A stretch of DNA of 64,000 nt from an uncultured SAR116 cluster alpha proteobacterium (GTDB lineage Bacteria; Pseudomonadota; Alphaproteobacteria; Puniceispirillales; Marisalimonadaceae). The position numbers and the translations under genes are program-made. The stretch lies in the NCBI GenBank assembly GCA_902616005.1, contig CACMRG010000005.1:1-64000 (forward strand), written 5' to 3'. This document shows positions 1-64,000 of this stretch, one piece after another. The notes under the pieces were generated by a model, which had not been told where the DNA came from, made no database searches, and worked only from the letters and a program-made list of their open reading frames with translations. Within the stretch, counting starts at the first letter, position 1. The number at the start of each line of letters is the position of its first letter.

Positions 1-72
1 TTTAAGTAAAAAAATAAATTTAATTTGTAAATTTATTACTTTATTATGAATTGATTAATAAGCAGGAATGTT

Positions 73-903
73 ATGAGTGAAACTGTTAAAGTATATTGGC
101 AACCTGGTTGTTCAAGTTGTTTAAAAACTAAAGAATTTCTTGAAACAAATAATATTAAATTTGAGTCAATAAATATATTAGAAGATCCAAGAGGATTTAA
201 AGATTTAGAAAAGTTTGGATTAAGGATGGTTCCTATTGTTATTAAAGGAGAAAACTGGGCGAATGGAGCTATTTTTAGAGATGTGGCAAAAGTTGCGGAA
301 TTCTCTTATAATGAGCATAAAATGCTTGATCCTAACATCCTTTTTTCAAAAATAATTCAAATTAATGAAATTACATTCTCTTTTTTAAAACAAATACCAG
401 CTTCAAAATTAGATGTTATATTACCAGGAAGACCAAGATCATATAGACAATTAATTTATCATATTTTTAATATTCCTGAGGTCTTTTTAAATTACTTTCA
501 AAATGACACCCCTTACACTTATGAAGCTTTACTATCAATACTTCCTGATGAAATAAAAGATGAAAATGATCTCTACAATTATGCTCAAGATATTAAGTTA
601 AGATTTGAACGTTGGTGGTCTAATGAAGGAAAGAATTTTGATTTTTCAAAACCAGCTAATGTCTATTATGGAGAAGTTTCATTTCATGAAGTACTTGAAA
701 GAACAGCCTGGCATTCAGGTCAACATTGTAGACAAGTTGAATTGCTCCTTAAGGAGAAACTAAATATAATTCCAAAAATTGCATTAAATGAATCTTTGTT
801 TTCAGGACTTCCTATGCCATATAATATTTGGGATAACGAAAGATCATTTTCTGAAAGTTCTTATGATGGGCAAGTTAAAGAAGATTTAAGCATTAAAGAA
901 TAA
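73..903 (+). CDS. Glutaredoxin-DinB domain fusion protein
   Basis: A 276-residue, two-domain cytoplasmic protein. Residues 1-80 form a glutaredoxin fold with a CxxC redox motif (Cys13, Cys16, context PGCSSC) and the cis-proline Val53-Pro54. Residues about 90-230 look like a DinB/YfiT four-helix domain with a candidate metal-binding His triad, His130 and His214/His218 (context HSGQH). DinB-superfamily enzymes include thiol-cofactor-dependent transferases and isomerases, so a thiol transfer or detoxification role is inferred. The substrate is unknown. The start is supported by AGGA at 64-67, five bases upstream. It is convergent with the amidase, with an 18-base gap. Confidence 0.8.
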   Translation: MSETVKVYWQPGCSSCLKTKEFLETNNIKFESINILEDPRGFKDLEKFGLRMVPIVIKGENWANGAIFRDVAKVAEFSYNEHKMLDPNILFSKIIQINEITFSFLKQIPASKLDVILPGRPRSYRQLIYHIFNIPEVFLNYFQNDTPYTYEALLSILPDEIKDENDLYNYAQDIKLRFERWWSNEGKNFDFSKPANVYYGEVSFHEVLERTAWHSGQHCRQVELLLKEKLNIIPKIALNESLFSGLPMPYNIWDNERSFSESSYDGQVKEDLSIKE

Positions 904-921
904 ATCATTATTCTTATAAAA

Positions 922-2247
922 TTAAAGTGTAAGACCTGAAAAGTATTCTGATTTGTTGTAAATATCAATACAAAAATTTGATAAATATCTATCTTTGAAC
1001 GGATGACCACATAAAAGTATACCAACTGGCATTTTATTATCATCTAATCCAGTTGAACAACTTACAATAGGTCCTGATAAAGCTGTCCATGGGGCAATAT
1101 ATTTTGGCTCTCCTGTACTTTCTAGACCTAAAGGCGCTGAATTGGGAATAGCAGGAAAAATGAAAATTGTATTTTTATTAAAAGAAGAAAAGAATTTATT
1201 TATGGATCTATTAAGTTTTGATTTTGTTTCTATATATTTTTCAATATTTATATTTAACCCATCTTTTATAATTTGAAGAAGTCTTGGCCCAATTAATTCT
1301 TCAGGATGATTGAGTAGAAATTGTAAATTTTTTCCTGTTTCATAAATTAACATTTCCCAATGCAAATCTAATAAATCGTTAAACTTTACTGGAGACGCTT
1401 TTTCTTCAACATTAAAACCTAGTTCTTTCAACATAGATTTAGTCTCTTCAATTTGTTTTGATACATTAGGATTAATATCTGACGTTAATTCATCTGTTAT
1501 GCTAATTATATTCACATTATCCTTATCCAAAGATTTAAAAGATAATTTGTCATTTAACGATACAGAGTTATAGCCATAACATGCATCAGCTATTGACCAA
1601 CCATAAAACCCTGGCGTATCAAAAGACGGAGCTAATGGAGATATACCATAAGTGGTTATTGTACCGTTTGTGGGCTTAAAGGCTGAGATTCCACAATAAA
1701 TTGCTGGTCTATTTACAGATGCCATGGTTTGGGTTCCAACTGACATTGGAACAGTTCCACTTGCAACAGATGAGCCTGAGCCACTACTAGATCCACCAGG
1801 CGTGTGATTTGGATTATGAGGGTTTCTTGCTGGAGAAGGATCATAAAACGCAAATTCAGTTGTATGCGTTTTACCCAAAATAATTGCACCAGCAGACCTT
1901 AAAGCTAAAACAACGCCAGAATCTAATTTTGAAATTTCTGTATCTTTAAAAGCTTTACAATTAAATTCAGTTTTAAATCCTTCAACATGAATGATATCCT
2001 TAATACCTACAGGAATGCCGTGAAGAGGGCCTAAAATTTTATTATCTAATACTTGTTGTTCTCTTAATTTTGCTGTTTCAATAGCTTTTTCAAAATTGTA
2101 GCTTTTCCATTGCTCAATATCTTTTTGTGTATCATTAATTCTACTTATATAACTGTTGATTAATTCAACAGGAGAGAGTTTTTTATCTTTAATTTCATTA
2201 AATAAATTCTGCAGGTTACCAGGATTTTTAACAAAATTTAAAGACAT
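922..2247 (-). CDS. Amidase signature family amidohydrolase
   Basis: A 441-residue amidase-signature enzyme that hydrolyses an amide to acid and ammonia. The Ser-cisSer-Lys triad is visible as Lys83 (GIKD), Ser153 (GGSSSGSG) and nucleophile Ser177 (GTQTMASVNRPA). The two residues before the nucleophile are Met-Ala instead of the usual Gly-Gly, which would alter the oxyanion-hole loop. The gene is last in the ABC-transporter operon, 14 bases after livF, with AGGAG before its ATG. The substrate is therefore probably an amide or ureido compound imported by that transporter. That link is inference; GatA is unlikely because gatB and gatC are absent. Confidence 0.87.
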   Translation of the reverse strand: MSLNFVKNPGNLQNLFNEIKDKKLSPVELINSYISRINDTQKDIEQWKSYNFEKAIETAKLREQQVLDNKILGPLHGIPVGIKDIIHVEGFKTEFNCKAFKDTEISKLDSGVVLALRSAGAIILGKTHTTEFAFYDPSPARNPHNPNHTPGGSSSGSGSSVASGTVPMSVGTQTMASVNRPAIYCGISAFKPTNGTITTYGISPLAPSFDTPGFYGWSIADACYGYNSVSLNDKLSFKSLDKDNVNIISITDELTSDINPNVSKQIEETKSMLKELGFNVEEKASPVKFNDLLDLHWEMLIYETGKNLQFLLNHPEELIGPRLLQIIKDGLNINIEKYIETKSKLNRSINKFFSSFNKNTIFIFPAIPNSAPLGLESTGEPKYIAPWTALSGPIVSCSTGLDDNKMPVGILLCGHPFKDRYLSNFCIDIYNKSEYFSGLTL

Positions 2248-2261
2248 TACCGCTCCTGTAA

Positions 2262-2960
2262 TTAAGTAGACACGCCAAGAAATTTTAGAGTTAGTTTTTT
2301 ATTTTTAGAAAGTTCTTCTGACTTCCCTTCAAATACAATTTCTCCTTGATCTAGAATATAAACTCTATCAGCTACATCCAAAGCTGTTTGAAGATTTTGT
2401 TCAACAAGAATAATACTCATACCCTCTTTTTTTAATTTGATGAGCATTTCTTTTACATCCTCAACAATCATTGGAGCAAGTCCTTGTGAAGGTTCATCTA
2501 ACATAATTACAGACGGATTAATTACTAAAGATCTTCCAATCGCAAGCATTTGTTGTTCACCACCTGATAGTGAATTTCCATTTCTAAATTTTAATTTTTC
2601 AAGTTTTGGAAAAAGTTTAAATACATCATCAATATTCCATTTAGAATGTTTTAAATGAAATATTTTTAAATTCTCATACGCTGTTAATGTTGAAAATATA
2701 CCTCTACTTGCAGGAACAAAAGAAATTCCTTTTTTAGCAACTTCATGAGGTTCAAAATTTGTAATTTCTTCACCTTTTAATATTACGCTTCCATCGCTTG
2801 AAGGAGCAAGACCCATAATACTTTTAATTGTCGTTGTTTTGCCAGCACCGTTTCTTCCTAAAATACTAATAATTTCACCTTCATTTACATTCAGGCTAAC
2901 GCCTTTTAACATGTGTACGAGACCATAATAAGTATGTAAATTTTTTATTTCTAAGTGCAT
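2262..2960 (-). CDS. livF: Branched-chain amino acid type ABC transporter, ATP-binding protein LivF
   Basis: A 232-residue ATPase subunit of the HAAT-family importer, acting at the inner face of the membrane. It has Walker A GRNGAGKT (about residues 35-42), the signature LSGGEQQ, Walker B VIMLDEPS and a switch His/Gln region VEQN. The length is normal for LivF. It overlaps livG by one base (TAATG-type junction), so the two are translationally coupled. The transported solute may not be branched-chain amino acids; these transporters also import urea and amides, and an amidase follows in the operon. Confidence 0.93.
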   Translation of the reverse strand: MHLEIKNLHTYYGLVHMLKGVSLNVNEGEIISILGRNGAGKTTTIKSIMGLAPSSDGSVILKGEEITNFEPHEVAKKGISFVPASRGIFSTLTAYENLKIFHLKHSKWNIDDVFKLFPKLEKLKFRNGNSLSGGEQQMLAIGRSLVINPSVIMLDEPSQGLAPMIVEDVKEMLIKLKKEGMSIILVEQNLQTALDVADRVYILDQGEIVFEGKSEELSKNKKLTLKFLGVST

Positions 2961-3706
2961 TATTTTCTTCCTAAGTAAGCATCTTGTACTTTTTTACTGT
3001 TTTTAATTTGCTTAGGAGAGCCTTCTTCTATTTTTTCTCCAAAATTTAAAACTGTTATTATTTTAGAAATTTCCATAACGATATGCATTTTATGTTCAAT
3101 TAATAATATAGTATAGTTTTTTGAGAGCTTTCTGATAAGCTCTGTCATTTCAACAGTAGCTTCTGGAGCCAGTCCCTGAGTTGGCTCATCTAATAGTAAT
3201 AAATCAGGTTTAGCTCCAAGTGTTATGGCCATCTCTAACATTCGCTGTTGTCCATGTGAGAGTTCTTCGGCTTTGTCATCAATTTTATGTGAAAGACCAA
3301 CATCGGTAATAATTTTTTTAGTTTCTTTATCAATCGTTTCAAAATCATTCATAGATTTAAAAAGATCGATTTTACTTTTATGACTACATGAAAAGATTGA
3401 TGCCCATACATTTTCTCTAACAGTTAATTTTGGAAAAACATTTGTTATTTGAAAACACTTGGCAATTCCCATATGTGGTAATTTATAACTTTCAAAACCA
3501 GTAATATCTTTGTCTTTATAGTATACACTGCCCTCAGATGGAGGAATTACACCAGAGATCATATTAAAAAATGTTGATTTACCTGCACCATTAGGCCCAA
3601 TGATTGAATGTATTGTGCCTTCTTCTACTTCAATACTTACATTAGAAACTGCGGAAACATTTCCAAAATTTTTAGTTAAGTTTTGTATTTTTAATATCTT
3701 GTTCAT
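2960..3706 (-). CDS. livG: Branched-chain amino acid type ABC transporter, ATP-binding protein LivG
   Basis: A 248-residue ATPase with Walker A GPNGAGKS near residue 37, the signature LSHGQQRMLEMA (His in place of the common Gly), Walker B LLLLDEPTQGLAPE and the LivG-type C-terminal extension. It pairs with LivF to drive the permease LivHM. Its 5' end overlaps livM by 35 bases, an unusually long overlap that the conserved N-terminal segment supports as real. It is part of the same minus-strand operon. Confidence 0.93.
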   Translation of the reverse strand: MNKILKIQNLTKNFGNVSAVSNVSIEVEEGTIHSIIGPNGAGKSTFFNMISGVIPPSEGSVYYKDKDITGFESYKLPHMGIAKCFQITNVFPKLTVRENVWASIFSCSHKSKIDLFKSMNDFETIDKETKKIITDVGLSHKIDDKAEELSHGQQRMLEMAITLGAKPDLLLLDEPTQGLAPEATVEMTELIRKLSKNYTILLIEHKMHIVMEISKIITVLNFGEKIEEGSPKQIKNSKKVQDAYLGRK

Positions 3707-4628
3707 GCTCAGTTTTTCTTGAAATTGATTTATATTTTTTGAAAAGGTTTTCTAGTAACTCACTCACACCACCTCTAAAATATAAGACTACAATTGCGAA
3801 TATTACTCCCATAATTAGTGGCCACCTTGCCCAAATAATTGAGAAAGTATCAGAAAGCCAAATATATCCAACCACACCAATTAAAGGTCCAAGGAAACTA
3901 CCAACACCACCAAAAAGTGTCATAAAAATTATATCTCCAGATTTAAGCCAATGAATTTGGTCTATAGGTACCATACTATGAATTAAAACATAAAGAGATC
4001 CCGCTAAACCTGTAAATGTACTAGCAATTGAGAATGAAATTAATTTGTAAAACCTTACGTTATAACCTATCGCTTCTGCTCTACTTGCATTTTCTCTAAT
4101 AAGTTTAAAAATCAAACCTAATGGTGATGTAACAATTTTATATAATGCTATTACTGCAAATAGAAACATTACTGCAGTAAATATATAAAACGTTAATTGG
4201 GTATCAATATAGGCAGGCCTTTCAACACCAACAAGACCATCCTCACCACCAGTAACTTCTGTCCAAACATAAGCTATAAAATAAAACATTTGGTTGAAAG
4301 CAAATGTTAGACAAATAAAATAGAGACCTTCACGCTTAACACAAAAGTAACCAATGAATAAAGATATTACAAAAGAACCTAATGTTGCTATAGGTATAGC
4401 TAAAAACAAAGGGAAACCACCTAGTAACATTAAACCTGAAATGTAGGCTGATGTTCCAAAAAATAATGCTTGTCCAAAAGAAAGCATACCAGTGTAACCC
4501 AACATAATATTTGTAGATATTGCAACAATACCAAAGATTAACATTTCTGTAATAGTTGCATTAGGAAATAGAAAAGGCCCTACGAATAAAAATATTATTA
4601 ATGCTATAAAACTATATTTATTTTTCAT
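3672..4628 (-). CDS. livM: Branched-chain amino acid type ABC transporter, permease LivM
   Basis: A 318-residue inner-membrane permease with about eight to ten hydrophobic segments. It carries the LivM hallmarks YTGMLSFGQALFFG near residue 45 and the late loop containing ENASRAEAIGYN. The start ATG shares one base with the livH stop (TAATG), indicating coupling. The polar C-terminal tail (about 25 residues) overlaps the livG start. It forms the translocation pore with LivH. Confidence 0.92.
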   Translation of the reverse strand: MKNKYSFIALIIFLFVGPFLFPNATITEMLIFGIVAISTNIMLGYTGMLSFGQALFFGTSAYISGLMLLGGFPLFLAIPIATLGSFVISLFIGYFCVKREGLYFICLTFAFNQMFYFIAYVWTEVTGGEDGLVGVERPAYIDTQLTFYIFTAVMFLFAVIALYKIVTSPLGLIFKLIRENASRAEAIGYNVRFYKLISFSIASTFTGLAGSLYVLIHSMVPIDQIHWLKSGDIIFMTLFGGVGSFLGPLIGVVGYIWLSDTFSIIWARWPLIMGVIFAIVVLYFRGGVSELLENLFKKYKSISRKTEHEQDIKNTKLN

Positions 4629-5488
4629 TATCTAACACCAAAAAGACCTTGTGGTCTAAAAATTATAGTTAATCCCATCATTACATATATCACTACGTTT
4701 GTTGCTTCTGGGAACCAAATAGTTGCCGCACCTTGAGATAAACCAATTAGAATTCCTGCAATTATGGCCCCTGGAATACTTCCTAAACCTGCAACCACAA
4801 CAACTACAAAACATATTGGTAAAATATCCAATCCCATTGATGGCGTTAGTCCCATAATAGGAGCAGATAAAGCTCCCGCCAAACCTGCTAAATAGGCACC
4901 AAGGCCAAAAGTGTACAGAAAAACTACATTTACGTTTATACCAAGGACTTTGACCATATCTCTATTTTCAATTCCAGCACGTAAAATAGCACCTAAATTA
5001 GTTTTAGTAAGAAACAAATATAGACAAACAATCATAAAAAATGCGAAACAGATTAAAACTAATCTATATTTTGGATATATTAAAAAGCCAAGATCAACAG
5101 CACCACTTAAACTTGGGGGAGCTAATAATGAAAAACCAATGGGTCCCCATATAATAATAATTATTTCTTGGATTATTAGTGCACAGGCAAACAGAAATAA
5201 AAGTTGGTAGTCATGATGTGCATGATAAAGTCTTCTTACCCCCTGACTCTCTAATATAAATCCAACTAAAACAACTAACAGTGGTGATAAAAACATAGCA
5301 AAGTAAAACGAACCGGTAACGTTAGCAATTGTAAATGCTAAATATGCACCTAATGCATAGAGAACACCGTGAGCAAAATTTGGTATGTTCAATACACCTA
5401 ATATTAAAGTTAGACCAACTCCAACTAGAGCGTAAAGCATGCCCAAACCTAAGCCGTTTAAAATTTGAGATATAATTAAAAAAGTCAT
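4628..5488 (-). CDS. livH: Branched-chain amino acid type ABC transporter, permease LivH
   Basis: A 286-residue inner-membrane permease, hydrophobic throughout, with the LivH-type motifs GVLNIPNFAHGVLYALGAY (residues about 31-49) and, near residue 170, LRAGIENRDMVKVLGIN. The C-terminus contains GLTIIFRPQGLFG, typical of the family end. It is separated from the upstream binding-protein gene by about 60 bases that hold a perfect hairpin, and it is coupled to livM by a one-base overlap. Confidence 0.92.
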   Translation of the reverse strand: MTFLIISQILNGLGLGMLYALVGVGLTLILGVLNIPNFAHGVLYALGAYLAFTIANVTGSFYFAMFLSPLLVVLVGFILESQGVRRLYHAHHDYQLLFLFACALIIQEIIIIIWGPIGFSLLAPPSLSGAVDLGFLIYPKYRLVLICFAFFMIVCLYLFLTKTNLGAILRAGIENRDMVKVLGINVNVVFLYTFGLGAYLAGLAGALSAPIMGLTPSMGLDILPICFVVVVVAGLGSIPGAIIAGILIGLSQGAATIWFPEATNVVIYVMMGLTIIFRPQGLFGVR

Positions 5489-5505
5489 AATAATCTATAA
5501 TGTTA

Positions 5506-5530
5506 TAAGACGGCAGTTAATGCCGTCTTA
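5506..5530 (-). terminator. Hairpin between binding-protein gene and livH (attenuator or 3' stabiliser)
   Basis: A perfect 10-base-pair inverted repeat (arms 5506-5515 and 5521-5530) with a five-base loop lies 17 bases after the binding-protein stop. The downstream side in the transcribed direction is AT-rich but lacks a clean U-run, so full termination is doubtful. Such hairpins between binding protein and permease genes usually let the binding protein be made in excess, by partial termination or protection from 3' exonucleases. Confidence 0.6.
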
Positions 5531-5547
5531 ATTTGTGATTTCAATGT

Positions 5548-6771
5548 TTAGAATGATCCAATATCTTTACACATATTGATATTCTTTGGCTGTTCAGTAG
5601 AACTTACATCAACAACTTCAGCCATATCATATTGATTTTTCATTTCGTTTTTCTTTTTAGTTTGTAGAACAAAAAATGGACGAACAGTTTGATGATTTCT
5701 TCCTCTAATTTCAAAATCACCCACAAAATTCTTTCCTTTGTGCTCTTCCAAGGCAGTTATAACCTTTTGAGGTTCAGTGCTACCAGATTTTTGCATGCCT
5801 AATAAAGTCATTTTCATAAGACCATATCCTGCTGCACCAGCATATCCAGGAGGAACACCTTTAAATTTCTTCTTATATGCTTCTACAAATTTTTTATTTT
5901 CAGGATTATCGATAGTGTAATAATAATTAGAACCTACAATAAGATTTTCTCTTGCCGCTGGATCTAGTTGAATTAATTCTTCAAAACCAGAAGACCATGA
6001 CATAATAACTGGCTTTTTAGGAGTAAAACCAAAATTATTTAATTGTCTAACTGCTGAAATAGCATCTAATCCAAAATTAATCATATAAACTGCGTCAGGA
6101 TTTTTTGACATAGCCTTAGTAATAAAAGTTGAATATTCTCTATGACCTAATGGATGTCTGTCTACACCTACAACTTCTAATCCATATTTAGGAGCCAAAC
6201 TTTCGACGTATTTTTGCAGTGTCCAACCAAAAGCGTAGTCAACTACAAACAAATATATTTTTTTTGCATTAGGATTAGCTTTTTTAAAGATTTTTAAATC
6301 TGCGTCCATAGCTGTCCATGCGTTAGCTGCCCACATAAAAGCATATTTATGACATTTTTTACCAGAAATATCCTCGGTACCACCAGAAAAATAATACATA
6401 ACCTTATTTTTCTTAGCCACTTCAGTTACTGCTAAAGCAACACCAGATGACCATGGGCCAATAATAAATTTCACACCTTCGGTATCTATAGCTTCCTGAG
6501 CTCTTCTTGCAGCAGGACCTGCTTTAGTTTCACTATCTCTAGTAACATACTTTATTTTTTTTCCATTAATAGTGTAATTTACTTCTTCAAGAGCTATCCT
6601 TGCTCCTTGATCAGTAAGTTTCCCTGAATCAGCGTATGGTCCACTGAACGGAAATAAGCCTAATATATTTACTGTATCTGATAATGAGATACTGGATGAT
6701 ATTGAAAATAAAGTACCAAACACAATACCTGTAATCTTCAATTTCATACTTGAAAAGAATGATTTGTTCAT
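5548..6771 (-). CDS. Periplasmic solute-binding protein of the Liv-type ABC transporter
   Basis: A 407-residue type I periplasmic binding protein (Leu/Ile/Val-binding family). Residues 1 to about 31 form a signal peptide with a hydrophobic core, and the mature part starts with the typical NILGLFPFSGPYADSG. A second lobe contains FIIGPWSSGVALAV and VYMINFGLDA. An AAGGAG ribosome-binding site seven bases upstream fixes the ATG. It is the first gene of the operon, so expression starts here. Ligand specificity cannot be read from the sequence; the terminal amidase suggests an amide, urea-like or amino-acid ligand. Confidence 0.88.
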   Translation of the reverse strand: MNKSFFSSMKLKITGIVFGTLFSISSSISLSDTVNILGLFPFSGPYADSGKLTDQGARIALEEVNYTINGKKIKYVTRDSETKAGPAARRAQEAIDTEGVKFIIGPWSSGVALAVTEVAKKNKVMYYFSGGTEDISGKKCHKYAFMWAANAWTAMDADLKIFKKANPNAKKIYLFVVDYAFGWTLQKYVESLAPKYGLEVVGVDRHPLGHREYSTFITKAMSKNPDAVYMINFGLDAISAVRQLNNFGFTPKKPVIMSWSSGFEELIQLDPAARENLIVGSNYYYTIDNPENKKFVEAYKKKFKGVPPGYAGAAGYGLMKMTLLGMQKSGSTEPQKVITALEEHKGKNFVGDFEIRGRNHQTVRPFFVLQTKKKNEMKNQYDMAEVVDVSSTEQPKNINMCKDIGSF

Positions 6772-6928
6772 GATTTCTCCTTAATTCAGTTTAAATAATA
6801 ACAAAGCGTTTTAATTAGATTTGAGTATTAATGAATTGTGAACTAATTAATTTAACATATCAATAAAGAACATTAAAATTTATGCAAAAAACTTTATCTG
6901 TTTATAATTTAATCAAATTAATCTCTGA

Positions 6929-7005
<77 letters not shown>

Positions 7006-7059
7006 TTATGCTTGTTTTAGTTTAAATTTAAATTTTTTAAAACATTTTTTTTATTTTTT

Positions 7060-7446
7060 TTAAAATATAATTTTATCGCCAATGTCAAAACCTAGCTTTT
7101 TAAATATACCAGCATTTAATTCTAGAACGAATTTAGCTCTATTTAAGCTTCTAATTATTTTTTTACTAAATGGTCTTGCATCAAAATAAACCTCAATAAC
7201 TTCTAATTGCGAATTAATAAAAATTAAATCTAAAGGTATGGCTGTATTCTTCATCCAAAAATTTCTATAATTCTCATCAGACCACATGAACAACATACCT
7301 TCATTTTTATTAAGATATTTTTTACACTGTAATCCTTTTTGTTTTTCATAATCATTTTTCGCTAATTCAACTAAAAATAATTCTTTTTTTTTGACAATTG
7401 GTTTTCTACAAATAATTTTTCTTTTTTTAGTAGCTGTGCTTCACAA
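7060..7446 (-). CDS. DUF192 family protein with disturbed 5' end
   Basis: The open frame encodes a DUF192 domain. The family core begins at [12 protein letters not shown] and continues through [29 protein letters not shown] and ends [16 protein letters not shown]. The first ATG (7296) would remove the first beta strands, so the domain must start upstream; the only candidate start in frame after the stop at 7468-7470 is GTG at 7446, without a good ribosome-binding site. A leader resembling a signal peptide (FFLFLLLSFSLISQ) lies just upstream in a different frame, about 7430-7504, and joining it would need a +1 shift. The gene is therefore frameshifted, atypically initiated or decaying. DUF192 proteins are usually exported. 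Confidence 0.6.
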
Positions 7447-7500
7447 GATATTGATTTTTGAGAGATTAAAGAAAAACTTAGTAATAAAAATAAAAAAAAT

Positions 7501-8625
7501 TTATAGCCTCTTAATTTTCTGAATATAAATAACAATTTCTTTTACCTCATCTCTAATTTGCATTTCTACTTCATCATCAATCCATTTATCTAACCACTTC
7601 TTTGGTATTCCATTTCTTACTCTAGAATTTTTCCATTTTAATGATCTAAGTATTACTTTACATTTTTCAGTTAATTCAGATTTAAGAAGTTTCTCTTTTG
7701 AATTTAATACTAACCAATTACCAGCCCAAGCTTTTGCGGTTATATAAGGATTATATCCACCACCACCTAAAATAAGAGTTTTTGGGGATATATCTTTTAA
7801 CTTAGAAATTGTATGCCAGTATGTAGAATTTGATAATATCATTTTTGACTGTGGATCATCTCTTAGACTATCAGTGCCTGCTTGAATAATTGTGATATCT
7901 GGATTTAAGGTTTTACAATAAGGAATTATTAATTCATTTAAAACAAAAAGCATTTCATTATCATTAAAACTTTCAGGAACCGGTATATTCATTAAATTGT
8001 TAATTTTTGACTCTTCTATTTTCCCAGTTCTTGGCCATTTATTTTTTTCATGTATTGATATTAATTGTACATTGTCATTATCAAAGAAGTAATCCTGAAC
8101 CGCATCACAATGATGCGCATCCAAATCAATATATAAAATTTTGCTAAACCCAAATTCTTTAGCTTTTAAGATTGCTAGTATGCAATCATTTAAAAAACAA
8201 AAGCCTGAAGCATAATTTTTTCTTCCATGATGTGTTCCACCAGAAAAATTTAAAATTTTTTCTGCTTTACCAGATGCTAAAAATTCTATTGCTCTCATAG
8301 AAGATTTTGCTGCTGAAGCTGGCCTTGAGTAAACTTCTTTAAATATTGGATTTACACCAACACCTAGATTATATTTTTCCTTCTCTTTAAATTCTAAATC
8401 TTGAAACTTTTCAGCTTTTTGCAAAATTCTTAAATAATCAATATCATGAAATATTGTTAATTCATCAATGCTAGCAGGTTCATTAAATACTAATTGATCA
8501 TTAGAGACCCAATTCATAATTTTTAACAGGTCTAAACTTGGCCAAACTCTATCAATATTTAAAGGATGTCCTTCACCATATCGTGATCCTTTAAAAATTT
8601 TGCTAGAAAAAAGAAAATTTTTCAT
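7501..8625 (-). CDS. Histone deacetylase family (AcuC/acetylpolyamine amidohydrolase-like) hydrolase
   Basis: A 374-residue zinc amidohydrolase of the arginase/deacetylase fold. Visible active-site residues are His132-His133, the Zn ligands Asp169 and His171 (context DLDAHHCD), a third ligand Asp252 (QAGTDSL) and the catalytic Tyr291 (GGGGYNP). The usual HHGDG is HHCDA here. It probably removes acetyl groups from a small molecule (acetoin pathway, polyamine) or from a protein lysine. The divergent permease gene starts only six bases away. The stop lies in front of the DUF192 leader frame, so the two may be cotranscribed. Confidence 0.87.
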   Translation of the reverse strand: MKNFLFSSKIFKGSRYGEGHPLNIDRVWPSLDLLKIMNWVSNDQLVFNEPASIDELTIFHDIDYLRILQKAEKFQDLEFKEKEKYNLGVGVNPIFKEVYSRPASAAKSSMRAIEFLASGKAEKILNFSGGTHHGRKNYASGFCFLNDCILAILKAKEFGFSKILYIDLDAHHCDAVQDYFFDNDNVQLISIHEKNKWPRTGKIEESKINNLMNIPVPESFNDNEMLFVLNELIIPYCKTLNPDITIIQAGTDSLRDDPQSKMILSNSTYWHTISKLKDISPKTLILGGGGYNPYITAKAWAGNWLVLNSKEKLLKSELTEKCKVILRSLKWKNSRVRNGIPKKWLDKWIDDEVEMQIRDEVKEIVIYIQKIKRL

Positions 8626-8631
8626 TTTAGT

Positions 8632-9378
8632 ATGCTATTTATATTTATAGGTATGTTTAGAGTATTTGTTACATTTTTAATCATTATTATTTTTTGGTAT
8701 ATTATTTGTTTATTATTTGAATTACCATCTTTCATTTTACCTTCACCTTATTTAGTAGCAATTGCTTTATTTAATAATTTTTCAGAAATTTTAAATCATT
8801 CATCAATCACTTTATTAGAGATTTTATTATCTTTATTTTTCGGAATAGTTTTAGGAAGTTTTTTTGCAGTTTTAATATCTTTATCTGAGAAACTAAAAAG
8901 ATGGGTTATGCCTTTATTAATAGCTAGTCAATCAATACCAGTATTTGCCTTAGCTCCAATTTTGGTTTTATGGTTTGGTTATGGAATATCAAGTAAAGTT
9001 ATTATAGGAACTATAATTGTTTTCTTTCCTATCGCGTCAAACTTTTCGGATGCACTAAATAAAATCCCTAAAGAATATATCAATGCTGGGCAAACACTAG
9101 GTTTTTCAAGGTTGCAAATCTTTAACTTAATTAAACTCCCAAATGCATTACCTGGACTTTTTTCTGGTATAAGAGTTGGAGCTTGTTTTGCACCTATCGG
9201 AGCAGTTGTTGGTGAATGGATTGGAGGAAGTCAAGGATTAGGATCTTATATGATCTATAGTAATGCAAGATTGCAAATTGATAATATGTTTGCTGCGTTA
9301 ATAATTTTAATTATTATTACTATCTCGCTTTACCATCTAATTGACTTAATACTTAAAAAGTTGATTTGGTGGGAATAA
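8632..9378 (+). CDS. ABC transporter permease, ThiX-type (thiamine precursor uptake)
   Basis: A 248-residue inner-membrane permease of the SsuC/TauC/ThiX (BPD_transp_1) family with about six hydrophobic segments. The EAA-type loop, residues about 140-160, reads IPKEYINAGQTLGFSRLQIF. The assignment to thiamine-precursor transport rests on the next gene (ThiY-like) and the TPP riboswitch between them. The first ATG lies six bases from the divergent AcuC-like start; ATG 8653, preceded by TATAGG, could be the true start. No ATP-binding partner (ThiZ) is present in the window. Confidence 0.83.
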   Translation: MLFIFIGMFRVFVTFLIIIIFWYIICLLFELPSFILPSPYLVAIALFNNFSEILNHSSITLLEILLSLFFGIVLGSFFAVLISLSEKLKRWVMPLLIASQSIPVFALAPILVLWFGYGISSKVIIGTIIVFFPIASNFSDALNKIPKEYINAGQTLGFSRLQIFNLIKLPNALPGLFSGIRVGACFAPIGAVVGEWIGGSQGLGSYMIYSNARLQIDNMFAALIILIIITISLYHLIDLILKKLIWWE

Positions 9379-9415
9379 TTCAGTTTACATCAAATTAGAG
9401 TTAATGCAATATTAT

Positions 9416-9489
9416 AACCTAACAGGGGTGCTTTTTATGCTGAGATATACCCTATAAACCTGATCTAGATAATGCTAGCGGAGGGAGTT
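9416..9489 (+). promoter_or_regulatory. TPP riboswitch (THI box)
   Basis: Conserved TPP-aptamer elements occur in order: CAGGGGTGC, CTGAGA followed by ATACCC, ACCTGATCTAGATAATG, and the 3' strand GCGGAGGGAG. The 3' strand doubles as the ribosome-binding site (GGAGG) for the gene starting at 9494, so TPP binding would be expected to hide the start region and switch off translation. The element sits downstream of the permease gene, not at the head of the transport operon. Confidence 0.95.
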
Positions 9490-9493
9490 CATT

Positions 9494-10429
9494 ATGCGAT
9501 TATTATCTTTAGTTTTATTTTTTAATTTTATTTTTTACTCATCATTTGCTACATCAAATGAAAATAACATAAAAATAGGATTAGACTGGTTTATTAATCC
9601 AGATCATGCACCAATTATTATAGCCGAACAATATGGTTATTTTAAAGAAGACGGATTACAAGTTGAAATCATTGAGCCTGCTGACCCTAATGATCCACCT
9701 AAACAAGTTGCAGCTGGAAAAATTGATATTGCTATATCTTATCAACCACAATTTCATTTACAAATTGATCAATCGCTACCAATTGTAAGACTTGGATCTT
9801 TAGTTAGCACACCATTAAATAGTCTTGTGGTTTTAAAAGATGGACCAATAAAATCTATAAAAGATCTTAAAAATAAAAAAATAGGTTTTTCTGTTGGTGG
9901 GTTTGAAGATGCACTTTTGTCAGGAATGTTTGATAAATACGGATTAAGATTATCAGATGTTCAACTAATTAATATTAATTTTTCACTATCACCTTCATTA
10001 ATTTCAAAAAAAGTAGACGCAGTAATTGGAGCATTTAGAAACTTTGAACTTAATCAAATGGATATTGTAAACCGACCTGGAAAAGCCTTCTACCCAGAGG
10101 AACACGGAGTTCCTCATTATGAAGAATTGATTTACATCATTAATAAAAATGATAGAAAAAAACAAAAGTTTAATAGTTTTCTAAAAGCAATTCAAAAAGC
10201 TACAATTAAAATTGTTAATAGCCCTGAAGAAACATGGAAAGATTTTTCAAGTTATAAAAAAGGGTTAAACGATGAACTAAATAAAAGAGCTTATCGAGAT
10301 ACTGTTAGAAGATTTACCTTACGTCCTAGTGCTTACGATTTAGAGGCTTATAAAGTTTTTCAAAATTTTCTATACAATAAAAAAATAATCAAAAAGATAC
10401 ATAATATTGAATTATTCATTAAACCATGA
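9494..10429 (+). CDS. thiY: ThiY/NMT1-like thiamine-precursor (HMP-type) binding protein
   Basis: A 311-residue periplasmic binding protein with a signal peptide (residues 1 to about 20) and the ThiY/THI5 hallmark LDWFINPDHAPIIIAEQ at the start of the mature part. Further family segments are DPPKQVAAGKIDIAISYQ and KKIGFSVGGFED. It delivers a pyrimidine precursor of thiamine to the ThiX-type permease. Direct control by the TPP riboswitch upstream supports the assignment. The gene runs into the antiporter operon with only 13 bases to mnhE, or overlaps it if an earlier mnhE start is used. Confidence 0.92.
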   Translation: MRLLSLVLFFNFIFYSSFATSNENNIKIGLDWFINPDHAPIIIAEQYGYFKEDGLQVEIIEPADPNDPPKQVAAGKIDIAISYQPQFHLQIDQSLPIVRLGSLVSTPLNSLVVLKDGPIKSIKDLKNKKIGFSVGGFEDALLSGMFDKYGLRLSDVQLININFSLSPSLISKKVDAVIGAFRNFELNQMDIVNRPGKAFYPEEHGVPHYEELIYIINKNDRKKQKFNSFLKAIQKATIKIVNSPEETWKDFSSYKKGLNDELNKRAYRDTVRRFTLRPSAYDLEAYKVFQNFLYNKKIIKKIHNIELFIKP

Positions 10430-10442
10430 TTATATTCAAATC

Positions 10443-10919
10443 ATGATTAATAGTAAAAGTATTGCATTATTCTTATTTTTATTTGGTTTTTGGCTATTAA
10501 TGTCCGGCCATTATACGGTTTTAATTACTTCGCTTGGTGTTGTTTCTTGTTTGTTATGTGTTTACTTAACAATCAAAGGAAATTTTTTAGATAACGAAAC
10601 CATACCGATCTATTTTTTTCCTCGATTAATTCAATATACAATTTGGTTAATCAAAGAAATCTTTATATCAAATATAACAACAGCTAAAGTTATTTTATCT
10701 AAATCAGAAGAACCAGAATTATTCTCTGTTAAAGCTTCACAAAAAACAAATGAAGGAAAAGTAACCTATGCAAATTCTATTACGCTTACACCTGGGACTG
10801 TAACCACACAAATAAAAGATAACGTATTTGAAGTTCATGCATTGACTAAAGAGTTTGGTGATGATGTTAGAGGTTCTGAGATGGACAGAATGGTAACTTG
10901 GTTAGAAAAAGGTAAATAA
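10443..10919 (+). CDS. mnhE: Na+/H+ antiporter subunit E (MnhE/MrpE)
   Basis: A 158-residue membrane protein of the MnhE family: two or three N-terminal hydrophobic segments, then the conserved region with YFFPRLIQYTIWLIKEI and NSITLTPGTVTTQI, ending with a short charged tail (DRMVTWLEKGK). ATG 10443 is chosen; a start at 10407 would add 12 polar residues and overlap the previous gene. It is first in the Mrp-type operon. The end overlaps mnhF by one base (TAATG). Confidence 0.9.
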   Translation: MINSKSIALFLFLFGFWLLMSGHYTVLITSLGVVSCLLCVYLTIKGNFLDNETIPIYFFPRLIQYTIWLIKEIFISNITTAKVILSKSEEPELFSVKASQKTNEGKVTYANSITLTPGTVTTQIKDNVFEVHALTKEFGDDVRGSEMDRMVTWLEKGK

Positions 10920-11179
10920 TGTTTTTAGCTGTTTTGATTGCTCTTGCAGTTTCTTTTTTGTTAATTTTAGTTCGTTTGATTATTGGGAAAACTACATATG
11001 ACAGAATTTTAGCTGCAAATAGTATTGGTACTATAATAGTTTTAGGAATTTCTGTTCATGGTTTTTATATGGGCAGACCTGAATTTGTAGATATTTCTAT
11101 AGTCTATGCACTAATAAATTTTATTGGAACAGTAGCTGTTTTAAAACTTTTTGATAAAGGAACTCTGGGGGATAAATAA
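10919..11179 (+). CDS. mnhF: Na+/H+ antiporter subunit F (MnhF/MrpF)
   Basis: An 86-residue protein with three hydrophobic helices, of normal MnhF size. The conserved segment YDRILAANSIGT (residues about 27-38) and the C-terminal IVYALINFIGTVAVLKL identify the family. It is coupled to mnhE by a one-base overlap and followed immediately by mnhG. It is a small membrane subunit of the cation/proton antiporter complex. Confidence 0.9.
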   Translation: MFLAVLIALAVSFLLILVRLIIGKTTYDRILAANSIGTIIVLGISVHGFYMGRPEFVDISIVYALINFIGTVAVLKLFDKGTLGDK

Positions 11180-11503
11180 ATGTTAGATCTCTTAATTCAA
11201 ATAATATCCATAATATCTTTTGTAGGTGGAGTTTTTTTTATATTAACTGGATCACTAGGTCTAATAAGATTACCAGATGTTTTTTCCCGAATTCATGCAG
11301 CTGGAATGATTGATACAGCAGGAGTTTCATTTATAATATTAGGAATGATTTTACAAAGCGGCTTTTCATTAATCACTGCAAAATTAATGTTTATTGGAAT
11401 TTTTATATTTTTCACAAGTCCTATTACAAGTCATATAACTGCAAACCTAGCTAGAAAAAAAGGTGTTGATCCTGTAGGAAAGACAAAAGGTAAAACTCTA
11501 TGA
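11180..11503 (+). CDS. mnhG: Na+/H+ antiporter subunit G (MnhG/MrpG)
   Basis: A 107-residue protein with three hydrophobic segments and the MnhG signature GSLGLIRLPDVFSRIHAAG (residues about 24-42), followed by SPITSHITANLARKKG. It starts on the base after the mnhF stop and overlaps the next gene by four bases (ATGA), a tight operon junction. Confidence 0.92.
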   Translation: MLDLLIQIISIISFVGGVFFILTGSLGLIRLPDVFSRIHAAGMIDTAGVSFIILGMILQSGFSLITAKLMFIGIFIFFTSPITSHITANLARKKGVDPVGKTKGKTL

Positions 11504-12069
11504 TAGGCGAAATTATAATAAATGCATTTCTCGTAACCCTAATGTTAACAATAGCAATATTTATTATTAACACTCGAAAAGTGATATCAACTATATTATT
11601 AACTGGTACATATTCTCTAGTAGCAGCTCTTATGTTTGTAAGTCTAGATGCAGTAGATGTTGCATTTACAGAAGCATCTGTTGGCGCAGGAATTTCAACA
11701 ATATTATTCTTAGCAGCTTTAAGCTATCTTCCAAGAGAGGAAAAAGAAGAAAAATTTAATGTAAAACATATTTATGCTATCTGCACATGTACAATAATTG
11801 CAGGATTATTAATTTGGGCCAGCTATGATTTGCCGCTAGTTGGTCAATTAGAAAACCCTGTTCATCAAAACCTTGCACAAGACTTCATTGAAGGATCACG
11901 AAACCATATAGGGATACCAAATGTAGTTACTTCAATTCTTGCAAGCTATAGGGGATATGACACTTTTGGCGAAACAGTTGTTATATACACAGCTGGAATC
12001 GCTGTATTAGTTTTATTGTATGATGGAGTTTCAAAAACATCAAAAATTTATAAGGGGAAAAATAAATAG
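11500..12069 (+). CDS. DUF4040/MbhD-MbhE-like antiporter subunit (detached MrpA C-terminus)
   Basis: A 189-residue membrane protein. Residues 1 to about 75 match the DUF4040 (MbhD) domain, with LLTGTYSLVAALMFVSLDAVDVAFTEASVG as its centre (residues about 34-63). Residues about 90-185 resemble the MbhE-like segment, including SILASYRGYDTFGETVVIYTAG in the second half. In canonical Mrp these domains form the C-terminus of MrpA; here they are a separate gene. The position after mnhG and before mnhB matches the order of the archaeal Mbh membrane module. It overlaps mnhG by four bases. Confidence 0.85.
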   Translation: MIGEIIINAFLVTLMLTIAIFIINTRKVISTILLTGTYSLVAALMFVSLDAVDVAFTEASVGAGISTILFLAALSYLPREEKEEKFNVKHIYAICTCTIIAGLLIWASYDLPLVGQLENPVHQNLAQDFIEGSRNHIGIPNVVTSILASYRGYDTFGETVVIYTAGIAVLVLLYDGVSKTSKIYKGKNK

Positions 12070-12501
12070 ATGGATAATTTAATTTTAAAAGTATGTACAA
12101 AAGTTTTATTTACTCCAATAATTTTGTTTGGTTTATACGTTCAATTTCATGGTGATTTTGGTCCAGGAGGAGGATTTCAAGCTGGCGTTATAGTTGCCGC
12201 GGCTTTTATATTGTATGCAATGGTATTTAGTGTTGAAGATTGTAAAGTGATTATGCCACCAAAATTAAATTTCTTTTTGCTTGCATTGGGGGCCTTTATT
12301 TATGGGTTTGTTGGAATAATTGGGTTAATTTTAGGCGACCCCTATCTGAGTTATGATGTTTTAGGTTCAACAAAAGAAGCTGGTCAACATATAGGTATAT
12401 TGCTTGTTGAGTTTGGAGTTGGTCTAACTGTATGTAATGTAATGATTTCTTTATTTTACTCATTCGCAAATTTTAACTTTGGAAAGAGAAATAATGATTG
12501 A
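12070..12501 (+). CDS. mnhB: Na+/H+ antiporter subunit B (MnhB/MrpB)
   Basis: A 143-residue MnhB-family protein with four hydrophobic segments and the family motif GDFGPGGGFQAGVI (residues about 30-43), then a later conserved stretch with KEAGQHIGILLVEFGVGLTV. It is directly adjacent to the DUF4040 gene and overlaps mnhC by eight bases. Confidence 0.92.
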   Translation: MDNLILKVCTKVLFTPIILFGLYVQFHGDFGPGGGFQAGVIVAAAFILYAMVFSVEDCKVIMPPKLNFFLLALGAFIYGFVGIIGLILGDPYLSYDVLGSTKEAGQHIGILLVEFGVGLTVCNVMISLFYSFANFNFGKRNND

Positions 12502-12886
12502 TCAGATATTTGGTGTATGGAATTACTGGATAGTATTCATTTTAATGATGATAGGACTTTACATTGTCATATCCAAAAAAAGCCTTTTAAAAAAAATAGT
12601 TGGCCTAGCTATCTTCCAAACATCTGTTTTTCTTTTGTATATAACATTCGGGAAAATTGCTGGAGGCACAGCTCCAATTTTAACTAAAAATATAGATGAA
12701 ATATATTCGAACCCTCTTCCACATGTCCTCATACTTACAGCAATTGTTGTTGGTGTTGCGACAACCGCTCTGGGTCTTGCATTAACGGTCAGAATTAACA
12801 AGGCATATGGAACAATTAATGAAGATGAAATTTCTGCATCAGATTTAGTTGAATATCATAAAAAATATCTCGAAGATAATAAATAA
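12494..12886 (+). CDS. mnhC: Na+/H+ antiporter subunit C (MnhC/MrpC, NuoK-like)
   Basis: A 130-residue NuoK-like subunit with three hydrophobic helices and the conserved PLPHVLILTAIVVGVATTALGLAL (residues about 77-100), in which the HVLILTAIVVG segment is diagnostic. The ATG at 12494, preceded by GGAAAGAG, is preferred over an upstream in-frame TTG at 12479. The eight-base overlap with mnhB implies coupling. Confidence 0.92.
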   Translation: MIDQIFGVWNYWIVFILMMIGLYIVISKKSLLKKIVGLAIFQTSVFLLYITFGKIAGGTAPILTKNIDEIYSNPLPHVLILTAIVVGVATTALGLALTVRINKAYGTINEDEISASDLVEYHKKYLEDNK

Positions 12887-12891
12887 AAACG

Positions 12892-14388
12892 ATGTCATTT
12901 ATAATTAAAAATTTACCTATCCTTATCGTTATAACACCTTTGATGTTCTCACTGATAGTTGCAGTTCTAACTAACAATAGAATAGCATGGTCCCTTTCTA
13001 CTTTTGCATCTTTTTTAACAATGATATTCACAATTCTTCTTAGCTTTGAAGTTTCTGATAGAAGTAACATTTCATATTATTTAGGTAATTGGCCACCACC
13101 ACTCGGCATAGAATATGTTATTGATACAATAAGTATAATTCCAATTATGATAGTTTCAGTTATTGGCTTAATAGCTACATTATTTGCCCATAATTTTATT
13201 ACTTTAGAAATTGATAAAAAACTTGTTTCTAAAACTTATAGTTTATGGTTGCTAACAATCGCGGGTTTGATTGGCTTAATCACAACAGCTGATGCTTTTA
13301 ACCTTTTTGTTTTTCTAGAAATTTCATCACTATCTGCAGTAGCACTTGTTGCATTAGGATCAAAAGTAGATAGGAAAGCTTTAGTTGCAGGCTATAATTA
13401 CTTAATTTTGGGTGCAGTTGGCGCAACTTTTTATGTGATTGGAGTTGGACTACTATATGGTGTGACTGGTACATTAAATATGGGTGATTTGGCTCAAAAA
13501 ATTCCAACTCTAGGACTAAATAAATCAGTTATAGTTGCATTCACATTTATGATGTTAGGTATAATGGTCAAAGCAGCAGTTTTTCCTTTACATATATGGT
13601 TGCCAAATGCATATGCTTATGCTCCGTCACCAGTTTCTGTTTTGTTAGCTGCTACAGCAACAAAAGTTTCTATATATATTTTAGTTAGAATTTCATACAC
13701 CATTTTTGGATCTTCATATGAAATTTATTCATTTGAAAGTCTTAGATATATATTATTATACCTTGCAATTTTAGCGATGTTTGCAGGAACCATTATGGCA
13801 ATATTCGAAAAAGATGTAAAAAAACTATTGGCGCATTCTTCAGTTGCACAAATTGGATATATCGTTCTTGGCATTTCTTTGGCAACAAGTCCAGGAATTG
13901 CTTCAAGTTTTATTCATCTAATAAATCACGCTCTTATTAAAGCTGGCTTATTTATGTCAATAGTAGCCATGGGATACTATACTTTAAAAAGAATAGATGT
14001 GAAAACGATAGCTGGGCTGGGAAGGCAATTACCAATTACTTTTTTTTCTTTTGTGATTTGTGCTCTTAGTTTAGCAGGACTACCATTAACGGTAGGATTT
14101 ATATCAAAACTTTATCTAATTAAAGCAGCTTATATGAGCGAAGGAATATGGCTTCCTTTTTTAATTTTAGTAAGTTCAGCTTTGTCATTAATCTATATCT
14201 GGAAGTTAATCGAAGGTCTCTGGTATAATGAAAAGAGTTTAAAAATTGAAAAAATTAAAGAATTGCCTGAAATTTATTTACCACTTTTAGTCATTACTTT
14301 TTTAAATATTTATTTTGGTATAGACGCAGGTTTAATAATTGATAATAGCTTTATTGCCTCTGATGCATTAATGAGTGGAATCAAATAA
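12892..14388 (+). CDS. mnhD: Antiporter subunit D, NuoN/MrpD-like (first of three)
   Basis: A 498-residue polytopic protein of the NuoL/M/N (Proton_antipo_M) family with about 14 hydrophobic helices. The proposed proton-path residues are kept: Glu in NLFVFLEISSLS (helix 5), Lys in MVKAAVFPLHIWLPNAYAYAP (helix 7) and a further Lys in KLLAHSSVAQIGYI. The LHIWLPNAYA segment is MrpD-like. It shares one base with the next gene (TAATG). Confidence 0.92.
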   Translation: MSFIIKNLPILIVITPLMFSLIVAVLTNNRIAWSLSTFASFLTMIFTILLSFEVSDRSNISYYLGNWPPPLGIEYVIDTISIIPIMIVSVIGLIATLFAHNFITLEIDKKLVSKTYSLWLLTIAGLIGLITTADAFNLFVFLEISSLSAVALVALGSKVDRKALVAGYNYLILGAVGATFYVIGVGLLYGVTGTLNMGDLAQKIPTLGLNKSVIVAFTFMMLGIMVKAAVFPLHIWLPNAYAYAPSPVSVLLAATATKVSIYILVRISYTIFGSSYEIYSFESLRYILLYLAILAMFAGTIMAIFEKDVKKLLAHSSVAQIGYIVLGISLATSPGIASSFIHLINHALIKAGLFMSIVAMGYYTLKRIDVKTIAGLGRQLPITFFSFVICALSLAGLPLTVGFISKLYLIKAAYMSEGIWLPFLILVSSALSLIYIWKLIEGLWYNEKSLKIEKIKELPEIYLPLLVITFLNIYFGIDAGLIIDNSFIASDALMSGIK

Positions 14389-15842
14389 TGACCAATGAAT
14401 TTTATATATATTTATCAATTTTAACCCCCCTTATTGCCTTTTTTACGACTCCTTTATTATCTTCAAATCCGAACTTAAGAGATAGCTTAGGGCCAATAGG
14501 TGGTATTATTACTTTTTACAGTTCTCTCAATATTGCATCACTTTACTTAGATGGAGAGGTTCTTAGTTTCACATTTTTTCAAATAAGCGAAACATTATCT
14601 ATTTCATTTAAGATAACTGGTTTAGGTGTAATTTTTGGATTAGTAGCATCAGGCTTATGGATATTAGCTTCAATTTACACAATTGGTTATATGAGAGGTA
14701 ATAAAGAAAAAAATCAAACAAGATTTTTTACATTTTATTCAATAGCTATATTTGCAGCAATTTGTATTGCCTATTCAGGTAATCTTTTAACATTATTTAT
14801 CTTTTATGAAGTCTTAACATTTTCCACTTATCCTCTAGTAGCTCATAAACAAAATGAAGAGGCTAAAAAAGCTGGAAGACTTTACATGGGTATATTAGTG
14901 GGAACTTCAATTGTTTTTTTACTTCCAGCAATAATTATTGTTTGGGTACTGACAGGTAGTTTGGATTTTTCAGCAAATGGTATTTTAAAAGGTAATATCT
15001 CAAATGAATATGTTCCATTTTTATTGGCATTATTTGCGTTTGGAATTGGTAAAGCCGCATTGATGCCATTTCATAAATGGCTTCCAGCTGCGATGGTAGC
15101 ACCAACTCCTGTATCAGCACTATTGCACGCTGTTGCTGTTGTTAAAGCTGGTGTGTTTTCAATGTTAATTGTCATTACATATGTCTTTGGAATAAATTTT
15201 TTAACTGAAACCAATGGTGCAGTTTGGTTAATATGGATATCAAGTATTACCTTATTGCTGTCAAGTTGTATTGCAATTACTAAAGATGATTTAAAAGCTC
15301 GATTAGCTTATTCTACTATAAGTCAGCTATCATATATAGTGCTTGGAGGTGCCATTGCAACAAATATAGCAGTACAAGGTGCAGCGATTCATATTGTTAT
15401 GCATGCTGTGGGTAAAATTACATTATTTTTTGCAGCAGGTGCAATATATGTTGCAACACATTTGTCAAAAATCTCAGATTTAAATGGAATGGGTAAATCA
15501 ATGCCTTTAACATTTGTAGCTTTCTTCATCGGTTCTTTGTCAATTATTGGCGTACCACCAATGGGTGGATCTTGGAGCAAATTTTACTTAATGTTAGGTT
15601 CTGTTGAGAAAGACTATTTATTAGTTATTTACATTCTCGCAATTTCAACTCTTCTTAATGTTTATTATTTATTAGAAATACCTGCTAAGGCCTTCTTTCA
15701 ACAAAAGAGAACCAATATACAAGTAACTAAGCATCCTTTAACAGTTTATCCAACTTTTTTTGCTGCTATACTTACGATTATTTTGTTTATTTACATAGAA
15801 CCGCTAAAAGATATTACTAACTTAATATTTGGGAATTCATAA
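14388..15842 (+). CDS. Antiporter subunit D-like, NuoM/MrpD family (second of three)
   Basis: A 484-residue polytopic NuoL/M/N-family subunit. Glu in LFIFYEVLTFSTYPL (helix 5), Lys and His in GIGKAALMPFHKWLP, and the double signature TPVSALLHAVAVVKAG are all present, so it looks competent for proton translocation. It is closer to NuoM/MrpA-core-type sequences than the first copy. Its stop shares one base with the start of the 76-residue gene that follows. Confidence 0.9.
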   Translation: MTNEFYIYLSILTPLIAFFTTPLLSSNPNLRDSLGPIGGIITFYSSLNIASLYLDGEVLSFTFFQISETLSISFKITGLGVIFGLVASGLWILASIYTIGYMRGNKEKNQTRFFTFYSIAIFAAICIAYSGNLLTLFIFYEVLTFSTYPLVAHKQNEEAKKAGRLYMGILVGTSIVFLLPAIIIVWVLTGSLDFSANGILKGNISNEYVPFLLALFAFGIGKAALMPFHKWLPAAMVAPTPVSALLHAVAVVKAGVFSMLIVITYVFGINFLTETNGAVWLIWISSITLLLSSCIAITKDDLKARLAYSTISQLSYIVLGGAIATNIAVQGAAIHIVMHAVGKITLFFAAGAIYVATHLSKISDLNGMGKSMPLTFVAFFIGSLSIIGVPPMGGSWSKFYLMLGSVEKDYLLVIYILAISTLLNVYYLLEIPAKAFFQQKRTNIQVTKHPLTVYPTFFAAILTIILFIYIEPLKDITNLIFGNS

Positions 15843-16072
15843 TGATATTATTAAAATTAATAAAAAAGTTTGGGAAAATAAATTCTATAGTTTTATTCAT
15901 TTGCATATTATTATTACTTCTTGAATTTGTAGGCCATAGACATGGTGAATTTAAAATCGAGGAGTTTTTGTTTTTTCCTGCACTTTTTGGATACATTTCA
16001 TGTATTATAATTTTTAAAGTAGGTGTGGCTTTAAGATCAATATTTATGAGAGATGAGGATTATTATGATTAA
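15842..16072 (+). CDS. Small two-helix membrane protein of the antiporter operon
   Basis: A 76-residue protein with two predicted membrane segments (about residues 14-28 and 41-60) separated by a polar stretch containing GHRHGEFKIEEF, and an acidic C-terminus RDEDYYD. I do not recognise the family. It is coupled on both sides, by one base to the preceding D subunit and by eight bases to the next, which argues that it is a genuine accessory subunit and not a chance frame. Confidence 0.75.
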   Translation: MILLKLIKKFGKINSIVLFICILLLLLEFVGHRHGEFKIEEFLFFPALFGYISCIIIFKVGVALRSIFMRDEDYYD

Positions 16073-17759
16073 TTCCTTACCTCCTGGATTTATCATGTTT
16101 ATCGGGGCATTTTTAATCCCCTTCCTTCCTAAGCTTGGTAGACAAGTTTACATGATTTTTTTAGTCCTTTTATCTTCATTTTCATTATTTAATGGGTTTG
16201 GAACTCATTTAACAATTAATGTTCTAGACTATAATTTTATAATAAACCACTCTGACAATCTTTCACTTCCTTTTGCAATTGTTTTCCATATAGCTGCATT
16301 TATCACAATAATCTATGGAAGTCACAAAGATGATTGGAAAGAAAATATAGCTGTTATAAGTTATGCAGGAGCAGCTATTGCTGCATTGCATGCTGGAGAT
16401 TTGTTTACATTATTCTTTTGGTGGGAAGCTACTGCATTTACCTCAGTATTTTTAATTTTGAGTGGTAATAGTACGAGGGCATATAGAGCTGCTTTTAGGT
16501 ATATAGTAATTCAAGTCGGTTCAGGAATGTTTTTACTAGCTGGAGCTGTTTTATTTTTATACACAAATGGAAATGCTCTATTAGGTCAAATGTCAATAGA
16601 TGATACATCAGGTCTTTTAATTTTCCTAGCATTTGGTATCAAAGCTGCGTTTCCATTTCTTAACGGTTGGCTTCAAGATACATACCCTGAAGCAAGTGAA
16701 GTTGGAACTGTAGCATTGTCATCATTTACTACGAAACTAGCAATTTATGCTTTAGCAAGGTCATTTGCAGGAACAGACATACTTATTTATATTGGCGCTT
16801 TAATGACATTCTTTCCTATATTTTTTGCTGTCATAGAAAATGATCTGAGAAGAGTGTTAGCTTATAGCTTAAACAACCAACTTGGTTTTATGGTTGTTGC
16901 AGTTGGTATTGGCACAGAGTTAGCTATTAATGGGGCTGTAGCACATGCATTTGCACATATAATTTATAAAGGCCTTCTATTTATGAGTATGGGTGCTGTT
17001 TTATATAGAGTTGGAACTTGTAAGGGCTCTGAATTAGGAGGCTTATTTAAGTATATGCCTATAACTGCTGTTTGTTCAATAATTGGAGCAATTTCAATTT
17101 CTGCATTCCCACTTTTTAGCGGTTTTGTGGCAAAATCACTAATTATGTCATCATTAGGATACGAAGGCTTATCATTCATTTATTTTATGCTCTTATTTGC
17201 ATCAGCAGGTGTATTACATCATTCTGGAATAAAAATACCATTCTTTGCTTTCTTTGCACATAAATCTGGTCATAAACCCAAAGAAGCACCTTTAAATATG
17301 ATCATTGCAATGGTAATTGGATCAGTATTATGTATATTAATCGGCATATTCCCATCTATTTTTTATCAAATACTTCCTTATTCAGTTGAATACCAACCTT
17401 ATGATTTCAGTCATGTGTTATCTCAATTACAACTTTTAACATTCGCGGCATTTGCTTTTATATGTTTATGGCATTTTAAGATCTATCCACCTGAACTCAA
17501 TTCTACAGTATTAAATAGTGATTGGTTTTATAGAAGAATGTTCCCAGCAGTAATATCAAATATTGTCGATGGGTTAAAAATACTTAATGAAAAATTTTCA
17601 TTAAATTGTTTTAGGAGTTTTAGTACTATTAAAAACTTTTTTCATGATATTATGTTTGAAAACAAAGTGATTGATAGAGAAGCTGGTTTTGATACACAGA
17701 TTGTATTACAAATATTTGGAATAATTGTTTTTATACTGATTTTTATACACCTAAAATAA
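16065..17759 (+). CDS. Antiporter subunit D-like, divergent NuoL/M/N family (third of three)
   Basis: A 564-residue polytopic protein. Helix 5 Glu is kept (LFFWWEATAFTSVFL) and helix 7 Lys is kept (GIKAAFPFLNGWLQDTYPEAS), although the usual PxHxWLP is changed to FPFLNGWLQ. A conserved LRRVLAYSLNNQLGFM follows. An extra C-terminal region of about 150 residues contains a polar loop and a final helix, reminiscent of NuoL-like extensions. ATG 16065 with GAGG seven bases upstream is preferred over ATG 16053. It closes the antiporter operon. Confidence 0.88.
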   Translation: MINSLPPGFIMFIGAFLIPFLPKLGRQVYMIFLVLLSSFSLFNGFGTHLTINVLDYNFIINHSDNLSLPFAIVFHIAAFITIIYGSHKDDWKENIAVISYAGAAIAALHAGDLFTLFFWWEATAFTSVFLILSGNSTRAYRAAFRYIVIQVGSGMFLLAGAVLFLYTNGNALLGQMSIDDTSGLLIFLAFGIKAAFPFLNGWLQDTYPEASEVGTVALSSFTTKLAIYALARSFAGTDILIYIGALMTFFPIFFAVIENDLRRVLAYSLNNQLGFMVVAVGIGTELAINGAVAHAFAHIIYKGLLFMSMGAVLYRVGTCKGSELGGLFKYMPITAVCSIIGAISISAFPLFSGFVAKSLIMSSLGYEGLSFIYFMLLFASAGVLHHSGIKIPFFAFFAHKSGHKPKEAPLNMIIAMVIGSVLCILIGIFPSIFYQILPYSVEYQPYDFSHVLSQLQLLTFAAFAFICLWHFKIYPPELNSTVLNSDWFYRRMFPAVISNIVDGLKILNEKFSLNCFRSFSTIKNFFHDIMFENKVIDREAGFDTQIVLQIFGIIVFILIFIHLK

Positions 17760-17778
17760 TTTTAAATGGGGATAGAAA

Positions 17779-18246
17779 ATGAAGATGGATGGTGAATATT
17801 CATTACCAACAAATGTTGAGAATGTGTGGAATAATTTAAATGACCCTTTAGTTCTTAAAAACTCCATTCCAGGTTGTACAGAATTAATAAAAGAAAATGA
17901 TAATGAATTTAAAGCTATAGTTACACTTAAAATTGGTCCTGTTTCTGCAAAATTTAATGGAGAGGTGAAACTATCAAATATAAAAATTCATGAAGGTTAT
18001 ACAATTTCAGGAAATGGAAAAGGTGGTGCCGCAGGTTTTGCTAGAGGAAGTGCAAATATTCAATTAGAAGAAAAAGATAATTCAACTATTTTAAAATATT
18101 CAGTTGAAGCTCAGATTGGCGGAAAGTTAGCACAATTAGGTTCAAGATTAATTGATTCAACCTCAAAAAAATTAGCTGGAAAATTTTTTGATAATTTTGT
18201 AAAGATTGTAGATGGAACAACTAAAATTGAAGAGGAGGTTAAATGA
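17779..18246 (+). CDS. CoxG-like SRPBCC family protein
   Basis: A 155-residue CoxG/SRPBCC protein with the family opening MDGEYSLPTNVENVWNNL and the motifs SIPGCTEL, KIGPVSAKFNGEV and GKGGAAGFARGSA. CoxG-type proteins act in maturation or membrane anchoring of CO-dehydrogenase-like molybdenum enzymes, but no coxL, coxM or coxS is in the window. GGGGAT lies upstream of the ATG. The stop overlaps the next small gene (ATGA). It follows the antiporter operon by 19 bases and may be cotranscribed with it. Confidence 0.86.
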   Translation: MKMDGEYSLPTNVENVWNNLNDPLVLKNSIPGCTELIKENDNEFKAIVTLKIGPVSAKFNGEVKLSNIKIHEGYTISGNGKGGAAGFARGSANIQLEEKDNSTILKYSVEAQIGGKLAQLGSRLIDSTSKKLAGKFFDNFVKIVDGTTKIEEEVK

Positions 18247-18371
18247 ATAAGAAAAAACTACCAAAAGGTGTTCCTGAGGAAAATATTTATAATAAAGCAC
18301 ACTTACTAATATATCTTTTTTATGCTATTTCTATAGGATCAGTAGTATGGCTACTGCTTAATCAAAATTGA
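18243..18371 (+). CDS. 42-residue single-helix membrane peptide
   Basis: A short frame beginning MNKKKLPKGVPEEN, followed by one hydrophobic helix (about residues 20-39, ending VVWLLLNQN). It overlaps coxG by four bases (ATGA) and the SufU-like gene by four bases (TTGA), so it is locked into the translational chain. The basic N-terminus followed by a helix predicts an inner-membrane peptide. The family is not recognised. Confidence 0.7.
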   Translation: MNKKKLPKGVPEENIYNKAHLLIYLFYAISIGSVVWLLLNQN

Positions 18372-18787
18372 ACGATTTAACTATTTATCATAAAAAAATT
18401 CTAGAATTAGCCTCTGCTAATAGAAAAAGTCTAGAAATAAATAATTTTAATTTTTCTAAAGAAGTTAAAAATCCACTTTGTGGTGATCTAGTTGAAGTTA
18501 GAGTTAATATTTTAAATAATAGTGTAAAAAATCTATCTGCTAAAGTAAAAGGTTGTGCTTTGTGTGAAGCTTCAGCTGGGGTTGTTGTAAACTATTTTTT
18601 AAATAAAAATTTACCAATAAATGATTTTATGGAATATTTTGATAAATGGCTTGCTAAAAACTATCACGAATATCCTAGTGAACTTCCTAAAGAATTAAAA
18701 ATATTCTCACCAATCCAAGATATTAAAAACAGACATACTTGCATCAAAATGCCATTTGAAGCATTTTTTAAATCAATAAAAAACTAA
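18368..18787 (+). CDS. SufU/IscU-like iron-sulfur cluster scaffold
   Basis: A 139-residue scaffold protein with the SufU ligand set: Cys38 and Asp40 (NPLCGD), Cys63 (KGCALC) and Cys125 (NRHTCI), plus Cys66. Spacing follows SufU. It probably holds or delivers Fe-S clusters or accepts persulfide sulfur in the cytoplasm. It starts at TTG within TTGA, overlapping the previous stop. The adjacent ETF-QO is an Fe-S flavoprotein, but a functional link is only suggested by position. Confidence 0.85.
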   Translation: MNDLTIYHKKILELASANRKSLEINNFNFSKEVKNPLCGDLVEVRVNILNNSVKNLSAKVKGCALCEASAGVVVNYFLNKNLPINDFMEYFDKWLAKNYHEYPSELPKELKIFSPIQDIKNRHTCIKMPFEAFFKSIKN

Positions 18788-18791
18788 TATC

Positions 18792-18890
18792 CTATTCTGG
18801 ATCTTTTGAATATTTACCAAATAAGATTAAAGCACCTACCAAAACAATAGGATATATTGCTAGTATTATTACACCTGTTAATGGATCCAT
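18792..18890 (-). CDS. 32-residue single-helix membrane peptide
   Basis: A minus-strand frame of 32 codons: a short N-terminus MDPLTG, one hydrophobic helix (residues 7-25, with IYPIVLVGALILF) and a charged end GKYSKDPE. AGAGAG lies five bases before the ATG. It occupies the gap between the SufU-like and ETF-QO genes, on the opposite strand. The composition is clearly that of a small membrane protein. The family is not recognised. Confidence 0.55.
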   Translation of the reverse strand: MDPLTGVIILAIYPIVLVGALILFGKYSKDPE

Positions 18891-18989
18891 AAAACTCTCT
18901 ATAATTTTTAATAACTATCATTGAATTTTAGATAATATATATTATTAATAATTAATAGTATATAAATTTCAACAACTTTAGGAAAACTG

Positions 18990-20615
18990 ATGAGTAATCG
19001 AGAAAAAATGGAGTATGATGTTGTAATAGTTGGCGGAGGACCATCAGGATTAGCAACTGCTATAAAGTTAAAACAACTAAGTAAAGAAAAAAAAAAAGAT
19101 ATTTCTGTTTGTATTCTTGAAAAAGGCTCTGAGATAGGATCGCATATTTTATCAGGCGCAGTAATAGAGACTAAAAGTTTGACTGAATTAATACCTAATT
19201 GGGAAGAGACAGATATTCCCCTCAAAACAAAAGCAAAAAAGGATAGCTTTCTATATTTGACCAAAGAAAAATCTTATAAATTACCTACCCCACCTCAAAT
19301 GAATAATCATGGAAACTATATTATAAGTCTCGGCAAGCTATGTTCGTGGTTAGGTCAGTATGCAGAAAATTTAGGAGTCGAAATTTATCCAGGTTTTGCT
19401 GCAAGTGAAATACTTTTTAATTCTGATGGAAGTGTTTCAGGTGTTGCTACAAATGATATGGGTATATTGAAAGATGGAAATAAAGGACCAAACTATGAAC
19501 CAGGCATAGAGTTGTTAGCAAAACAAACAATTTTTTCAGAAGGTTGTAGAGGTCACTTAGGAAAAATTTTAATGAATAAATTTGATTTAAACAAAAACAA
19601 CCAAAATCAAACATATGCAATTGGAATTAAAGAACTTTGGGAAATAGACCCTAAAAATCATAATGCTGGTGAAATTGTTCATACAACTGGCTGGCCTCTA
19701 AGCAGTGATACATATGGCGGTTCATTTTTGTATCATTTTGATAAAAACTTAGTTTCAATAGGTTTCGTTATAGGATTAGATTATAAAAACCCTTACTTAT
19801 CGCCCTACGAGGAATTTCAACAATTTAAACATCATCCTGAAATCATTAAACATTTAAAAGGCGGTAGAAGAATTAGTTATGGTGCAAGAGCTTTAAATGA
19901 GGGAGGAACACAATCATTACCGAAATTAACTCTTCCAGGAGGATTACTTGTTGGTTGTGAAGCAGGCTTTTTAAATGTGCCCAAAATTAAAGGTACTCAC
20001 TTAGCAATTAAGTCTGGAATAATTGCTGCTGAAACGATTTTTGAAGATATTGATAAAGAAAATGAACTTATAAAGTTTTCTAAAAATATTAAAAATAGCT
20101 GGCTTTATAAAGAACTATATTCTGTAAGAAATATTAGACCATCTTTTAAGTGGGGTTTTTGGAAAGCATTAGCTTATAGTGCTGTTGATACTTACTTTTT
20201 TAGAGGTCGGGCTCCATGGACTTTGAAACATGAACATAGTGATCATGAGGCATTAGAAAATAAAGAGAAATATGACCCCATAAAATATCCTAAACCAGAT
20301 GGAATTATTAGTTTTGATAGATTAACTAACGTCTCATTTTCAGGAACAAATCACGAAGAAAATCAACCTTGTCATCTTCAACTTAAAGATGTTTCTGTTC
20401 CTATTAAAATAAATCTTAATAGATATGATAATCCTGAAACAAGATATTGTCCTGCAGGAGTTTATGAGATTGTTGAGAAAGATAATGAAAAGCAATTACA
20501 AATTAATGCGCAGAACTGTGTACATTGTAAAACATGTGATATTAAAGATCCTACTCAAAATATAAATTGGGTTTCACCTCAAGGTGGCGGAGGTCCAAAT
20601 TATCAAGGTATGTAG
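18990..20615 (+). CDS. Electron transfer flavoprotein-ubiquinone oxidoreductase
   Basis: A 541-residue ETF-QO that passes electrons from ETF (fatty acid and amino acid oxidation) to ubiquinone at the inner membrane. The N-terminal FAD-binding motif is [15 protein letters not shown] (about residues 10-24). The C-terminal [4Fe-4S] cluster region has Cys in RYCPAGVYE and the trio [13 protein letters not shown], followed by the family end [16 protein letters not shown]. The length is normal. No etfA or etfB lies in the window. Confidence 0.95.
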
Positions 20616-20651
20616 ATAAAGATATAGTAATTAATATTAAGTTCATTTAAC

Positions 20652-21524
20652 ATGTTAATAATGTTAAATAGGCTTAGAGAAAAATCCTCTCTAATTGGTA
20701 TTTTTTGGATGATTGTTACAACATTTTTTTTTGTTGGTGTAACAATATTTGTAAAAATTCTTGGAGAAAAAATCCCATCACCTCAGACTGCATTTTTAAG
20801 ATATCTATTTGGAACAATTTTTTTATTACCAATAATATTAAATAGCTTTAAAGATATTCAAATTAAACTAATGAAAAAATTTGTTCTAAGAAGTTTTTTT
20901 CATGCTATTGGAGTAAGTCTTTGGTTTTATTCGATGACAGTTATAACTATAGCTGAAGTAACTGCAATAGGATATTTAACTCCCATATTTGTATGTATTG
21001 GTGCAATTATATTCTTTAAAGAAAGTATAAAAGGCTTTCGTGCTTTTGCCATCACGTTATCTTTTATTGGAACAATAATAATTTTAAGGCCTGGTTTTCA
21101 TGAAATTAAATTAGGACAATATTCAATGCTCCTGGCGGCACTTGTTTTTTCTTTTTCTTATTTAATGGTAAAGTATTTAGCGAAAACAAAAAGTTCTTTA
21201 GAGATAGTAGGGTTTTTGTCATTATTTACAACAATCTTCCTTACACCTCTAGCTTTAATTCATTGGGTTGAATTGAATACAGATCAAATTTCGATTATTA
21301 TCTTGATTTCTATAATCGCTACACTTGGTCATTTAACTATGACGATGGCCATTAAGGCCACAGCTATGACTATAATTCAACCGTTTACTTTCCTTCAACT
21401 AGTCTGGTCTGTAATAGCTGGCATAATGTTATTTGACGAAAAATTAGATATCTTTGTAATTATTGGAGGAGTAATTATCTTAATTTCAACAACCTATTTA
21501 TCAATAAAAGATGCTAAAGAATAG
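20652..21524 (+). CDS. EamA/DMT family transporter
   Basis: A 290-residue drug/metabolite-type transporter with ten predicted helices in two EamA repeats (IGIFWMIVTTFFFVGVTIFVKIL and, after residue 150, LLAALVFSFSYLMVKYLAK). It probably exports a metabolite; the substrate is unknown. The 3' end overlaps the convergent thioesterase by 11 bases, so no terminator fits between them. Confidence 0.88.
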   Translation: MLIMLNRLREKSSLIGIFWMIVTTFFFVGVTIFVKILGEKIPSPQTAFLRYLFGTIFLLPIILNSFKDIQIKLMKKFVLRSFFHAIGVSLWFYSMTVITIAEVTAIGYLTPIFVCIGAIIFFKESIKGFRAFAITLSFIGTIIILRPGFHEIKLGQYSMLLAALVFSFSYLMVKYLAKTKSSLEIVGFLSLFTTIFLTPLALIHWVELNTDQISIIILISIIATLGHLTMTMAIKATAMTIIQPFTFLQLVWSVIAGIMLFDEKLDIFVIIGGVIILISTTYLSIKDAKE

Positions 21525-22035
21525 GATCTTTAATTTTTATTGATAAGCCTACATTTTCTGGAAACTGGATGTCTTTATGATCATTCTTTAATTGTTTTAA
21601 TCTTTTTAAAACCCATTTCGAATAATTTTCTGTTTTCCTTTTTTTTAAATTAACATTTAACAATAGTTGTTCAGAATACGCCATAATTTGGTTATCATTT
21701 GTTGAAATTAATTCTAAAAATAAATGCATTTTTTTTTTATCAAAATTAATAAGTGAGCATTGAACAAAGAATTTTTGTTTATGTACCATTTCACTTAAAT
21801 AACTAAAATTTGCTTGAACAACAAATGGTCCTTGGTCATTGGTTTTAGCATGTGTTTCACCAATTCCCAATATTTCTTCTAAGAAATAATCAATTGAATT
21901 ATCAATTGCCATTGTGTAGTAAGCAACGTTCATATGACCATTATAATCAATCCAAGATTTTAAAACTTTTCTAGAAGGAAGCTTCAAAGGAGCTTCGTAT
22001 GGACCATCAAAACCTTTAACATTATTTAAAACCAT
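21514..22035 (-). CDS. Acyl-CoA thioesterase (hot-dog fold, 4HBT type)
   Basis: A 173-residue hot-dog protein with the family motif WIDYNGHMNVAYY (about residues 27-39), where the Asp/Asn-Gly-His region forms the active site. It probably hydrolyses an acyl-CoA in the cytoplasm. It lies three bases after the CoxE-like gene on the same strand, so the MoxR-CoxE-thioesterase set is likely one transcript. Long-chain or carnitine-related acyl-CoA is possible but not shown. Confidence 0.82.
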   Translation of the reverse strand: MVLNNVKGFDGPYEAPLKLPSRKVLKSWIDYNGHMNVAYYTMAIDNSIDYFLEEILGIGETHAKTNDQGPFVVQANFSYLSEMVHKQKFFVQCSLINFDKKKMHLFLELISTNDNQIMAYSEQLLLNVNLKKRKTENYSKWVLKRLKQLKNDHKDIQFPENVGLSIKIKDPIL

Positions 22036-22038
22036 ATA

Positions 22039-23229
22039 TTAAAATTTTCTAGATAATATTTTTGTTCCTTCGATAAGGCCTTCTATTGTTAGTGGAACCA
22101 TTTTATTATCAAAAATCTGCTTTATAATTTGTGTTGTATGAGAATAATCCCAATATTTTTTGGGTGTTGGGTTAATCCACAAATGAGAGCTCCATTTATT
22201 TGTAACTCTTTCTAGCCAAACATGACCAGCTTCTTCATTAAAATGTTCATTTCCACCTCCAGGTATCATAATTTCATAAGGGCTCATAGATGCGTCACCA
22301 ACAAATATACACTTATAATCCTCACCATATGTCCTTAAAATTTCAAAAGTTTCAAATTTTTCAGACCATCTTCTGGCGTTATTTTTCCAAACACACTCAT
22401 ATATACAATTGTGAAAATAAAAATGTTTTAAATGCTTAAATGAACTTTTTGCAGCTGAAAATAAACTTTCAACATTGTAAACATGCTCATCCATAGAGCC
22501 ACCAACATCTAAAAACAAAAGGATTTTTATTGAGTTTTCTTTTTCAGGTCTAGTTTTTACATCTAAAAATCCATTCTTTGCAGTGTATGATATTGTATCA
22601 TTTATGTCTAATTCTTCACTCAAACCAGACCTAGACCATTGTCTAAGTTTTTTTAAAGCTACTTGCATTCCTCTTGTATCAATTTCTTTTTTGTCATCAA
22701 AGTCTCTAAACTCTCTTTTATCCCAAACTTTTACAGCTTTGCCTTGACCTCTTTCATTTTGACCAATTCTAAAGCCTTCTGGATTATATCCATATGCACC
22801 GAATGGAGATGTTCCAGAAGTTCCTATCCATTTACTTCCACCTTGGTGTCTTTTCTTTTGCTCTTCAATTCTTTTTTTAAGTTCTTCCATTAACTTATCT
22901 AAACCACCTAATGATTTAATTTTATTGATTTCATTCTTAGTAAAATTTCTTTCAATTAATTTATCAATCCATTGTTTAGGTACTTTTAAATGTTTTAAAA
23001 TATCATCAAGTTGAATATCATCCAGACCGTTAAAATACTTTGAAAAAACTAAGTCAAAACGATCAATTAATTTTTCATCTTTTATAAGACTAGAACGAGC
23101 TAAATAGTAAAAAGAATTTATATCAAAAAGAGATAAGCCTTTTTTTAATGCTTCCAAAAAATTAAAATATTCATTTAAAGAAACTGGTATTTTGACCTTT
23201 TTTAAATCTAAAAAAAAATCTAAAAACAT
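22039..23229 (-). CDS. CoxE-like von Willebrand factor A domain protein
   Basis: A 396-residue protein with a VWA domain from about residue 233. The metal-ion site has the form DVGGSM (Asp241, Gly243, Ser245), so the first Ser of the usual DxSxS is Gly. The N-terminal 130 residues are helical and charged; residues 128-165 are Gly-rich. VWA proteins of this type partner with MoxR ATPases to insert metals or remodel enzymes, as CoxE does with CoxD. It begins one base after the MoxR stop. Confidence 0.85.
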   Translation of the reverse strand: MFLDFFLDLKKVKIPVSLNEYFNFLEALKKGLSLFDINSFYYLARSSLIKDEKLIDRFDLVFSKYFNGLDDIQLDDILKHLKVPKQWIDKLIERNFTKNEINKIKSLGGLDKLMEELKKRIEEQKKRHQGGSKWIGTSGTSPFGAYGYNPEGFRIGQNERGQGKAVKVWDKREFRDFDDKKEIDTRGMQVALKKLRQWSRSGLSEELDINDTISYTAKNGFLDVKTRPEKENSIKILLFLDVGGSMDEHVYNVESLFSAAKSSFKHLKHFYFHNCIYECVWKNNARRWSEKFETFEILRTYGEDYKCIFVGDASMSPYEIMIPGGGNEHFNEEAGHVWLERVTNKWSSHLWINPTPKKYWDYSHTTQIIKQIFDNKMVPLTIEGLIEGTKILSRKF

Positions 23230-23230
23230 T

Positions 23231-24070
23231 CTAATTCTGTCCTCGTGACATAAAAACTAGTTTTTCAAAAAGATGAATATCTTGTTCATTTTTTATGAGT
23301 GCACCATGTAATTTTGGTAATAAGTCTTTAGAATCTTTCTTTAATTCTAATGGATTTATATCTTCAATTAATAATAATTTTATCCAATCAAGTGCTTCTG
23401 AAGTTGAAGGTTTTTTTTTCAATTCTTTTACTTCTCTTATTTCAAAAAATATTTTTAAAGCATTATCTAACAGAATTTTTTTAATATCAGGGTAATGAAC
23501 ATGAACTATTTTTTTTAACGTTTGAATATTGGGAAAGTTTATGTAGTGAAAAAAACATCTTCTTAAAAAAGCCTCTGGTAAATCTTTTTCATTATTAGAA
23601 GTGATTATAACTATTGGTCTTTTAGTTGCTTTTATAGTTTCTCCTGTTTCATATACATGAAATTCCATTTTATCTAATTCTTGTAAAAGATCATTTGGAA
23701 ATTCAATATCTGCCTTATCTATTTCATCAATTAACAGAACAGCTCGTTCTTTACTTTCAAATGACTGCCAAATTTTCCCTTTTTTGATGTATCTCGAAAT
23801 ATCATCAATTTTATCTTTATACAATTGACTGTCTCTTAACCTTGTTACAGCATCATATTCATATAATCCTTGTTGAGCTTTAGTAGTTGATTTAATATTC
23901 CACTCAATTATTTCTAAATTTAAACTTTTAGATATTTGTCTTGCCAACTCAGTTTTTCCAGTCCCTGGTTCTCCTTTGACCAATAATGGTTTTTCAAGAT
24001 TTATTGCTGCATTAACTGCTATAGATAAATCATCAGTTGAGACATACTCTTTTGATCCTTTAAATTCCAT
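23231..24070 (-). CDS. MoxR-family AAA ATPase (CoxD-like)
   Basis: A 279-residue AAA+ ATPase with Walker A GEPGTGKT (residues 33-40), Walker B VLLIDEIDKAD, the following LLQELDKMEF and sensor segment VIITSNNEKDLPEAFLRRC. It is a chaperone-like ATPase paired with the adjacent VWA protein. CoxD/CoxE pairs mature molybdenum hydroxylases, and similar pairs act on other enzymes. The client is not in the window. Confidence 0.88.
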   Translation of the reverse strand: MEFKGSKEYVSTDDLSIAVNAAINLEKPLLVKGEPGTGKTELARQISKSLNLEIIEWNIKSTTKAQQGLYEYDAVTRLRDSQLYKDKIDDISRYIKKGKIWQSFESKERAVLLIDEIDKADIEFPNDLLQELDKMEFHVYETGETIKATKRPIVIITSNNEKDLPEAFLRRCFFHYINFPNIQTLKKIVHVHYPDIKKILLDNALKIFFEIREVKELKKKPSTSEALDWIKLLLIEDINPLELKKDSKDLLPKLHGALIKNEQDIHLFEKLVFMSRGQN

Positions 24071-24078
24071 GTAATTCC

Positions 24079-24990
24079 CTAATTAAAAAAATTTACTTTA
24101 TTATATTTATTTTTCATTAAAAATTGATTTAGTCCATTTATGTAGCCTGGTGTAATTTCACAACATCCACCTAAAATTGTACATCCTTTTTTTAACCAGA
24201 TATTTGAGTAATTTACAAAGTCTTCAATTAAAATATCATTTCTTTTTTTTATATTGTCAACAGACATTCCAAGTTTAAGAGGTTTTACTGATTGAAAATT
24301 ATTTGGTAAAGCTCCATAAGGTAAATGATATCTTTTTAAAATATCTAAACCTTTTGAAATGTCTTCAAATTGAGAGCAATTCAGACAAAGTCCGCTTATT
24401 TTATCAATTTGAATTAGATCGCAAGCTTTACTTAAGTCTTCACCAGAAAATAATTTTGTACCATCACCTTCTAATAAACAGAAACATAATAAAATTTTCT
24501 TATTAAAATTAGATAGTGCTTCTACTGCATTTACAGCTTCATCAATTGAAGACATTGTTTCAATGATAAAAAAATCAACATCATCTTTTTGAAGTTCTCC
24601 TATTGATAAATATGTTTCAATCATTTCTTTTTTACTAATTGATTTATCTTTAAAATAACTTCCTGGAAGCGGAGAAAAACATCCAGCTATACTAACATTA
24701 TTATTTAATTCAGTTTCTATTATAGCTTCTTTTGCAGCTTTTAGGGCTAATTTTTGTAAATTCTTAAATTCATTTTCAAGATTAAACCTTTTTAATCTTT
24801 GAGGTGTACAGGAATATGAATTAGTTGTGATTATTGTACTGCCTGAATTAAGAAATTCGATATGTAAATTTTTAACTAATTCAAAATTATCTAGGAGAAC
24901 TCTAGCCGACCATAAAGGATCTTTGGTTGATAAATTTCGTTTGACTAGTTCTTGACCAATTCCACCATCAAAAAGCATTATGTTTTTCAT
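24079..24990 (-). CDS. Homocysteine S-methyltransferase family protein
   Basis: A 303-residue TIM-barrel methyltransferase with the opening LFDGGIGQEL and the zinc-binding cysteines Cys205 (LCLNC), Cys276 and Cys277 (GGCCEITP). It transfers a methyl group from S-methylmethionine or a similar donor to homocysteine. It sits at the end of the marR-emrA-emrB operon, overlapping emrB by one base, and just before the MoxR gene. Family assignment is firm; the methyl donor is not determined. Confidence 0.87.
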   Translation of the reverse strand: MKNIMLFDGGIGQELVKRNLSTKDPLWSARVLLDNFELVKNLHIEFLNSGSTIITTNSYSCTPQRLKRFNLENEFKNLQKLALKAAKEAIIETELNNNVSIAGCFSPLPGSYFKDKSISKKEMIETYLSIGELQKDDVDFFIIETMSSIDEAVNAVEALSNFNKKILLCFCLLEGDGTKLFSGEDLSKACDLIQIDKISGLCLNCSQFEDISKGLDILKRYHLPYGALPNNFQSVKPLKLGMSVDNIKKRNDILIEDFVNYSNIWLKKGCTILGGCCEITPGYINGLNQFLMKNKYNKVNFFN

Positions 24991-26483
24991 TATTTTTTCT
25001 CCTTAATTAAAAATAAAAAAGGTATAGTTAAAAAGCTTACAATTGCAAATAACATAAATGAATTGATATACCCAATCATTAAACTTTGTCTATTAACTTC
25101 TGCAGTCAAATTCTTAATTGTAACTTTGTCGAAGTTTTCTATAAATTGATCTGTAAAATTTAAAGCTAAACCCGTATTCCAATCTGTAACTAAAGAACTT
25201 AAATTACCAAAACTTATTTGACCCGTATGTAAAACAACTGCAACTGTAATCGAAATAAAAAAACTAGAAGCTACATTTCTAATCAAATGATACATTGCCG
25301 TACCTTCACCAAAATAACGTTTATCTAGAGTAGAGAACGTAAATACACTTATTGGAACCCACGCCATGCCTACCCCTATTCCCTGAATTATTCCTGCCCA
25401 TGCAACTTGTGAAAAAGTCATGTCTATATTAAACGAGGCCATATACAAACCTGAAAGTCCTTGCAAAGAAAATGCTATTGTTAGAGAAACTCTAGGATCA
25501 AGTCTTGATGCAATCGCCATTAGACCAAAGCCAAAAAAAGCCCCTATTCCTCTAACACCAATCAAAAGTCCTATGATTGATTGTGGATAACCTCTTAATT
25601 CTTGTAAGAGTGGTGGAAAAATTATCATTGGAACAAAATTTAACATTCCAAAGAAAAAAATTAAAATTAATCCTAGAGAATAATTCCAATCTTTGAAAAT
25701 TTTTAAATTTATGAAAGGACCTTTAGAAGTAATACTATGAACAATAAATATATAAAATGTAATAAGAGCTAAAGCTAATTGAAATAAAGTTTCATTACTT
25801 TCAAACCATCCATTTCTCTCACCCCTATCAAACATTATTTGAAGAGATCCCACACATATTGAAATAGATAAAAAACCTAACCAATCAAGAGAAGTTGAAG
25901 ATTTGTTTTGATGAAAAGGGACTATAAAATATACCAATGTAAATGCAATAATTCCAAAAGGAATTAGAGAGTAAAAAATCCATCTCCATTCGAGAATTTC
26001 TCCTAAAAAACCACCTATCATTGGAGCAATCACTAATCCCAATATATTTGCCATTCCCCAAACTGCCATAGCTAAACTTCTTTGATTAATTGGAAATACA
26101 CCTAATATTAATGCTTGTGATAAAGGCGGAAGTGGAGCAGCAAAGGCACCTTGTAAAAATCTAGCAATAACAATTTCTTCAAGGGAAGATGAATATCCAC
26201 AATAAACTGATGAAAGGGTAAAGCCAATTACACTTATAAATAATATATACCTAATCTCAAATCTATTTGATAACCAACCAGCAAATGGTGTAAATATTGC
26301 TGTTGCAACTATATTTCCTGTCACTGACCATGTTATTTGATCTTGGGTAGCAGATAAAGCACCCATCATATCGGGAAGTGCTATAGTTGCTATAAAAACA
26401 GCCATACCATAGAGCATTGTAACAAATGAACCTGTCAGAAGAATCAACCATTTAAAATAATTTTCAGATACGGAAAAATACAT
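24990..26483 (-). CDS. emrB: MFS multidrug efflux permease, EmrB/DHA2 type
   Basis: A 497-residue inner-membrane permease with about 14 helices. DHA2-family features are ATIALPDMMGALSATQDQITW (within residues 27-48), then NIVATAIFTPFAGWLSNRF, and LGVFPINQRSLAMAVWGM with the antiporter motif region. It is three bases downstream of the EmrA-like gene and forms the pump of a tripartite efflux system. The outer-membrane partner is not nearby. Confidence 0.9.
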   Translation of the reverse strand: MYFSVSENYFKWLILLTGSFVTMLYGMAVFIATIALPDMMGALSATQDQITWSVTGNIVATAIFTPFAGWLSNRFEIRYILFISVIGFTLSSVYCGYSSSLEEIVIARFLQGAFAAPLPPLSQALILGVFPINQRSLAMAVWGMANILGLVIAPMIGGFLGEILEWRWIFYSLIPFGIIAFTLVYFIVPFHQNKSSTSLDWLGFLSISICVGSLQIMFDRGERNGWFESNETLFQLALALITFYIFIVHSITSKGPFINLKIFKDWNYSLGLILIFFFGMLNFVPMIIFPPLLQELRGYPQSIIGLLIGVRGIGAFFGFGLMAIASRLDPRVSLTIAFSLQGLSGLYMASFNIDMTFSQVAWAGIIQGIGVGMAWVPISVFTFSTLDKRYFGEGTAMYHLIRNVASSFFISITVAVVLHTGQISFGNLSSLVTDWNTGLALNFTDQFIENFDKVTIKNLTAEVNRQSLMIGYINSFMLFAIVSFLTIPFLFLIKEKK

Positions 26484-26486
26484 TTA

Positions 26487-27713
26487 TTACAGTGTATGAA
26501 ATTTATAAAATAAATTTGCAATGGGACTTATAATAAATGGAATATCTTTTTTAAATTCAGTATTTACTACAACAGACACTGTCATGCCAACTTTTAACAT
26601 TGAATTAGGATTATTTAAACTTAAAGATTTTTTAATTTTTAAAATTATAGGAACTCTTTGAACAACTTTTACCCAGTTTCCAGAAGCATTTTGAGCAGGC
26701 AAAATTGCAAACTCTGAGCCTGTTGCAGGACTTAAACTTTCTATCTCGGTTTTAAATTTTAAGTTTGGAAAAGAGTCTGGAATAAATTCCCCTTTTTGTC
26801 CAATTTTCAAATTAGTTATTTGAGTTTCTTTAAAATTTGCCTCAACATAAATTTTGTCTTGTTGAACAACTACAAAAAGTTTTTGACCTGGCCTGACGAC
26901 TTCACCTTTTTCAAGGTTCATATTAGCAACAAATCCATCCTTATCAGCTCTAATAGTTGATTTTCTAATGTTTAACTTGATTCCATTTATTACAGCTTTT
27001 TGTTTTAAGTATAGAGGATGATTTTTTACGACAACATTTTTTTTTCCACCCAATGTTGTTAATATTGTTTCTTTTTTCTTATCAAGTAAACTCAATTGCT
27101 TTATAGCAATTTTTTTATAAAATTTTGCTTCGTCAACTTCTTTATTTAAATTTAACGAAATTAGATTTGTTTTTGCTTTGTCAAATTTAAATTTTGCATC
27201 CTCCAGGTTTTTTTTGATACCAAAACCTTTTTTGGTTAACTTTAACTGCCGATTAAATTCTAATTTAAAAAAATTAACTTCACTTTCAGCAATCTTAATT
27301 TTGTTATTAATTAAATTTTTTATTCTATTTTCTTCATTATTCCTATATTTAATATCTTCACGAGCTATTAAAATTTCTTGTTCAATTTCATTTAACTTTG
27401 ATTTTTTGGATTTAATTTCTTCTTCAATTGATTTTAAGGTTTGTTCATTTTCAATTAATTTGATAGACAAATCTTCAGCATCTATAATTAGTAAAATTTG
27501 ATCTTTTTTGACAAATTGATTATTTCTAATTAAGACTTCTTTTATTTTACCAGAAACTTCACTTTGTACCGAAATTATAGGTGCCTTTACATAAGCATTA
27601 TCAGTTTTAACTAATTTACCAAGCGAATAATAATAACCTAACATTATCCATATAAAGAAAATTGGGATAATAACTAATAAAAATATTCTCGATTTTATTA
27701 TTTGTGAAATCAT
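26487..27713 (-). CDS. emrA: HlyD/EmrA-family membrane fusion protein
   Basis: A 408-residue periplasmic adaptor: an N-terminal membrane anchor (about residues 10-30), a biotinyl-lipoyl-like hairpin (TDNAYVKAPIISVQSEVSGKI, split around residue 45), a long coiled-coil of roughly residues 80-215 and the barrel domain with IRADKDGFVANMNLEKGEVVRPGQ near residue 260. It connects EmrB to an outer-membrane channel. It lies four bases after marR and three before emrB. Confidence 0.9.
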   Translation of the reverse strand: MISQIIKSRIFLLVIIPIFFIWIMLGYYYSLGKLVKTDNAYVKAPIISVQSEVSGKIKEVLIRNNQFVKKDQILLIIDAEDLSIKLIENEQTLKSIEEEIKSKKSKLNEIEQEILIAREDIKYRNNEENRIKNLINNKIKIAESEVNFFKLEFNRQLKLTKKGFGIKKNLEDAKFKFDKAKTNLISLNLNKEVDEAKFYKKIAIKQLSLLDKKKETILTTLGGKKNVVVKNHPLYLKQKAVINGIKLNIRKSTIRADKDGFVANMNLEKGEVVRPGQKLFVVVQQDKIYVEANFKETQITNLKIGQKGEFIPDSFPNLKFKTEIESLSPATGSEFAILPAQNASGNWVKVVQRVPIILKIKKSLSLNNPNSMLKVGMTVSVVVNTEFKKDIPFIISPIANLFYKFHTL

Positions 27714-27717
27714 TTGA

Positions 27718-28152
27718 TTAACTTTTATTTACTAAGGTCTCTTTTATTCTTTTTAGATAATGTCTTAGATTTTGATCTTCAATATAACTTAAATTTGAGA
27801 GAGCCTCTTGCCTGGTTTGTTGAGCCTTATCTCTCATTTTAATAATAATGGGTTTAATTTTTTTTGATAAAAAAACAGTTTTAATTCTTTTATCAACTTT
27901 ATCACTTTTTCTTATTATCCATCCTTTTTTTTCCATTCTATCTAATAACCTACTTAATGGCGCTTTTTCTAAATCTAATAATTTTGCAAATTCAGATTGA
28001 TTTATTCCTTCATTAAAATACAGATAATTAAGTATCCACCATTGTGACCTAGTTAACCCAAGCTCTGACATTCTTTTATCAAAAAGGTTTCTCATTAGAC
28101 GGGCAACATCATGAATTAGAAAACCAATATTATTTTTATAATCTTCTTCCAT
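27718..28152 (-). CDS. MarR-family transcriptional regulator
   Basis: A 144-residue winged-helix regulator with the MarR core LTRSQWWILNYLYFNEGINQ (about residues 33-52), followed by LLDLEKAPLSRLLDRMEKKGW and a basic wing. ATG 28152, with AGGA about eight bases upstream, is preferred over an in-frame TTG at 28170 that lies inside the operator-like repeat. It is first in the efflux operon and very likely represses it; the inducer is unknown. Confidence 0.88.
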   Translation of the reverse strand: MEEDYKNNIGFLIHDVARLMRNLFDKRMSELGLTRSQWWILNYLYFNEGINQSEFAKLLDLEKAPLSRLLDRMEKKGWIIRKSDKVDKRIKTVFLSKKIKPIIIKMRDKAQQTRQEALSNLSYIEDQNLRHYLKRIKETLVNKS

Positions 28153-28192
28153 TAATAGTTTCCTAGACAACAGTATACTAGGTAACTATTAA
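28152..28192 (-). promoter_or_regulatory. Operator-like inverted repeat upstream of marR
   Basis: A 15-base inverted repeat with one mismatch (arms 28152-28166 and 28178-28192, spacer 11 bases) spans the ribosome-binding site and reaches the first base of the marR start codon. The core of each arm is CTAGG/CCTAG flanked by AACTATT/AATAGTT. The size and position fit an autoregulatory MarR dimer site. It could also fold as an RNA hairpin that hides the ribosome-binding site. Confidence 0.6.
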
Positions 28193-28228
28193 CATCAAAA
28201 AAAAATAATGCAAGAAATTTAATTTTTT

Positions 28229-28567
28229 TTATTCATAAAAAGTAGCATTATTTTTTAATACATTAATAAAGTTTTGTTTCACAGCTGTTGACCCTACAAT
28301 TGGACCATCTTCTAATTGAATTTTTAACTCTTGTTTTTTTAAAGACTCTATAATCGGTCCTGCTAAATTATCATGGTCTTTTTTAAATGTATGAAAGTCA
28401 GGAAACAATAATACCAATGTTGCTGATGTATCGGAATTTTCAAATATAAACTTTAGTAATGTACCATTTTTTATGCCTTGGGCGTCAGCTTTATTATCTG
28501 TAAAGTTTACAAACATGTCTTTTGACATTTTGTCTTTAAAATTTATTTTGATTGTTCTTGCGTACAT
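28229..28567 (-). CDS. Small alpha/beta protein, possibly of the dimeric ferredoxin-like (ABM) fold
   Basis: A 112-residue soluble protein beginning MYARTIKINFKD. The alternating strand/helix pattern and spacing resemble dimeric alpha-beta barrel proteins of the antibiotic-biosynthesis-monooxygenase type, but I see no diagnostic motif. It lies eight bases after the KDPGal aldolase gene on the same strand, at the distal end of the sugar-acid operon. The function is unknown. Confidence 0.65.
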   Translation of the reverse strand: MYARTIKINFKDKMSKDMFVNFTDNKADAQGIKNGTLLKFIFENSDTSATLVLLFPDFHTFKKDHDNLAGPIIESLKKQELKIQLEDGPIVGSTAVKQNFINVLKNNATFYE

Positions 28568-28575
28568 TATTTAAT

Positions 28576-29208
28576 TTAAAAAGAAATTTTAATTAATTTA
28601 TTTCTGCTAATAGCTTGATACATTTTTGTAAAATCTTCAACTCTATTTTTAATTTCATATAAACTCATTTTAGGATTATAAATGTTAGTTCCAATCCCAA
28701 AACCAGAAATATTAAAATCAATCCACTCTTTCATATTAGAAGAATTAATTCCTCCAACAGCAAAGCATTTAGTATTTTTGGGAAGTATTTGACTAATAGC
28801 ATTGAATGTTTTTGGGCCTATACTTGAAGCAGGAAAAAACTTCAAAGCATCAGCACCTGAATTAAGTGCTAACAATGCCTCTGAAGCTGTGAAACAACCA
28901 GGAATACTCACCATTTTGAATTTCTTTGTTTCTTTAATAACTTCATCATTAGTGTTCGGAGAAACTATTAACTTTGCTCCGGTGTCAAATACATCTTTTA
29001 CATCTTTAACATTTAGAACAGTACCTGCTCCTATGAGTGCTTTGTCAGTATATTTATTGACCAATAATTGAATACTTTTCAATGGGTTTGGAGAATTTAG
29101 AGGTACCTCAATTATATTAAAACCATTGTCAATCAATATATCAGCTATATCTAAAACTTTATCAGTTGTTATACCTCTTAAAATTGCAATTAACGGTAAA
29201 TACTTCAT
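28576..29208 (-). CDS. dgoA: 2-dehydro-3-deoxy-6-phosphogalactonate aldolase
   Basis: A 210-residue class I KDPG/KDPGal aldolase. Visible motifs are the opening LPLIAILRGIT, IEVPLNSPNP, LIGAGTVLN, IPGCFTASEALLAL and the Schiff-base Lys in ADALKFFPAS. PLNSP and the IAILRG start favour the DgoA type over KDPG aldolase. It cleaves KDPGal to pyruvate and glyceraldehyde 3-phosphate. It overlaps the kinase gene by four bases. Confidence 0.88.
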   Translation of the reverse strand: MKYLPLIAILRGITTDKVLDIADILIDNGFNIIEVPLNSPNPLKSIQLLVNKYTDKALIGAGTVLNVKDVKDVFDTGAKLIVSPNTNDEVIKETKKFKMVSIPGCFTASEALLALNSGADALKFFPASSIGPKTFNAISQILPKNTKCFAVGGINSSNMKEWIDFNISGFGIGTNIYNPKMSLYEIKNRVEDFTKMYQAISRNKLIKISF

Positions 29209-30092
29209 AGGTTTAAACTTTTCTTAAAAAAGGATAGACCATTCAAAACCATTTCATTTGAATTGAATAATTGAATAGACTTCGATCTTCCTTTTAATAT
29301 TAATTCATAGTACTTATTCAAATTTGAAGATCCAATTATTACTAAGTTTTTATCTTCCCAATAGGTTTTGCTCCCAGACAATTCTATACCTAATAAGTAA
29401 CCTACTAATTTTGAATTATTGGATGTTTGATTTGAGTTTTTTAATAAGTCTTCAGCACGTATTTCAAATAGCTTATTAGAAATAAGAGATGGATTTTCTA
29501 TAATTAAATTAGCAGCCGATTTAACAATTTCATCTTTAAGTCTAGTAGTATTTAAACTATGTTTTAAAATAGAATATTTTTTTACTATTTCATATAACTC
29601 ACCAGTTAAATATGTAGTAAATTCATGAATATTATAACTTTTCAAATTGACCCATTTACTATGTGTTCCTGGTAAACATATAGAACCATTAAAACCAATA
29701 TTATTTAAAAGAAAACCAGCTATTTGAGTTTCTTCACCTCTCATTACATCCGATGGATTAGATTGAGATACACCTGATAGTATATGGACATTAATATCAT
29801 CAAGAATATTTAAAGTTTTAAAATTAAGGTTTCTGATATTACAAGGAGATTTTATATAGGGTACCTCAATCCAACCTTGTTTTGCCCCTACCATTCCACT
29901 AGCAATAACAATATTAATATCAAATTGTTTTTTCCAAGGAGTTATATTTTTTACAAGTGTATTTTCAAATTCTTTTTGATCAACAAATTTCATGCCTTCT
30001 TGGGTAGAAACCTGATCAATAACATTATTATTCTCCATTAGGTAAGCTCTAAAATTAGATGTTCCCCAATCTAGAGCTACCCAGTGATTCAT
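29205..30092 (-). CDS. dgoK: 2-dehydro-3-deoxygalactonokinase
   Basis: A 295-residue DgoK-family sugar-acid kinase with the nucleotide-binding start VALDWGTSNFRAYLM (residues about 4-18), the segment MRGEETQIAGFL and the LPGTHSKWV motif. It phosphorylates 2-dehydro-3-deoxy-galactonate, the step before DgoA. The two genes overlap, so they are coupled. The dehydratase that would feed the pathway is not in the window. Confidence 0.9.
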   Translation of the reverse strand: MNHWVALDWGTSNFRAYLMENNNVIDQVSTQEGMKFVDQKEFENTLVKNITPWKKQFDINIVIASGMVGAKQGWIEVPYIKSPCNIRNLNFKTLNILDDINVHILSGVSQSNPSDVMRGEETQIAGFLLNNIGFNGSICLPGTHSKWVNLKSYNIHEFTTYLTGELYEIVKKYSILKHSLNTTRLKDEIVKSAANLIIENPSLISNKLFEIRAEDLLKNSNQTSNNSKLVGYLLGIELSGSKTYWEDKNLVIIGSSNLNKYYELILKGRSKSIQLFNSNEMVLNGLSFFKKSLNL

Positions 30093-30110
30093 AAAGCTAC
30101 TAACAAAAAA

Positions 30111-31553
30111 TTATAAACCTGTTTGAGAAACTAATTTAGTAGTCATATAAGCTTCTAAACCTTCAGGACCACCTTCGGAACCATAACCTGAATCTTTAAC
30201 ACCACCAAATGGAGTGTCAACTAAGCCTAATCCGTGATGGTTGATTGAAACTTGCCCACTTTCAATCCCAGCTCCTAATTCTTGAGCTTTTTTATTTGAA
30301 TTAGTGTAAGCATATGCAGCTAACCCATAATCAAGTCTATTAGCTTCTTGTATAACTTCTTCCATTTTTGAAAATGATGAAATTGGCGCCAATGGCCCAA
30401 ATGGTTCTTCATTCATAATTCTTGAGTCCTGGCTAACATTGGTCATTACAGTTGGTTCAAAAAAGTAACCTTTGTTACCTTTTCTTTTTCCTCCAGTAAG
30501 AATTTTGGCGCCTTTTTCAACTGCATCTGAGACAAAGCCCTCAATAGCAGTCAATCTTCTATCATGAGCTAAAGGACCCATTTTGACACCATCTTCAAGA
30601 CCATTACCTACATTAATTTCTTCTGCTTTTTTTACAAAGCCGTCAACAAATTTATTGTAAACTGAGTCATGGACTAAAAAACGTGTTGGTGAGATACAAA
30701 CTTGACCTGCATTTCTAAATTTATTAGCACTTAATATTTTTACTGCTACATCTACATCAGCATCTTCACACACTATAGCAGGAGAATGTCCGCCTAACTC
30801 CATAGTTACCCTTTTCATATGCGCACCTGCTAGAGCAGCAAGCTGTTTACCTACGGCTGTAGAACCTGTAAATGTGACTTTTCGAATAATTGGATGCGGT
30901 ATTAAATATTCAGATATTTCAGCAGGTATTCCAAAAACAAGATTAAGAGACCCTTTTGGCATTCCAGCTTCATCAAAAGCTTTTACCAATTCAGCAACAC
31001 TTGCTGGAGTTTCTTCAGGACCTTTCACAATAGCTGTGCAGCCTGCAGCAAACGCAGCAGCTATTTTTTTAACAACTTGATTTAGTGGAAAATTCCACGG
31101 CGTAAATGCTGCTATCACACCAACTGGTTCTTTGAAAACAAATTGATAAATACCTTTTGCCCTTGGAGGTATTATTCTACCATATGCACGCTTACCTTCT
31201 TCAGCATACCATTCAATTGAATCGGCAGCACCTAGAGTTTCTATCATTGCTTCAGCTAGAGGTTTGCCTTGTTCCATAGTTAAAAGTTTGGCAATATAAT
31301 CTGCTCTTGATCTAAAAATATCAGCTGCTTTTCTCATTATTTTTGATCTTTCATAGGCAGAAACATCCTTCCAATCTTTAAAAGCTTTATCTGCAGCAGA
31401 TAGAGCAATATCTAAATCTTCTTTTCTAGCATGTGATAATTTTCCTATAACTTCTTCCGTTGCTGGATTAATAATTTCTAGTGTTTCTCTAGACACAGAA
31501 TCTCTCCATTCTCCATCTAAAAATAATTGTGTATTTGGATAGTTTTGTAACAT
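30111..31553 (-). CDS. NAD(P)-dependent aldehyde dehydrogenase, succinate-semialdehyde dehydrogenase-like
   Basis: A 480-residue ALDH-superfamily enzyme. Catalytic residues are Asn154 (PWNFP), Glu252 (MELGGHSP) and Cys286 (GQVCISP); the cofactor loop FTGSTAVG follows residue 227. The sequence is closest in character to the GabD/ketoglutarate-semialdehyde group. In this operon with dgoA and dgoK it could oxidise a sugar-acid-derived aldehyde, but a separate role is possible. It is 18 bases upstream of dgoK in the transcribed order. Confidence 0.87.
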
Positions 31554-31564
31554 TTTTTTCTCCG

Positions 31565-32683
31565 TTATTTTAAATATAATTTTTTCTTTGCATTAGATAA
31601 TGCTAATGGAAATTTTTCTTTAAATAATTTTAAATCTTTATCAGTTCCCGCTGATACTCTTATACAACGATTTTCTGGACTAGTAAAAGGCATTCTTACA
31701 AAAATACCATTGGATATTAAAAAATCTAAAACATTTTTTGCAAAAATACCATCATAGCCACAATCAATAGCCAGAAAATTAGTATAACTTTTTATAAATT
31801 TACAATTATTTGAAATTACAATTTTTTCTAATTTTTTAAGAGATTTTTTTACTTTTGAAATTACATCCTCTAAGTGCTTATTGTCTTTTAATGAAGCTAT
31901 TGCAGCAAATTGAGAGACCCTATTCATGCCGAAATGATTTCTAATTTTATCAAAATTATTTATTAATTTTCTATGACCTATGCCATAACCAACTCGAGCG
32001 CCTGCCAAACCATAAGCTTTTGAAAAAGTTCTCATTCTAATTATATTTTCTTGATTGATATCTATGTCAATCAATTCTTCTGTAGAAACAAAATCGGCAT
32101 ATGCTTCATCTAGACAAATTAATGTTTCTTTAGGAACTTCAGTGATAAATTTTTTCATTTCTACTTTTTTATTTAGAGTACCCATCGGATTATTTGGATT
32201 TGAGACATAAACAATTTTTGGAAACTCAATTTTAGAAATTTTTAATAAACCATCTATATCCTCAAAGTCATTTTTAAAAGGAATTTTTTTTAACAATCCC
32301 CCGTATCCATTTACATGATAATTAAAAGTTGGATAAGATCCATCAGTTGTAACAACTTTATCATTGGGCTCTACAAACATCCTTACGAGATAACCTAAAA
32401 GTCCATCAATTCCCTCGCCAATTATTATATTTTCTGGTTTTACGTTATGCTTTTTTGCTATTTCAATTTTAAGGTCATAATTCTCTGGATCTCCATACAT
32501 CCAGAGAGAACTAAGCTCAGCTTTCATCACTTTTAGTGCTTCAAGTGATGGACCAAAAACACTTTCATTAGCGCCAATACGCGAATCAAAAAATTTATCT
32601 AATATTCTTTCTTGAGCTTCTGGTCCAACAAAAGGTATTGAGCTAGGAAGTGAATTCAAAATTTTTGTATAATTATTAGTCAT
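31565..32683 (-). CDS. HisC-like PLP-dependent aminotransferase
   Basis: A 372-residue class I/II aminotransferase of the histidinol-phosphate type with [20 protein letters not shown] and the PLP Lys222 in [16 protein letters not shown]. The C-terminal Arg region is NRCIRVSAG. It heads the sugar-acid operon, so it may not serve histidine synthesis; HisC-like enzymes act on several amino and keto acids. The substrate is undetermined. Confidence 0.85.
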
Positions 32684-32796
32684 AAAAGCTTCTTTTTTTA
32701 AAAAAAAATATAATTGATAATTGTATACTTACAATGAAAAACATTATCAATATTATTGACATAATATATTATTTTAACTTAACAGAGGAGAATTAA

Positions 32797-33414
32797 TTGG
32801 CAATAGTATCTAGAAGAATAGCAAAACCATTACCTGGTAAAACTGAAGTGGTTATGTCAAGGGTCACAAGATTTAAAGATTTAGTTATAAAGTCGGGTGC
32901 AAAAGCAAGAGCGGCCAAGTTTGTAGGAGGGTCTTTAAATGGCTCTATACAACTCACTACAATTTTTGATAACATGACTGAAGCTACAAAATCTTTTGAA
33001 GCATACTCTAAAGATCCTGAAATGATTTCTTTAATGAAAGAAAGAGAAGATAATCCTGCAGCAACACTAATTGGACCTGAAATTTATACAAGTGTTTATG
33101 GTTCTCCTTCTCCAAATCATAATGTTCTCTTATTAAGAGAATATGAAATGAATAGAAAATCTTTGTCTAAGGCACTTGAGTTACTATCTAAAGTTGATGA
33201 AATAGTCCAAAAAGAAGACTCGAAAATGTTGGCACTTAGACCAATTATTGCGGACAAAATGGATGCTCTATTTGTTGTATACTATTATTCATCAATTGCC
33301 TCTATGGGTGAGATTGTTGATAGAGTAGGAATGTCTGAGGAGTTTCAAAAACTTGTCAATGAGGCAAATGAATATGGAATACTTACATCTTCAAATGTAT
33401 TAATAAATATATAG
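32797..33414 (+). CDS. Unknown protein with two ferredoxin-like (ABM/NIPSNAP-type) halves
   Basis: A 205-residue protein that I do not recognise by family. Two halves of about 100 residues each show the strand-helix rhythm of dimeric alpha-beta barrel proteins: residues 1-100 end IGPEIYTSVYG and the second half starts HNVLLLREYEM. The start is TTG, preceded by a strong GAGGAG six bases upstream. It is divergent from the HisC-like gene, with about 110 bases between. Confidence 0.7.
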   Translation: MAIVSRRIAKPLPGKTEVVMSRVTRFKDLVIKSGAKARAAKFVGGSLNGSIQLTTIFDNMTEATKSFEAYSKDPEMISLMKEREDNPAATLIGPEIYTSVYGSPSPNHNVLLLREYEMNRKSLSKALELLSKVDEIVQKEDSKMLALRPIIADKMDALFVVYYYSSIASMGEIVDRVGMSEEFQKLVNEANEYGILTSSNVLINI

Positions 33415-33431
33415 ACCTAGATTGAGGAATT

Positions 33432-34355
33432 TTACTCCTCAATTTTTAAATCTAGTTTATAAACTTTTAATGCTGTGTTATAAAAAAGATCTTTTTTTTC
33501 ACTTGAACTAAAATTTTTTACAATTTTATAATAATTATTGTAAAGATCATTGAAGCTTATTTTTAAACTTGAAACTGGAAAATTACTTGCAAACATACAT
33601 CTAGATGGAGAAAAAATATCAATTACATCTAATATGATTTTTCTATTCTCCTCATAGTTCCAATCTTGGTTTTTAACGCCAAATTCAGATAATTTGATAT
33701 ATACATTTCCTTCATTTGCTAGGACTTTTAAAGAATTTTTCCATTTTATAATTGCATCATTACTTCGATCCCATGGGAAACCTGCATGATTAATGACGAC
33801 TTTTACATTTGGAATAAGCCTTATAACTTGTAATGACTCAATTAGGTGCCAAGATGGGATTCTTAAATCGTAATTCAAATTATATTTTTCTAAAAGTTTT
33901 AAACCGTCTCTCCATTTTTGATCTTGCATAGTCCCAACATAATTATCATATTTGTCACTTTCTTTATTTTTTACAATAGGCTTTGATCTAATTCCTTTAA
34001 CAAATTTAAAAGATGCCTGTTTTTCAATGACTTCTTCTGCATTTTTAGTATGAAACCAAGCGTGAGCCACAACAGCAGTAGGTAAGTTATATTTATTTTT
34101 TATACTTTTCAACCACTTAGTCTCACCTACTTGATCTGATCTATCCCACTCAGCCTCACAATGAATTGTTCCAATGATGTTATGATTGATTGTATCTTTT
34201 CTGTAATTTTCTGGAAGATAGTTTTTTTTTAAATTGTTGTAATCACCTAAAAAGAAATTTTCTTCATAATGATCAGACAAAAAAGGATAATAATTTTTAT
34301 CTAAATCCCAAAAGTGGTGATGTGCGTCAATTATTGGAAGATTTTGTTCATTCAT
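33432..34355 (-). CDS. COG3618-type metal-dependent amidohydrolase/lactonase
   Basis: A 307-residue TIM-barrel amidohydrolase_2 protein. It begins with the metal-binding IIDAHHHFWDLDKNYYPFL, has a mid-protein His (VINHAGFPWD) and an Asp-type end (FASNFPVSS replaces the more usual GSDxP). Family members hydrolyse lactones such as L-fuconolactone or pyrone dicarboxylate. It is first to last in a small minus-strand catabolic cluster with a dioxygenase, an MFS carrier and a VOC protein. Confidence 0.83.
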   Translation of the reverse strand: MNEQNLPIIDAHHHFWDLDKNYYPFLSDHYEENFFLGDYNNLKKNYLPENYRKDTINHNIIGTIHCEAEWDRSDQVGETKWLKSIKNKYNLPTAVVAHAWFHTKNAEEVIEKQASFKFVKGIRSKPIVKNKESDKYDNYVGTMQDQKWRDGLKLLEKYNLNYDLRIPSWHLIESLQVIRLIPNVKVVINHAGFPWDRSNDAIIKWKNSLKVLANEGNVYIKLSEFGVKNQDWNYEENRKIILDVIDIFSPSRCMFASNFPVSSLKISFNDLYNNYYKIVKNFSSSEKKDLFYNTALKVYKLDLKIEE

Positions 34356-34361
34356 AAAATA

Positions 34362-35228
34362 CTAAGCCATTACTGGCTCTTCATCACCAACTAGTGTAAC
34401 CCTATGCATAATCCTTTTTATAATATTGTTATTAAAGGGCTTTACTGAATGCATTGTACACCTGTTATCCCATATTATAATATCATCATTGTTCCATATA
34501 TGCTCATAAACATATTTTGGTTGAATAGAATGCTCTATTAGTTTTTCTAATAATTTCCTTCCTTTATCATAATCATAATCTACAATTTTAACCATTGTAT
34601 GTGGAGAAAGAAAAAGGCTTGGTTTTTTAGTTACTGGATGCCTCCTTACTAATGGGTGAATTACAGGGTCAAGTTTATCATAATTACCTTTATTTTTTCT
34701 TCTACTTAACTCCTTTGATAAATTTATTATATATTCATGATCATGTACCACTCTAAAATTTCTTATCTTTTCTTTTAATGTCTCTTCTAAATCCTCATAA
34801 GCTTTATACATATTTGCGAATAGAGTATTTCCACCTTTGTTTGTGGTAGAAATTCCATGTAAAATTGAACCATTACTTGGAATTTTTCTAAAAGAACTAT
34901 CTGTATGCCACAACCAAGATTGTTTTAAATACTGCCAAGAAGTTTCTTTATTTGGAATAATTTTTCCATTTTCGTCTACATTAGACACACGATAAATTTC
35001 AGGGTTTTTTGAAGACCTATGAGATAATGAGGGGTGAACTTCAAGTTCACCAAATTTTTTCCCAAATTTAATATGATCTTCATCAGAAATATTTTGCTTT
35101 GGAAAGATTACAATTAAATATTGCACCCATAAATCTTTGATTTTTTTAAAAGTATTTTCATCAATCTTTGAAAGATCTATACCTTCAATTGAAATACCAA
35201 TATTTTTATGAATCTGTTTTACTTTCAT
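34362..35228 (-). CDS. TauD/TfdA-family Fe(II)/2-oxoglutarate dioxygenase
   Basis: A 288-residue non-heme iron dioxygenase with the facial triad His108-x-Asp110 (WLWHTDSSF) and His260 (CTMHSVKPF), and a 2-oxoglutarate-binding Arg near residue 272 or 276 (KRIMHRVTL). It oxidises an organic substrate while decarboxylating 2-oxoglutarate. It lies six bases upstream of the amidohydrolase gene. Taurine, phenoxyacid or other substrates cannot be separated by sequence here. Confidence 0.88.
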   Translation of the reverse strand: MKVKQIHKNIGISIEGIDLSKIDENTFKKIKDLWVQYLIVIFPKQNISDEDHIKFGKKFGELEVHPSLSHRSSKNPEIYRVSNVDENGKIIPNKETSWQYLKQSWLWHTDSSFRKIPSNGSILHGISTTNKGGNTLFANMYKAYEDLEETLKEKIRNFRVVHDHEYIINLSKELSRRKNKGNYDKLDPVIHPLVRRHPVTKKPSLFLSPHTMVKIVDYDYDKGRKLLEKLIEHSIQPKYVYEHIWNNDDIIIWDNRCTMHSVKPFNNNIIKRIMHRVTLVGDEEPVMA

Positions 35229-35243
35229 AAAAACCTTAATTAC

Positions 35244-36410
35244 TTATTTTATCATATTGACAATTATAGAAGAAAAAATTGATATTGTCGACATTGTCAA
35301 TATACCAATTAAACTTATTAAAAATATATTTGCACCTCCAAAATATATAATTAAATATCCAGCCAAACCTCCAAAACCAACCTGTAATGCGCCCATTAAT
35401 CCACTTGATGCACCTTGATTTTTACTGACAGAATTAATGGCACCTATCATTGCATTAGCAACAATAAATCCATGAGAAAATCCTATCAACAAGCAAATGA
35501 AAGTAAGGAAAAATATAGATTGAATTTCAATTAAATTTAAAATTATTAACGTAAAAATAAAAATGAGGCTTAATATTGTTCCATATAAACACATTTTTTC
35601 TAAACCAATTTTAATTGTATATTTACTATTAATTAAATTTCCGAAAATATAACCAACAGAGGTTAGTGAAAACCATAAACCGAATTCAGATGCACTTGCA
35701 CCTAATCTTAGATATTCATAAGGCATAAATCCATTCATTGAATAATACATTCCTGTTTGCATTCCTCCAATAATGGAAAAACAAATGAACCACTTATTTT
35801 TGAAAATGATAATATAATTTTTTAAAATTTTTAAAATTGAAATGTCTTTAGACATAATTTTTAATGTCTCTTTAAGACTAATATTTAAAAGAAGAAAAAT
35901 AACTATACCGACAAAAAACAAGGCAATGAAATTAGAATGCCAACCAAAATATTCAGCAAACATTCCACCAAAAACAAAACATAAAATTGGTAAAATAACC
36001 ATATAAGCAGTTACAGTTGACATTTTTGATGCAGCCTCTGACCTATTAAAGCTATCGCTTATAATGTTTCTTCCTACAGCAAAACAAGCTGCCGCACCAA
36101 TACCTTGAATGGTTCTTAAAAAAATTAATACAGAAATGTCATTTGAAAATGAACAAGCTAATGAAGAAAAAGAGAAAATTAAAGATCCATAAATGACTAA
36201 AGGCTTTCTACCAAACCTGTCTGATAATGGCCCCGCAAATAATTGCCCTACAGCTAAAAATAAAAAATAGATACTCAGAACCATTTGAGTATTAGAAAAA
36301 CTTGAACCTAAATCTTCTTTTATTAGAGGTAATGAAGGAGAAATCATTGTCATGCCCATTATAGGCATAGCAATTAAAACTGAAATTAATAAAATATTAG
36401 GTTTATTCAA
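35244..36410 (-). CDS. MFS transporter, Bcr/CflA-like
   Basis: A 388-residue 12-helix permease. The A-motif is GPLSDRFGRKPLVIYGS (about residues 59-75), and the family opening is PIMGMTMISPSLPLIKEDL. Bcr/CflA carriers usually export drugs or metabolites. The tight linkage with the dioxygenase (15 bases) suggests that it moves the substrate or product of the catabolic cluster. Confidence 0.86.
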   Translation of the reverse strand: MNKPNILLISVLIAMPIMGMTMISPSLPLIKEDLGSSFSNTQMVLSIYFLFLAVGQLFAGPLSDRFGRKPLVIYGSLIFSFSSLACSFSNDISVLIFLRTIQGIGAAACFAVGRNIISDSFNRSEAASKMSTVTAYMVILPILCFVFGGMFAEYFGWHSNFIALFFVGIVIFLLLNISLKETLKIMSKDISILKILKNYIIIFKNKWFICFSIIGGMQTGMYYSMNGFMPYEYLRLGASASEFGLWFSLTSVGYIFGNLINSKYTIKIGLEKMCLYGTILSLIFIFTLIILNLIEIQSIFFLTFICLLIGFSHGFIVANAMIGAINSVSKNQGASSGLMGALQVGFGGLAGYLIIYFGGANIFLISLIGILTMSTISIFSSIIVNMIK

Positions 36411-36422
36411 AGAAGTCTCAAA

Positions 36423-36833
36423 TTATGAAACTTCTTTTTCATGTACCTCAATGATGTTTCCATCAGGATCATAAAAAAAAATCTGTCTCCAGCCTGCAAC
36501 AGCTGTTTCTCCCCAGTCAGAATACTTAATGCCGTTACTTTTCAAATGATTTTTAAATTTTTCTAGATCATCCGTTCTATAGGCTATATGACCTCTTTCT
36601 AAAGGATTAATTGAGTGCCCAGTTTTAAAATTAACCTCTAAATCTTTCTCAGCTAAGTGAGTTTGAATATTTCCATCTGTTACAAATTCAACATCTCCAG
36701 AATAACCTTTTCTTCTCTCCAAAATTGGTAAATCATTAGTTTCAGTATCTAATAGTAAAATTTTCTTATAAAAATCATTCATTTTTTTTACATTATTTGA
36801 CGAAAGATTTATATGATGTAATTTTAATTTCAT
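36423..36833 (-). CDS. VOC (glyoxalase/dioxygenase) superfamily protein
   Basis: A 136-residue single-unit VOC protein with beta-alpha-beta-beta-beta repeats. Candidate metal ligands are His6 or His7 at the start (LKLHHINLS), His in GHIAYRT and Glu in NIIEVHEKE at the end. It could be a small isomerase, lyase or resistance protein. It is first in the cluster transcript, 12 bases before the MFS gene. Confidence 0.82.
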   Translation of the reverse strand: MKLKLHHINLSSNNVKKMNDFYKKILLLDTETNDLPILERRKGYSGDVEFVTDGNIQTHLAEKDLEVNFKTGHSINPLERGHIAYRTDDLEKFKNHLKSNGIKYSDWGETAVAGWRQIFFYDPDGNIIEVHEKEVS

Positions 36834-36901
36834 GTTTTCTTATTATAAATGTTTAACTAAATTAGTTAATAGTACTTAAAATATATAATTAATAAATAAA
36901 A

Positions 36902-38497
36902 ATGTATAATCCATTAAACATTATTTCATCTTTTAGACTCTCATTTCTTCCCCCATTAATGATTTATTTAGCTGCTGGTGTATCTGGGTTAACTAATATT
37001 GTTGGATTATTTTTTGTCAAAGAGTATCTAGATCTTTCTGCCGCTTTTTTAGCCGGTCTAGGCTTTTGGGCAGGTCTTCCATGGGTATTAAAAATGCCAT
37101 TAGGGCATGTTGTAGATTTAATATGGAAATTTAAATCTATTTTAGTATTTTTTGGTGCGTTTATCATGGCAATAAGCAGTTTAATTATGTATTTTTTAAT
37201 TGCACATAAATCAGATATGATAGCCATTCTTGATGCAGAAACTTGGTTCATTATTTCAACATTACTAGCTCCGATTGGATTTGTTCTTCAAGATGTAGTG
37301 GCTGACGCTTTAACTGTAGAAGCAATTCCAAAAACTGATGAACAAGGTAATGAAATTGATTTTAAAACCTTAAAATCTCTGAATATCGTAATGCAATTAT
37401 TAGGTAGAGTTTCGATAATTTCAGGTACTTTATTAGTTTCTTTGGTTAATCTCGTAATGTTCTCTGATTCTTCTGAAATGTCTGAGAATGAAAAAATTAT
37501 TACTTATGGAAAAATTTATTTATATTCTTTAATTGTTCCAGGTATATCAGTAATTGGAGTGCTTTTTTCCTATATAAATTCAAAATCTAGATTAAATGAA
37601 CTTATCAAAAATGGGTTAGCTTTTGAAAAAGCCCATAATTTAATTTACCCTATTACAAAAATTACTAAACCCAACCCTTCTATCATTATTGGATCTATAC
37701 TATTCGTAATTTTTACATTATCTATTGGTTTTTCAAAAATTCCATTCTCTCAAGAAATTGTATTCATTGGATCTCTTTCGATAATAATTTATCTTTTAAT
37801 AACTCTGTCTAGTCAGTTAGATGCAGTTTCAAAAAGAATATTAATTGGAACAGCAATTATTATTTTTGTTTTCAGAGCAATGCCTGGTGTTGGACCAGGT
37901 GCGTCATGGTTTGAAATTGATATTCTAAAATTTGATCAAGAATTTCTATCCCTTTTAGGTTTAATTGCCTCTATATTGACTATTTTTGGGATATTTGTTC
38001 TTAGACCTCTTATGGAAAATTCATCTATGAGTAGGCTTATTATAATTCTTTCAATTGCTGGATCTATTTTCCTTTTACCTTCTTTAGGAATGTTTTATGG
38101 AATACATGAATTCACGTCAAAAATAACAAATGGTATTATTGATGCAAGGTTTATTGCAATATTTAATACTGCTTTAGAGAGTCCTTTAGGACAAGTATCA
38201 ATGATACCAATACTTGCATGGATAGCCCAATCTGCACCAAGTCATTTAAAAGCAACTTTTTTTGCTGTTTTAGCTAGTTTTACAAATTTAGCACTTTCTG
38301 CAAGTAATTTAGGAACAAAATATCTTAACCAAATTTTTGTAGTAACAAGAGAAGTAAAGTCAAAATCTGGTGAGATAACAACTCAAGCAGATTATTCAGA
38401 CTTAGGCATTTTATTAATTACTGTTTTGTTATTAACATTAATATTACCTATATTAGCTACAATTTTAATAAGAAAATTAAAATTAATTGCTTACTAA
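36902..38497 (+). CDS. BT1-like (folate-biopterin/MFS-type) membrane transporter
   Basis: A 531-residue polytopic membrane protein with about 12 helices. The N-terminal half has the BT1-family layout (YLAAGVSGL, PWVLKMPLGHVVDLIW, FVLQDVVADALTVEA). It is assigned to the BT1/folate-biopterin-like branch of the MFS with moderate confidence; a pterin or other solute is possible. The 3' end overlaps the convergent boxB by four bases. Confidence 0.7.
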   Translation: MYNPLNIISSFRLSFLPPLMIYLAAGVSGLTNIVGLFFVKEYLDLSAAFLAGLGFWAGLPWVLKMPLGHVVDLIWKFKSILVFFGAFIMAISSLIMYFLIAHKSDMIAILDAETWFIISTLLAPIGFVLQDVVADALTVEAIPKTDEQGNEIDFKTLKSLNIVMQLLGRVSIISGTLLVSLVNLVMFSDSSEMSENEKIITYGKIYLYSLIVPGISVIGVLFSYINSKSRLNELIKNGLAFEKAHNLIYPITKITKPNPSIIIGSILFVIFTLSIGFSKIPFSQEIVFIGSLSIIIYLLITLSSQLDAVSKRILIGTAIIIFVFRAMPGVGPGASWFEIDILKFDQEFLSLLGLIASILTIFGIFVLRPLMENSSMSRLIIILSIAGSIFLLPSLGMFYGIHEFTSKITNGIIDARFIAIFNTALESPLGQVSMIPILAWIAQSAPSHLKATFFAVLASFTNLALSASNLGTKYLNQIFVVTREVKSKSGEITTQADYSDLGILLITVLLLTLILPILATILIRKLKLIAY

Positions 38498-39945
38498 GCG
38501 TCATGAACTTTAACGTATTCAAAATCCCCTGATTTATTATCTATTCCTTGATCAGGAGCTGCAATCCATGATGCATATTTCCCAGGCTCATGCTCAGGTA
38601 CCATTAAAGATTCTATAAACTTATTATCATCATTTGATGGCAAAAAATTATTTAGATTTTGATCCCATTTTTTTGAATCTAAGATATTTCCATCAGGATC
38701 AATAAAAGCACTAGCGAATGTTCCAATTGATCTATTAAAACCTTCGTGTGGCAACTTAACTTTAAAATCAATATTGAATGACTCTATTGTTCTATTCCAC
38801 CTCTTAATACCTACAGAAGAATCTTTAATATAATCATCTCTTAATCTCATATTTAACGCTAACAAGGCAGGTGCATCTTTCTTTATAATCTTATTATTTT
38901 CAAATTCTAATATCGGATAAGTATCATTTTGTAATTTATGATCATCTTTAATTTTTGTTTCCCAAAATCTTCCTTTCACTCCAGCAGTAAACGCATTAGC
39001 AGCATTAGTCGAAATTTCAGAACCGAACAAATCAAGTGACAATGTAAAATGCAAATTGATCTTTTTTTGTATTGTTGGTAAATCAATTACACCTAACTTT
39101 CTTATTTTTTCTATTTCAAATGGATCTGAAATGCCTGCTTTTACCATTTCTTCACAAGTTTTTTTAATTACTCTTCTAACTCCATTTTCACCAACAAACA
39201 TATGATGCGCTTCTTCAGTAAGCATAAAACGACATGTTCTAGAAAGTGGATCAAAACCTGACTGAGCTAGAGCCTCCAGTTGCATTTTCCCATCTCTATC
39301 AGTAAAGGATGTAAACATAAAAAAGGATAACCAATCTGGAGTAACTTCATTAAATGCACCTAACATTCTTGGAGCATCTTCTGAACCAGATTGTCTTTTT
39401 AAAAGTTCATTAGCTTCTTCTCTGCCATCAGAACCAAAATATTTTTGCAACAAATAAACCATTGCCCATAAATGTCTTCCTTCTTCAACATTCACCTGAA
39501 ATAAGTTTCTCATGTCATATAATGATGGAGCTGTTTTACCTAAATGTCTTTGTTGTTCAATAGATGCAGGTTCAGTGTCACCTTGAATAACAATAAGTCT
39601 TCTCAACATTGATCTATACTCACCTGGTACCTCTTGCCAAGCTGGTTCACCAAAATGTTCACCACACGGTATTGTTCTTCCTTGCTTTTCAGGTGCTAAC
39701 AAAATACCCCATCTATAATCCGGCATTTTAACATAGTCAAATTTTGCCCAACCTTCTCTATCAACACTAATAGCCGTCCTCAAATAAACCAAACTTTCTT
39801 GAAAACCAACCGGTCCTAAATCTTTCCACCAATTAATATAACCAGGATGCCATCTCTCAAGTGCTTTTAAAACCTTTTTGTCAGATGATAGTCCAACATT
39901 ATTTGGTATCATTGTATCGTATTCTACTTTTATATTATCTAACAT
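38494..39945 (-). CDS. boxB: Benzoyl-CoA 2,3-epoxidase, oxygenase subunit BoxB
   Basis: A 483-residue class I di-iron oxygenase that converts benzoyl-CoA to its 2,3-epoxide. Candidate iron ligands are Glu125 (QGDTEP), Glu155 and His158 (VEEGRHLW), Asp216 (TSFTDRD), Glu245 and His248 (LTEEAHHMF), with the ExxH spacing of this family. The ATG at 39945 with GGAG seven bases upstream is preferred over the in-frame start at 39957. It is last in the box operon. The reductase partner BoxA is not in the window. Confidence 0.93.
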   Translation of the reverse strand: MLDNIKVEYDTMIPNNVGLSSDKKVLKALERWHPGYINWWKDLGPVGFQESLVYLRTAISVDREGWAKFDYVKMPDYRWGILLAPEKQGRTIPCGEHFGEPAWQEVPGEYRSMLRRLIVIQGDTEPASIEQQRHLGKTAPSLYDMRNLFQVNVEEGRHLWAMVYLLQKYFGSDGREEANELLKRQSGSEDAPRMLGAFNEVTPDWLSFFMFTSFTDRDGKMQLEALAQSGFDPLSRTCRFMLTEEAHHMFVGENGVRRVIKKTCEEMVKAGISDPFEIEKIRKLGVIDLPTIQKKINLHFTLSLDLFGSEISTNAANAFTAGVKGRFWETKIKDDHKLQNDTYPILEFENNKIIKKDAPALLALNMRLRDDYIKDSSVGIKRWNRTIESFNIDFKVKLPHEGFNRSIGTFASAFIDPDGNILDSKKWDQNLNNFLPSNDDNKFIESLMVPEHEPGKYASWIAAPDQGIDNKSGDFEYVKVHDA

Positions 39946-39957
39946 AAATATCTCCAT

Positions 39958-41613
39958 TTACACTCTTTCCCAATTAAATTTACTTCTGTTACCAGATCCA
40001 TATTTTTTTAAAGCTCCCTCTTCACCTACAGCATTTGGTCTTTGGAATATCCAATTTTGCCAAGCTGTTAATCTTCCAAAAATTTTAGTTTCCATTGTTT
40101 CTGGCCCTGCAAATCTAAGATTTGCTTCTAATCCTGTCATGCTATCAGGAGAAAAACTTGATCTTTCTTCCAAAAATATCCGTACTTCATCTTCCCAATC
40201 AATATCGTCAAAACTAAAAGTTACTAAACCCATATCTAAAGCCATCTGACTGTCTAAATCAATTAAAATTTTACTTTCTAGTTCTTTTATTTTTTCAGTT
40301 TCATTTAAAAATCTTGTTTCTAACCTTGTAATATCATTAGACATTTTAAAAAAATTAAAATTTGATTTTGATAAAGTAATTTTAGCCTCTGGGTCATTGC
40401 TATTTTCAAAAATGCCCTCAGCCATATACGACCTGTCTGATGCAAATATAATTTCAGATAAAAAACCACCAAAACATGATCCTGGCTCTATTAATGTTAC
40501 TAATGATCTGGAAGTTAAATCTATTCTCTTTAAAGTCCTGTTCCACAAATGTTTTATTTCTTTAATAAACCAATTAAAGCTATATTCGTGAAAAAGATTG
40601 TCATAAAAAAGGATATCACTTAACGAACCTTGAGAAGAAAAAATAATTACACCGAGATCTAATTCATTAAACCTTAAATGTAATAAAATATCATCTAATT
40701 CTCTTGCACATCTTAAAAGCCAAAATTGATCACCTTGGTTGATCAAATCATTTTCACTATCTACTTTGATTAAATCAGGTGATTTAATTATTATTTTTGC
40801 ATTTTTTTTTGATCTATCAATTATTAATTCTATCGTTGAATATTGAATATGATCTTTGTTAATAATTTGTTTTTTTATTTCATTTAATTTGATGCCCTTT
40901 TTATGTGAGTTATCAATTTTAACATTTTGTTTAATAATATTATTGAGTGTTTCATCATAATTTGATTTTTTTGTAATAGTATCCACAAGTTTCCACTCTT
41001 GAGCTTTTTTAGCTTTCAATCCCTCTTCCATAGTACAAAAAACGTCAGCTAAATCTTTTCTTACTTTTCTTTTATCTGTAACTCTTGTCAAACCACCTGT
41101 TCCTGGCAGAACGGCGAGTAATGGCACCTCAGGTAGAGAGACACTTGAAGACCCATCATCTAAAAGCAGAATATGATCGCAACATAATGCTAATTCATAA
41201 CCACCACCAGCACAAACACCCTCAATTGAACAAATAAAATATTGCCCAGATTCAGAAAATGAAGATTCAATAAAATTTCTTGTTTCATTAGTATACTTGC
41301 AAAAATTTACTTTATGAGCGTGAGATGCTTCAGCTAACATTTTAATGTTAGCTCCTGCTGAAAAAGCTCTTTCATTCCCTGATTTTATGATTATTAAGTT
41401 TATGTTTGGAAATTCAAATCTAAATCTTTGCAAAGCATCATATAATTCAATGTCGACACCAAGATCATAACTATTTAGTTTTAATTTATAATCACCAATT
41501 AAACCTCGGTCTTCATCAACATCAAAAATTAAATAACCAATATTATTTTCTATTTTAATTTTCCAATGTTTATAATCAGAAGGTTTTACATTAAAATTAA
41601 TCGTATGACCCAA
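39958..41613 (-). CDS. boxC: Benzoyl-CoA-dihydrodiol lyase BoxC
   Basis: A 551-residue enoyl-CoA-hydratase-superfamily protein of BoxC length. The N-terminal crotonase-like core has RAFSAGANIKML and CAGGGYELALCCDHILL; the C-terminal half is a second, diverged unit ending AWQNWIFQRPNAVGEEGALKKY. It hydrolyses the epoxide ring product with release of formate. The start is TTG one base after the hydrolase stop with AAGGA upstream, so translation is coupled. boxB begins 12 bases further on. Confidence 0.92.
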   Translation of the reverse strand: MGHTINFNVKPSDYKHWKIKIENNIGYLIFDVDEDRGLIGDYKLKLNSYDLGVDIELYDALQRFRFEFPNINLIIIKSGNERAFSAGANIKMLAEASHAHKVNFCKYTNETRNFIESSFSESGQYFICSIEGVCAGGGYELALCCDHILLLDDGSSSVSLPEVPLLAVLPGTGGLTRVTDKRKVRKDLADVFCTMEEGLKAKKAQEWKLVDTITKKSNYDETLNNIIKQNVKIDNSHKKGIKLNEIKKQIINKDHIQYSTIELIIDRSKKNAKIIIKSPDLIKVDSENDLINQGDQFWLLRCARELDDILLHLRFNELDLGVIIFSSQGSLSDILFYDNLFHEYSFNWFIKEIKHLWNRTLKRIDLTSRSLVTLIEPGSCFGGFLSEIIFASDRSYMAEGIFENSNDPEAKITLSKSNFNFFKMSNDITRLETRFLNETEKIKELESKILIDLDSQMALDMGLVTFSFDDIDWEDEVRIFLEERSSFSPDSMTGLEANLRFAGPETMETKIFGRLTAWQNWIFQRPNAVGEEGALKKYGSGNRSKFNWERV

Positions 41614-41614
41614 T

Positions 41615-42409
41615 TCAAAAATCCTTGTTTTTCATTATGTGACTTATAAAATTATTAATTTCAATTATAACCTCTTTTGGTTTGTCAATCAAAGGATTAT
41701 GACCACATTCTTTTAAAATCAATTTTTTAAAATTTTTTAAAACTTTACTTTCTAAAATTGTAATTTGAGATAATGAACCATATGGATCATCTTCACCTTG
41801 AATAGCTAAAACTGGTGTATTAATCTTACTTAAACAACTTATGATATTCCAATTTTTAAATTCTGGATTTAACCACGCATCATTCCAACCATAGAAAGCA
41901 ATGTCAACATTTTGATGATATTTTGATAATTTATCTTTTACTTTATTTTTATATATTTTTTTTATTTCATTAATTGCTGACAAACTAATATCTTCAACAA
42001 AAAAATGAGGTGCTATTAATATACTTCCTAAAATTTTATATGAATTAGTTCTAAGACTGGAATTAATTGCTGCTATAGATGCTCCATCACTATGTCCTAA
42101 CAAAAAAACTCTTTTTAAATTAAATTTTAACAATAATTCAGGAAGATATTTTTCAGCTTCTATATTCATATAGTTTAGAGGTCTTGGTAAATTTACCAGA
42201 GAAGATTTGCCATATCCTGCTCTGGAGTAAATAAAAATATTTAGACCTAGCTCTTTAAAAAGTTCATCAGGAATATCTTTCCACATTTCTGAAGATCCCA
42301 AACCTTCATGTAAAAGCACAATAGTAGGTGTATTATTATTAAATTCACCTATTGTTATAACTTCCAAATCTTGATCAAAAACAGATTGAAAATAAAAATT
42401 TTTTTTCAT
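41615..42409 (-). CDS. Alpha/beta hydrolase of the box operon
   Basis: A 264-residue alpha/beta hydrolase with nucleophile elbow LLGHSDGAS, acid Asp in GEDDPYG and catalytic His in CGHNPLID. It overlaps the ligase gene by one base and sits one base before boxC. Its place in the box operon suggests hydrolysis of an ester or thioester intermediate, perhaps clearing a dead-end CoA ester. The substrate is unknown. Confidence 0.85.
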   Translation of the reverse strand: MKKNFYFQSVFDQDLEVITIGEFNNNTPTIVLLHEGLGSSEMWKDIPDELFKELGLNIFIYSRAGYGKSSLVNLPRPLNYMNIEAEKYLPELLLKFNLKRVFLLGHSDGASIAAINSSLRTNSYKILGSILIAPHFFVEDISLSAINEIKKIYKNKVKDKLSKYHQNVDIAFYGWNDAWLNPEFKNWNIISCLSKINTPVLAIQGEDDPYGSLSQITILESKVLKNFKKLILKECGHNPLIDKPKEVIIEINNFISHIMKNKDF

Positions 42410-43950
42410 TATTTTCTTAATTTAAACCTTTGAATTTTACCTGTGGCAGTTTTTGGTAATGTTTTTACAAACTCAATTGATCTTGGATATTTCCATAAAC
42501 CAATTTTTTCTTTAACTATTTCTTTTATTGCTTTTTCAATTTCTTTTAATTTTTCTATATTGTTTTGTTCTGCTTTAAGAATTATAAAAGCTTTTGATTT
42601 TACGAGACCTTCATGATCAATTTCTGGAACGACTGCAGACTCTAAAACTTCATCATGATTAAGTATCGCTTGTTCCACTTCAAAAGGAGAAACCCAAATT
42701 CCACTTACTTTAAACATATCATCTGTTCTGCCACAATATACGTACTTACCATTTTTATTTCTAATATATTTGTCGCCTGTCCGTGTCCATTCACCTTCAA
42801 ATGTTTTTCTGGTTTTAGCTCTCATGTTCCAGTAACCATCCGCTGAACTTTCTCCTTTTACAAGTAACTCTCCAATTTCGTCATCTTCAATAATTTTATC
42901 GTTTTCATCTAATAATTTTAACTCATAACCTGGGACAGCTAAGCCAGTCGTGCCATATTCCAAATCATCGGTTTTATTTGATAAAAAAATATGCAACATT
43001 TCTGTTGATCCAATACCATCTAAAATATGTGTTGAGGTTAATTTGTTCCATTTTTCTCCGATATTTTTTGGCAAAGCTTCCCCAGCTGAAACAGAAATTT
43101 TTAAATTTTTAAATCCATCAAAATTGTTTAATGATGTAAAGTCCAAAATAGCTGAAAATATAGTAGGAACTGCAAAAAAAGTTGTAACATTATATTCATT
43201 CAATAATGAAGAAACAACTTCTGGCGTTGGCCTTTCTGGAAGTAAAATAGTAGTAGCCCCAACTGACATCGGAAAGGTCATTGCATTTCCTAATCCATAT
43301 GCAAAAAATAACTTTGCTACAGAAAAAATAATGTCGTTTTGGTGAATTTTTAAAACTTGTTTACCATAAGTTTTATATGTATATTCTAGACTTCCATGGA
43401 CATGTTTAACACCTTTTGGCTGTCCAGTAGAGCCAGAAGAATATAACCAAAATGCTATTTCATCTTTGCTACATTTTATAGTTTCTTGAAAGGAACATTT
43501 TTTTATTTCTTCATCAAAATTTATATAATTCGATATCTTTGTTCCAACTTCAATAATATGTTTTATACTGACATTTTTTTTTAATGAATTTTCAAAGGAA
43601 CTTAACAATCTAGAAGATATAAATACTGCTTTTGCTCTACTATTATTAATTATCTCATTAACAACCTCGGAAGATAATAAAGTGTTTAGCAAAACAGGAA
43701 TAACTCCTGATTTTAAACATCCCCAAAAAATAATTGGATAAGAAATGACATCTTGCATTAAAATTATAACCCTATCCTCACGGTTTATTTTGAATTTTGA
43801 AAAAAAGTGTCTTAATTTTGAAGATTTTTCATGCAAATCAGCATATGTAATAAATTTTTGTTTAGAACCATACTCTATAAAAGCTTTTTTTTCTTTTATA
43901 TGACTATCAACATGTCTATCTACAAAAAATAATGATGCGTTTTCATTCAT
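42409..43950 (-). CDS. bclA: Benzoate-CoA ligase
   Basis: A 513-residue AMP-forming acyl-CoA synthetase of the benzoate-CoA ligase group. Motifs in order are the P-loop LYSSGSTGQPKGVKHVHGS, VAKLFFAYGLGNAMTFP, the DGIGSTEMLHIF segment, GDKYI and the C-terminal lysine motif PKTATGKIQRF. It activates benzoate with ATP and CoA. ATG 43950 with GAGG seven bases upstream is preferred over an in-frame TTG at 43962. It is first in the box operon. Confidence 0.9.
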   Translation of the reverse strand: MNENASLFFVDRHVDSHIKEKKAFIEYGSKQKFITYADLHEKSSKLRHFFSKFKINREDRVIILMQDVISYPIIFWGCLKSGVIPVLLNTLLSSEVVNEIINNSRAKAVFISSRLLSSFENSLKKNVSIKHIIEVGTKISNYINFDEEIKKCSFQETIKCSKDEIAFWLYSSGSTGQPKGVKHVHGSLEYTYKTYGKQVLKIHQNDIIFSVAKLFFAYGLGNAMTFPMSVGATTILLPERPTPEVVSSLLNEYNVTTFFAVPTIFSAILDFTSLNNFDGFKNLKISVSAGEALPKNIGEKWNKLTSTHILDGIGSTEMLHIFLSNKTDDLEYGTTGLAVPGYELKLLDENDKIIEDDEIGELLVKGESSADGYWNMRAKTRKTFEGEWTRTGDKYIRNKNGKYVYCGRTDDMFKVSGIWVSPFEVEQAILNHDEVLESAVVPEIDHEGLVKSKAFIILKAEQNNIEKLKEIEKAIKEIVKEKIGLWKYPRSIEFVKTLPKTATGKIQRFKLRK

Positions 43951-44077
43951 TTTAATCCTCAATCAGTTAATAAGATCATATTTTAAAAATTATATTAGAT
44001 TATATTATTAAGTTCAAATAACTTGCTTGAAAATAAAAATTTGAACTATCATTAATTAAACTTTATTTTAGGAAATT

Positions 44078-45091
44078 ATGATTTTAAAACTCAAACTTAT
44101 TGATTTTAAATTATTATGTTTTGTAGTATTTTTATCTTTCCCTTCAATTGCATTCGCAGAAAATTTAACAAATCAAAAACAAAGGTTAAAAAAAATTTTT
44201 GAATCAATTGTAAATATTGATGCTAAAATTCCTGAAAACGCAAGAACATCAAATATATTAGGTAAATTTCGTGAAGGTAGTGGAGTTGTAATTGATAGTA
44301 AAAATATACTAACAATTGGTTATCTAGTTTTGGAGGCTAGAGAAATAACAATTGGTTTATTTAATGGGAAAAAAATACCTGGAAAATTAACTGGATACGA
44401 CCCTATTACTGGATTGGGTATTGTATCGCCAATAATACCAATAGAGTTGAAGCCTTTAAAAATTGGTGATTCAGATAAAATTGATATAGATGAAAAACTT
44501 TATATTCTTCCATCACAAAAACAAGGACCAGGTTCTGAAGTAAAATTAGTATCTAGAAGACCTTTTTTTGGTTGGTGGGAATATTATTTAGAAAATCCAA
44601 TTTATACGTTTCCAACAAATCAATCATGGGCAGGTTCAGCATTAACGAATACAAAGGGTGAAATTTTAGGGATAGGTTCACTATTCATTAGAGATGCGAC
44701 AAGCCCTGGTATTTTTTCACCTGGCAATATGTTTGTACCTGTGAACCTATTAAAGCCAATACTTCAAGATTTAAAAAAATATGGACATAGAAAGTCAGAT
44801 TTAAAACCTTATATAGGATTATCACCAATTGAAAATGAGGGTAAAATTATTGTATCAAGAGTAAGTATTGATGGACCATCAGATGTTGCAGGAATAAAAA
44901 AAAATGATGTTATAATATCAATAAATGGAAATTTAATTAAAAGTTTACAAAATTTTTATTTATATTTATGGAATATTGGCAAAAGTGAAGCTTTGATTGA
45001 TATTATAGTGTTGAGAGATAAAAAAAAAATTAACTTTAAAGTCAGATCTATAGACAGAATGAATTATTATTTTAAGAGTAAGACTTATTAA
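44078..45091 (+). CDS. Secreted HtrA-like protein with PDZ domain and lost catalytic triad
   Basis: A 337-residue exported protein: a signal peptide (residues 1 to about 27, cleavage near AFAEN), a trypsin-like S1C domain (about 35-235) and one PDZ domain (about 240-325, starting KPYIGLSP). The triad positions are changed. His is replaced by Tyr82 in ILTIGYLV, Asp by Gly112 in DPITGLGIV, and Ser by Ala185 in SWAGSAL, where GNSGGxL is expected. It is thus a likely pseudoprotease, perhaps a periplasmic chaperone or binding protein. GGAAATT precedes the ATG. Confidence 0.83.
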   Translation: MILKLKLIDFKLLCFVVFLSFPSIAFAENLTNQKQRLKKIFESIVNIDAKIPENARTSNILGKFREGSGVVIDSKNILTIGYLVLEAREITIGLFNGKKIPGKLTGYDPITGLGIVSPIIPIELKPLKIGDSDKIDIDEKLYILPSQKQGPGSEVKLVSRRPFFGWWEYYLENPIYTFPTNQSWAGSALTNTKGEILGIGSLFIRDATSPGIFSPGNMFVPVNLLKPILQDLKKYGHRKSDLKPYIGLSPIENEGKIIVSRVSIDGPSDVAGIKKNDVIISINGNLIKSLQNFYLYLWNIGKSEALIDIIVLRDKKKINFKVRSIDRMNYYFKSKTY

Positions 45092-45109
45092 ATATACCAA
45101 TTCAATTAA

Positions 45110-45187
<78 letters not shown>

Positions 45188-45236
45188 ATTTAACAATATA
45201 ATTACAGACACAAATTAAATAGGTCAAGAAAAGAAA

Positions 45237-45749
45237 TTATTTATAAAGTAATGCCATTATCTTATTTTTGCTCATTATAGATATTTCGAATAACATCCCG
45301 AATATAAAAGTTGAAATTAGTGTATTTGTAAAAAATGGAATGGCTAAAACATAACATTGTAAAAGTCCATCAAAATTTTTTGTATAAAACTCTGCGAATA
45401 GCCACACGCCAAAATTAGAACAAACAAAAAATATTATTGAGCTTAGAAATAATAAAGACAATCTAGATAAAAAACTTTTACCATACATACCAATAATACT
45501 TATTAAAGCAAGGCTTCCCCAAGTAAAAATTAATAAATGATGAAATCCAATAAAAAGATCTGACAATGCAAAAGCCATTATTACAAAAGGACTCGCTCGC
45601 AAACCAAAATACATAGATGCATATAGCGTCACAGCAAGTACTGGAGTAAAGTTTGGGGGATGAGGTAAGTATCTAAATACTAAGATAAAAACAAAGGATG
45701 ATAAAAAAAGTAATAAGTTTGTTCCTAGATTACTATATTTAAAGCTCAT
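45237..45749 (-). CDS. Small polytopic membrane protein linked to BtuB (DUF6580-like)
   Basis: A 170-residue hydrophobic protein with five or six helices and the motif RYLPHPPNFTPVLAVTLYASMYFG (residues about 26-49). It resembles the DUF6580 group of substrate-component-like vitamin transport proteins. It starts on the last base of btuB (one-base overlap), so it is translated with BtuB and shares control by the cobalamin riboswitch. A role in inner-membrane passage or handling of cobamides or their precursors is inferred. Confidence 0.75.
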   Translation of the reverse strand: MSFKYSNLGTNLLLFLSSFVFILVFRYLPHPPNFTPVLAVTLYASMYFGLRASPFVIMAFALSDLFIGFHHLLIFTWGSLALISIIGMYGKSFLSRLSLLFLSSIIFFVCSNFGVWLFAEFYTKNFDGLLQCYVLAIPFFTNTLISTFIFGMLFEISIMSKNKIMALLYK

Positions 45750-47560
45750 TAAAATTCACTTTCTACACCGCCAAAGAATGAAATTCCTGGCGTATTATAA
45801 TTTCTATTTACTTCATAATCTTGATCTAAAACATTAGAAATTTTGAAGTTGCTTTTAAAATTATCATTAATCATATAATTAAAATTATAATTCACAAGAG
45901 AAAATGAAGGTAGTTCATTAGAGCTAGTATCATAGGCTCTTTCTTGATAAATATACTCAAGTTGATTATTAATTTTATCTGACATTTTATAGTCTAACAA
46001 ACTTGTAAATTTATGCATAGGAACTAAAGCCCCTTTCGTTCCATCACTTTTATCACTATCCGTTTTTGTATATGAGAAATATAAATCAAGATTTTCTATA
46101 ATATTATTTTTATTGACTGATACTTCATAACCAGAAATTTCTGTAAATCCAGTACCCTGCCGGTATCCACCCCCAGAATATTCGATCTCGTTATCAATTT
46201 CACTGTTAAATATAGATGACGATACAAATAAATCTGACTTATAATTATTATAATCAAAACCAAGCTCTTGATTTGTAGTTATTTCTGGTTCAAGTTTATT
46301 TATTCCACTTGCTAGATTATTACTTTCATATAGAGACGGGGGCCTATAACCTGTTCCAAAAGAAGTTTTTATCTTTAAATTTTTTAAAAGATCATAACTT
46401 AATTGAACTCTATGGCTATCATGAGTACCATAAATTTGATCATGATCAGTTCTCAATGAAACATCTACAAGACTGTTTTTAGTTGGCTTGATCTGACTAT
46501 AAACATACTGGGCATCAGACTCCCTTTTTTCTCTAACGTTAGATGTTTTATATTTTGTATTGTTATATTCTATTCCAAATCCAATGAAATCATTTTTGTT
46601 AATTTGTTTTTGAATTTTATATTCTACTTTCTGTTGTTTAGAACTTTGATCTGAAACATAAGAACCAGCAGTTTTTCTATTAACTCTTGTAGGATTATAA
46701 TTTATGATATGCTTAGTTTGGTTTCCAGTTTGGAACTCAAAAGTAACTATACCTGATTGAATATTTGTTTTACTAAAATCATGATTGTCTGTTTGATCCC
46801 ATTTATCATATTCATATTTAGAGGATGAATCTCTAAAAATGAATGTTACTTTATTTGTATTTTCATCATTTTTTATTGTGGATTTTACAGTTACGGAGCC
46901 CTCATTGTAAGCATCTTTTTCAGTATTTAATTCATTCTTATTACCAGACGATATTCCATCAGAATGGCTAAAATTTGCACCTAAGGATATTTTTACATTT
47001 TTCTGACCTCTAGAATAGTATGTACCAGAGTAAATAGAATTGTTAGAACCAAACTTTAAATTTTGTCTAAATTTTTCTCCATTAAATATCCCTTCATCTG
47101 TTGTTATAGCTATAACACCTCCCGCAGCCTGCCCTCCGTGAACAGAACCTTGAGGAGACTTTAATATTTCTATTTTTTTAATATCATCTAATGCAATATT
47201 TTGGAGATAAGTTTCAGCTTGAGGCGCAGTAGGGTCTGAAATATTCATTCCATCTACAACAACCTTTAAATATTTTTTGGGAAAGCCCCTCAAAAAATAT
47301 GAAGGTTTTGAACCTGGGCCACCTGTAGATGCAATGCCTATTGAACTTTCAGTTTTCAATAAATCAACTAAATTAGTTGCAGATGATTTTTCAATATCTT
47401 TTTTTGTAATAACTTTAATAAATGAATTTGTGTTTTTAATTTTTTGTTCAAAACCTGAGGGCGTTACTACTATGTTTATCAATTCATCTTCTATTGTTTG
47501 AGAATGCGAATTTGAAATTATAAAAAAACTAATACCAAAAATGAAGATTGCTTTTAACAT
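45749..47560 (-). CDS. btuB: TonB-dependent vitamin B12 receptor, BtuB-like
   Basis: A 603-residue outer-membrane receptor: a signal peptide (about 1-20), TonB-box region NIVVTPSG, plug domain with GGPGSKPSYFLRGFPKKYLKV near residue 80 and GQAAGGVIAITT, then a 22-strand-type barrel ending GISFFGGVESEF with a terminal Phe. ATG 47560 with GGGAGG upstream is preferred over the in-frame start at 47578. The cobalamin riboswitch directly upstream supports B12 or another corrinoid as ligand. Confidence 0.9.
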   Translation of the reverse strand: MLKAIFIFGISFFIISNSHSQTIEDELINIVVTPSGFEQKIKNTNSFIKVITKKDIEKSSATNLVDLLKTESSIGIASTGGPGSKPSYFLRGFPKKYLKVVVDGMNISDPTAPQAETYLQNIALDDIKKIEILKSPQGSVHGGQAAGGVIAITTDEGIFNGEKFRQNLKFGSNNSIYSGTYYSRGQKNVKISLGANFSHSDGISSGNKNELNTEKDAYNEGSVTVKSTIKNDENTNKVTFIFRDSSSKYEYDKWDQTDNHDFSKTNIQSGIVTFEFQTGNQTKHIINYNPTRVNRKTAGSYVSDQSSKQQKVEYKIQKQINKNDFIGFGIEYNNTKYKTSNVREKRESDAQYVYSQIKPTKNSLVDVSLRTDHDQIYGTHDSHRVQLSYDLLKNLKIKTSFGTGYRPPSLYESNNLASGINKLEPEITTNQELGFDYNNYKSDLFVSSSIFNSEIDNEIEYSGGGYRQGTGFTEISGYEVSVNKNNIIENLDLYFSYTKTDSDKSDGTKGALVPMHKFTSLLDYKMSDKINNQLEYIYQERAYDTSSNELPSFSLVNYNFNYMINDNFKSNFKISNVLDQDYEVNRNYNTPGISFFGGVESEF

Positions 47561-47589
47561 AAATACCTCCCAGATCAATCCTATTTAAC

Positions 47590-47643
47590 GTCGCTGAACG
47601 ATATTCACGCATAAATTGTTAACCCGACAATTTAAGAAGCGAC
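47590..47643 (-). promoter_or_regulatory. Expression-platform hairpins between riboswitch and btuB
   Basis: Between the B12 aptamer and btuB lies a nested hairpin: outer arms GTCGCT (47590-47595) and AGCGAC (47638-47643), inner seven-base-pair stem AAATTGT/ACAATTT (47613-47633) with a seven-base loop. It lies between the aptamer and the ribosome-binding site and is the likely switching element. The mechanism, termination or start-site masking, cannot be read directly; no long U-run follows it. Confidence 0.5.
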
Positions 47644-47644
47644 A

Positions 47645-47790
47645 ATGCATGGCAGGTATCCTGACTCGTGATCCAATTAAAACACCTTCCCGATTTCTCA
47701 GTGGTTTTTGTTTTAACGCTTCACATACAGTTGCGGGTACAGTATTGGCTTAATCATACGATGTTACCAATTTCCCATTTTAAGCTTGAA
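47645..47790 (-). promoter_or_regulatory. Cobalamin (adenosylcobalamin) riboswitch
   Basis: On the minus strand the conserved elements occur in order: ACCACTG (47699-47705), GGGAAGG (47685-47691) and the B12 box GAGTCAGGATACCTGCC (47651-47667). The CCGCAACTGTA-like segment lies upstream near 47732. It controls btuB and the coupled membrane-protein gene, lowering expression when cobalamin is sufficient. The boundaries are approximate. Confidence 0.93.
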
Positions 47791-47858
47791 CATATATTCA
47801 AAGCACCTATACATTAGTTTAATTATAAATAAGAAAAATATATAAAGTAAACAAAATT

Positions 47859-48674
47859 ATGACAATTTTCATTTTTGGTTTTGGACAAGTTAGTAAAGAA
47901 CTAGCAAAAAAACTTTCAAATGTAAAAAATGTAAATTTTAAAATTGTATCAAGAAATACTAAAGAATTTTTAAATTATACATTTTTAAAAATAAATTTTT
48001 TCAAAGAAAAAAAATTAAATTTTTCAGATTCAATATTGATTTCGACAATTCCTCCCAACGAAAAAGATGGTGATTTTATTTTAAAAAATATACCAAAATC
48101 AACTTTAAAATCTTTTTCTAAAATTATATATATTTCATCAACATCGGTTTATCAAAGTGGAGATGTAAATGAATTAACGGTACCTAAACCGACTACAAAA
48201 CTTGGGATTAGGAGGTTATCAATTGAAAAACAGTGGCAAAAAATAAGTAGTAAAACTGTTATTATTAGATCAGGTGGTATTTATAGTAAATCAAGTAACA
48301 TTTTAACAAAATTCTTAAAAGGTGATCATCAAATTATTTTAAAAAAAAATCACTTTACTAATAGAATTCATATTGAAGATCTAGTAGGCATAATTATTAA
48401 AACCATAAATACCAAAAATATTTATGGTGTAATAAACGCGACTGATAGTTTTTTTATTGATACATATGAACTAATTAATAAATTAAGCAAAGAATTTTCA
48501 TTACCCAAACCAAAAAAAATTAATTATAATGATAAATCCGTAAACAAAAATCTTAGATCCTTTTATCAAGTATCCAAAAAAGTTTATAGTATTAGATTAA
48601 GTAATGATTTAGGTTATAAATTAATTTATCCGAAGATAGATACATTTTTGAATTCATTATTAAAAAAGAATTAA
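47859..48674 (+). CDS. NAD(P)-binding epimerase-like protein (YeeZ/SDR type)
   Basis: A 271-residue Rossmann-fold protein with the dinucleotide-binding start IFIFGFGQVSKELAKKL and an extended-SDR core: YISSTSVY (Ser/Tyr region), RRLSIEKQW (Lys), IIRSGGIYS and a late NRIHIEDLVGIII. The arrangement is that of YeeZ-like nucleoside-diphosphate-sugar epimerase relatives. The substrate is unknown. It is followed after four bases by the reductase gene. Confidence 0.8.
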   Translation: MTIFIFGFGQVSKELAKKLSNVKNVNFKIVSRNTKEFLNYTFLKINFFKEKKLNFSDSILISTIPPNEKDGDFILKNIPKSTLKSFSKIIYISSTSVYQSGDVNELTVPKPTTKLGIRRLSIEKQWQKISSKTVIIRSGGIYSKSSNILTKFLKGDHQIILKKNHFTNRIHIEDLVGIIIKTINTKNIYGVINATDSFFIDTYELINKLSKEFSLPKPKKINYNDKSVNKNLRSFYQVSKKVYSIRLSNDLGYKLIYPKIDTFLNSLLKKN

Positions 48675-48678
48675 ATAT

Positions 48679-49446
48679 ATGAGTAAATTTTTACAAAGAG
48701 TTTTATCAGTAACACATTGGACTGATAATTTATTTTCATTTCAAATTGAAAGACCAAAAGATTTTAAGTTTAAATCTGGAGAGTTTGTAATGATTGGACT
48801 ACCAAATAATGAAAAACCTATTTTAAGAGCTTACTCAATTTGTTCTCCAAGTTGGGATGAAAAATTAGAATTCTATTCAATAATAGTGGAGAATGGTCCC
48901 TTAACTTCTAAATTAAAAAATATTAAAATTAATGATGAAATTGTATTAATGTCTAAATCTACTGGAACTTTAATTTTAGATGCATTAAGGCCTGCAAAGA
49001 GACTTTTTCTTTTGTCAACAGGTACAGGATTTGCACCTTTTTCATCAATTATAAGAGACCCTGAAACATACGACAAATTTGGACAAGTCATAGTAACTCA
49101 TACTTGTAGGTACAAAAGTGAATTGCATTATAGTGAAAAAATAATTGGAAAATGCTTTAATGATGAAATATTAAAAAGTTTTATTGAAAATAAATTAATA
49201 TATTACAAAACAACAACTCAGGATGTTACAGAATATAATGGAAGAATTACAACTAAAATTAAAGACAAGTCATTCTATAATGATTTAAAATTAACTAATT
49301 TAAACTTTTCAACTGATTGTGTAATGATATGTGGATCATTAGATTTCAACAATGAATTAAAAAAGTTACTTATTGAAAAAGGGTTTCAAGAAGGAGCAAC
49401 AAATAAACCTAGTACATTTGTTTTAGAAAAAGCATTTGTAGGCTAA
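48679..49446 (+). CDS. fpr: Ferredoxin/flavodoxin-NADP+ reductase
   Basis: A 255-residue FNR of the bacterial Fpr type. The FAD motif is RAYSICSP (about residues 54-61), the NADP-binding motif is STGTGFAPF, and MICGS precedes the C-terminus; the final VLEKAFVG is the expected family end. It transfers electrons between NADPH and ferredoxin or flavodoxin. It has no ferredoxin domain, so it is not BoxA, but it could help supply electrons to BoxB. It is convergent with tRNA-Val, four bases apart. Confidence 0.9.
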   Translation: MSKFLQRVLSVTHWTDNLFSFQIERPKDFKFKSGEFVMIGLPNNEKPILRAYSICSPSWDEKLEFYSIIVENGPLTSKLKNIKINDEIVLMSKSTGTLILDALRPAKRLFLLSTGTGFAPFSSIIRDPETYDKFGQVIVTHTCRYKSELHYSEKIIGKCFNDEILKSFIENKLIYYKTTTQDVTEYNGRITTKIKDKSFYNDLKLTNLNFSTDCVMICGSLDFNNELKKLLIEKGFQEGATNKPSTFVLEKAFVG

Positions 49447-49450
49447 TCAA

Positions 49451-49526
49451 TGGTGGGCGGTGAGAGGCTCGAACTCCCGACATTCTCGGTGTAAACGAGA
49501 TGCTCTACCAACTGAGCTAACCGCCC
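49451..49526 (-). tRNA. tRNA-Val(TAC)
   Basis: A minus-strand cloverleaf with acceptor GGGCGGT/ACCGCCC, D arm GCTCAGTTGGTAGAGC, anticodon loop TTTACAC (anticodon TAC), T arm GGGAGTTCGAGCCTC, discriminator A and encoded CCA (49451-49453). Confidence 0.96.
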
Positions 49527-49534
49527 TTGTAATT

Positions 49535-49562
49535 AAAGTATTAATATATTATTTGTTGTCAA
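49535..49562 (-). promoter_or_regulatory. Probable promoter of tRNA-Val
   Basis: A perfect -35 hexamer TTGACA (minus strand, 49557-49562) is followed after 16 bases by a weak -10-like TACTTT in an AT-rich stretch, and the tRNA begins about nine bases later. The placement fits a sigma-70-type promoter serving only the tRNA, since the hup terminator-like palindrome lies upstream. Confidence 0.45.
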
Positions 49563-49628
49563 ATAAAAAGTAATATCTAATAAAAACTATAACTATAATG
49601 ATATTAAAAATATTTGTTTGGATTAAAT

Positions 49629-49662
49629 AAATTAAAGTAGCTATTAATAGCTACTTTAATTT
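49629..49662 (-). terminator. Terminator-like palindrome after hup
   Basis: A 34-base uninterrupted palindrome (centre AATATT-like at 49645/49646) starts 14 bases after the HU stop. Folded as RNA it gives a long stem with a short loop, followed in the minus direction by TTTATTTAATCC and in the plus direction by TTTTT. It probably ends the tig-to-hup transcript; being symmetric, it could work in both directions. Confidence 0.6.
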
Positions 49663-49675
49663 TTAAAAAAAGTAG

Positions 49676-49948
49676 TTAATTAACGGCTTCCTTAAGTGGA
49701 GTCCCAGGTTTAAATTTTGGCATTTTAGAAGCTTTAATTTGAATTGGCTCACCAGTTCTAGGATTACGACCAGTTGTTGCTTTTCTATGAGCCACTGAAA
49801 ATGTCCCAAAACCAACAATTCTTACATCACCTCCGGATTTTAAAGCGCCCGTGATTGCACCAATCACACCATCAACAGCTTTACCTGCATCCGCTTTAGA
49901 CAAGCCAGATGCTTCAGATACACTAGTGATTAATTCATTTTTATTCAT
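49676..49948 (-). CDS. hupB: DNA-binding protein HU
   Basis: A 90-residue HU with the family pattern MNKNELITSVSEASGLSK, the dimer core GAITGALKSGGDVRIVGFGTF and the DNA-contacting arm with ATTGRNPRTGEPIQI (Pro included). ATG 49948 with GGAGG upstream is preferred over an in-frame start at 49960. It packages and bends DNA. It is last in the block tig-clpP-clpX-lon-hup. Confidence 0.96.
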   Translation of the reverse strand: MNKNELITSVSEASGLSKADAGKAVDGVIGAITGALKSGGDVRIVGFGTFSVAHRKATTGRNPRTGEPIQIKASKMPKFKPGTPLKEAVN

Positions 49949-50020
49949 GCAAACCTCCAATAAATAATAAAAACATTTAATACTACCTTAAGAAAGAAAG
50001 TAATTGCAAATAAATAATTT

Positions 50021-52402
50021 TTAATGTGTTTGTGTAGAAGATTCTATCTGATCATTCTTAATTTTTGTTCTAATTTCAGGCTTTATATCGATTAATGGCT
50101 CAATTTTATTCTCTAAAGTTTCTAATAAAATTTCATCAACATACTCGACAGACTTTATATTTACTTTTTTTAAGATTTCTTTTTCAATTTCAATAAGGTC
50201 TTGTTTATTGTCATTAGGTATTAACACTGTTTTTATTCCATTCTGAATTGCGGCTAAGAGTTTTTCTTTTAAACCTCCTATGGGGAGAACTTTTCCTTTT
50301 AGAGTAATTTCACCTGTCATAGCAACATCACATCTAACTTTATTATTAGTTAGTGCAGATACCATACTTGAAATCATTGCAACTCCTGCTGAAGGTCCAT
50401 CTTTAGGTGTAGCACCCTCTGGGACATGCACGTGAACATCAAAACTATTTAAAGTTTTTTGTTCAATACCTAATCTTAGGTGATTAGATTTAATGTAAAA
50501 TTCGGCAGCCTTTATAGACTCTTTCATCACATCACCAAGTTTTCCAGTTGAGGAAAATCTGCCTTTGCCTGGGACTTTTACAACTTCAATTGAAAGTAAT
50601 TCTCCTCCTACTTCAGTCCAAGCCAAACCGTTTGTCACACCTACTAAATTAATATACCCTTTGCCTAATCTGTTATACTTGGGCGGGCCAAGAAATTCCA
50701 AAAGCATTTTTTTATCAATTATCTTTGATTTCCTACCATTGATTTCTATATCAGTAATAATTTTTCTAATTAACTTAGATATTTCTCTTTCAAGCGACCT
50801 GACACCAGCTTCTTTTGTATATTTTTGTATTATTTCCTGAAGGATTTTATCAGATATTAAAATCTCATCATCTTTAACATTATTTTCTTTCTTTAATTTT
50901 GATATTAAATGGTTTTTAGCAATTTGTAATTTTTCATTTTCTGTATACCCTGGCAATCTAATAATTTCCATACGATCTAATAATGCATTAGGTATATTTA
51001 AAGTGTTTGCTGTTGTTATAAACATAGTTTTTGATAGGTCATAGTCAATTTCTAAATAATGGTCTTGAAAACTATTATTCTGCTCTGGATCTAACACTTC
51101 CAACAAAGCTGAAGAAGGGTCACCTCTAAAATCTGAACCGATTTTATCTATTTCATCTAAAAGAAATAAAGGGTTATTAAATTTAGTTTTTTTAAATCCT
51201 TGAATGATTTTACCTGGCAAGGATCCTATATATGTTCTTCTATGACCTCTAACCTCTGCTTCATCCCGTACACCACCAAGTGCCATCCTTAAATAAGTTC
51301 TGCCTGTAGCTTTAGCAATGGATTTCCCTAAGGAAGTCTTTCCGACACCTGGTGGACCAACTAAGCACAATATGGGACCTTTTAATGACTTTGATCTTTT
51401 CTGAACAACCAAGAATTCTAAAATTCTTTCTTTCACTTTTTTTAAACCATAGTGATCTTCGTCAAGGATTTGTTTTGCTAAAGATAAGTCATTATTAATT
51501 TTACAAACTTTTTTCCATGGAAGACCTAATATCCAATCAATGTAACTTCTAACAACTCCAGACTCGGCACTAGTCGGACTCATATTTTTCAATTTTTTGA
51601 ACTCTGAGTTAACTTTTTCTAATGCATCTTTTGAAAGTTTTACCTTTTTAATTTTTTCTTTGATTTCTTGAAATTCATCTTTGTCACTATCTTCATTTCC
51701 CAATTCTTTTTGTATCGCCTTTAATTGTTCATTTAAATAATATTCCTTTTGAGTTTTTTCCATTTGAGATTTAACTCTATTTCTAACTTTTTTATCAATT
51801 TCAAGCGTATCAATTTCAACTTGTAATTTTGAAATCAATTTTTCAATTCTAATTAAAACATCATTTGCTTCTAAAAATTCTTGTTTTTCAGCAATAGTAA
51901 GTGTTAAGTTGGAAATAATAGTATCGCAGAGTTTAGATACATCCTTAATATCATTTATTAAGTTAATAATTTCATTATTAGCTTTTTTATTTAGATTTAA
52001 ATAATCTTCAAAAACCGTGTGAAGAATATTAATTTTTGAATTGTCAACCTTGGAAATACCTAAATTCGGTATAACGTCAAAATTACAATTTAAATAATTT
52101 ATTTTTTTTGATTCAGATAAAAATTTTATTTTTACCCTTTTTTTACCTTCTACTAAAACTTTTAATGTACCATCAGGAAGTTTTAACAATTGAAGAATTT
52201 TACATAACGTTCCAATTAAATAAAGGTCCTTAGGCTTAGGATCTTCAATTTTAGCTAATTTTTGAGTTACTAAAACAATGTCTTTATTTTGAGACATTGC
52301 CATTTCTAGAGCATTTACAGATTTATTTCTACCAACAAATAGTGGCACAATCATGTGAGGAAATACGACTATATCTCTTAATGGTAAGACTGGTTCTGAC
52401 AT
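50021..52402 (-). CDS. lon: ATP-dependent protease Lon
   Basis: A 793-residue LonA with an N-terminal substrate domain starting LPLRDIVVFPHMIVPLFVGR, a coiled middle region, AAA module (Walker A GPPGVGKTS near residue 350, Walker B PLFLLDEIDKIG) and protease domain with catalytic Ser671 (DGPSAGV) and Lys714 (GGLKEKL). It degrades misfolded and regulatory proteins in the cytoplasm. The length is normal. It follows clpX by about 54 bases. Confidence 0.97.
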   Translation of the reverse strand: MSEPVLPLRDIVVFPHMIVPLFVGRNKSVNALEMAMSQNKDIVLVTQKLAKIEDPKPKDLYLIGTLCKILQLLKLPDGTLKVLVEGKKRVKIKFLSESKKINYLNCNFDVIPNLGISKVDNSKINILHTVFEDYLNLNKKANNEIINLINDIKDVSKLCDTIISNLTLTIAEKQEFLEANDVLIRIEKLISKLQVEIDTLEIDKKVRNRVKSQMEKTQKEYYLNEQLKAIQKELGNEDSDKDEFQEIKEKIKKVKLSKDALEKVNSEFKKLKNMSPTSAESGVVRSYIDWILGLPWKKVCKINNDLSLAKQILDEDHYGLKKVKERILEFLVVQKRSKSLKGPILCLVGPPGVGKTSLGKSIAKATGRTYLRMALGGVRDEAEVRGHRRTYIGSLPGKIIQGFKKTKFNNPLFLLDEIDKIGSDFRGDPSSALLEVLDPEQNNSFQDHYLEIDYDLSKTMFITTANTLNIPNALLDRMEIIRLPGYTENEKLQIAKNHLISKLKKENNVKDDEILISDKILQEIIQKYTKEAGVRSLEREISKLIRKIITDIEINGRKSKIIDKKMLLEFLGPPKYNRLGKGYINLVGVTNGLAWTEVGGELLSIEVVKVPGKGRFSSTGKLGDVMKESIKAAEFYIKSNHLRLGIEQKTLNSFDVHVHVPEGATPKDGPSAGVAMISSMVSALTNNKVRCDVAMTGEITLKGKVLPIGGLKEKLLAAIQNGIKTVLIPNDNKQDLIEIEKEILKKVNIKSVEYVDEILLETLENKIEPLIDIKPEIRTKIKNDQIESSTQTH

Positions 52403-52456
52403 ACTAATTAAATATAACTATGTAAATTAAATTCAAGTATTGACGAGGAAAAGTTT

Positions 52457-53719
52457 TTAAGAAATTGTTTGTGATATATTTTTTTTATTTTTTGAGTGAA
52501 CCGTTAATGGCTTTTTATCTTTCAATACAACATCCTCATTGATAACTACTTCATCAATATTTGTTTGAGATGGTAATTCAAACATGGTTTCCATTAGCAT
52601 TTTTTCAATAATTGATCTTAATCCTCGTGCACCAGTATCAAGTTCTATAGCTTTCTTTGCGATAGCATTTAAAGCTTCTTTTCTAAAATCAAGCTTTGTA
52701 TTTTCCATTTCAAAGAGTTTTTTGTACTGTTTTGTTAAAGCATTTTTGGGTTCTGTTAATATTTTTACTAATGCATCTTCATCTAGATCTTCCAAAGTTG
52801 CTAATACTGGTAATCTTCCAACAAATTCTGGTATCAGCCCATATTTTACTAAATCTGTAGGTCTAACTTCTTTTAATATCTCACTGGACAATCTTTCATC
52901 TTTATTTTTGATTTCAGCTTCAAATCCCATAGATGAACTTTTACTTCTATTAGAAATTACTTTATCAATACCTGCAAATGCTCCACCACATATAAATAAA
53001 ATATTTGTTGTATCTACTTGCAAAAAATCTTGTTGTGGATGTTTTCTACCACCTTGAGGTGGAACAGAAGCTATTGTACCTTCCATAATTTTAAGTAGTG
53101 CTTGCTGAACTCCTTCACCACTAACATCTCTTGTAATAGATGGGTTCTCTGATTTTCGTGAAATTTTGTCAACTTCATCTATATAAACAATACCTTTTTG
53201 AGCTCGCTCCACGTTGTAGTCAGAAGCTTGGAGTAATTTTAATATAATATTTTCAACATCTTCTCCAACATACCCTGCTTCAGTTAAAGTAGTGGCATCA
53301 GCAATTGTAAATGGTACATCAATGATTTTAGCTAAAGTTTGAGCTAATAATGTCTTACCACATCCAGTTGGACCAATTAACAAAATGTTTGATTTAGAGA
53401 TTTCAACATCATTAATTCTATTCGATGCATTAAGCCTTTTATAATGGTTATGAACTGAAACAGACAAAACTTTTTTTGCACTAGACTGTCCAATAACGTA
53501 TTCATTAAGAACTTTAAAAATTTCTGAGGGTGTTGGAACCCCACTAGATCCTCTAGAAGAATTTTGTTTATGTTCTTCTTTAATTATATCCATACAAAGC
53601 TCAACGCATTCGTCGCATATAAAAACAGTAGGACCAGCAATGAGTTTTTTTACTTCATGTTGGCTTTTACCACAAAATGAACAATAAAGTGTTGAATTAT
53701 TTTTGTCAGATTTACTCAT
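52457..53719 (-). CDS. clpX: ClpX, ATP-binding unfoldase of ClpXP
   Basis: A 420-residue ClpX with the N-terminal zinc-binding domain (Cys13, Cys16, Cys35, Cys38), Walker [13 protein letters not shown], Walker [12 protein letters not shown], and the pore and sensor regions [16 protein letters not shown] and RGLRSIIE. The IGF-type loop needed for docking to ClpP is present in the form of the Ile-Pro-Glu-Phe-Val-Gly segment near [10 protein letters not shown]. It is 46 bases downstream of clpP. Confidence 0.97.
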
Positions 53720-53765
53720 ATATTAACTTTTGTTTATTTCGCTAGGAATTGCAACAATAATTTTG

Positions 53766-54398
53766 TCATTTATTTACATCATCTCTTTTGTTAACAACCT
53801 TATCAATAAGGCCTAATTTTACAGCATCTTCAGGAGATATGAAAGTATCTCTATCCATTAAACTTTCTATATCTGCAAGTTTCTTGCCACTATGTTTGAC
53901 ATAAATTTGATTTAATCTGCTTCTCAAGTTCATTATTTCTTTCGCATGTATTTCAATATCAGCTGCTTGACCTTGAAATCCTCCCGAAGGTTGGTGTGTC
54001 ATTATTCTTGAATTAGGCAAACAAAATCTTTTCTTTTTTGTTCCTGCTGTTAATAGCAACGAGCCCATACTTGCTGCTTGACCAAAACAAACTGTGCAGA
54101 CATCTGGCTTTATATATTCCATTGTATCATAAATAGACAAACCTGAAGTAACCACTCCTCCTGGAGAATTAATATACATTGAAATATCTTTTGAAGGATT
54201 TTCTGCTTCTAAAAATAATAATTGTGCACAAACTAATGAAGCAATATTGTCATCAATAGGGCCAATCAAAAATATTATTCTCTCCTTCAGGAGTCTAGAA
54301 TAAATATCATAAGATCTTTCACCCCTGTTGGTTTGTTCTACAACCATTGGCACAAGTGCTGACAAAGTTTTACCAACATTTACATCAAAATTACTCAT
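53766..54398 (-). CDS. clpP: ClpP protease subunit
   Basis: A 210-residue serine protease with catalytic Ser110 (GQAASMGS), His135 (THQPSGG) and Asp184 (MDRDTF). The N-terminal [22 protein letters not shown] (residues about 16-37) is typical, and the short propeptide is not obvious. It forms the proteolytic chamber for ClpX. It lies between tig and clpX in the usual order. Confidence 0.97.
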
Positions 54399-54419
54399 TA
54401 AAACTTCCTTTACTAATAT

Positions 54420-55814
54420 TTATTTTTTTTTTGAAACATTTGCTTTTGATTTATTACTTTTTTCTTTTTTTAGTTCACCTTTTATATCTAAATCATTCTC
54501 TCTATAGAGTTCATCAACATTAACAACTTTTTCTTTAACTTCGACTAATTCTAAAATAAAATCAATAATTTTATCCTCAAAAACAGGTCCAGAAAGTTGA
54601 TTTTGAAAATCTGGATTTTGCTTAAAATAATCTAAAATTTCCTTTTCTCTTCCAGGATATCGTTGTAATTCTTGCATCATTGCGTTTTGTGTATCTTTTT
54701 CTTCAACTTTTATATTATTGAGTCTTCCAATTTCTGCAAGTATTAGGCCTAATCTAACTCTTCTTTTAGATATAGTTAATGCATCATCTTTTTCAGTTTT
54801 TGACATATTTTCGTCATTTGGTTCATCTTTAAGACCATTGACTTTCTGATCATTTGATTTCATAGCCTTACAAACACTTTGATATTCATCTTCAACAAGA
54901 GAGTTTGGAAGTTCAAATTCAAGAGAATTAGCAAGCAAATCTAAAATTTCTCTTTTCATCTTAGATCTAGTTTGAACTGAATGTTGATTTACAATCTGTT
55001 CTTTAACATTTTTCTTTAAAGTTTCTAAATTTTCTAAACCTAGCGATTTTGCAAAATCGTCATTAATTAATGTTTTTATATCTTCTCTAATTTCATTTAT
55101 GGTAACATTAAAAACAACTTTTTTTCCTGCTAGCTCTTTAGCTTGATAATTTTCAGGAAAGTTAAGATCGATGTCAAGATTCTGACCTGAATTTTTACCA
55201 ATTAATTTATCCTCAAAGCCAGGTATGAAAGTATTAGAACCAATTTTCAAATGATGACCTTTCGCTTCACCACCTTCAAAAACTTCATTATTTATTTTTC
55301 CTTGAAAATCAATGACAACTGTATCGTTTAATTTAGTCTTTCTGTCTTTATTAATCTTTTGAGTTTTAGTATTTTGTTTGGCAATTCTTTCAATTGATTC
55401 GTCAACTTGTTTTTCTTCAACCTTTACTATTGGACGAGTAATTTTAAGCTTTGTTAAATCAGGAACTTTAAAATCTGGCATTACCTCTACAGAATAATCA
55501 ACTCTGATATCTTTACCCTCATCAATTGACTTAACATCCATTTTTGGTTGAGTTGCTGCATTTATTTTAAAATCATCAACAATTTTTTTCGACGCATCAT
55601 TTAGACTTTCATTAACTACTTCGCCAAAAATTTGTTTTCCAAATCTTGATTTAATAATATTGTGAGGAACTTTTCCTGGCCTAAAGCCTGGTATGTTAGC
55701 CTTAGGTGCAAGTTCTGAAATTTTATTTTGAACAAGCTGATCAATTGTTTTATTGGTAATTATAATTTCAAACTCTCTTTTTAAACCTGTAGTTTTTTTT
55801 TCTTTAATTTCCAT
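54420..55814 (-). CDS. tig: Trigger factor
   Basis: A 464-residue ribosome-bound chaperone and peptidyl-prolyl isomerase. The N-terminal ribosome-binding domain contains the signature PGFRPGKVPHNII (about residues 39-51), followed by the FKBP-like domain (GDxV replaced by NDTVVIDFQGKI) and a long helical C-terminal domain. The C-terminus has an extra Lys-rich tail (KKEKSNKSKANVSKKK) compared with the E. coli protein. GGA precedes the ATG. tRNA-Leu ends only 22 bases upstream. Confidence 0.95.
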   Translation of the reverse strand: MEIKEKKTTGLKREFEIIITNKTIDQLVQNKISELAPKANIPGFRPGKVPHNIIKSRFGKQIFGEVVNESLNDASKKIVDDFKINAATQPKMDVKSIDEGKDIRVDYSVEVMPDFKVPDLTKLKITRPIVKVEEKQVDESIERIAKQNTKTQKINKDRKTKLNDTVVIDFQGKINNEVFEGGEAKGHHLKIGSNTFIPGFEDKLIGKNSGQNLDIDLNFPENYQAKELAGKKVVFNVTINEIREDIKTLINDDFAKSLGLENLETLKKNVKEQIVNQHSVQTRSKMKREILDLLANSLEFELPNSLVEDEYQSVCKAMKSNDQKVNGLKDEPNDENMSKTEKDDALTISKRRVRLGLILAEIGRLNNIKVEEKDTQNAMMQELQRYPGREKEILDYFKQNPDFQNQLSGPVFEDKIIDFILELVEVKEKVVNVDELYRENDLDIKGELKKEKSNKSKANVSKKK

Positions 55815-55836
55815 CTCGACTTCCTGAATTTATTAA

Positions 55837-55921
55837 TGGTGCGGGCGGAGGGACTTGAACCCCCACACCTTTCAGTACATGAACCTAAACCATGCGCGTC
55901 TACCAGTTCCGCCACGCCCGC
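55837..55921 (-). tRNA. tRNA-Leu(TAG)
   Basis: An 85-base minus-strand class II tRNA with long variable arm. Acceptor GCGGGCG/CGCCCGC, anticodon stem CATGG/TCATG with loop TTTAGGT (anticodon TAG), T arm GGGGGTTCAAGTCCC, discriminator A and encoded CCA (55837-55839). It lies 22 bases upstream of tig on the same strand. Confidence 0.95.
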
Positions 55922-55971
55922 ACTTATTAAACATTTAATATATGTATATAACAAAATAATCAATATTAATT

Positions 55972-56049
55972 TGGGGCGAGTGACCGGAATCGAACCGGCG
56001 GCCTCAAGAGTCACAGTCTCGCGCTCTAACCAGCTGAGCTACACCCGCC
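55972..56049 (-). tRNA. tRNA-His(GTG)
   Basis: A minus-strand tRNA with acceptor GCGGGTG/CACTCGC, the histidine-specific extra G at position -1 opposite discriminator C, anticodon loop CTGTGAC (anticodon GTG), T arm CCGGTTCGATTCCGG and encoded CCA (55972-55974). Confidence 0.95.
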
Positions 56050-56161
56050 ATATTAATAATCTTATTAAAGTAAGATGGTACTTAAATCAAACTATATGTA
56101 TAAATTACATAAAAAACTTTTGTTTTTTTAATTTATATGTAAATGTTGTGAATATTTAAAG

Positions 56162-57328
56162 ATGATAACAAATAGAAGCTTAAATTTAGGTACAGAAACC
56201 GCATTTTCAGTTTTAGCAAAAGCAAATAAACTAGCAGAAGAAGGTAAAGAAATAATAAACCTTGGTATAGGACAACCTGACTTTTTAACACCAGAAAATA
56301 TTGTTGAAGCTGGAATTAGAGCATTAAAGGATGGTCATCACGGTTATACCCAATCTTCTGGAATACCTAAATTGAGAGAGGCTGTTAGTTTTGACATTTA
56401 CAGAAGACATAATGTAGAAGTTTCCCCTGAAAATATTCTGATTGTTCCAGGAGGAAAAGTTATAATTTTCTTCTCTTCAATACTTCTTGGTGATAATGGT
56501 AGAGAAATTTTATATCCAAATCCTGGATTTCCTATTTATGAATCAGCTATTAGATTTTCAGGAGCAAAACCAGTCCCCTATCACTTAAGGGAAGATATTG
56601 GATTTTCTTTTTCTGCTGACGATATACTTAATAAAATTAATAAAAATACATCCCTAATAATAATTAATAGTCCAAGCAATCCAACTGGTGGGATCATTCC
56701 AAAATTTGAATTAGACAAATTAATAAAAGGTTTAGAAAATTATCCAAATACAATGCTTATGAGTGATGAAATTTATGATCAATTTTGTTTTGGAGAAACA
56801 GATTTTACTTCTATTTTAAAATATCCTTCCATTAGAGATAGATTGATAATATTAAATGGCTGGTCAAAAACATATGCCATGACGGGTTGGAGATTGGGTT
56901 ATGGAGTTTTTCCAGATTCACTTATTGACGCAGCAGATAAACTAGCTGTTAATGTTCACTCTTGTGTCAATACAAGCGCACAATATGCCGCATTAGAAGC
57001 TTTAAATGGCCCACAAGATTGTGTAACAATAATGAATAATGCATTCAAAGTTAGATCAAAGATTATGTTTGAGGAACTTAACAAATTAGATTTAATTTCT
57101 TGTAATAAACCACAAGGTGCATTTTATTGTTTTCCAAACATATCAAAACTGAATTTTAGTGCTTTAGATTTTCAAAACAAATTATTAAACGACACAGGTA
57201 TTGCCGCTATAGCTGGAACATCATTTGGTAAATTTGGTGAAGGATATTTAAGATTTTCATGCGCTAGTTCTGAAGAATTAATCAAAAGAGCCATTGAAAA
57301 GTTGTCTTTATTTTTGTCTAAATTATAA
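56162..57328 (+). CDS. Class I/II pyridoxal-phosphate aminotransferase (aspartate aminotransferase-like)
   Basis: A 388-residue fold-type I aminotransferase. Motifs are INLGIGQPDFLTP, HGYTQSSGIPKLREAV, INSPSNPTGG, SDEIYDQF, and the PLP-binding Lys in NGWSKTYAMTGWRLGYG, with the C-terminal Arg in YLRFSCASS. It belongs to the AspC/AlaT-like group; the amino donor and acceptor are not fixed by the sequence. It stands alone, upstream of glnB. Confidence 0.9.
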   Translation: MITNRSLNLGTETAFSVLAKANKLAEEGKEIINLGIGQPDFLTPENIVEAGIRALKDGHHGYTQSSGIPKLREAVSFDIYRRHNVEVSPENILIVPGGKVIIFFSSILLGDNGREILYPNPGFPIYESAIRFSGAKPVPYHLREDIGFSFSADDILNKINKNTSLIIINSPSNPTGGIIPKFELDKLIKGLENYPNTMLMSDEIYDQFCFGETDFTSILKYPSIRDRLIILNGWSKTYAMTGWRLGYGVFPDSLIDAADKLAVNVHSCVNTSAQYAALEALNGPQDCVTIMNNAFKVRSKIMFEELNKLDLISCNKPQGAFYCFPNISKLNFSALDFQNKLLNDTGIAAIAGTSFGKFGEGYLRFSCASSEELIKRAIEKLSLFLSKL

Positions 57329-57421
57329 ATCCGCTTAAATTTTAGGCATTTATTTTTGATATTGTGTCTTAAAATAATAATTTCTTTAAATGATTATTCC
57401 ATTATATAGATTAATAAGTGA

Positions 57422-57766
<345 letters not shown>

Positions 57767-57780
57767 ATAAGGAGTAATAA

Positions 57781-59190
57781 ATGTCTAATGTTCAAAACAT
57801 TTTAAAAACAATAAAAGAGAAAGAGATACAATTTGTTGATCTTCGTTTTACTGATCCCCGAGGAAAGATGCAACACGTTTCTCAACATGTTAGCACAATT
57901 GATGAAGGGTCATTAGCAGAAGGTTTTATGTTTGATGGTTCATCCATCGCTGGTTGGAAAGCTATTAATGAATCTGATATGAAATTAATGCCAGATTGCA
58001 CTAGATCAGTTGTAGATCCATTTTACTCACAACCAACATTAGCAATATTCTGTGATGTTCTTGATCCAATTTCTGGTAAACCATATGAAAGAGATCCAAG
58101 GTCTACTGCTAAACAAGCTTTAAAATATATGGAAAGTATGGGTGTTGGTGATACTGCATATTTTGGACCTGAGCCTGAATTTTTTGTATTTGATGATGTT
58201 AGATATGAAACAGAGATGAGTTCATCTTTTTATAAAATTGATAGTAGTGAAGGTCCTTATAATTCTGGAAAAAAATATGAAGAAGGAAATATGGGACACC
58301 GTCCTGGTATAAAAGGAGGTTACTTTCCAGTTCCTCCAGTAGACTCAGGGCAAGACCTTAGAAGTGAAATGGTTTTGTCTCTTACTGAGATGGGTGTACC
58401 AATGGAAAAACACCACCACGAAGTAGCTCCCTCTCAACATGAATTAGGTCTTAAATTTGGCACATTAATATCTACTGCAGACAATGTTCAACTATATAAA
58501 TACGCTGTACACAATGTCGCACACTCATTTGGACAGACAGCAACTTTTATGCCTAAACCTGTAGCTGGTGATAATGGTACTGGCATGCATACACATCAAT
58601 CTATTTGGAAAGATGGAAAGCCTGTGTTTGCTGGAGATAAATACTCAGGTCTTTCAGAAACCTGTTTACATTACATCGGAGGTATCATTAAACATGCAAA
58701 AGCAATAAATTGCTTTTCAAATCCATCTACAAATTCTTACAAAAGATTAATTCCTGGGTTTGAAGCTCCAGTTTTACTTGCTTATTCAGCAAGAAATAGA
58801 TCTGCATCTTGTAGAATACCATTTGTAGATAGTCCTAACGGAAAAAGAGTTGAAGTACGTTTTCCAGATGCAACTGCAAATCCATACCTTGCATTCTCAG
58901 CTATGCTAATGGCAGGTCTAGATGGAATTCAAAATAAAATTAATCCTGGCGATCCAATGGATAAAGATTTATATGAGCTTCCTGAAAATGAACTTCAAAA
59001 TATACCAACAGTTTGTGCATCATTAAGAGAAGCAACTGAAGCACTAAGAAACGATATGGAATTTTTGACAAAAGGTAATGTATTTACAGAAGATCAAATA
59101 GAGGCATATATTGATTTAAAAATGGAAGAAGTTATTAGTTTTGAACATTCACCTCATCCAGTTGAATTTAAAATGTATTATTCAAGTTAA
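57781..59190 (+). CDS. glnA: Glutamine synthetase, type I
   Basis: A 469-residue dodecameric GS. Visible motifs are [27 protein letters not shown], the metal/ATP region [23 protein letters not shown] and [12 protein letters not shown], and the adenylylation Tyr398 in DLYELPENE. It condenses glutamate and ammonia. AAGGAG precedes the ATG. It forms an operon with glnB; the adenylylation site indicates regulation by the GlnE-type cascade. Confidence 0.97.
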
Positions 59191-59220
59191 AGCTTGATTT
59201 TGTAAGCTAACTTATTAATT

Positions 59221-63805
<4,585 letters not shown>

Positions 63806-63808
63806 CTA

Positions 63809-64000
63809 TTAAGAATTTTCTCGAGTATTAGTGAAAGCCAACAACGAGTGTTTATCACAATATGGTCGGCCAGGGAAAATATCTTTCCCACAAAACTTAA
63901 AGTCATTTTGTTTTGGGTCTCCTTCTGGCCAACAACATTTTGTTCTAGACCATTGTACACCCCTTAATTTAATTTTTAATGGTACAATTTTATCATTAAA
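63809..64000 (-). CDS. gcrA: GcrA cell-cycle regulator, C-terminal part (cut by window edge)
   Basis: An incomplete minus-strand frame of 63 codons before the stop at 63809-63811; the 5' part lies beyond the window. It reads RTKCCWPEGDP, DFKFCGKD, then RPYCDKHSLLAF, the Cys/His-rich C-terminus of the GcrA family. GcrA is an alphaproteobacterial sigma-70-associated regulator of methylation-dependent cell-cycle genes. It is cotranscribed with pepN, three bases apart. Confidence 0.85.
   Translation of the reverse strand, partial: FNDKIVPLKIKLRGVQWSRTKCCWPEGDPKQNDFKFCGKDIFPGRPYCDKHSLLAFTNTRENS

Follow-up and report, generated by a model that had tools for sequence, protein, structure and literature searches.

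The window analysed here is a stretch of 64,000 nucleotides at the start of a contig from the draft genome of an uncultured SAR116-cluster alphaproteobacterium (1.66 Mb in 63 contigs, completeness 78%). Between positions 10407 and 17759 of this window, the ORF map reveals ten plus-strand genes, all abutting or overlapping, in the order mrpE, mrpF, mrpG, DUF4040, mrpB, mrpC, D1, D2, x and D3. Nine of the ten are named by Pfam and NCBIfam, the exception being x.

10407..10919, + strand: mrpE (MbhA-like); Pfam MNHE, 3.5e-23
10919..11179, + strand: mrpF (MbhB-like); Pfam MrpF_PhaF, 4.7e-17
11180..11503, + strand: mrpG (MbhC-like); Pfam PhaG_MnhG_YufB, 1.5e-22
11500..12069, + strand: DUF4040 gene, 189 aa, corresponding to the C-terminal part of MrpA (MbhD+MbhE-like); MbhD 4.6e-17, MbhE 1.1e-8
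12070..12501, + strand: mrpB (MbhF-like); Pfam MnhB, 4.3e-27
12479..12886, + strand: mrpC (MbhG/NuoK-like); Oxidored_q2, 2.5e-23; best PDB match MbsG, 1e-22
12892..14388, + strand: D1, 498 aa, MrpD/MbsH counterpart; top PDB matches MbsH 9.2e-70 and MrpD 6.2e-56; placed by tree
14388..15842, + strand: D2, 484 aa, counterpart of the N-terminal part of MrpA without lateral helix; best PDB match NdhF/NuoL; placed by tree
15842..16072, + strand: x, 76 aa, two predicted transmembrane helices; conserved across loci, in no known family
16053..17759, + strand: D3, 568 aa, additional antiporter-like subunit; NCBIfam PRK12668, 643 bits (cut-off 564); tree and model

The start of mrpE is ambiguous (TTG at 10407 or ATG at 10443). 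Pfam Proton_antipo_M matches the three large subunits at 1.1e-60, 1.3e-53 and 5.1e-36, and chance ORFs are ruled out by the Pfam and NCBIfam E-values; among the NCBIfam models matched above their cut-offs are PRK12504 (DUF4040), PRK12508 (B) and PRK12668 (D3). The cluster is flanked upstream by an ABC permease and a binding protein and downstream by unrelated genes. More precisely, positions 7501-10429 ahead of it hold a gene that looks deacetylase-like by eye, the ABC permease and a binding protein of the SsuA type, with no ATPase gene between, and a trio resembling this one by eye also precedes the cluster at locus L108.

The first-pass annotation had given the order as E, F, G, DUF4040, B, C, D, which the ORF map and family matches confirm, and the genes it listed are real, but it overlooked the 76-aa gene between D2 and D3. 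The split of MrpA that it described also stands, DUF4040 being a separate upstream gene and D2 (484 aa) ending after the antiporter fold.

Class of the system and spread of its gene order

All Mrp subunit domains from A to G are encoded together in the cluster (Pfam and NCBIfam), while full-length mrpA is absent and several mrpD-like genes are present, which are traits of group 3 Mrp; this group is defined, in the available excerpt of PMC8415708, by a missing mrpA plus at least one mrpD. The joined N- and C-terminal mrpA of groups 1 and 2 was not found in the cluster, nor were nuo genes, as expected of the so-called green complex I, found around D2-x-D3, which is preceded by E to D1 and followed by unrelated genes. 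As judged by its gene content, the cluster belongs to group 3 Mrp, a type of system already described; its arrangement is already covered by NCBIfam and in print, and the cluster itself is ordinary. Its Mbh-like order, proposed from the start, indeed matches that of MBH/MBS in the excerpt of PMC8415708, which also gives the gene order mrpEFGBB'CD for Pyrococcus furiosus. The further suggestion that this order is foreign to bacteria was wrong: as far as the excerpts of PMC8415708 and PMC7784846 go, it is the published group 3 layout, with two NuoM/NuoL-like genes after mrpD in a Nitrospira group 3 Mrp (PMC7784846), and it occurs across Pseudomonadota, Planctomycetota and Nitrospirota among the matches listed.

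D3 exceeds the PRK12668 cut-off in 58 of 81 relatives' genomes and in 71 of 289 class genomes, and is detected at E up to 1e-100 in 78 of the 281 class genomes with completeness of at least 90% and contamination of at most 5%. Scanning GTDB genomes yielded at least 586 confirmed stretches, of which the best 80 (hereafter the named loci) come from Alpha-, Beta- and Gammaproteobacteria, Planctomycetota and one Nitrospira. Close copies among the matches listed are from SAR116-cluster Alphaproteobacteria (L100 and L102, D3 96 and 98% identical). A class-sample set of 40 loci, chosen from the relatives' and class genomes, overlaps the named set (L055 and L102, for instance, are both from contigs with a length of 138605). 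E, F, G, DUF4040, C, D1, D2, x and D3 follow one another in this order on a single strand in 38/40 class-sample loci, the two exceptions being cut by a contig end (L066) or without detectable x (L088). Among the best 80 of at least 586 loci, these nine markers are in order in 65, 14 are incomplete and one (L108) is apparently chimeric; 13 of the 14 incomplete loci start at or near the locus end, the exception being L161. In L108, a single-cell contig excluded from the in-order count, the cluster halves are inverted, with the E-D2 genes on the opposite strand, and the x match (39 bits) is fused to part of another gene; it is probably a single-cell assembly chimera. B is a separate ORF in 34/38 class-sample loci and in 56/66 named loci (from the best 80 of at least 586), and the class-sample loci without it have a longer DUF4040 ORF, suggesting a B-DUF4040 fusion.

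The large subunits and the small protein x

A maximum-likelihood tree of 71 rows, in which long branches leave the deepest joins unsure, places the three large subunits in separate clades: D1 (98/95) joins MrpD, NuoN and MbsH at 94/98, D2 (100/100, including haloarchaeal and green complex I copies) stands beside MrpA, NuoL and HyfD (96/84), and D3 forms with its copies a third clade (100/100). The PDB sequence search retrieved MbsH and MrpD with D1, and NdhF/NuoL followed by MrpA among others with D2, while D3 matches all large subunits weakly. These deep separate clades rule out a recent duplication, and the phylogeny that the first-pass annotation had called for did not return recent duplicates with one inactive copy; D1, D2 and D3 are, to judge from this tree, old paralogues. 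The claim that three antiporter-like subunits replace the usual two is right in their number but needs correction: since D1 groups with MrpD, NuoN and MbsH, and D2 stands beside MrpA and NuoL, these two are the MrpD and MrpA-N counterparts and only D3 is extra. MrpA is present as two pieces, D2 and DUF4040, and D3 as a true addition.

Family matches and the residue check uphold the earlier statement that all three are antiporter-like and carry the helix-5 Glu and the helix-7 Lys. Residues were compared with Bacillus pseudofirmus Mrp (7qru), with positions counted along printed pairwise alignments and essential residues and phenotypes taken from the available part of PMC5703873. D1 keeps MrpD E137 and K219; DUF4040 aligns to MrpA 638-795 and retains R773 and E780 as R151 and E158; mrpE keeps the T113-P114 pair of MrpE, mrpF the Asp-Arg of MrpF D32-R33, mrpG the Pro of MrpG P81, mrpB P37 and F41, and mrpC T75. 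Most residues essential in Bacillus Mrp are thus kept, the exceptions being MrpC Q70 (His) and G82 (Ala) and MrpA E687, which in DUF4040 is a Gly with a Glu one turn (four residues) before it, an arrangement shared with MbhD/MbsD; all three changes count against the reading preferred below. Among the relatives listed (ORFs >400 aa only), the helix-5 Glu and helix-7 Lys are each present in 107/107 D1 and 113/113 D2 copies, and the 120 D3 copies have Glu5 in 119, Lys7 in 115, Lys8 in 119 and Lys12 in 119, all four being retained in the D3 of the window. The helix-7 Lys is replaced by Arg, Asn or Ser in the D3 of L073, L083, L086, L088 and L092. As it is lost in 5/120 relatives, D3 is possibly not a pump in every lineage.

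The AlphaFold2 model of D3, built from 53 sequences, reaches a pLDDT of 89.1 and closes with a 47-residue helix (residues 490-536) followed by a last helix (546-567). Its best fold matches are NuoL chains and the N-terminal part of MrpA, many rows being tied within one Z unit; 7qru_A, ranked first in Foldseek, aligns at Z 42.2 and 2.5 Å over 502 residues, the last 28 residues of D3 being barely covered in one structural comparison. The region of the helix end is less certain (mean pLDDT 59-60 over residues 531-550), which also counts against the preferred reading. D3 is thereby predicted to carry a lateral helix of the NuoL/MrpA type. The ORF map gives D2 no such C-terminal tail, and from this distribution we infer that D3 most likely forms the distal end of the arm.

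The small gene x occupies the position between D2 and D3 in almost every bacterial locus, being detected in 39/40 class-sample loci and in 79/80 named loci (best 80 of at least 586), including the weak, chimeric L108. Its modelled product (76 residues, pTM 0.49) consists of two helices joined by a loop that contains a conserved His, and its C-terminal tail is EDYYD-like. In an alignment of 48 members, M1, H34, F45, G50, R65, R70, E72 and Y74 are nearly invariant and Y75 is invariant. Searches with x gave at best 0.002 in Pfam and 1.3 among PDB sequences, and the NCBIfam search of its members peaked at 7.5e-4 with an AmoC model, a match taken as chance because it reaches E up to 1 in only 4/48 members, the window copy not among them. 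Foldseek found no PDB match to the x model at E up to 10, and a two-helix model of this size and pTM cannot settle kinship. As a predicted protein, x is conserved and in no known family of Pfam, NCBIfam or the PDB, and no description was found in the Mrp literature searched, that on the rhizobial complex I variant being incompletely covered. Chadwick et al. 2018 is reportedly a paper on that variant. Should x prove to be a genuine subunit, the family libraries searched lack a conserved component of a large, widespread complex.

D2, x and D3 also occur together elsewhere. Plasmid p1 of Ensifer adhaerens (L096) carries nuoJ, nuoK, D2, x (52 bits), D3, nuoM, nuoN and then other nuo genes, nuoL being absent from the stretch displayed; rhizobial complexes of this sort, with two MrpD-like subunits instead of NuoL, have been named green complex I (PMC9040806). 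In the metagenome-assembled genome of L161, D2-x-D3 (8160-11707) stands without E-D1 despite about 8 kb of upstream sequence. The L161 block adjoins divergent genes, by eye an apparent fused transporter permease and binding proteins. These two contexts indicate that x travels with D2 and D3 and not with the sodium half. We tentatively propose, at slightly less than even odds, that D2-x-D3 is a portable module of two pumps that brings along an undescribed two-helix subunit. Placed at the end of differing complex I-like arms (stand-alone Mrp, complex I where it replaces NuoL, and perhaps alone in L161), it would lengthen the arm and raise the number of ions moved in each cycle, x linking the two pumps. 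Three points exceed routine annotation: the protein x, the recurrence of D2-x-D3 in other settings and the lateral helix predicted for D3; x and the portable block merit attention.

Proposed working, alternatives and genomic context

We assign a probability of roughly 0.8 to the cluster encoding one stand-alone group 3 Mrp, a secondary Na+/H+ antiporter with a three-subunit proton arm. The genes, their order, the conserved residues and the phylogeny enter this reading as observed, and the lateral helix enters as predicted. E, F, G, B, the DUF4040 protein and C would make up the sodium-carrying half, and D1 (MrpD), D2 (MrpA-N) and D3 a proton arm matching the complex I arm in length, with D3 at its far end bracing it by the lateral helix and x placed with D2 and D3. 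H+ inflow driven by the proton motive force would expel Na+ and contribute to Na+ and pH homeostasis. Assembly as one complex, the positions of D3 and x, the ion and the direction of transport are those we consider most plausible, and a ratio of H+ per Na+ above that of a two-pump Mrp is a guess.

D3 could instead be a non-pumping structural brace that supplies MrpA's lateral helix to an ordinary two-pump Mrp. The C-terminal extension in D3 and not in D2 would suit such a role, as would the helix-7 Lys substitutions in the five relatives and the Asn found there in the copies from haloarchaea and from the Ensifer complex I; however, the near-complete conservation of the four residues, all kept in the window, argues for a pump and makes the brace unlikely, if credible. 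That the transported ion is K+ or Ca2+ rather than Na+ appears less probable still: Mrp-type systems are reported with other ions, such as Ca2+ (excerpt of PMC5703873), and three DUF4040/MrpC positions differ from Bacillus Mrp, but the DUF4040 difference resembles MbhD/MbsD, Na+ is published for P. furiosus MBH and stand-alone Mrp (excerpt of PMC8415708), and the host clade is marine.

We consider it very improbable that the cluster is the membrane arm of an Mbh/Mbs- or complex I-like redox complex whose oxidoreductase is encoded elsewhere, despite an order identical to MBH/MBS (excerpt of PMC8415708) and the presence of D2-x-D3 within the Ensifer complex I operon. As the first-pass annotation had stated, no hydrogenase or quinone module is attached: none appears among the family matches of the ORFs at 5.5-24 kb of the window, no such redox subunit is matched beside the cluster, and PF00346 (NuoD/hydrogenase large subunit) has no match in the source genome, so that the hydrogenase-like module accompanying the arm in MBH/MBS was found neither beside the cluster nor, by PF00346, in this genome. 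Given its completeness of 78%, the absence of NuoD and NqrA from the source genome weighs little, and PF00346 and NqrA were also searched in same-family genomes, counted by hand over four genera (g1-g4), with no support for a partner elsewhere. In g2/g3, NuoD is found in 0/33 genomes, NqrA in 25/33 and D3 above cut-off in 26/33 (20 having both NqrA and D3), while the 16 genomes of g1/g4, source genome included, have NuoD in nine, NqrA in none and D3 above cut-off in ten. Six g2/g3 genomes at least 90% complete have D3 and NqrA without a NuoD homologue, which argues that no complex I partner is needed.

Relatives lacking a NuoD homologue thus keep the cluster alongside Na+-NQR. The loss of complex I beside a kept Mrp was discarded as a new finding, the exchange of nuo for nqr, with a nuoL gene beside nqr, being already published for SAR116 genera LGC2-C and LGC2-D in the available part of PMC8547437. 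In agreement with that text, a same-family genome (G016; L183:2197-9812) shows an nqr-type operon with a solitary NuoL-like gene of 564 aa after it. Our addition is only that the Mrp cluster is kept. The ATP synthase c subunit has LTEAVALF at the ion site in the four genomes tried (4/4), which we take to be of the H+ type without the Na+ motif; in NQR-bearing relatives something should accordingly exchange Na+ for H+. An Mrp exchanging Na+ and H+ is compatible with both NQR and NuoD backgrounds.

Comparison with known systems

Mrp is related to complex I but simpler, and the present one bears on how the number of antiporter-like subunits sets the ion ratio: a common natural Mrp that has three such subunits, like complex I, and is Na+-coupled and not redox-coupled would permit a direct test of that relation. 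Bacillus-type group 1 and actinobacterial-type group 2 Mrp share its subunit families and most essential residues, but have a single-gene MrpA, the order A to G and two large subunits. The stand-alone Mrp of P. furiosus and the MBH/MBS arm share the order E F G B B' C D and a separate MbhD/E-like gene (excerpt of PMC8415708); the former has one large subunit and neither D2, x nor D3, whereas MBH/MBS carry redox modules. The group 3 Mrp of Ca. Nitrospira alkalitolerans likewise has mrpD followed by two further NuoM/NuoL-like genes, described as annotation only and with no mention of x in the available excerpt of PMC7784846, and a Nitrospira MAG (L149) shows the full order including x, as in the window. 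A plasmid of Haloterrigena alkaliphila (L097) has E-F-G-DUF4040-B-C-D1-D2-D3, with large subunits in the matching clades, but this haloarchaeal cluster is without x between D2 and D3. The Ensifer green complex I, finally, differs in that its block takes, within a full complex I, the place of nuoL, with nuoJ-K on one side and nuoM-N on the other, and shares with the window the D2-x-D3 order, its D2 and D3 falling in the same clades.
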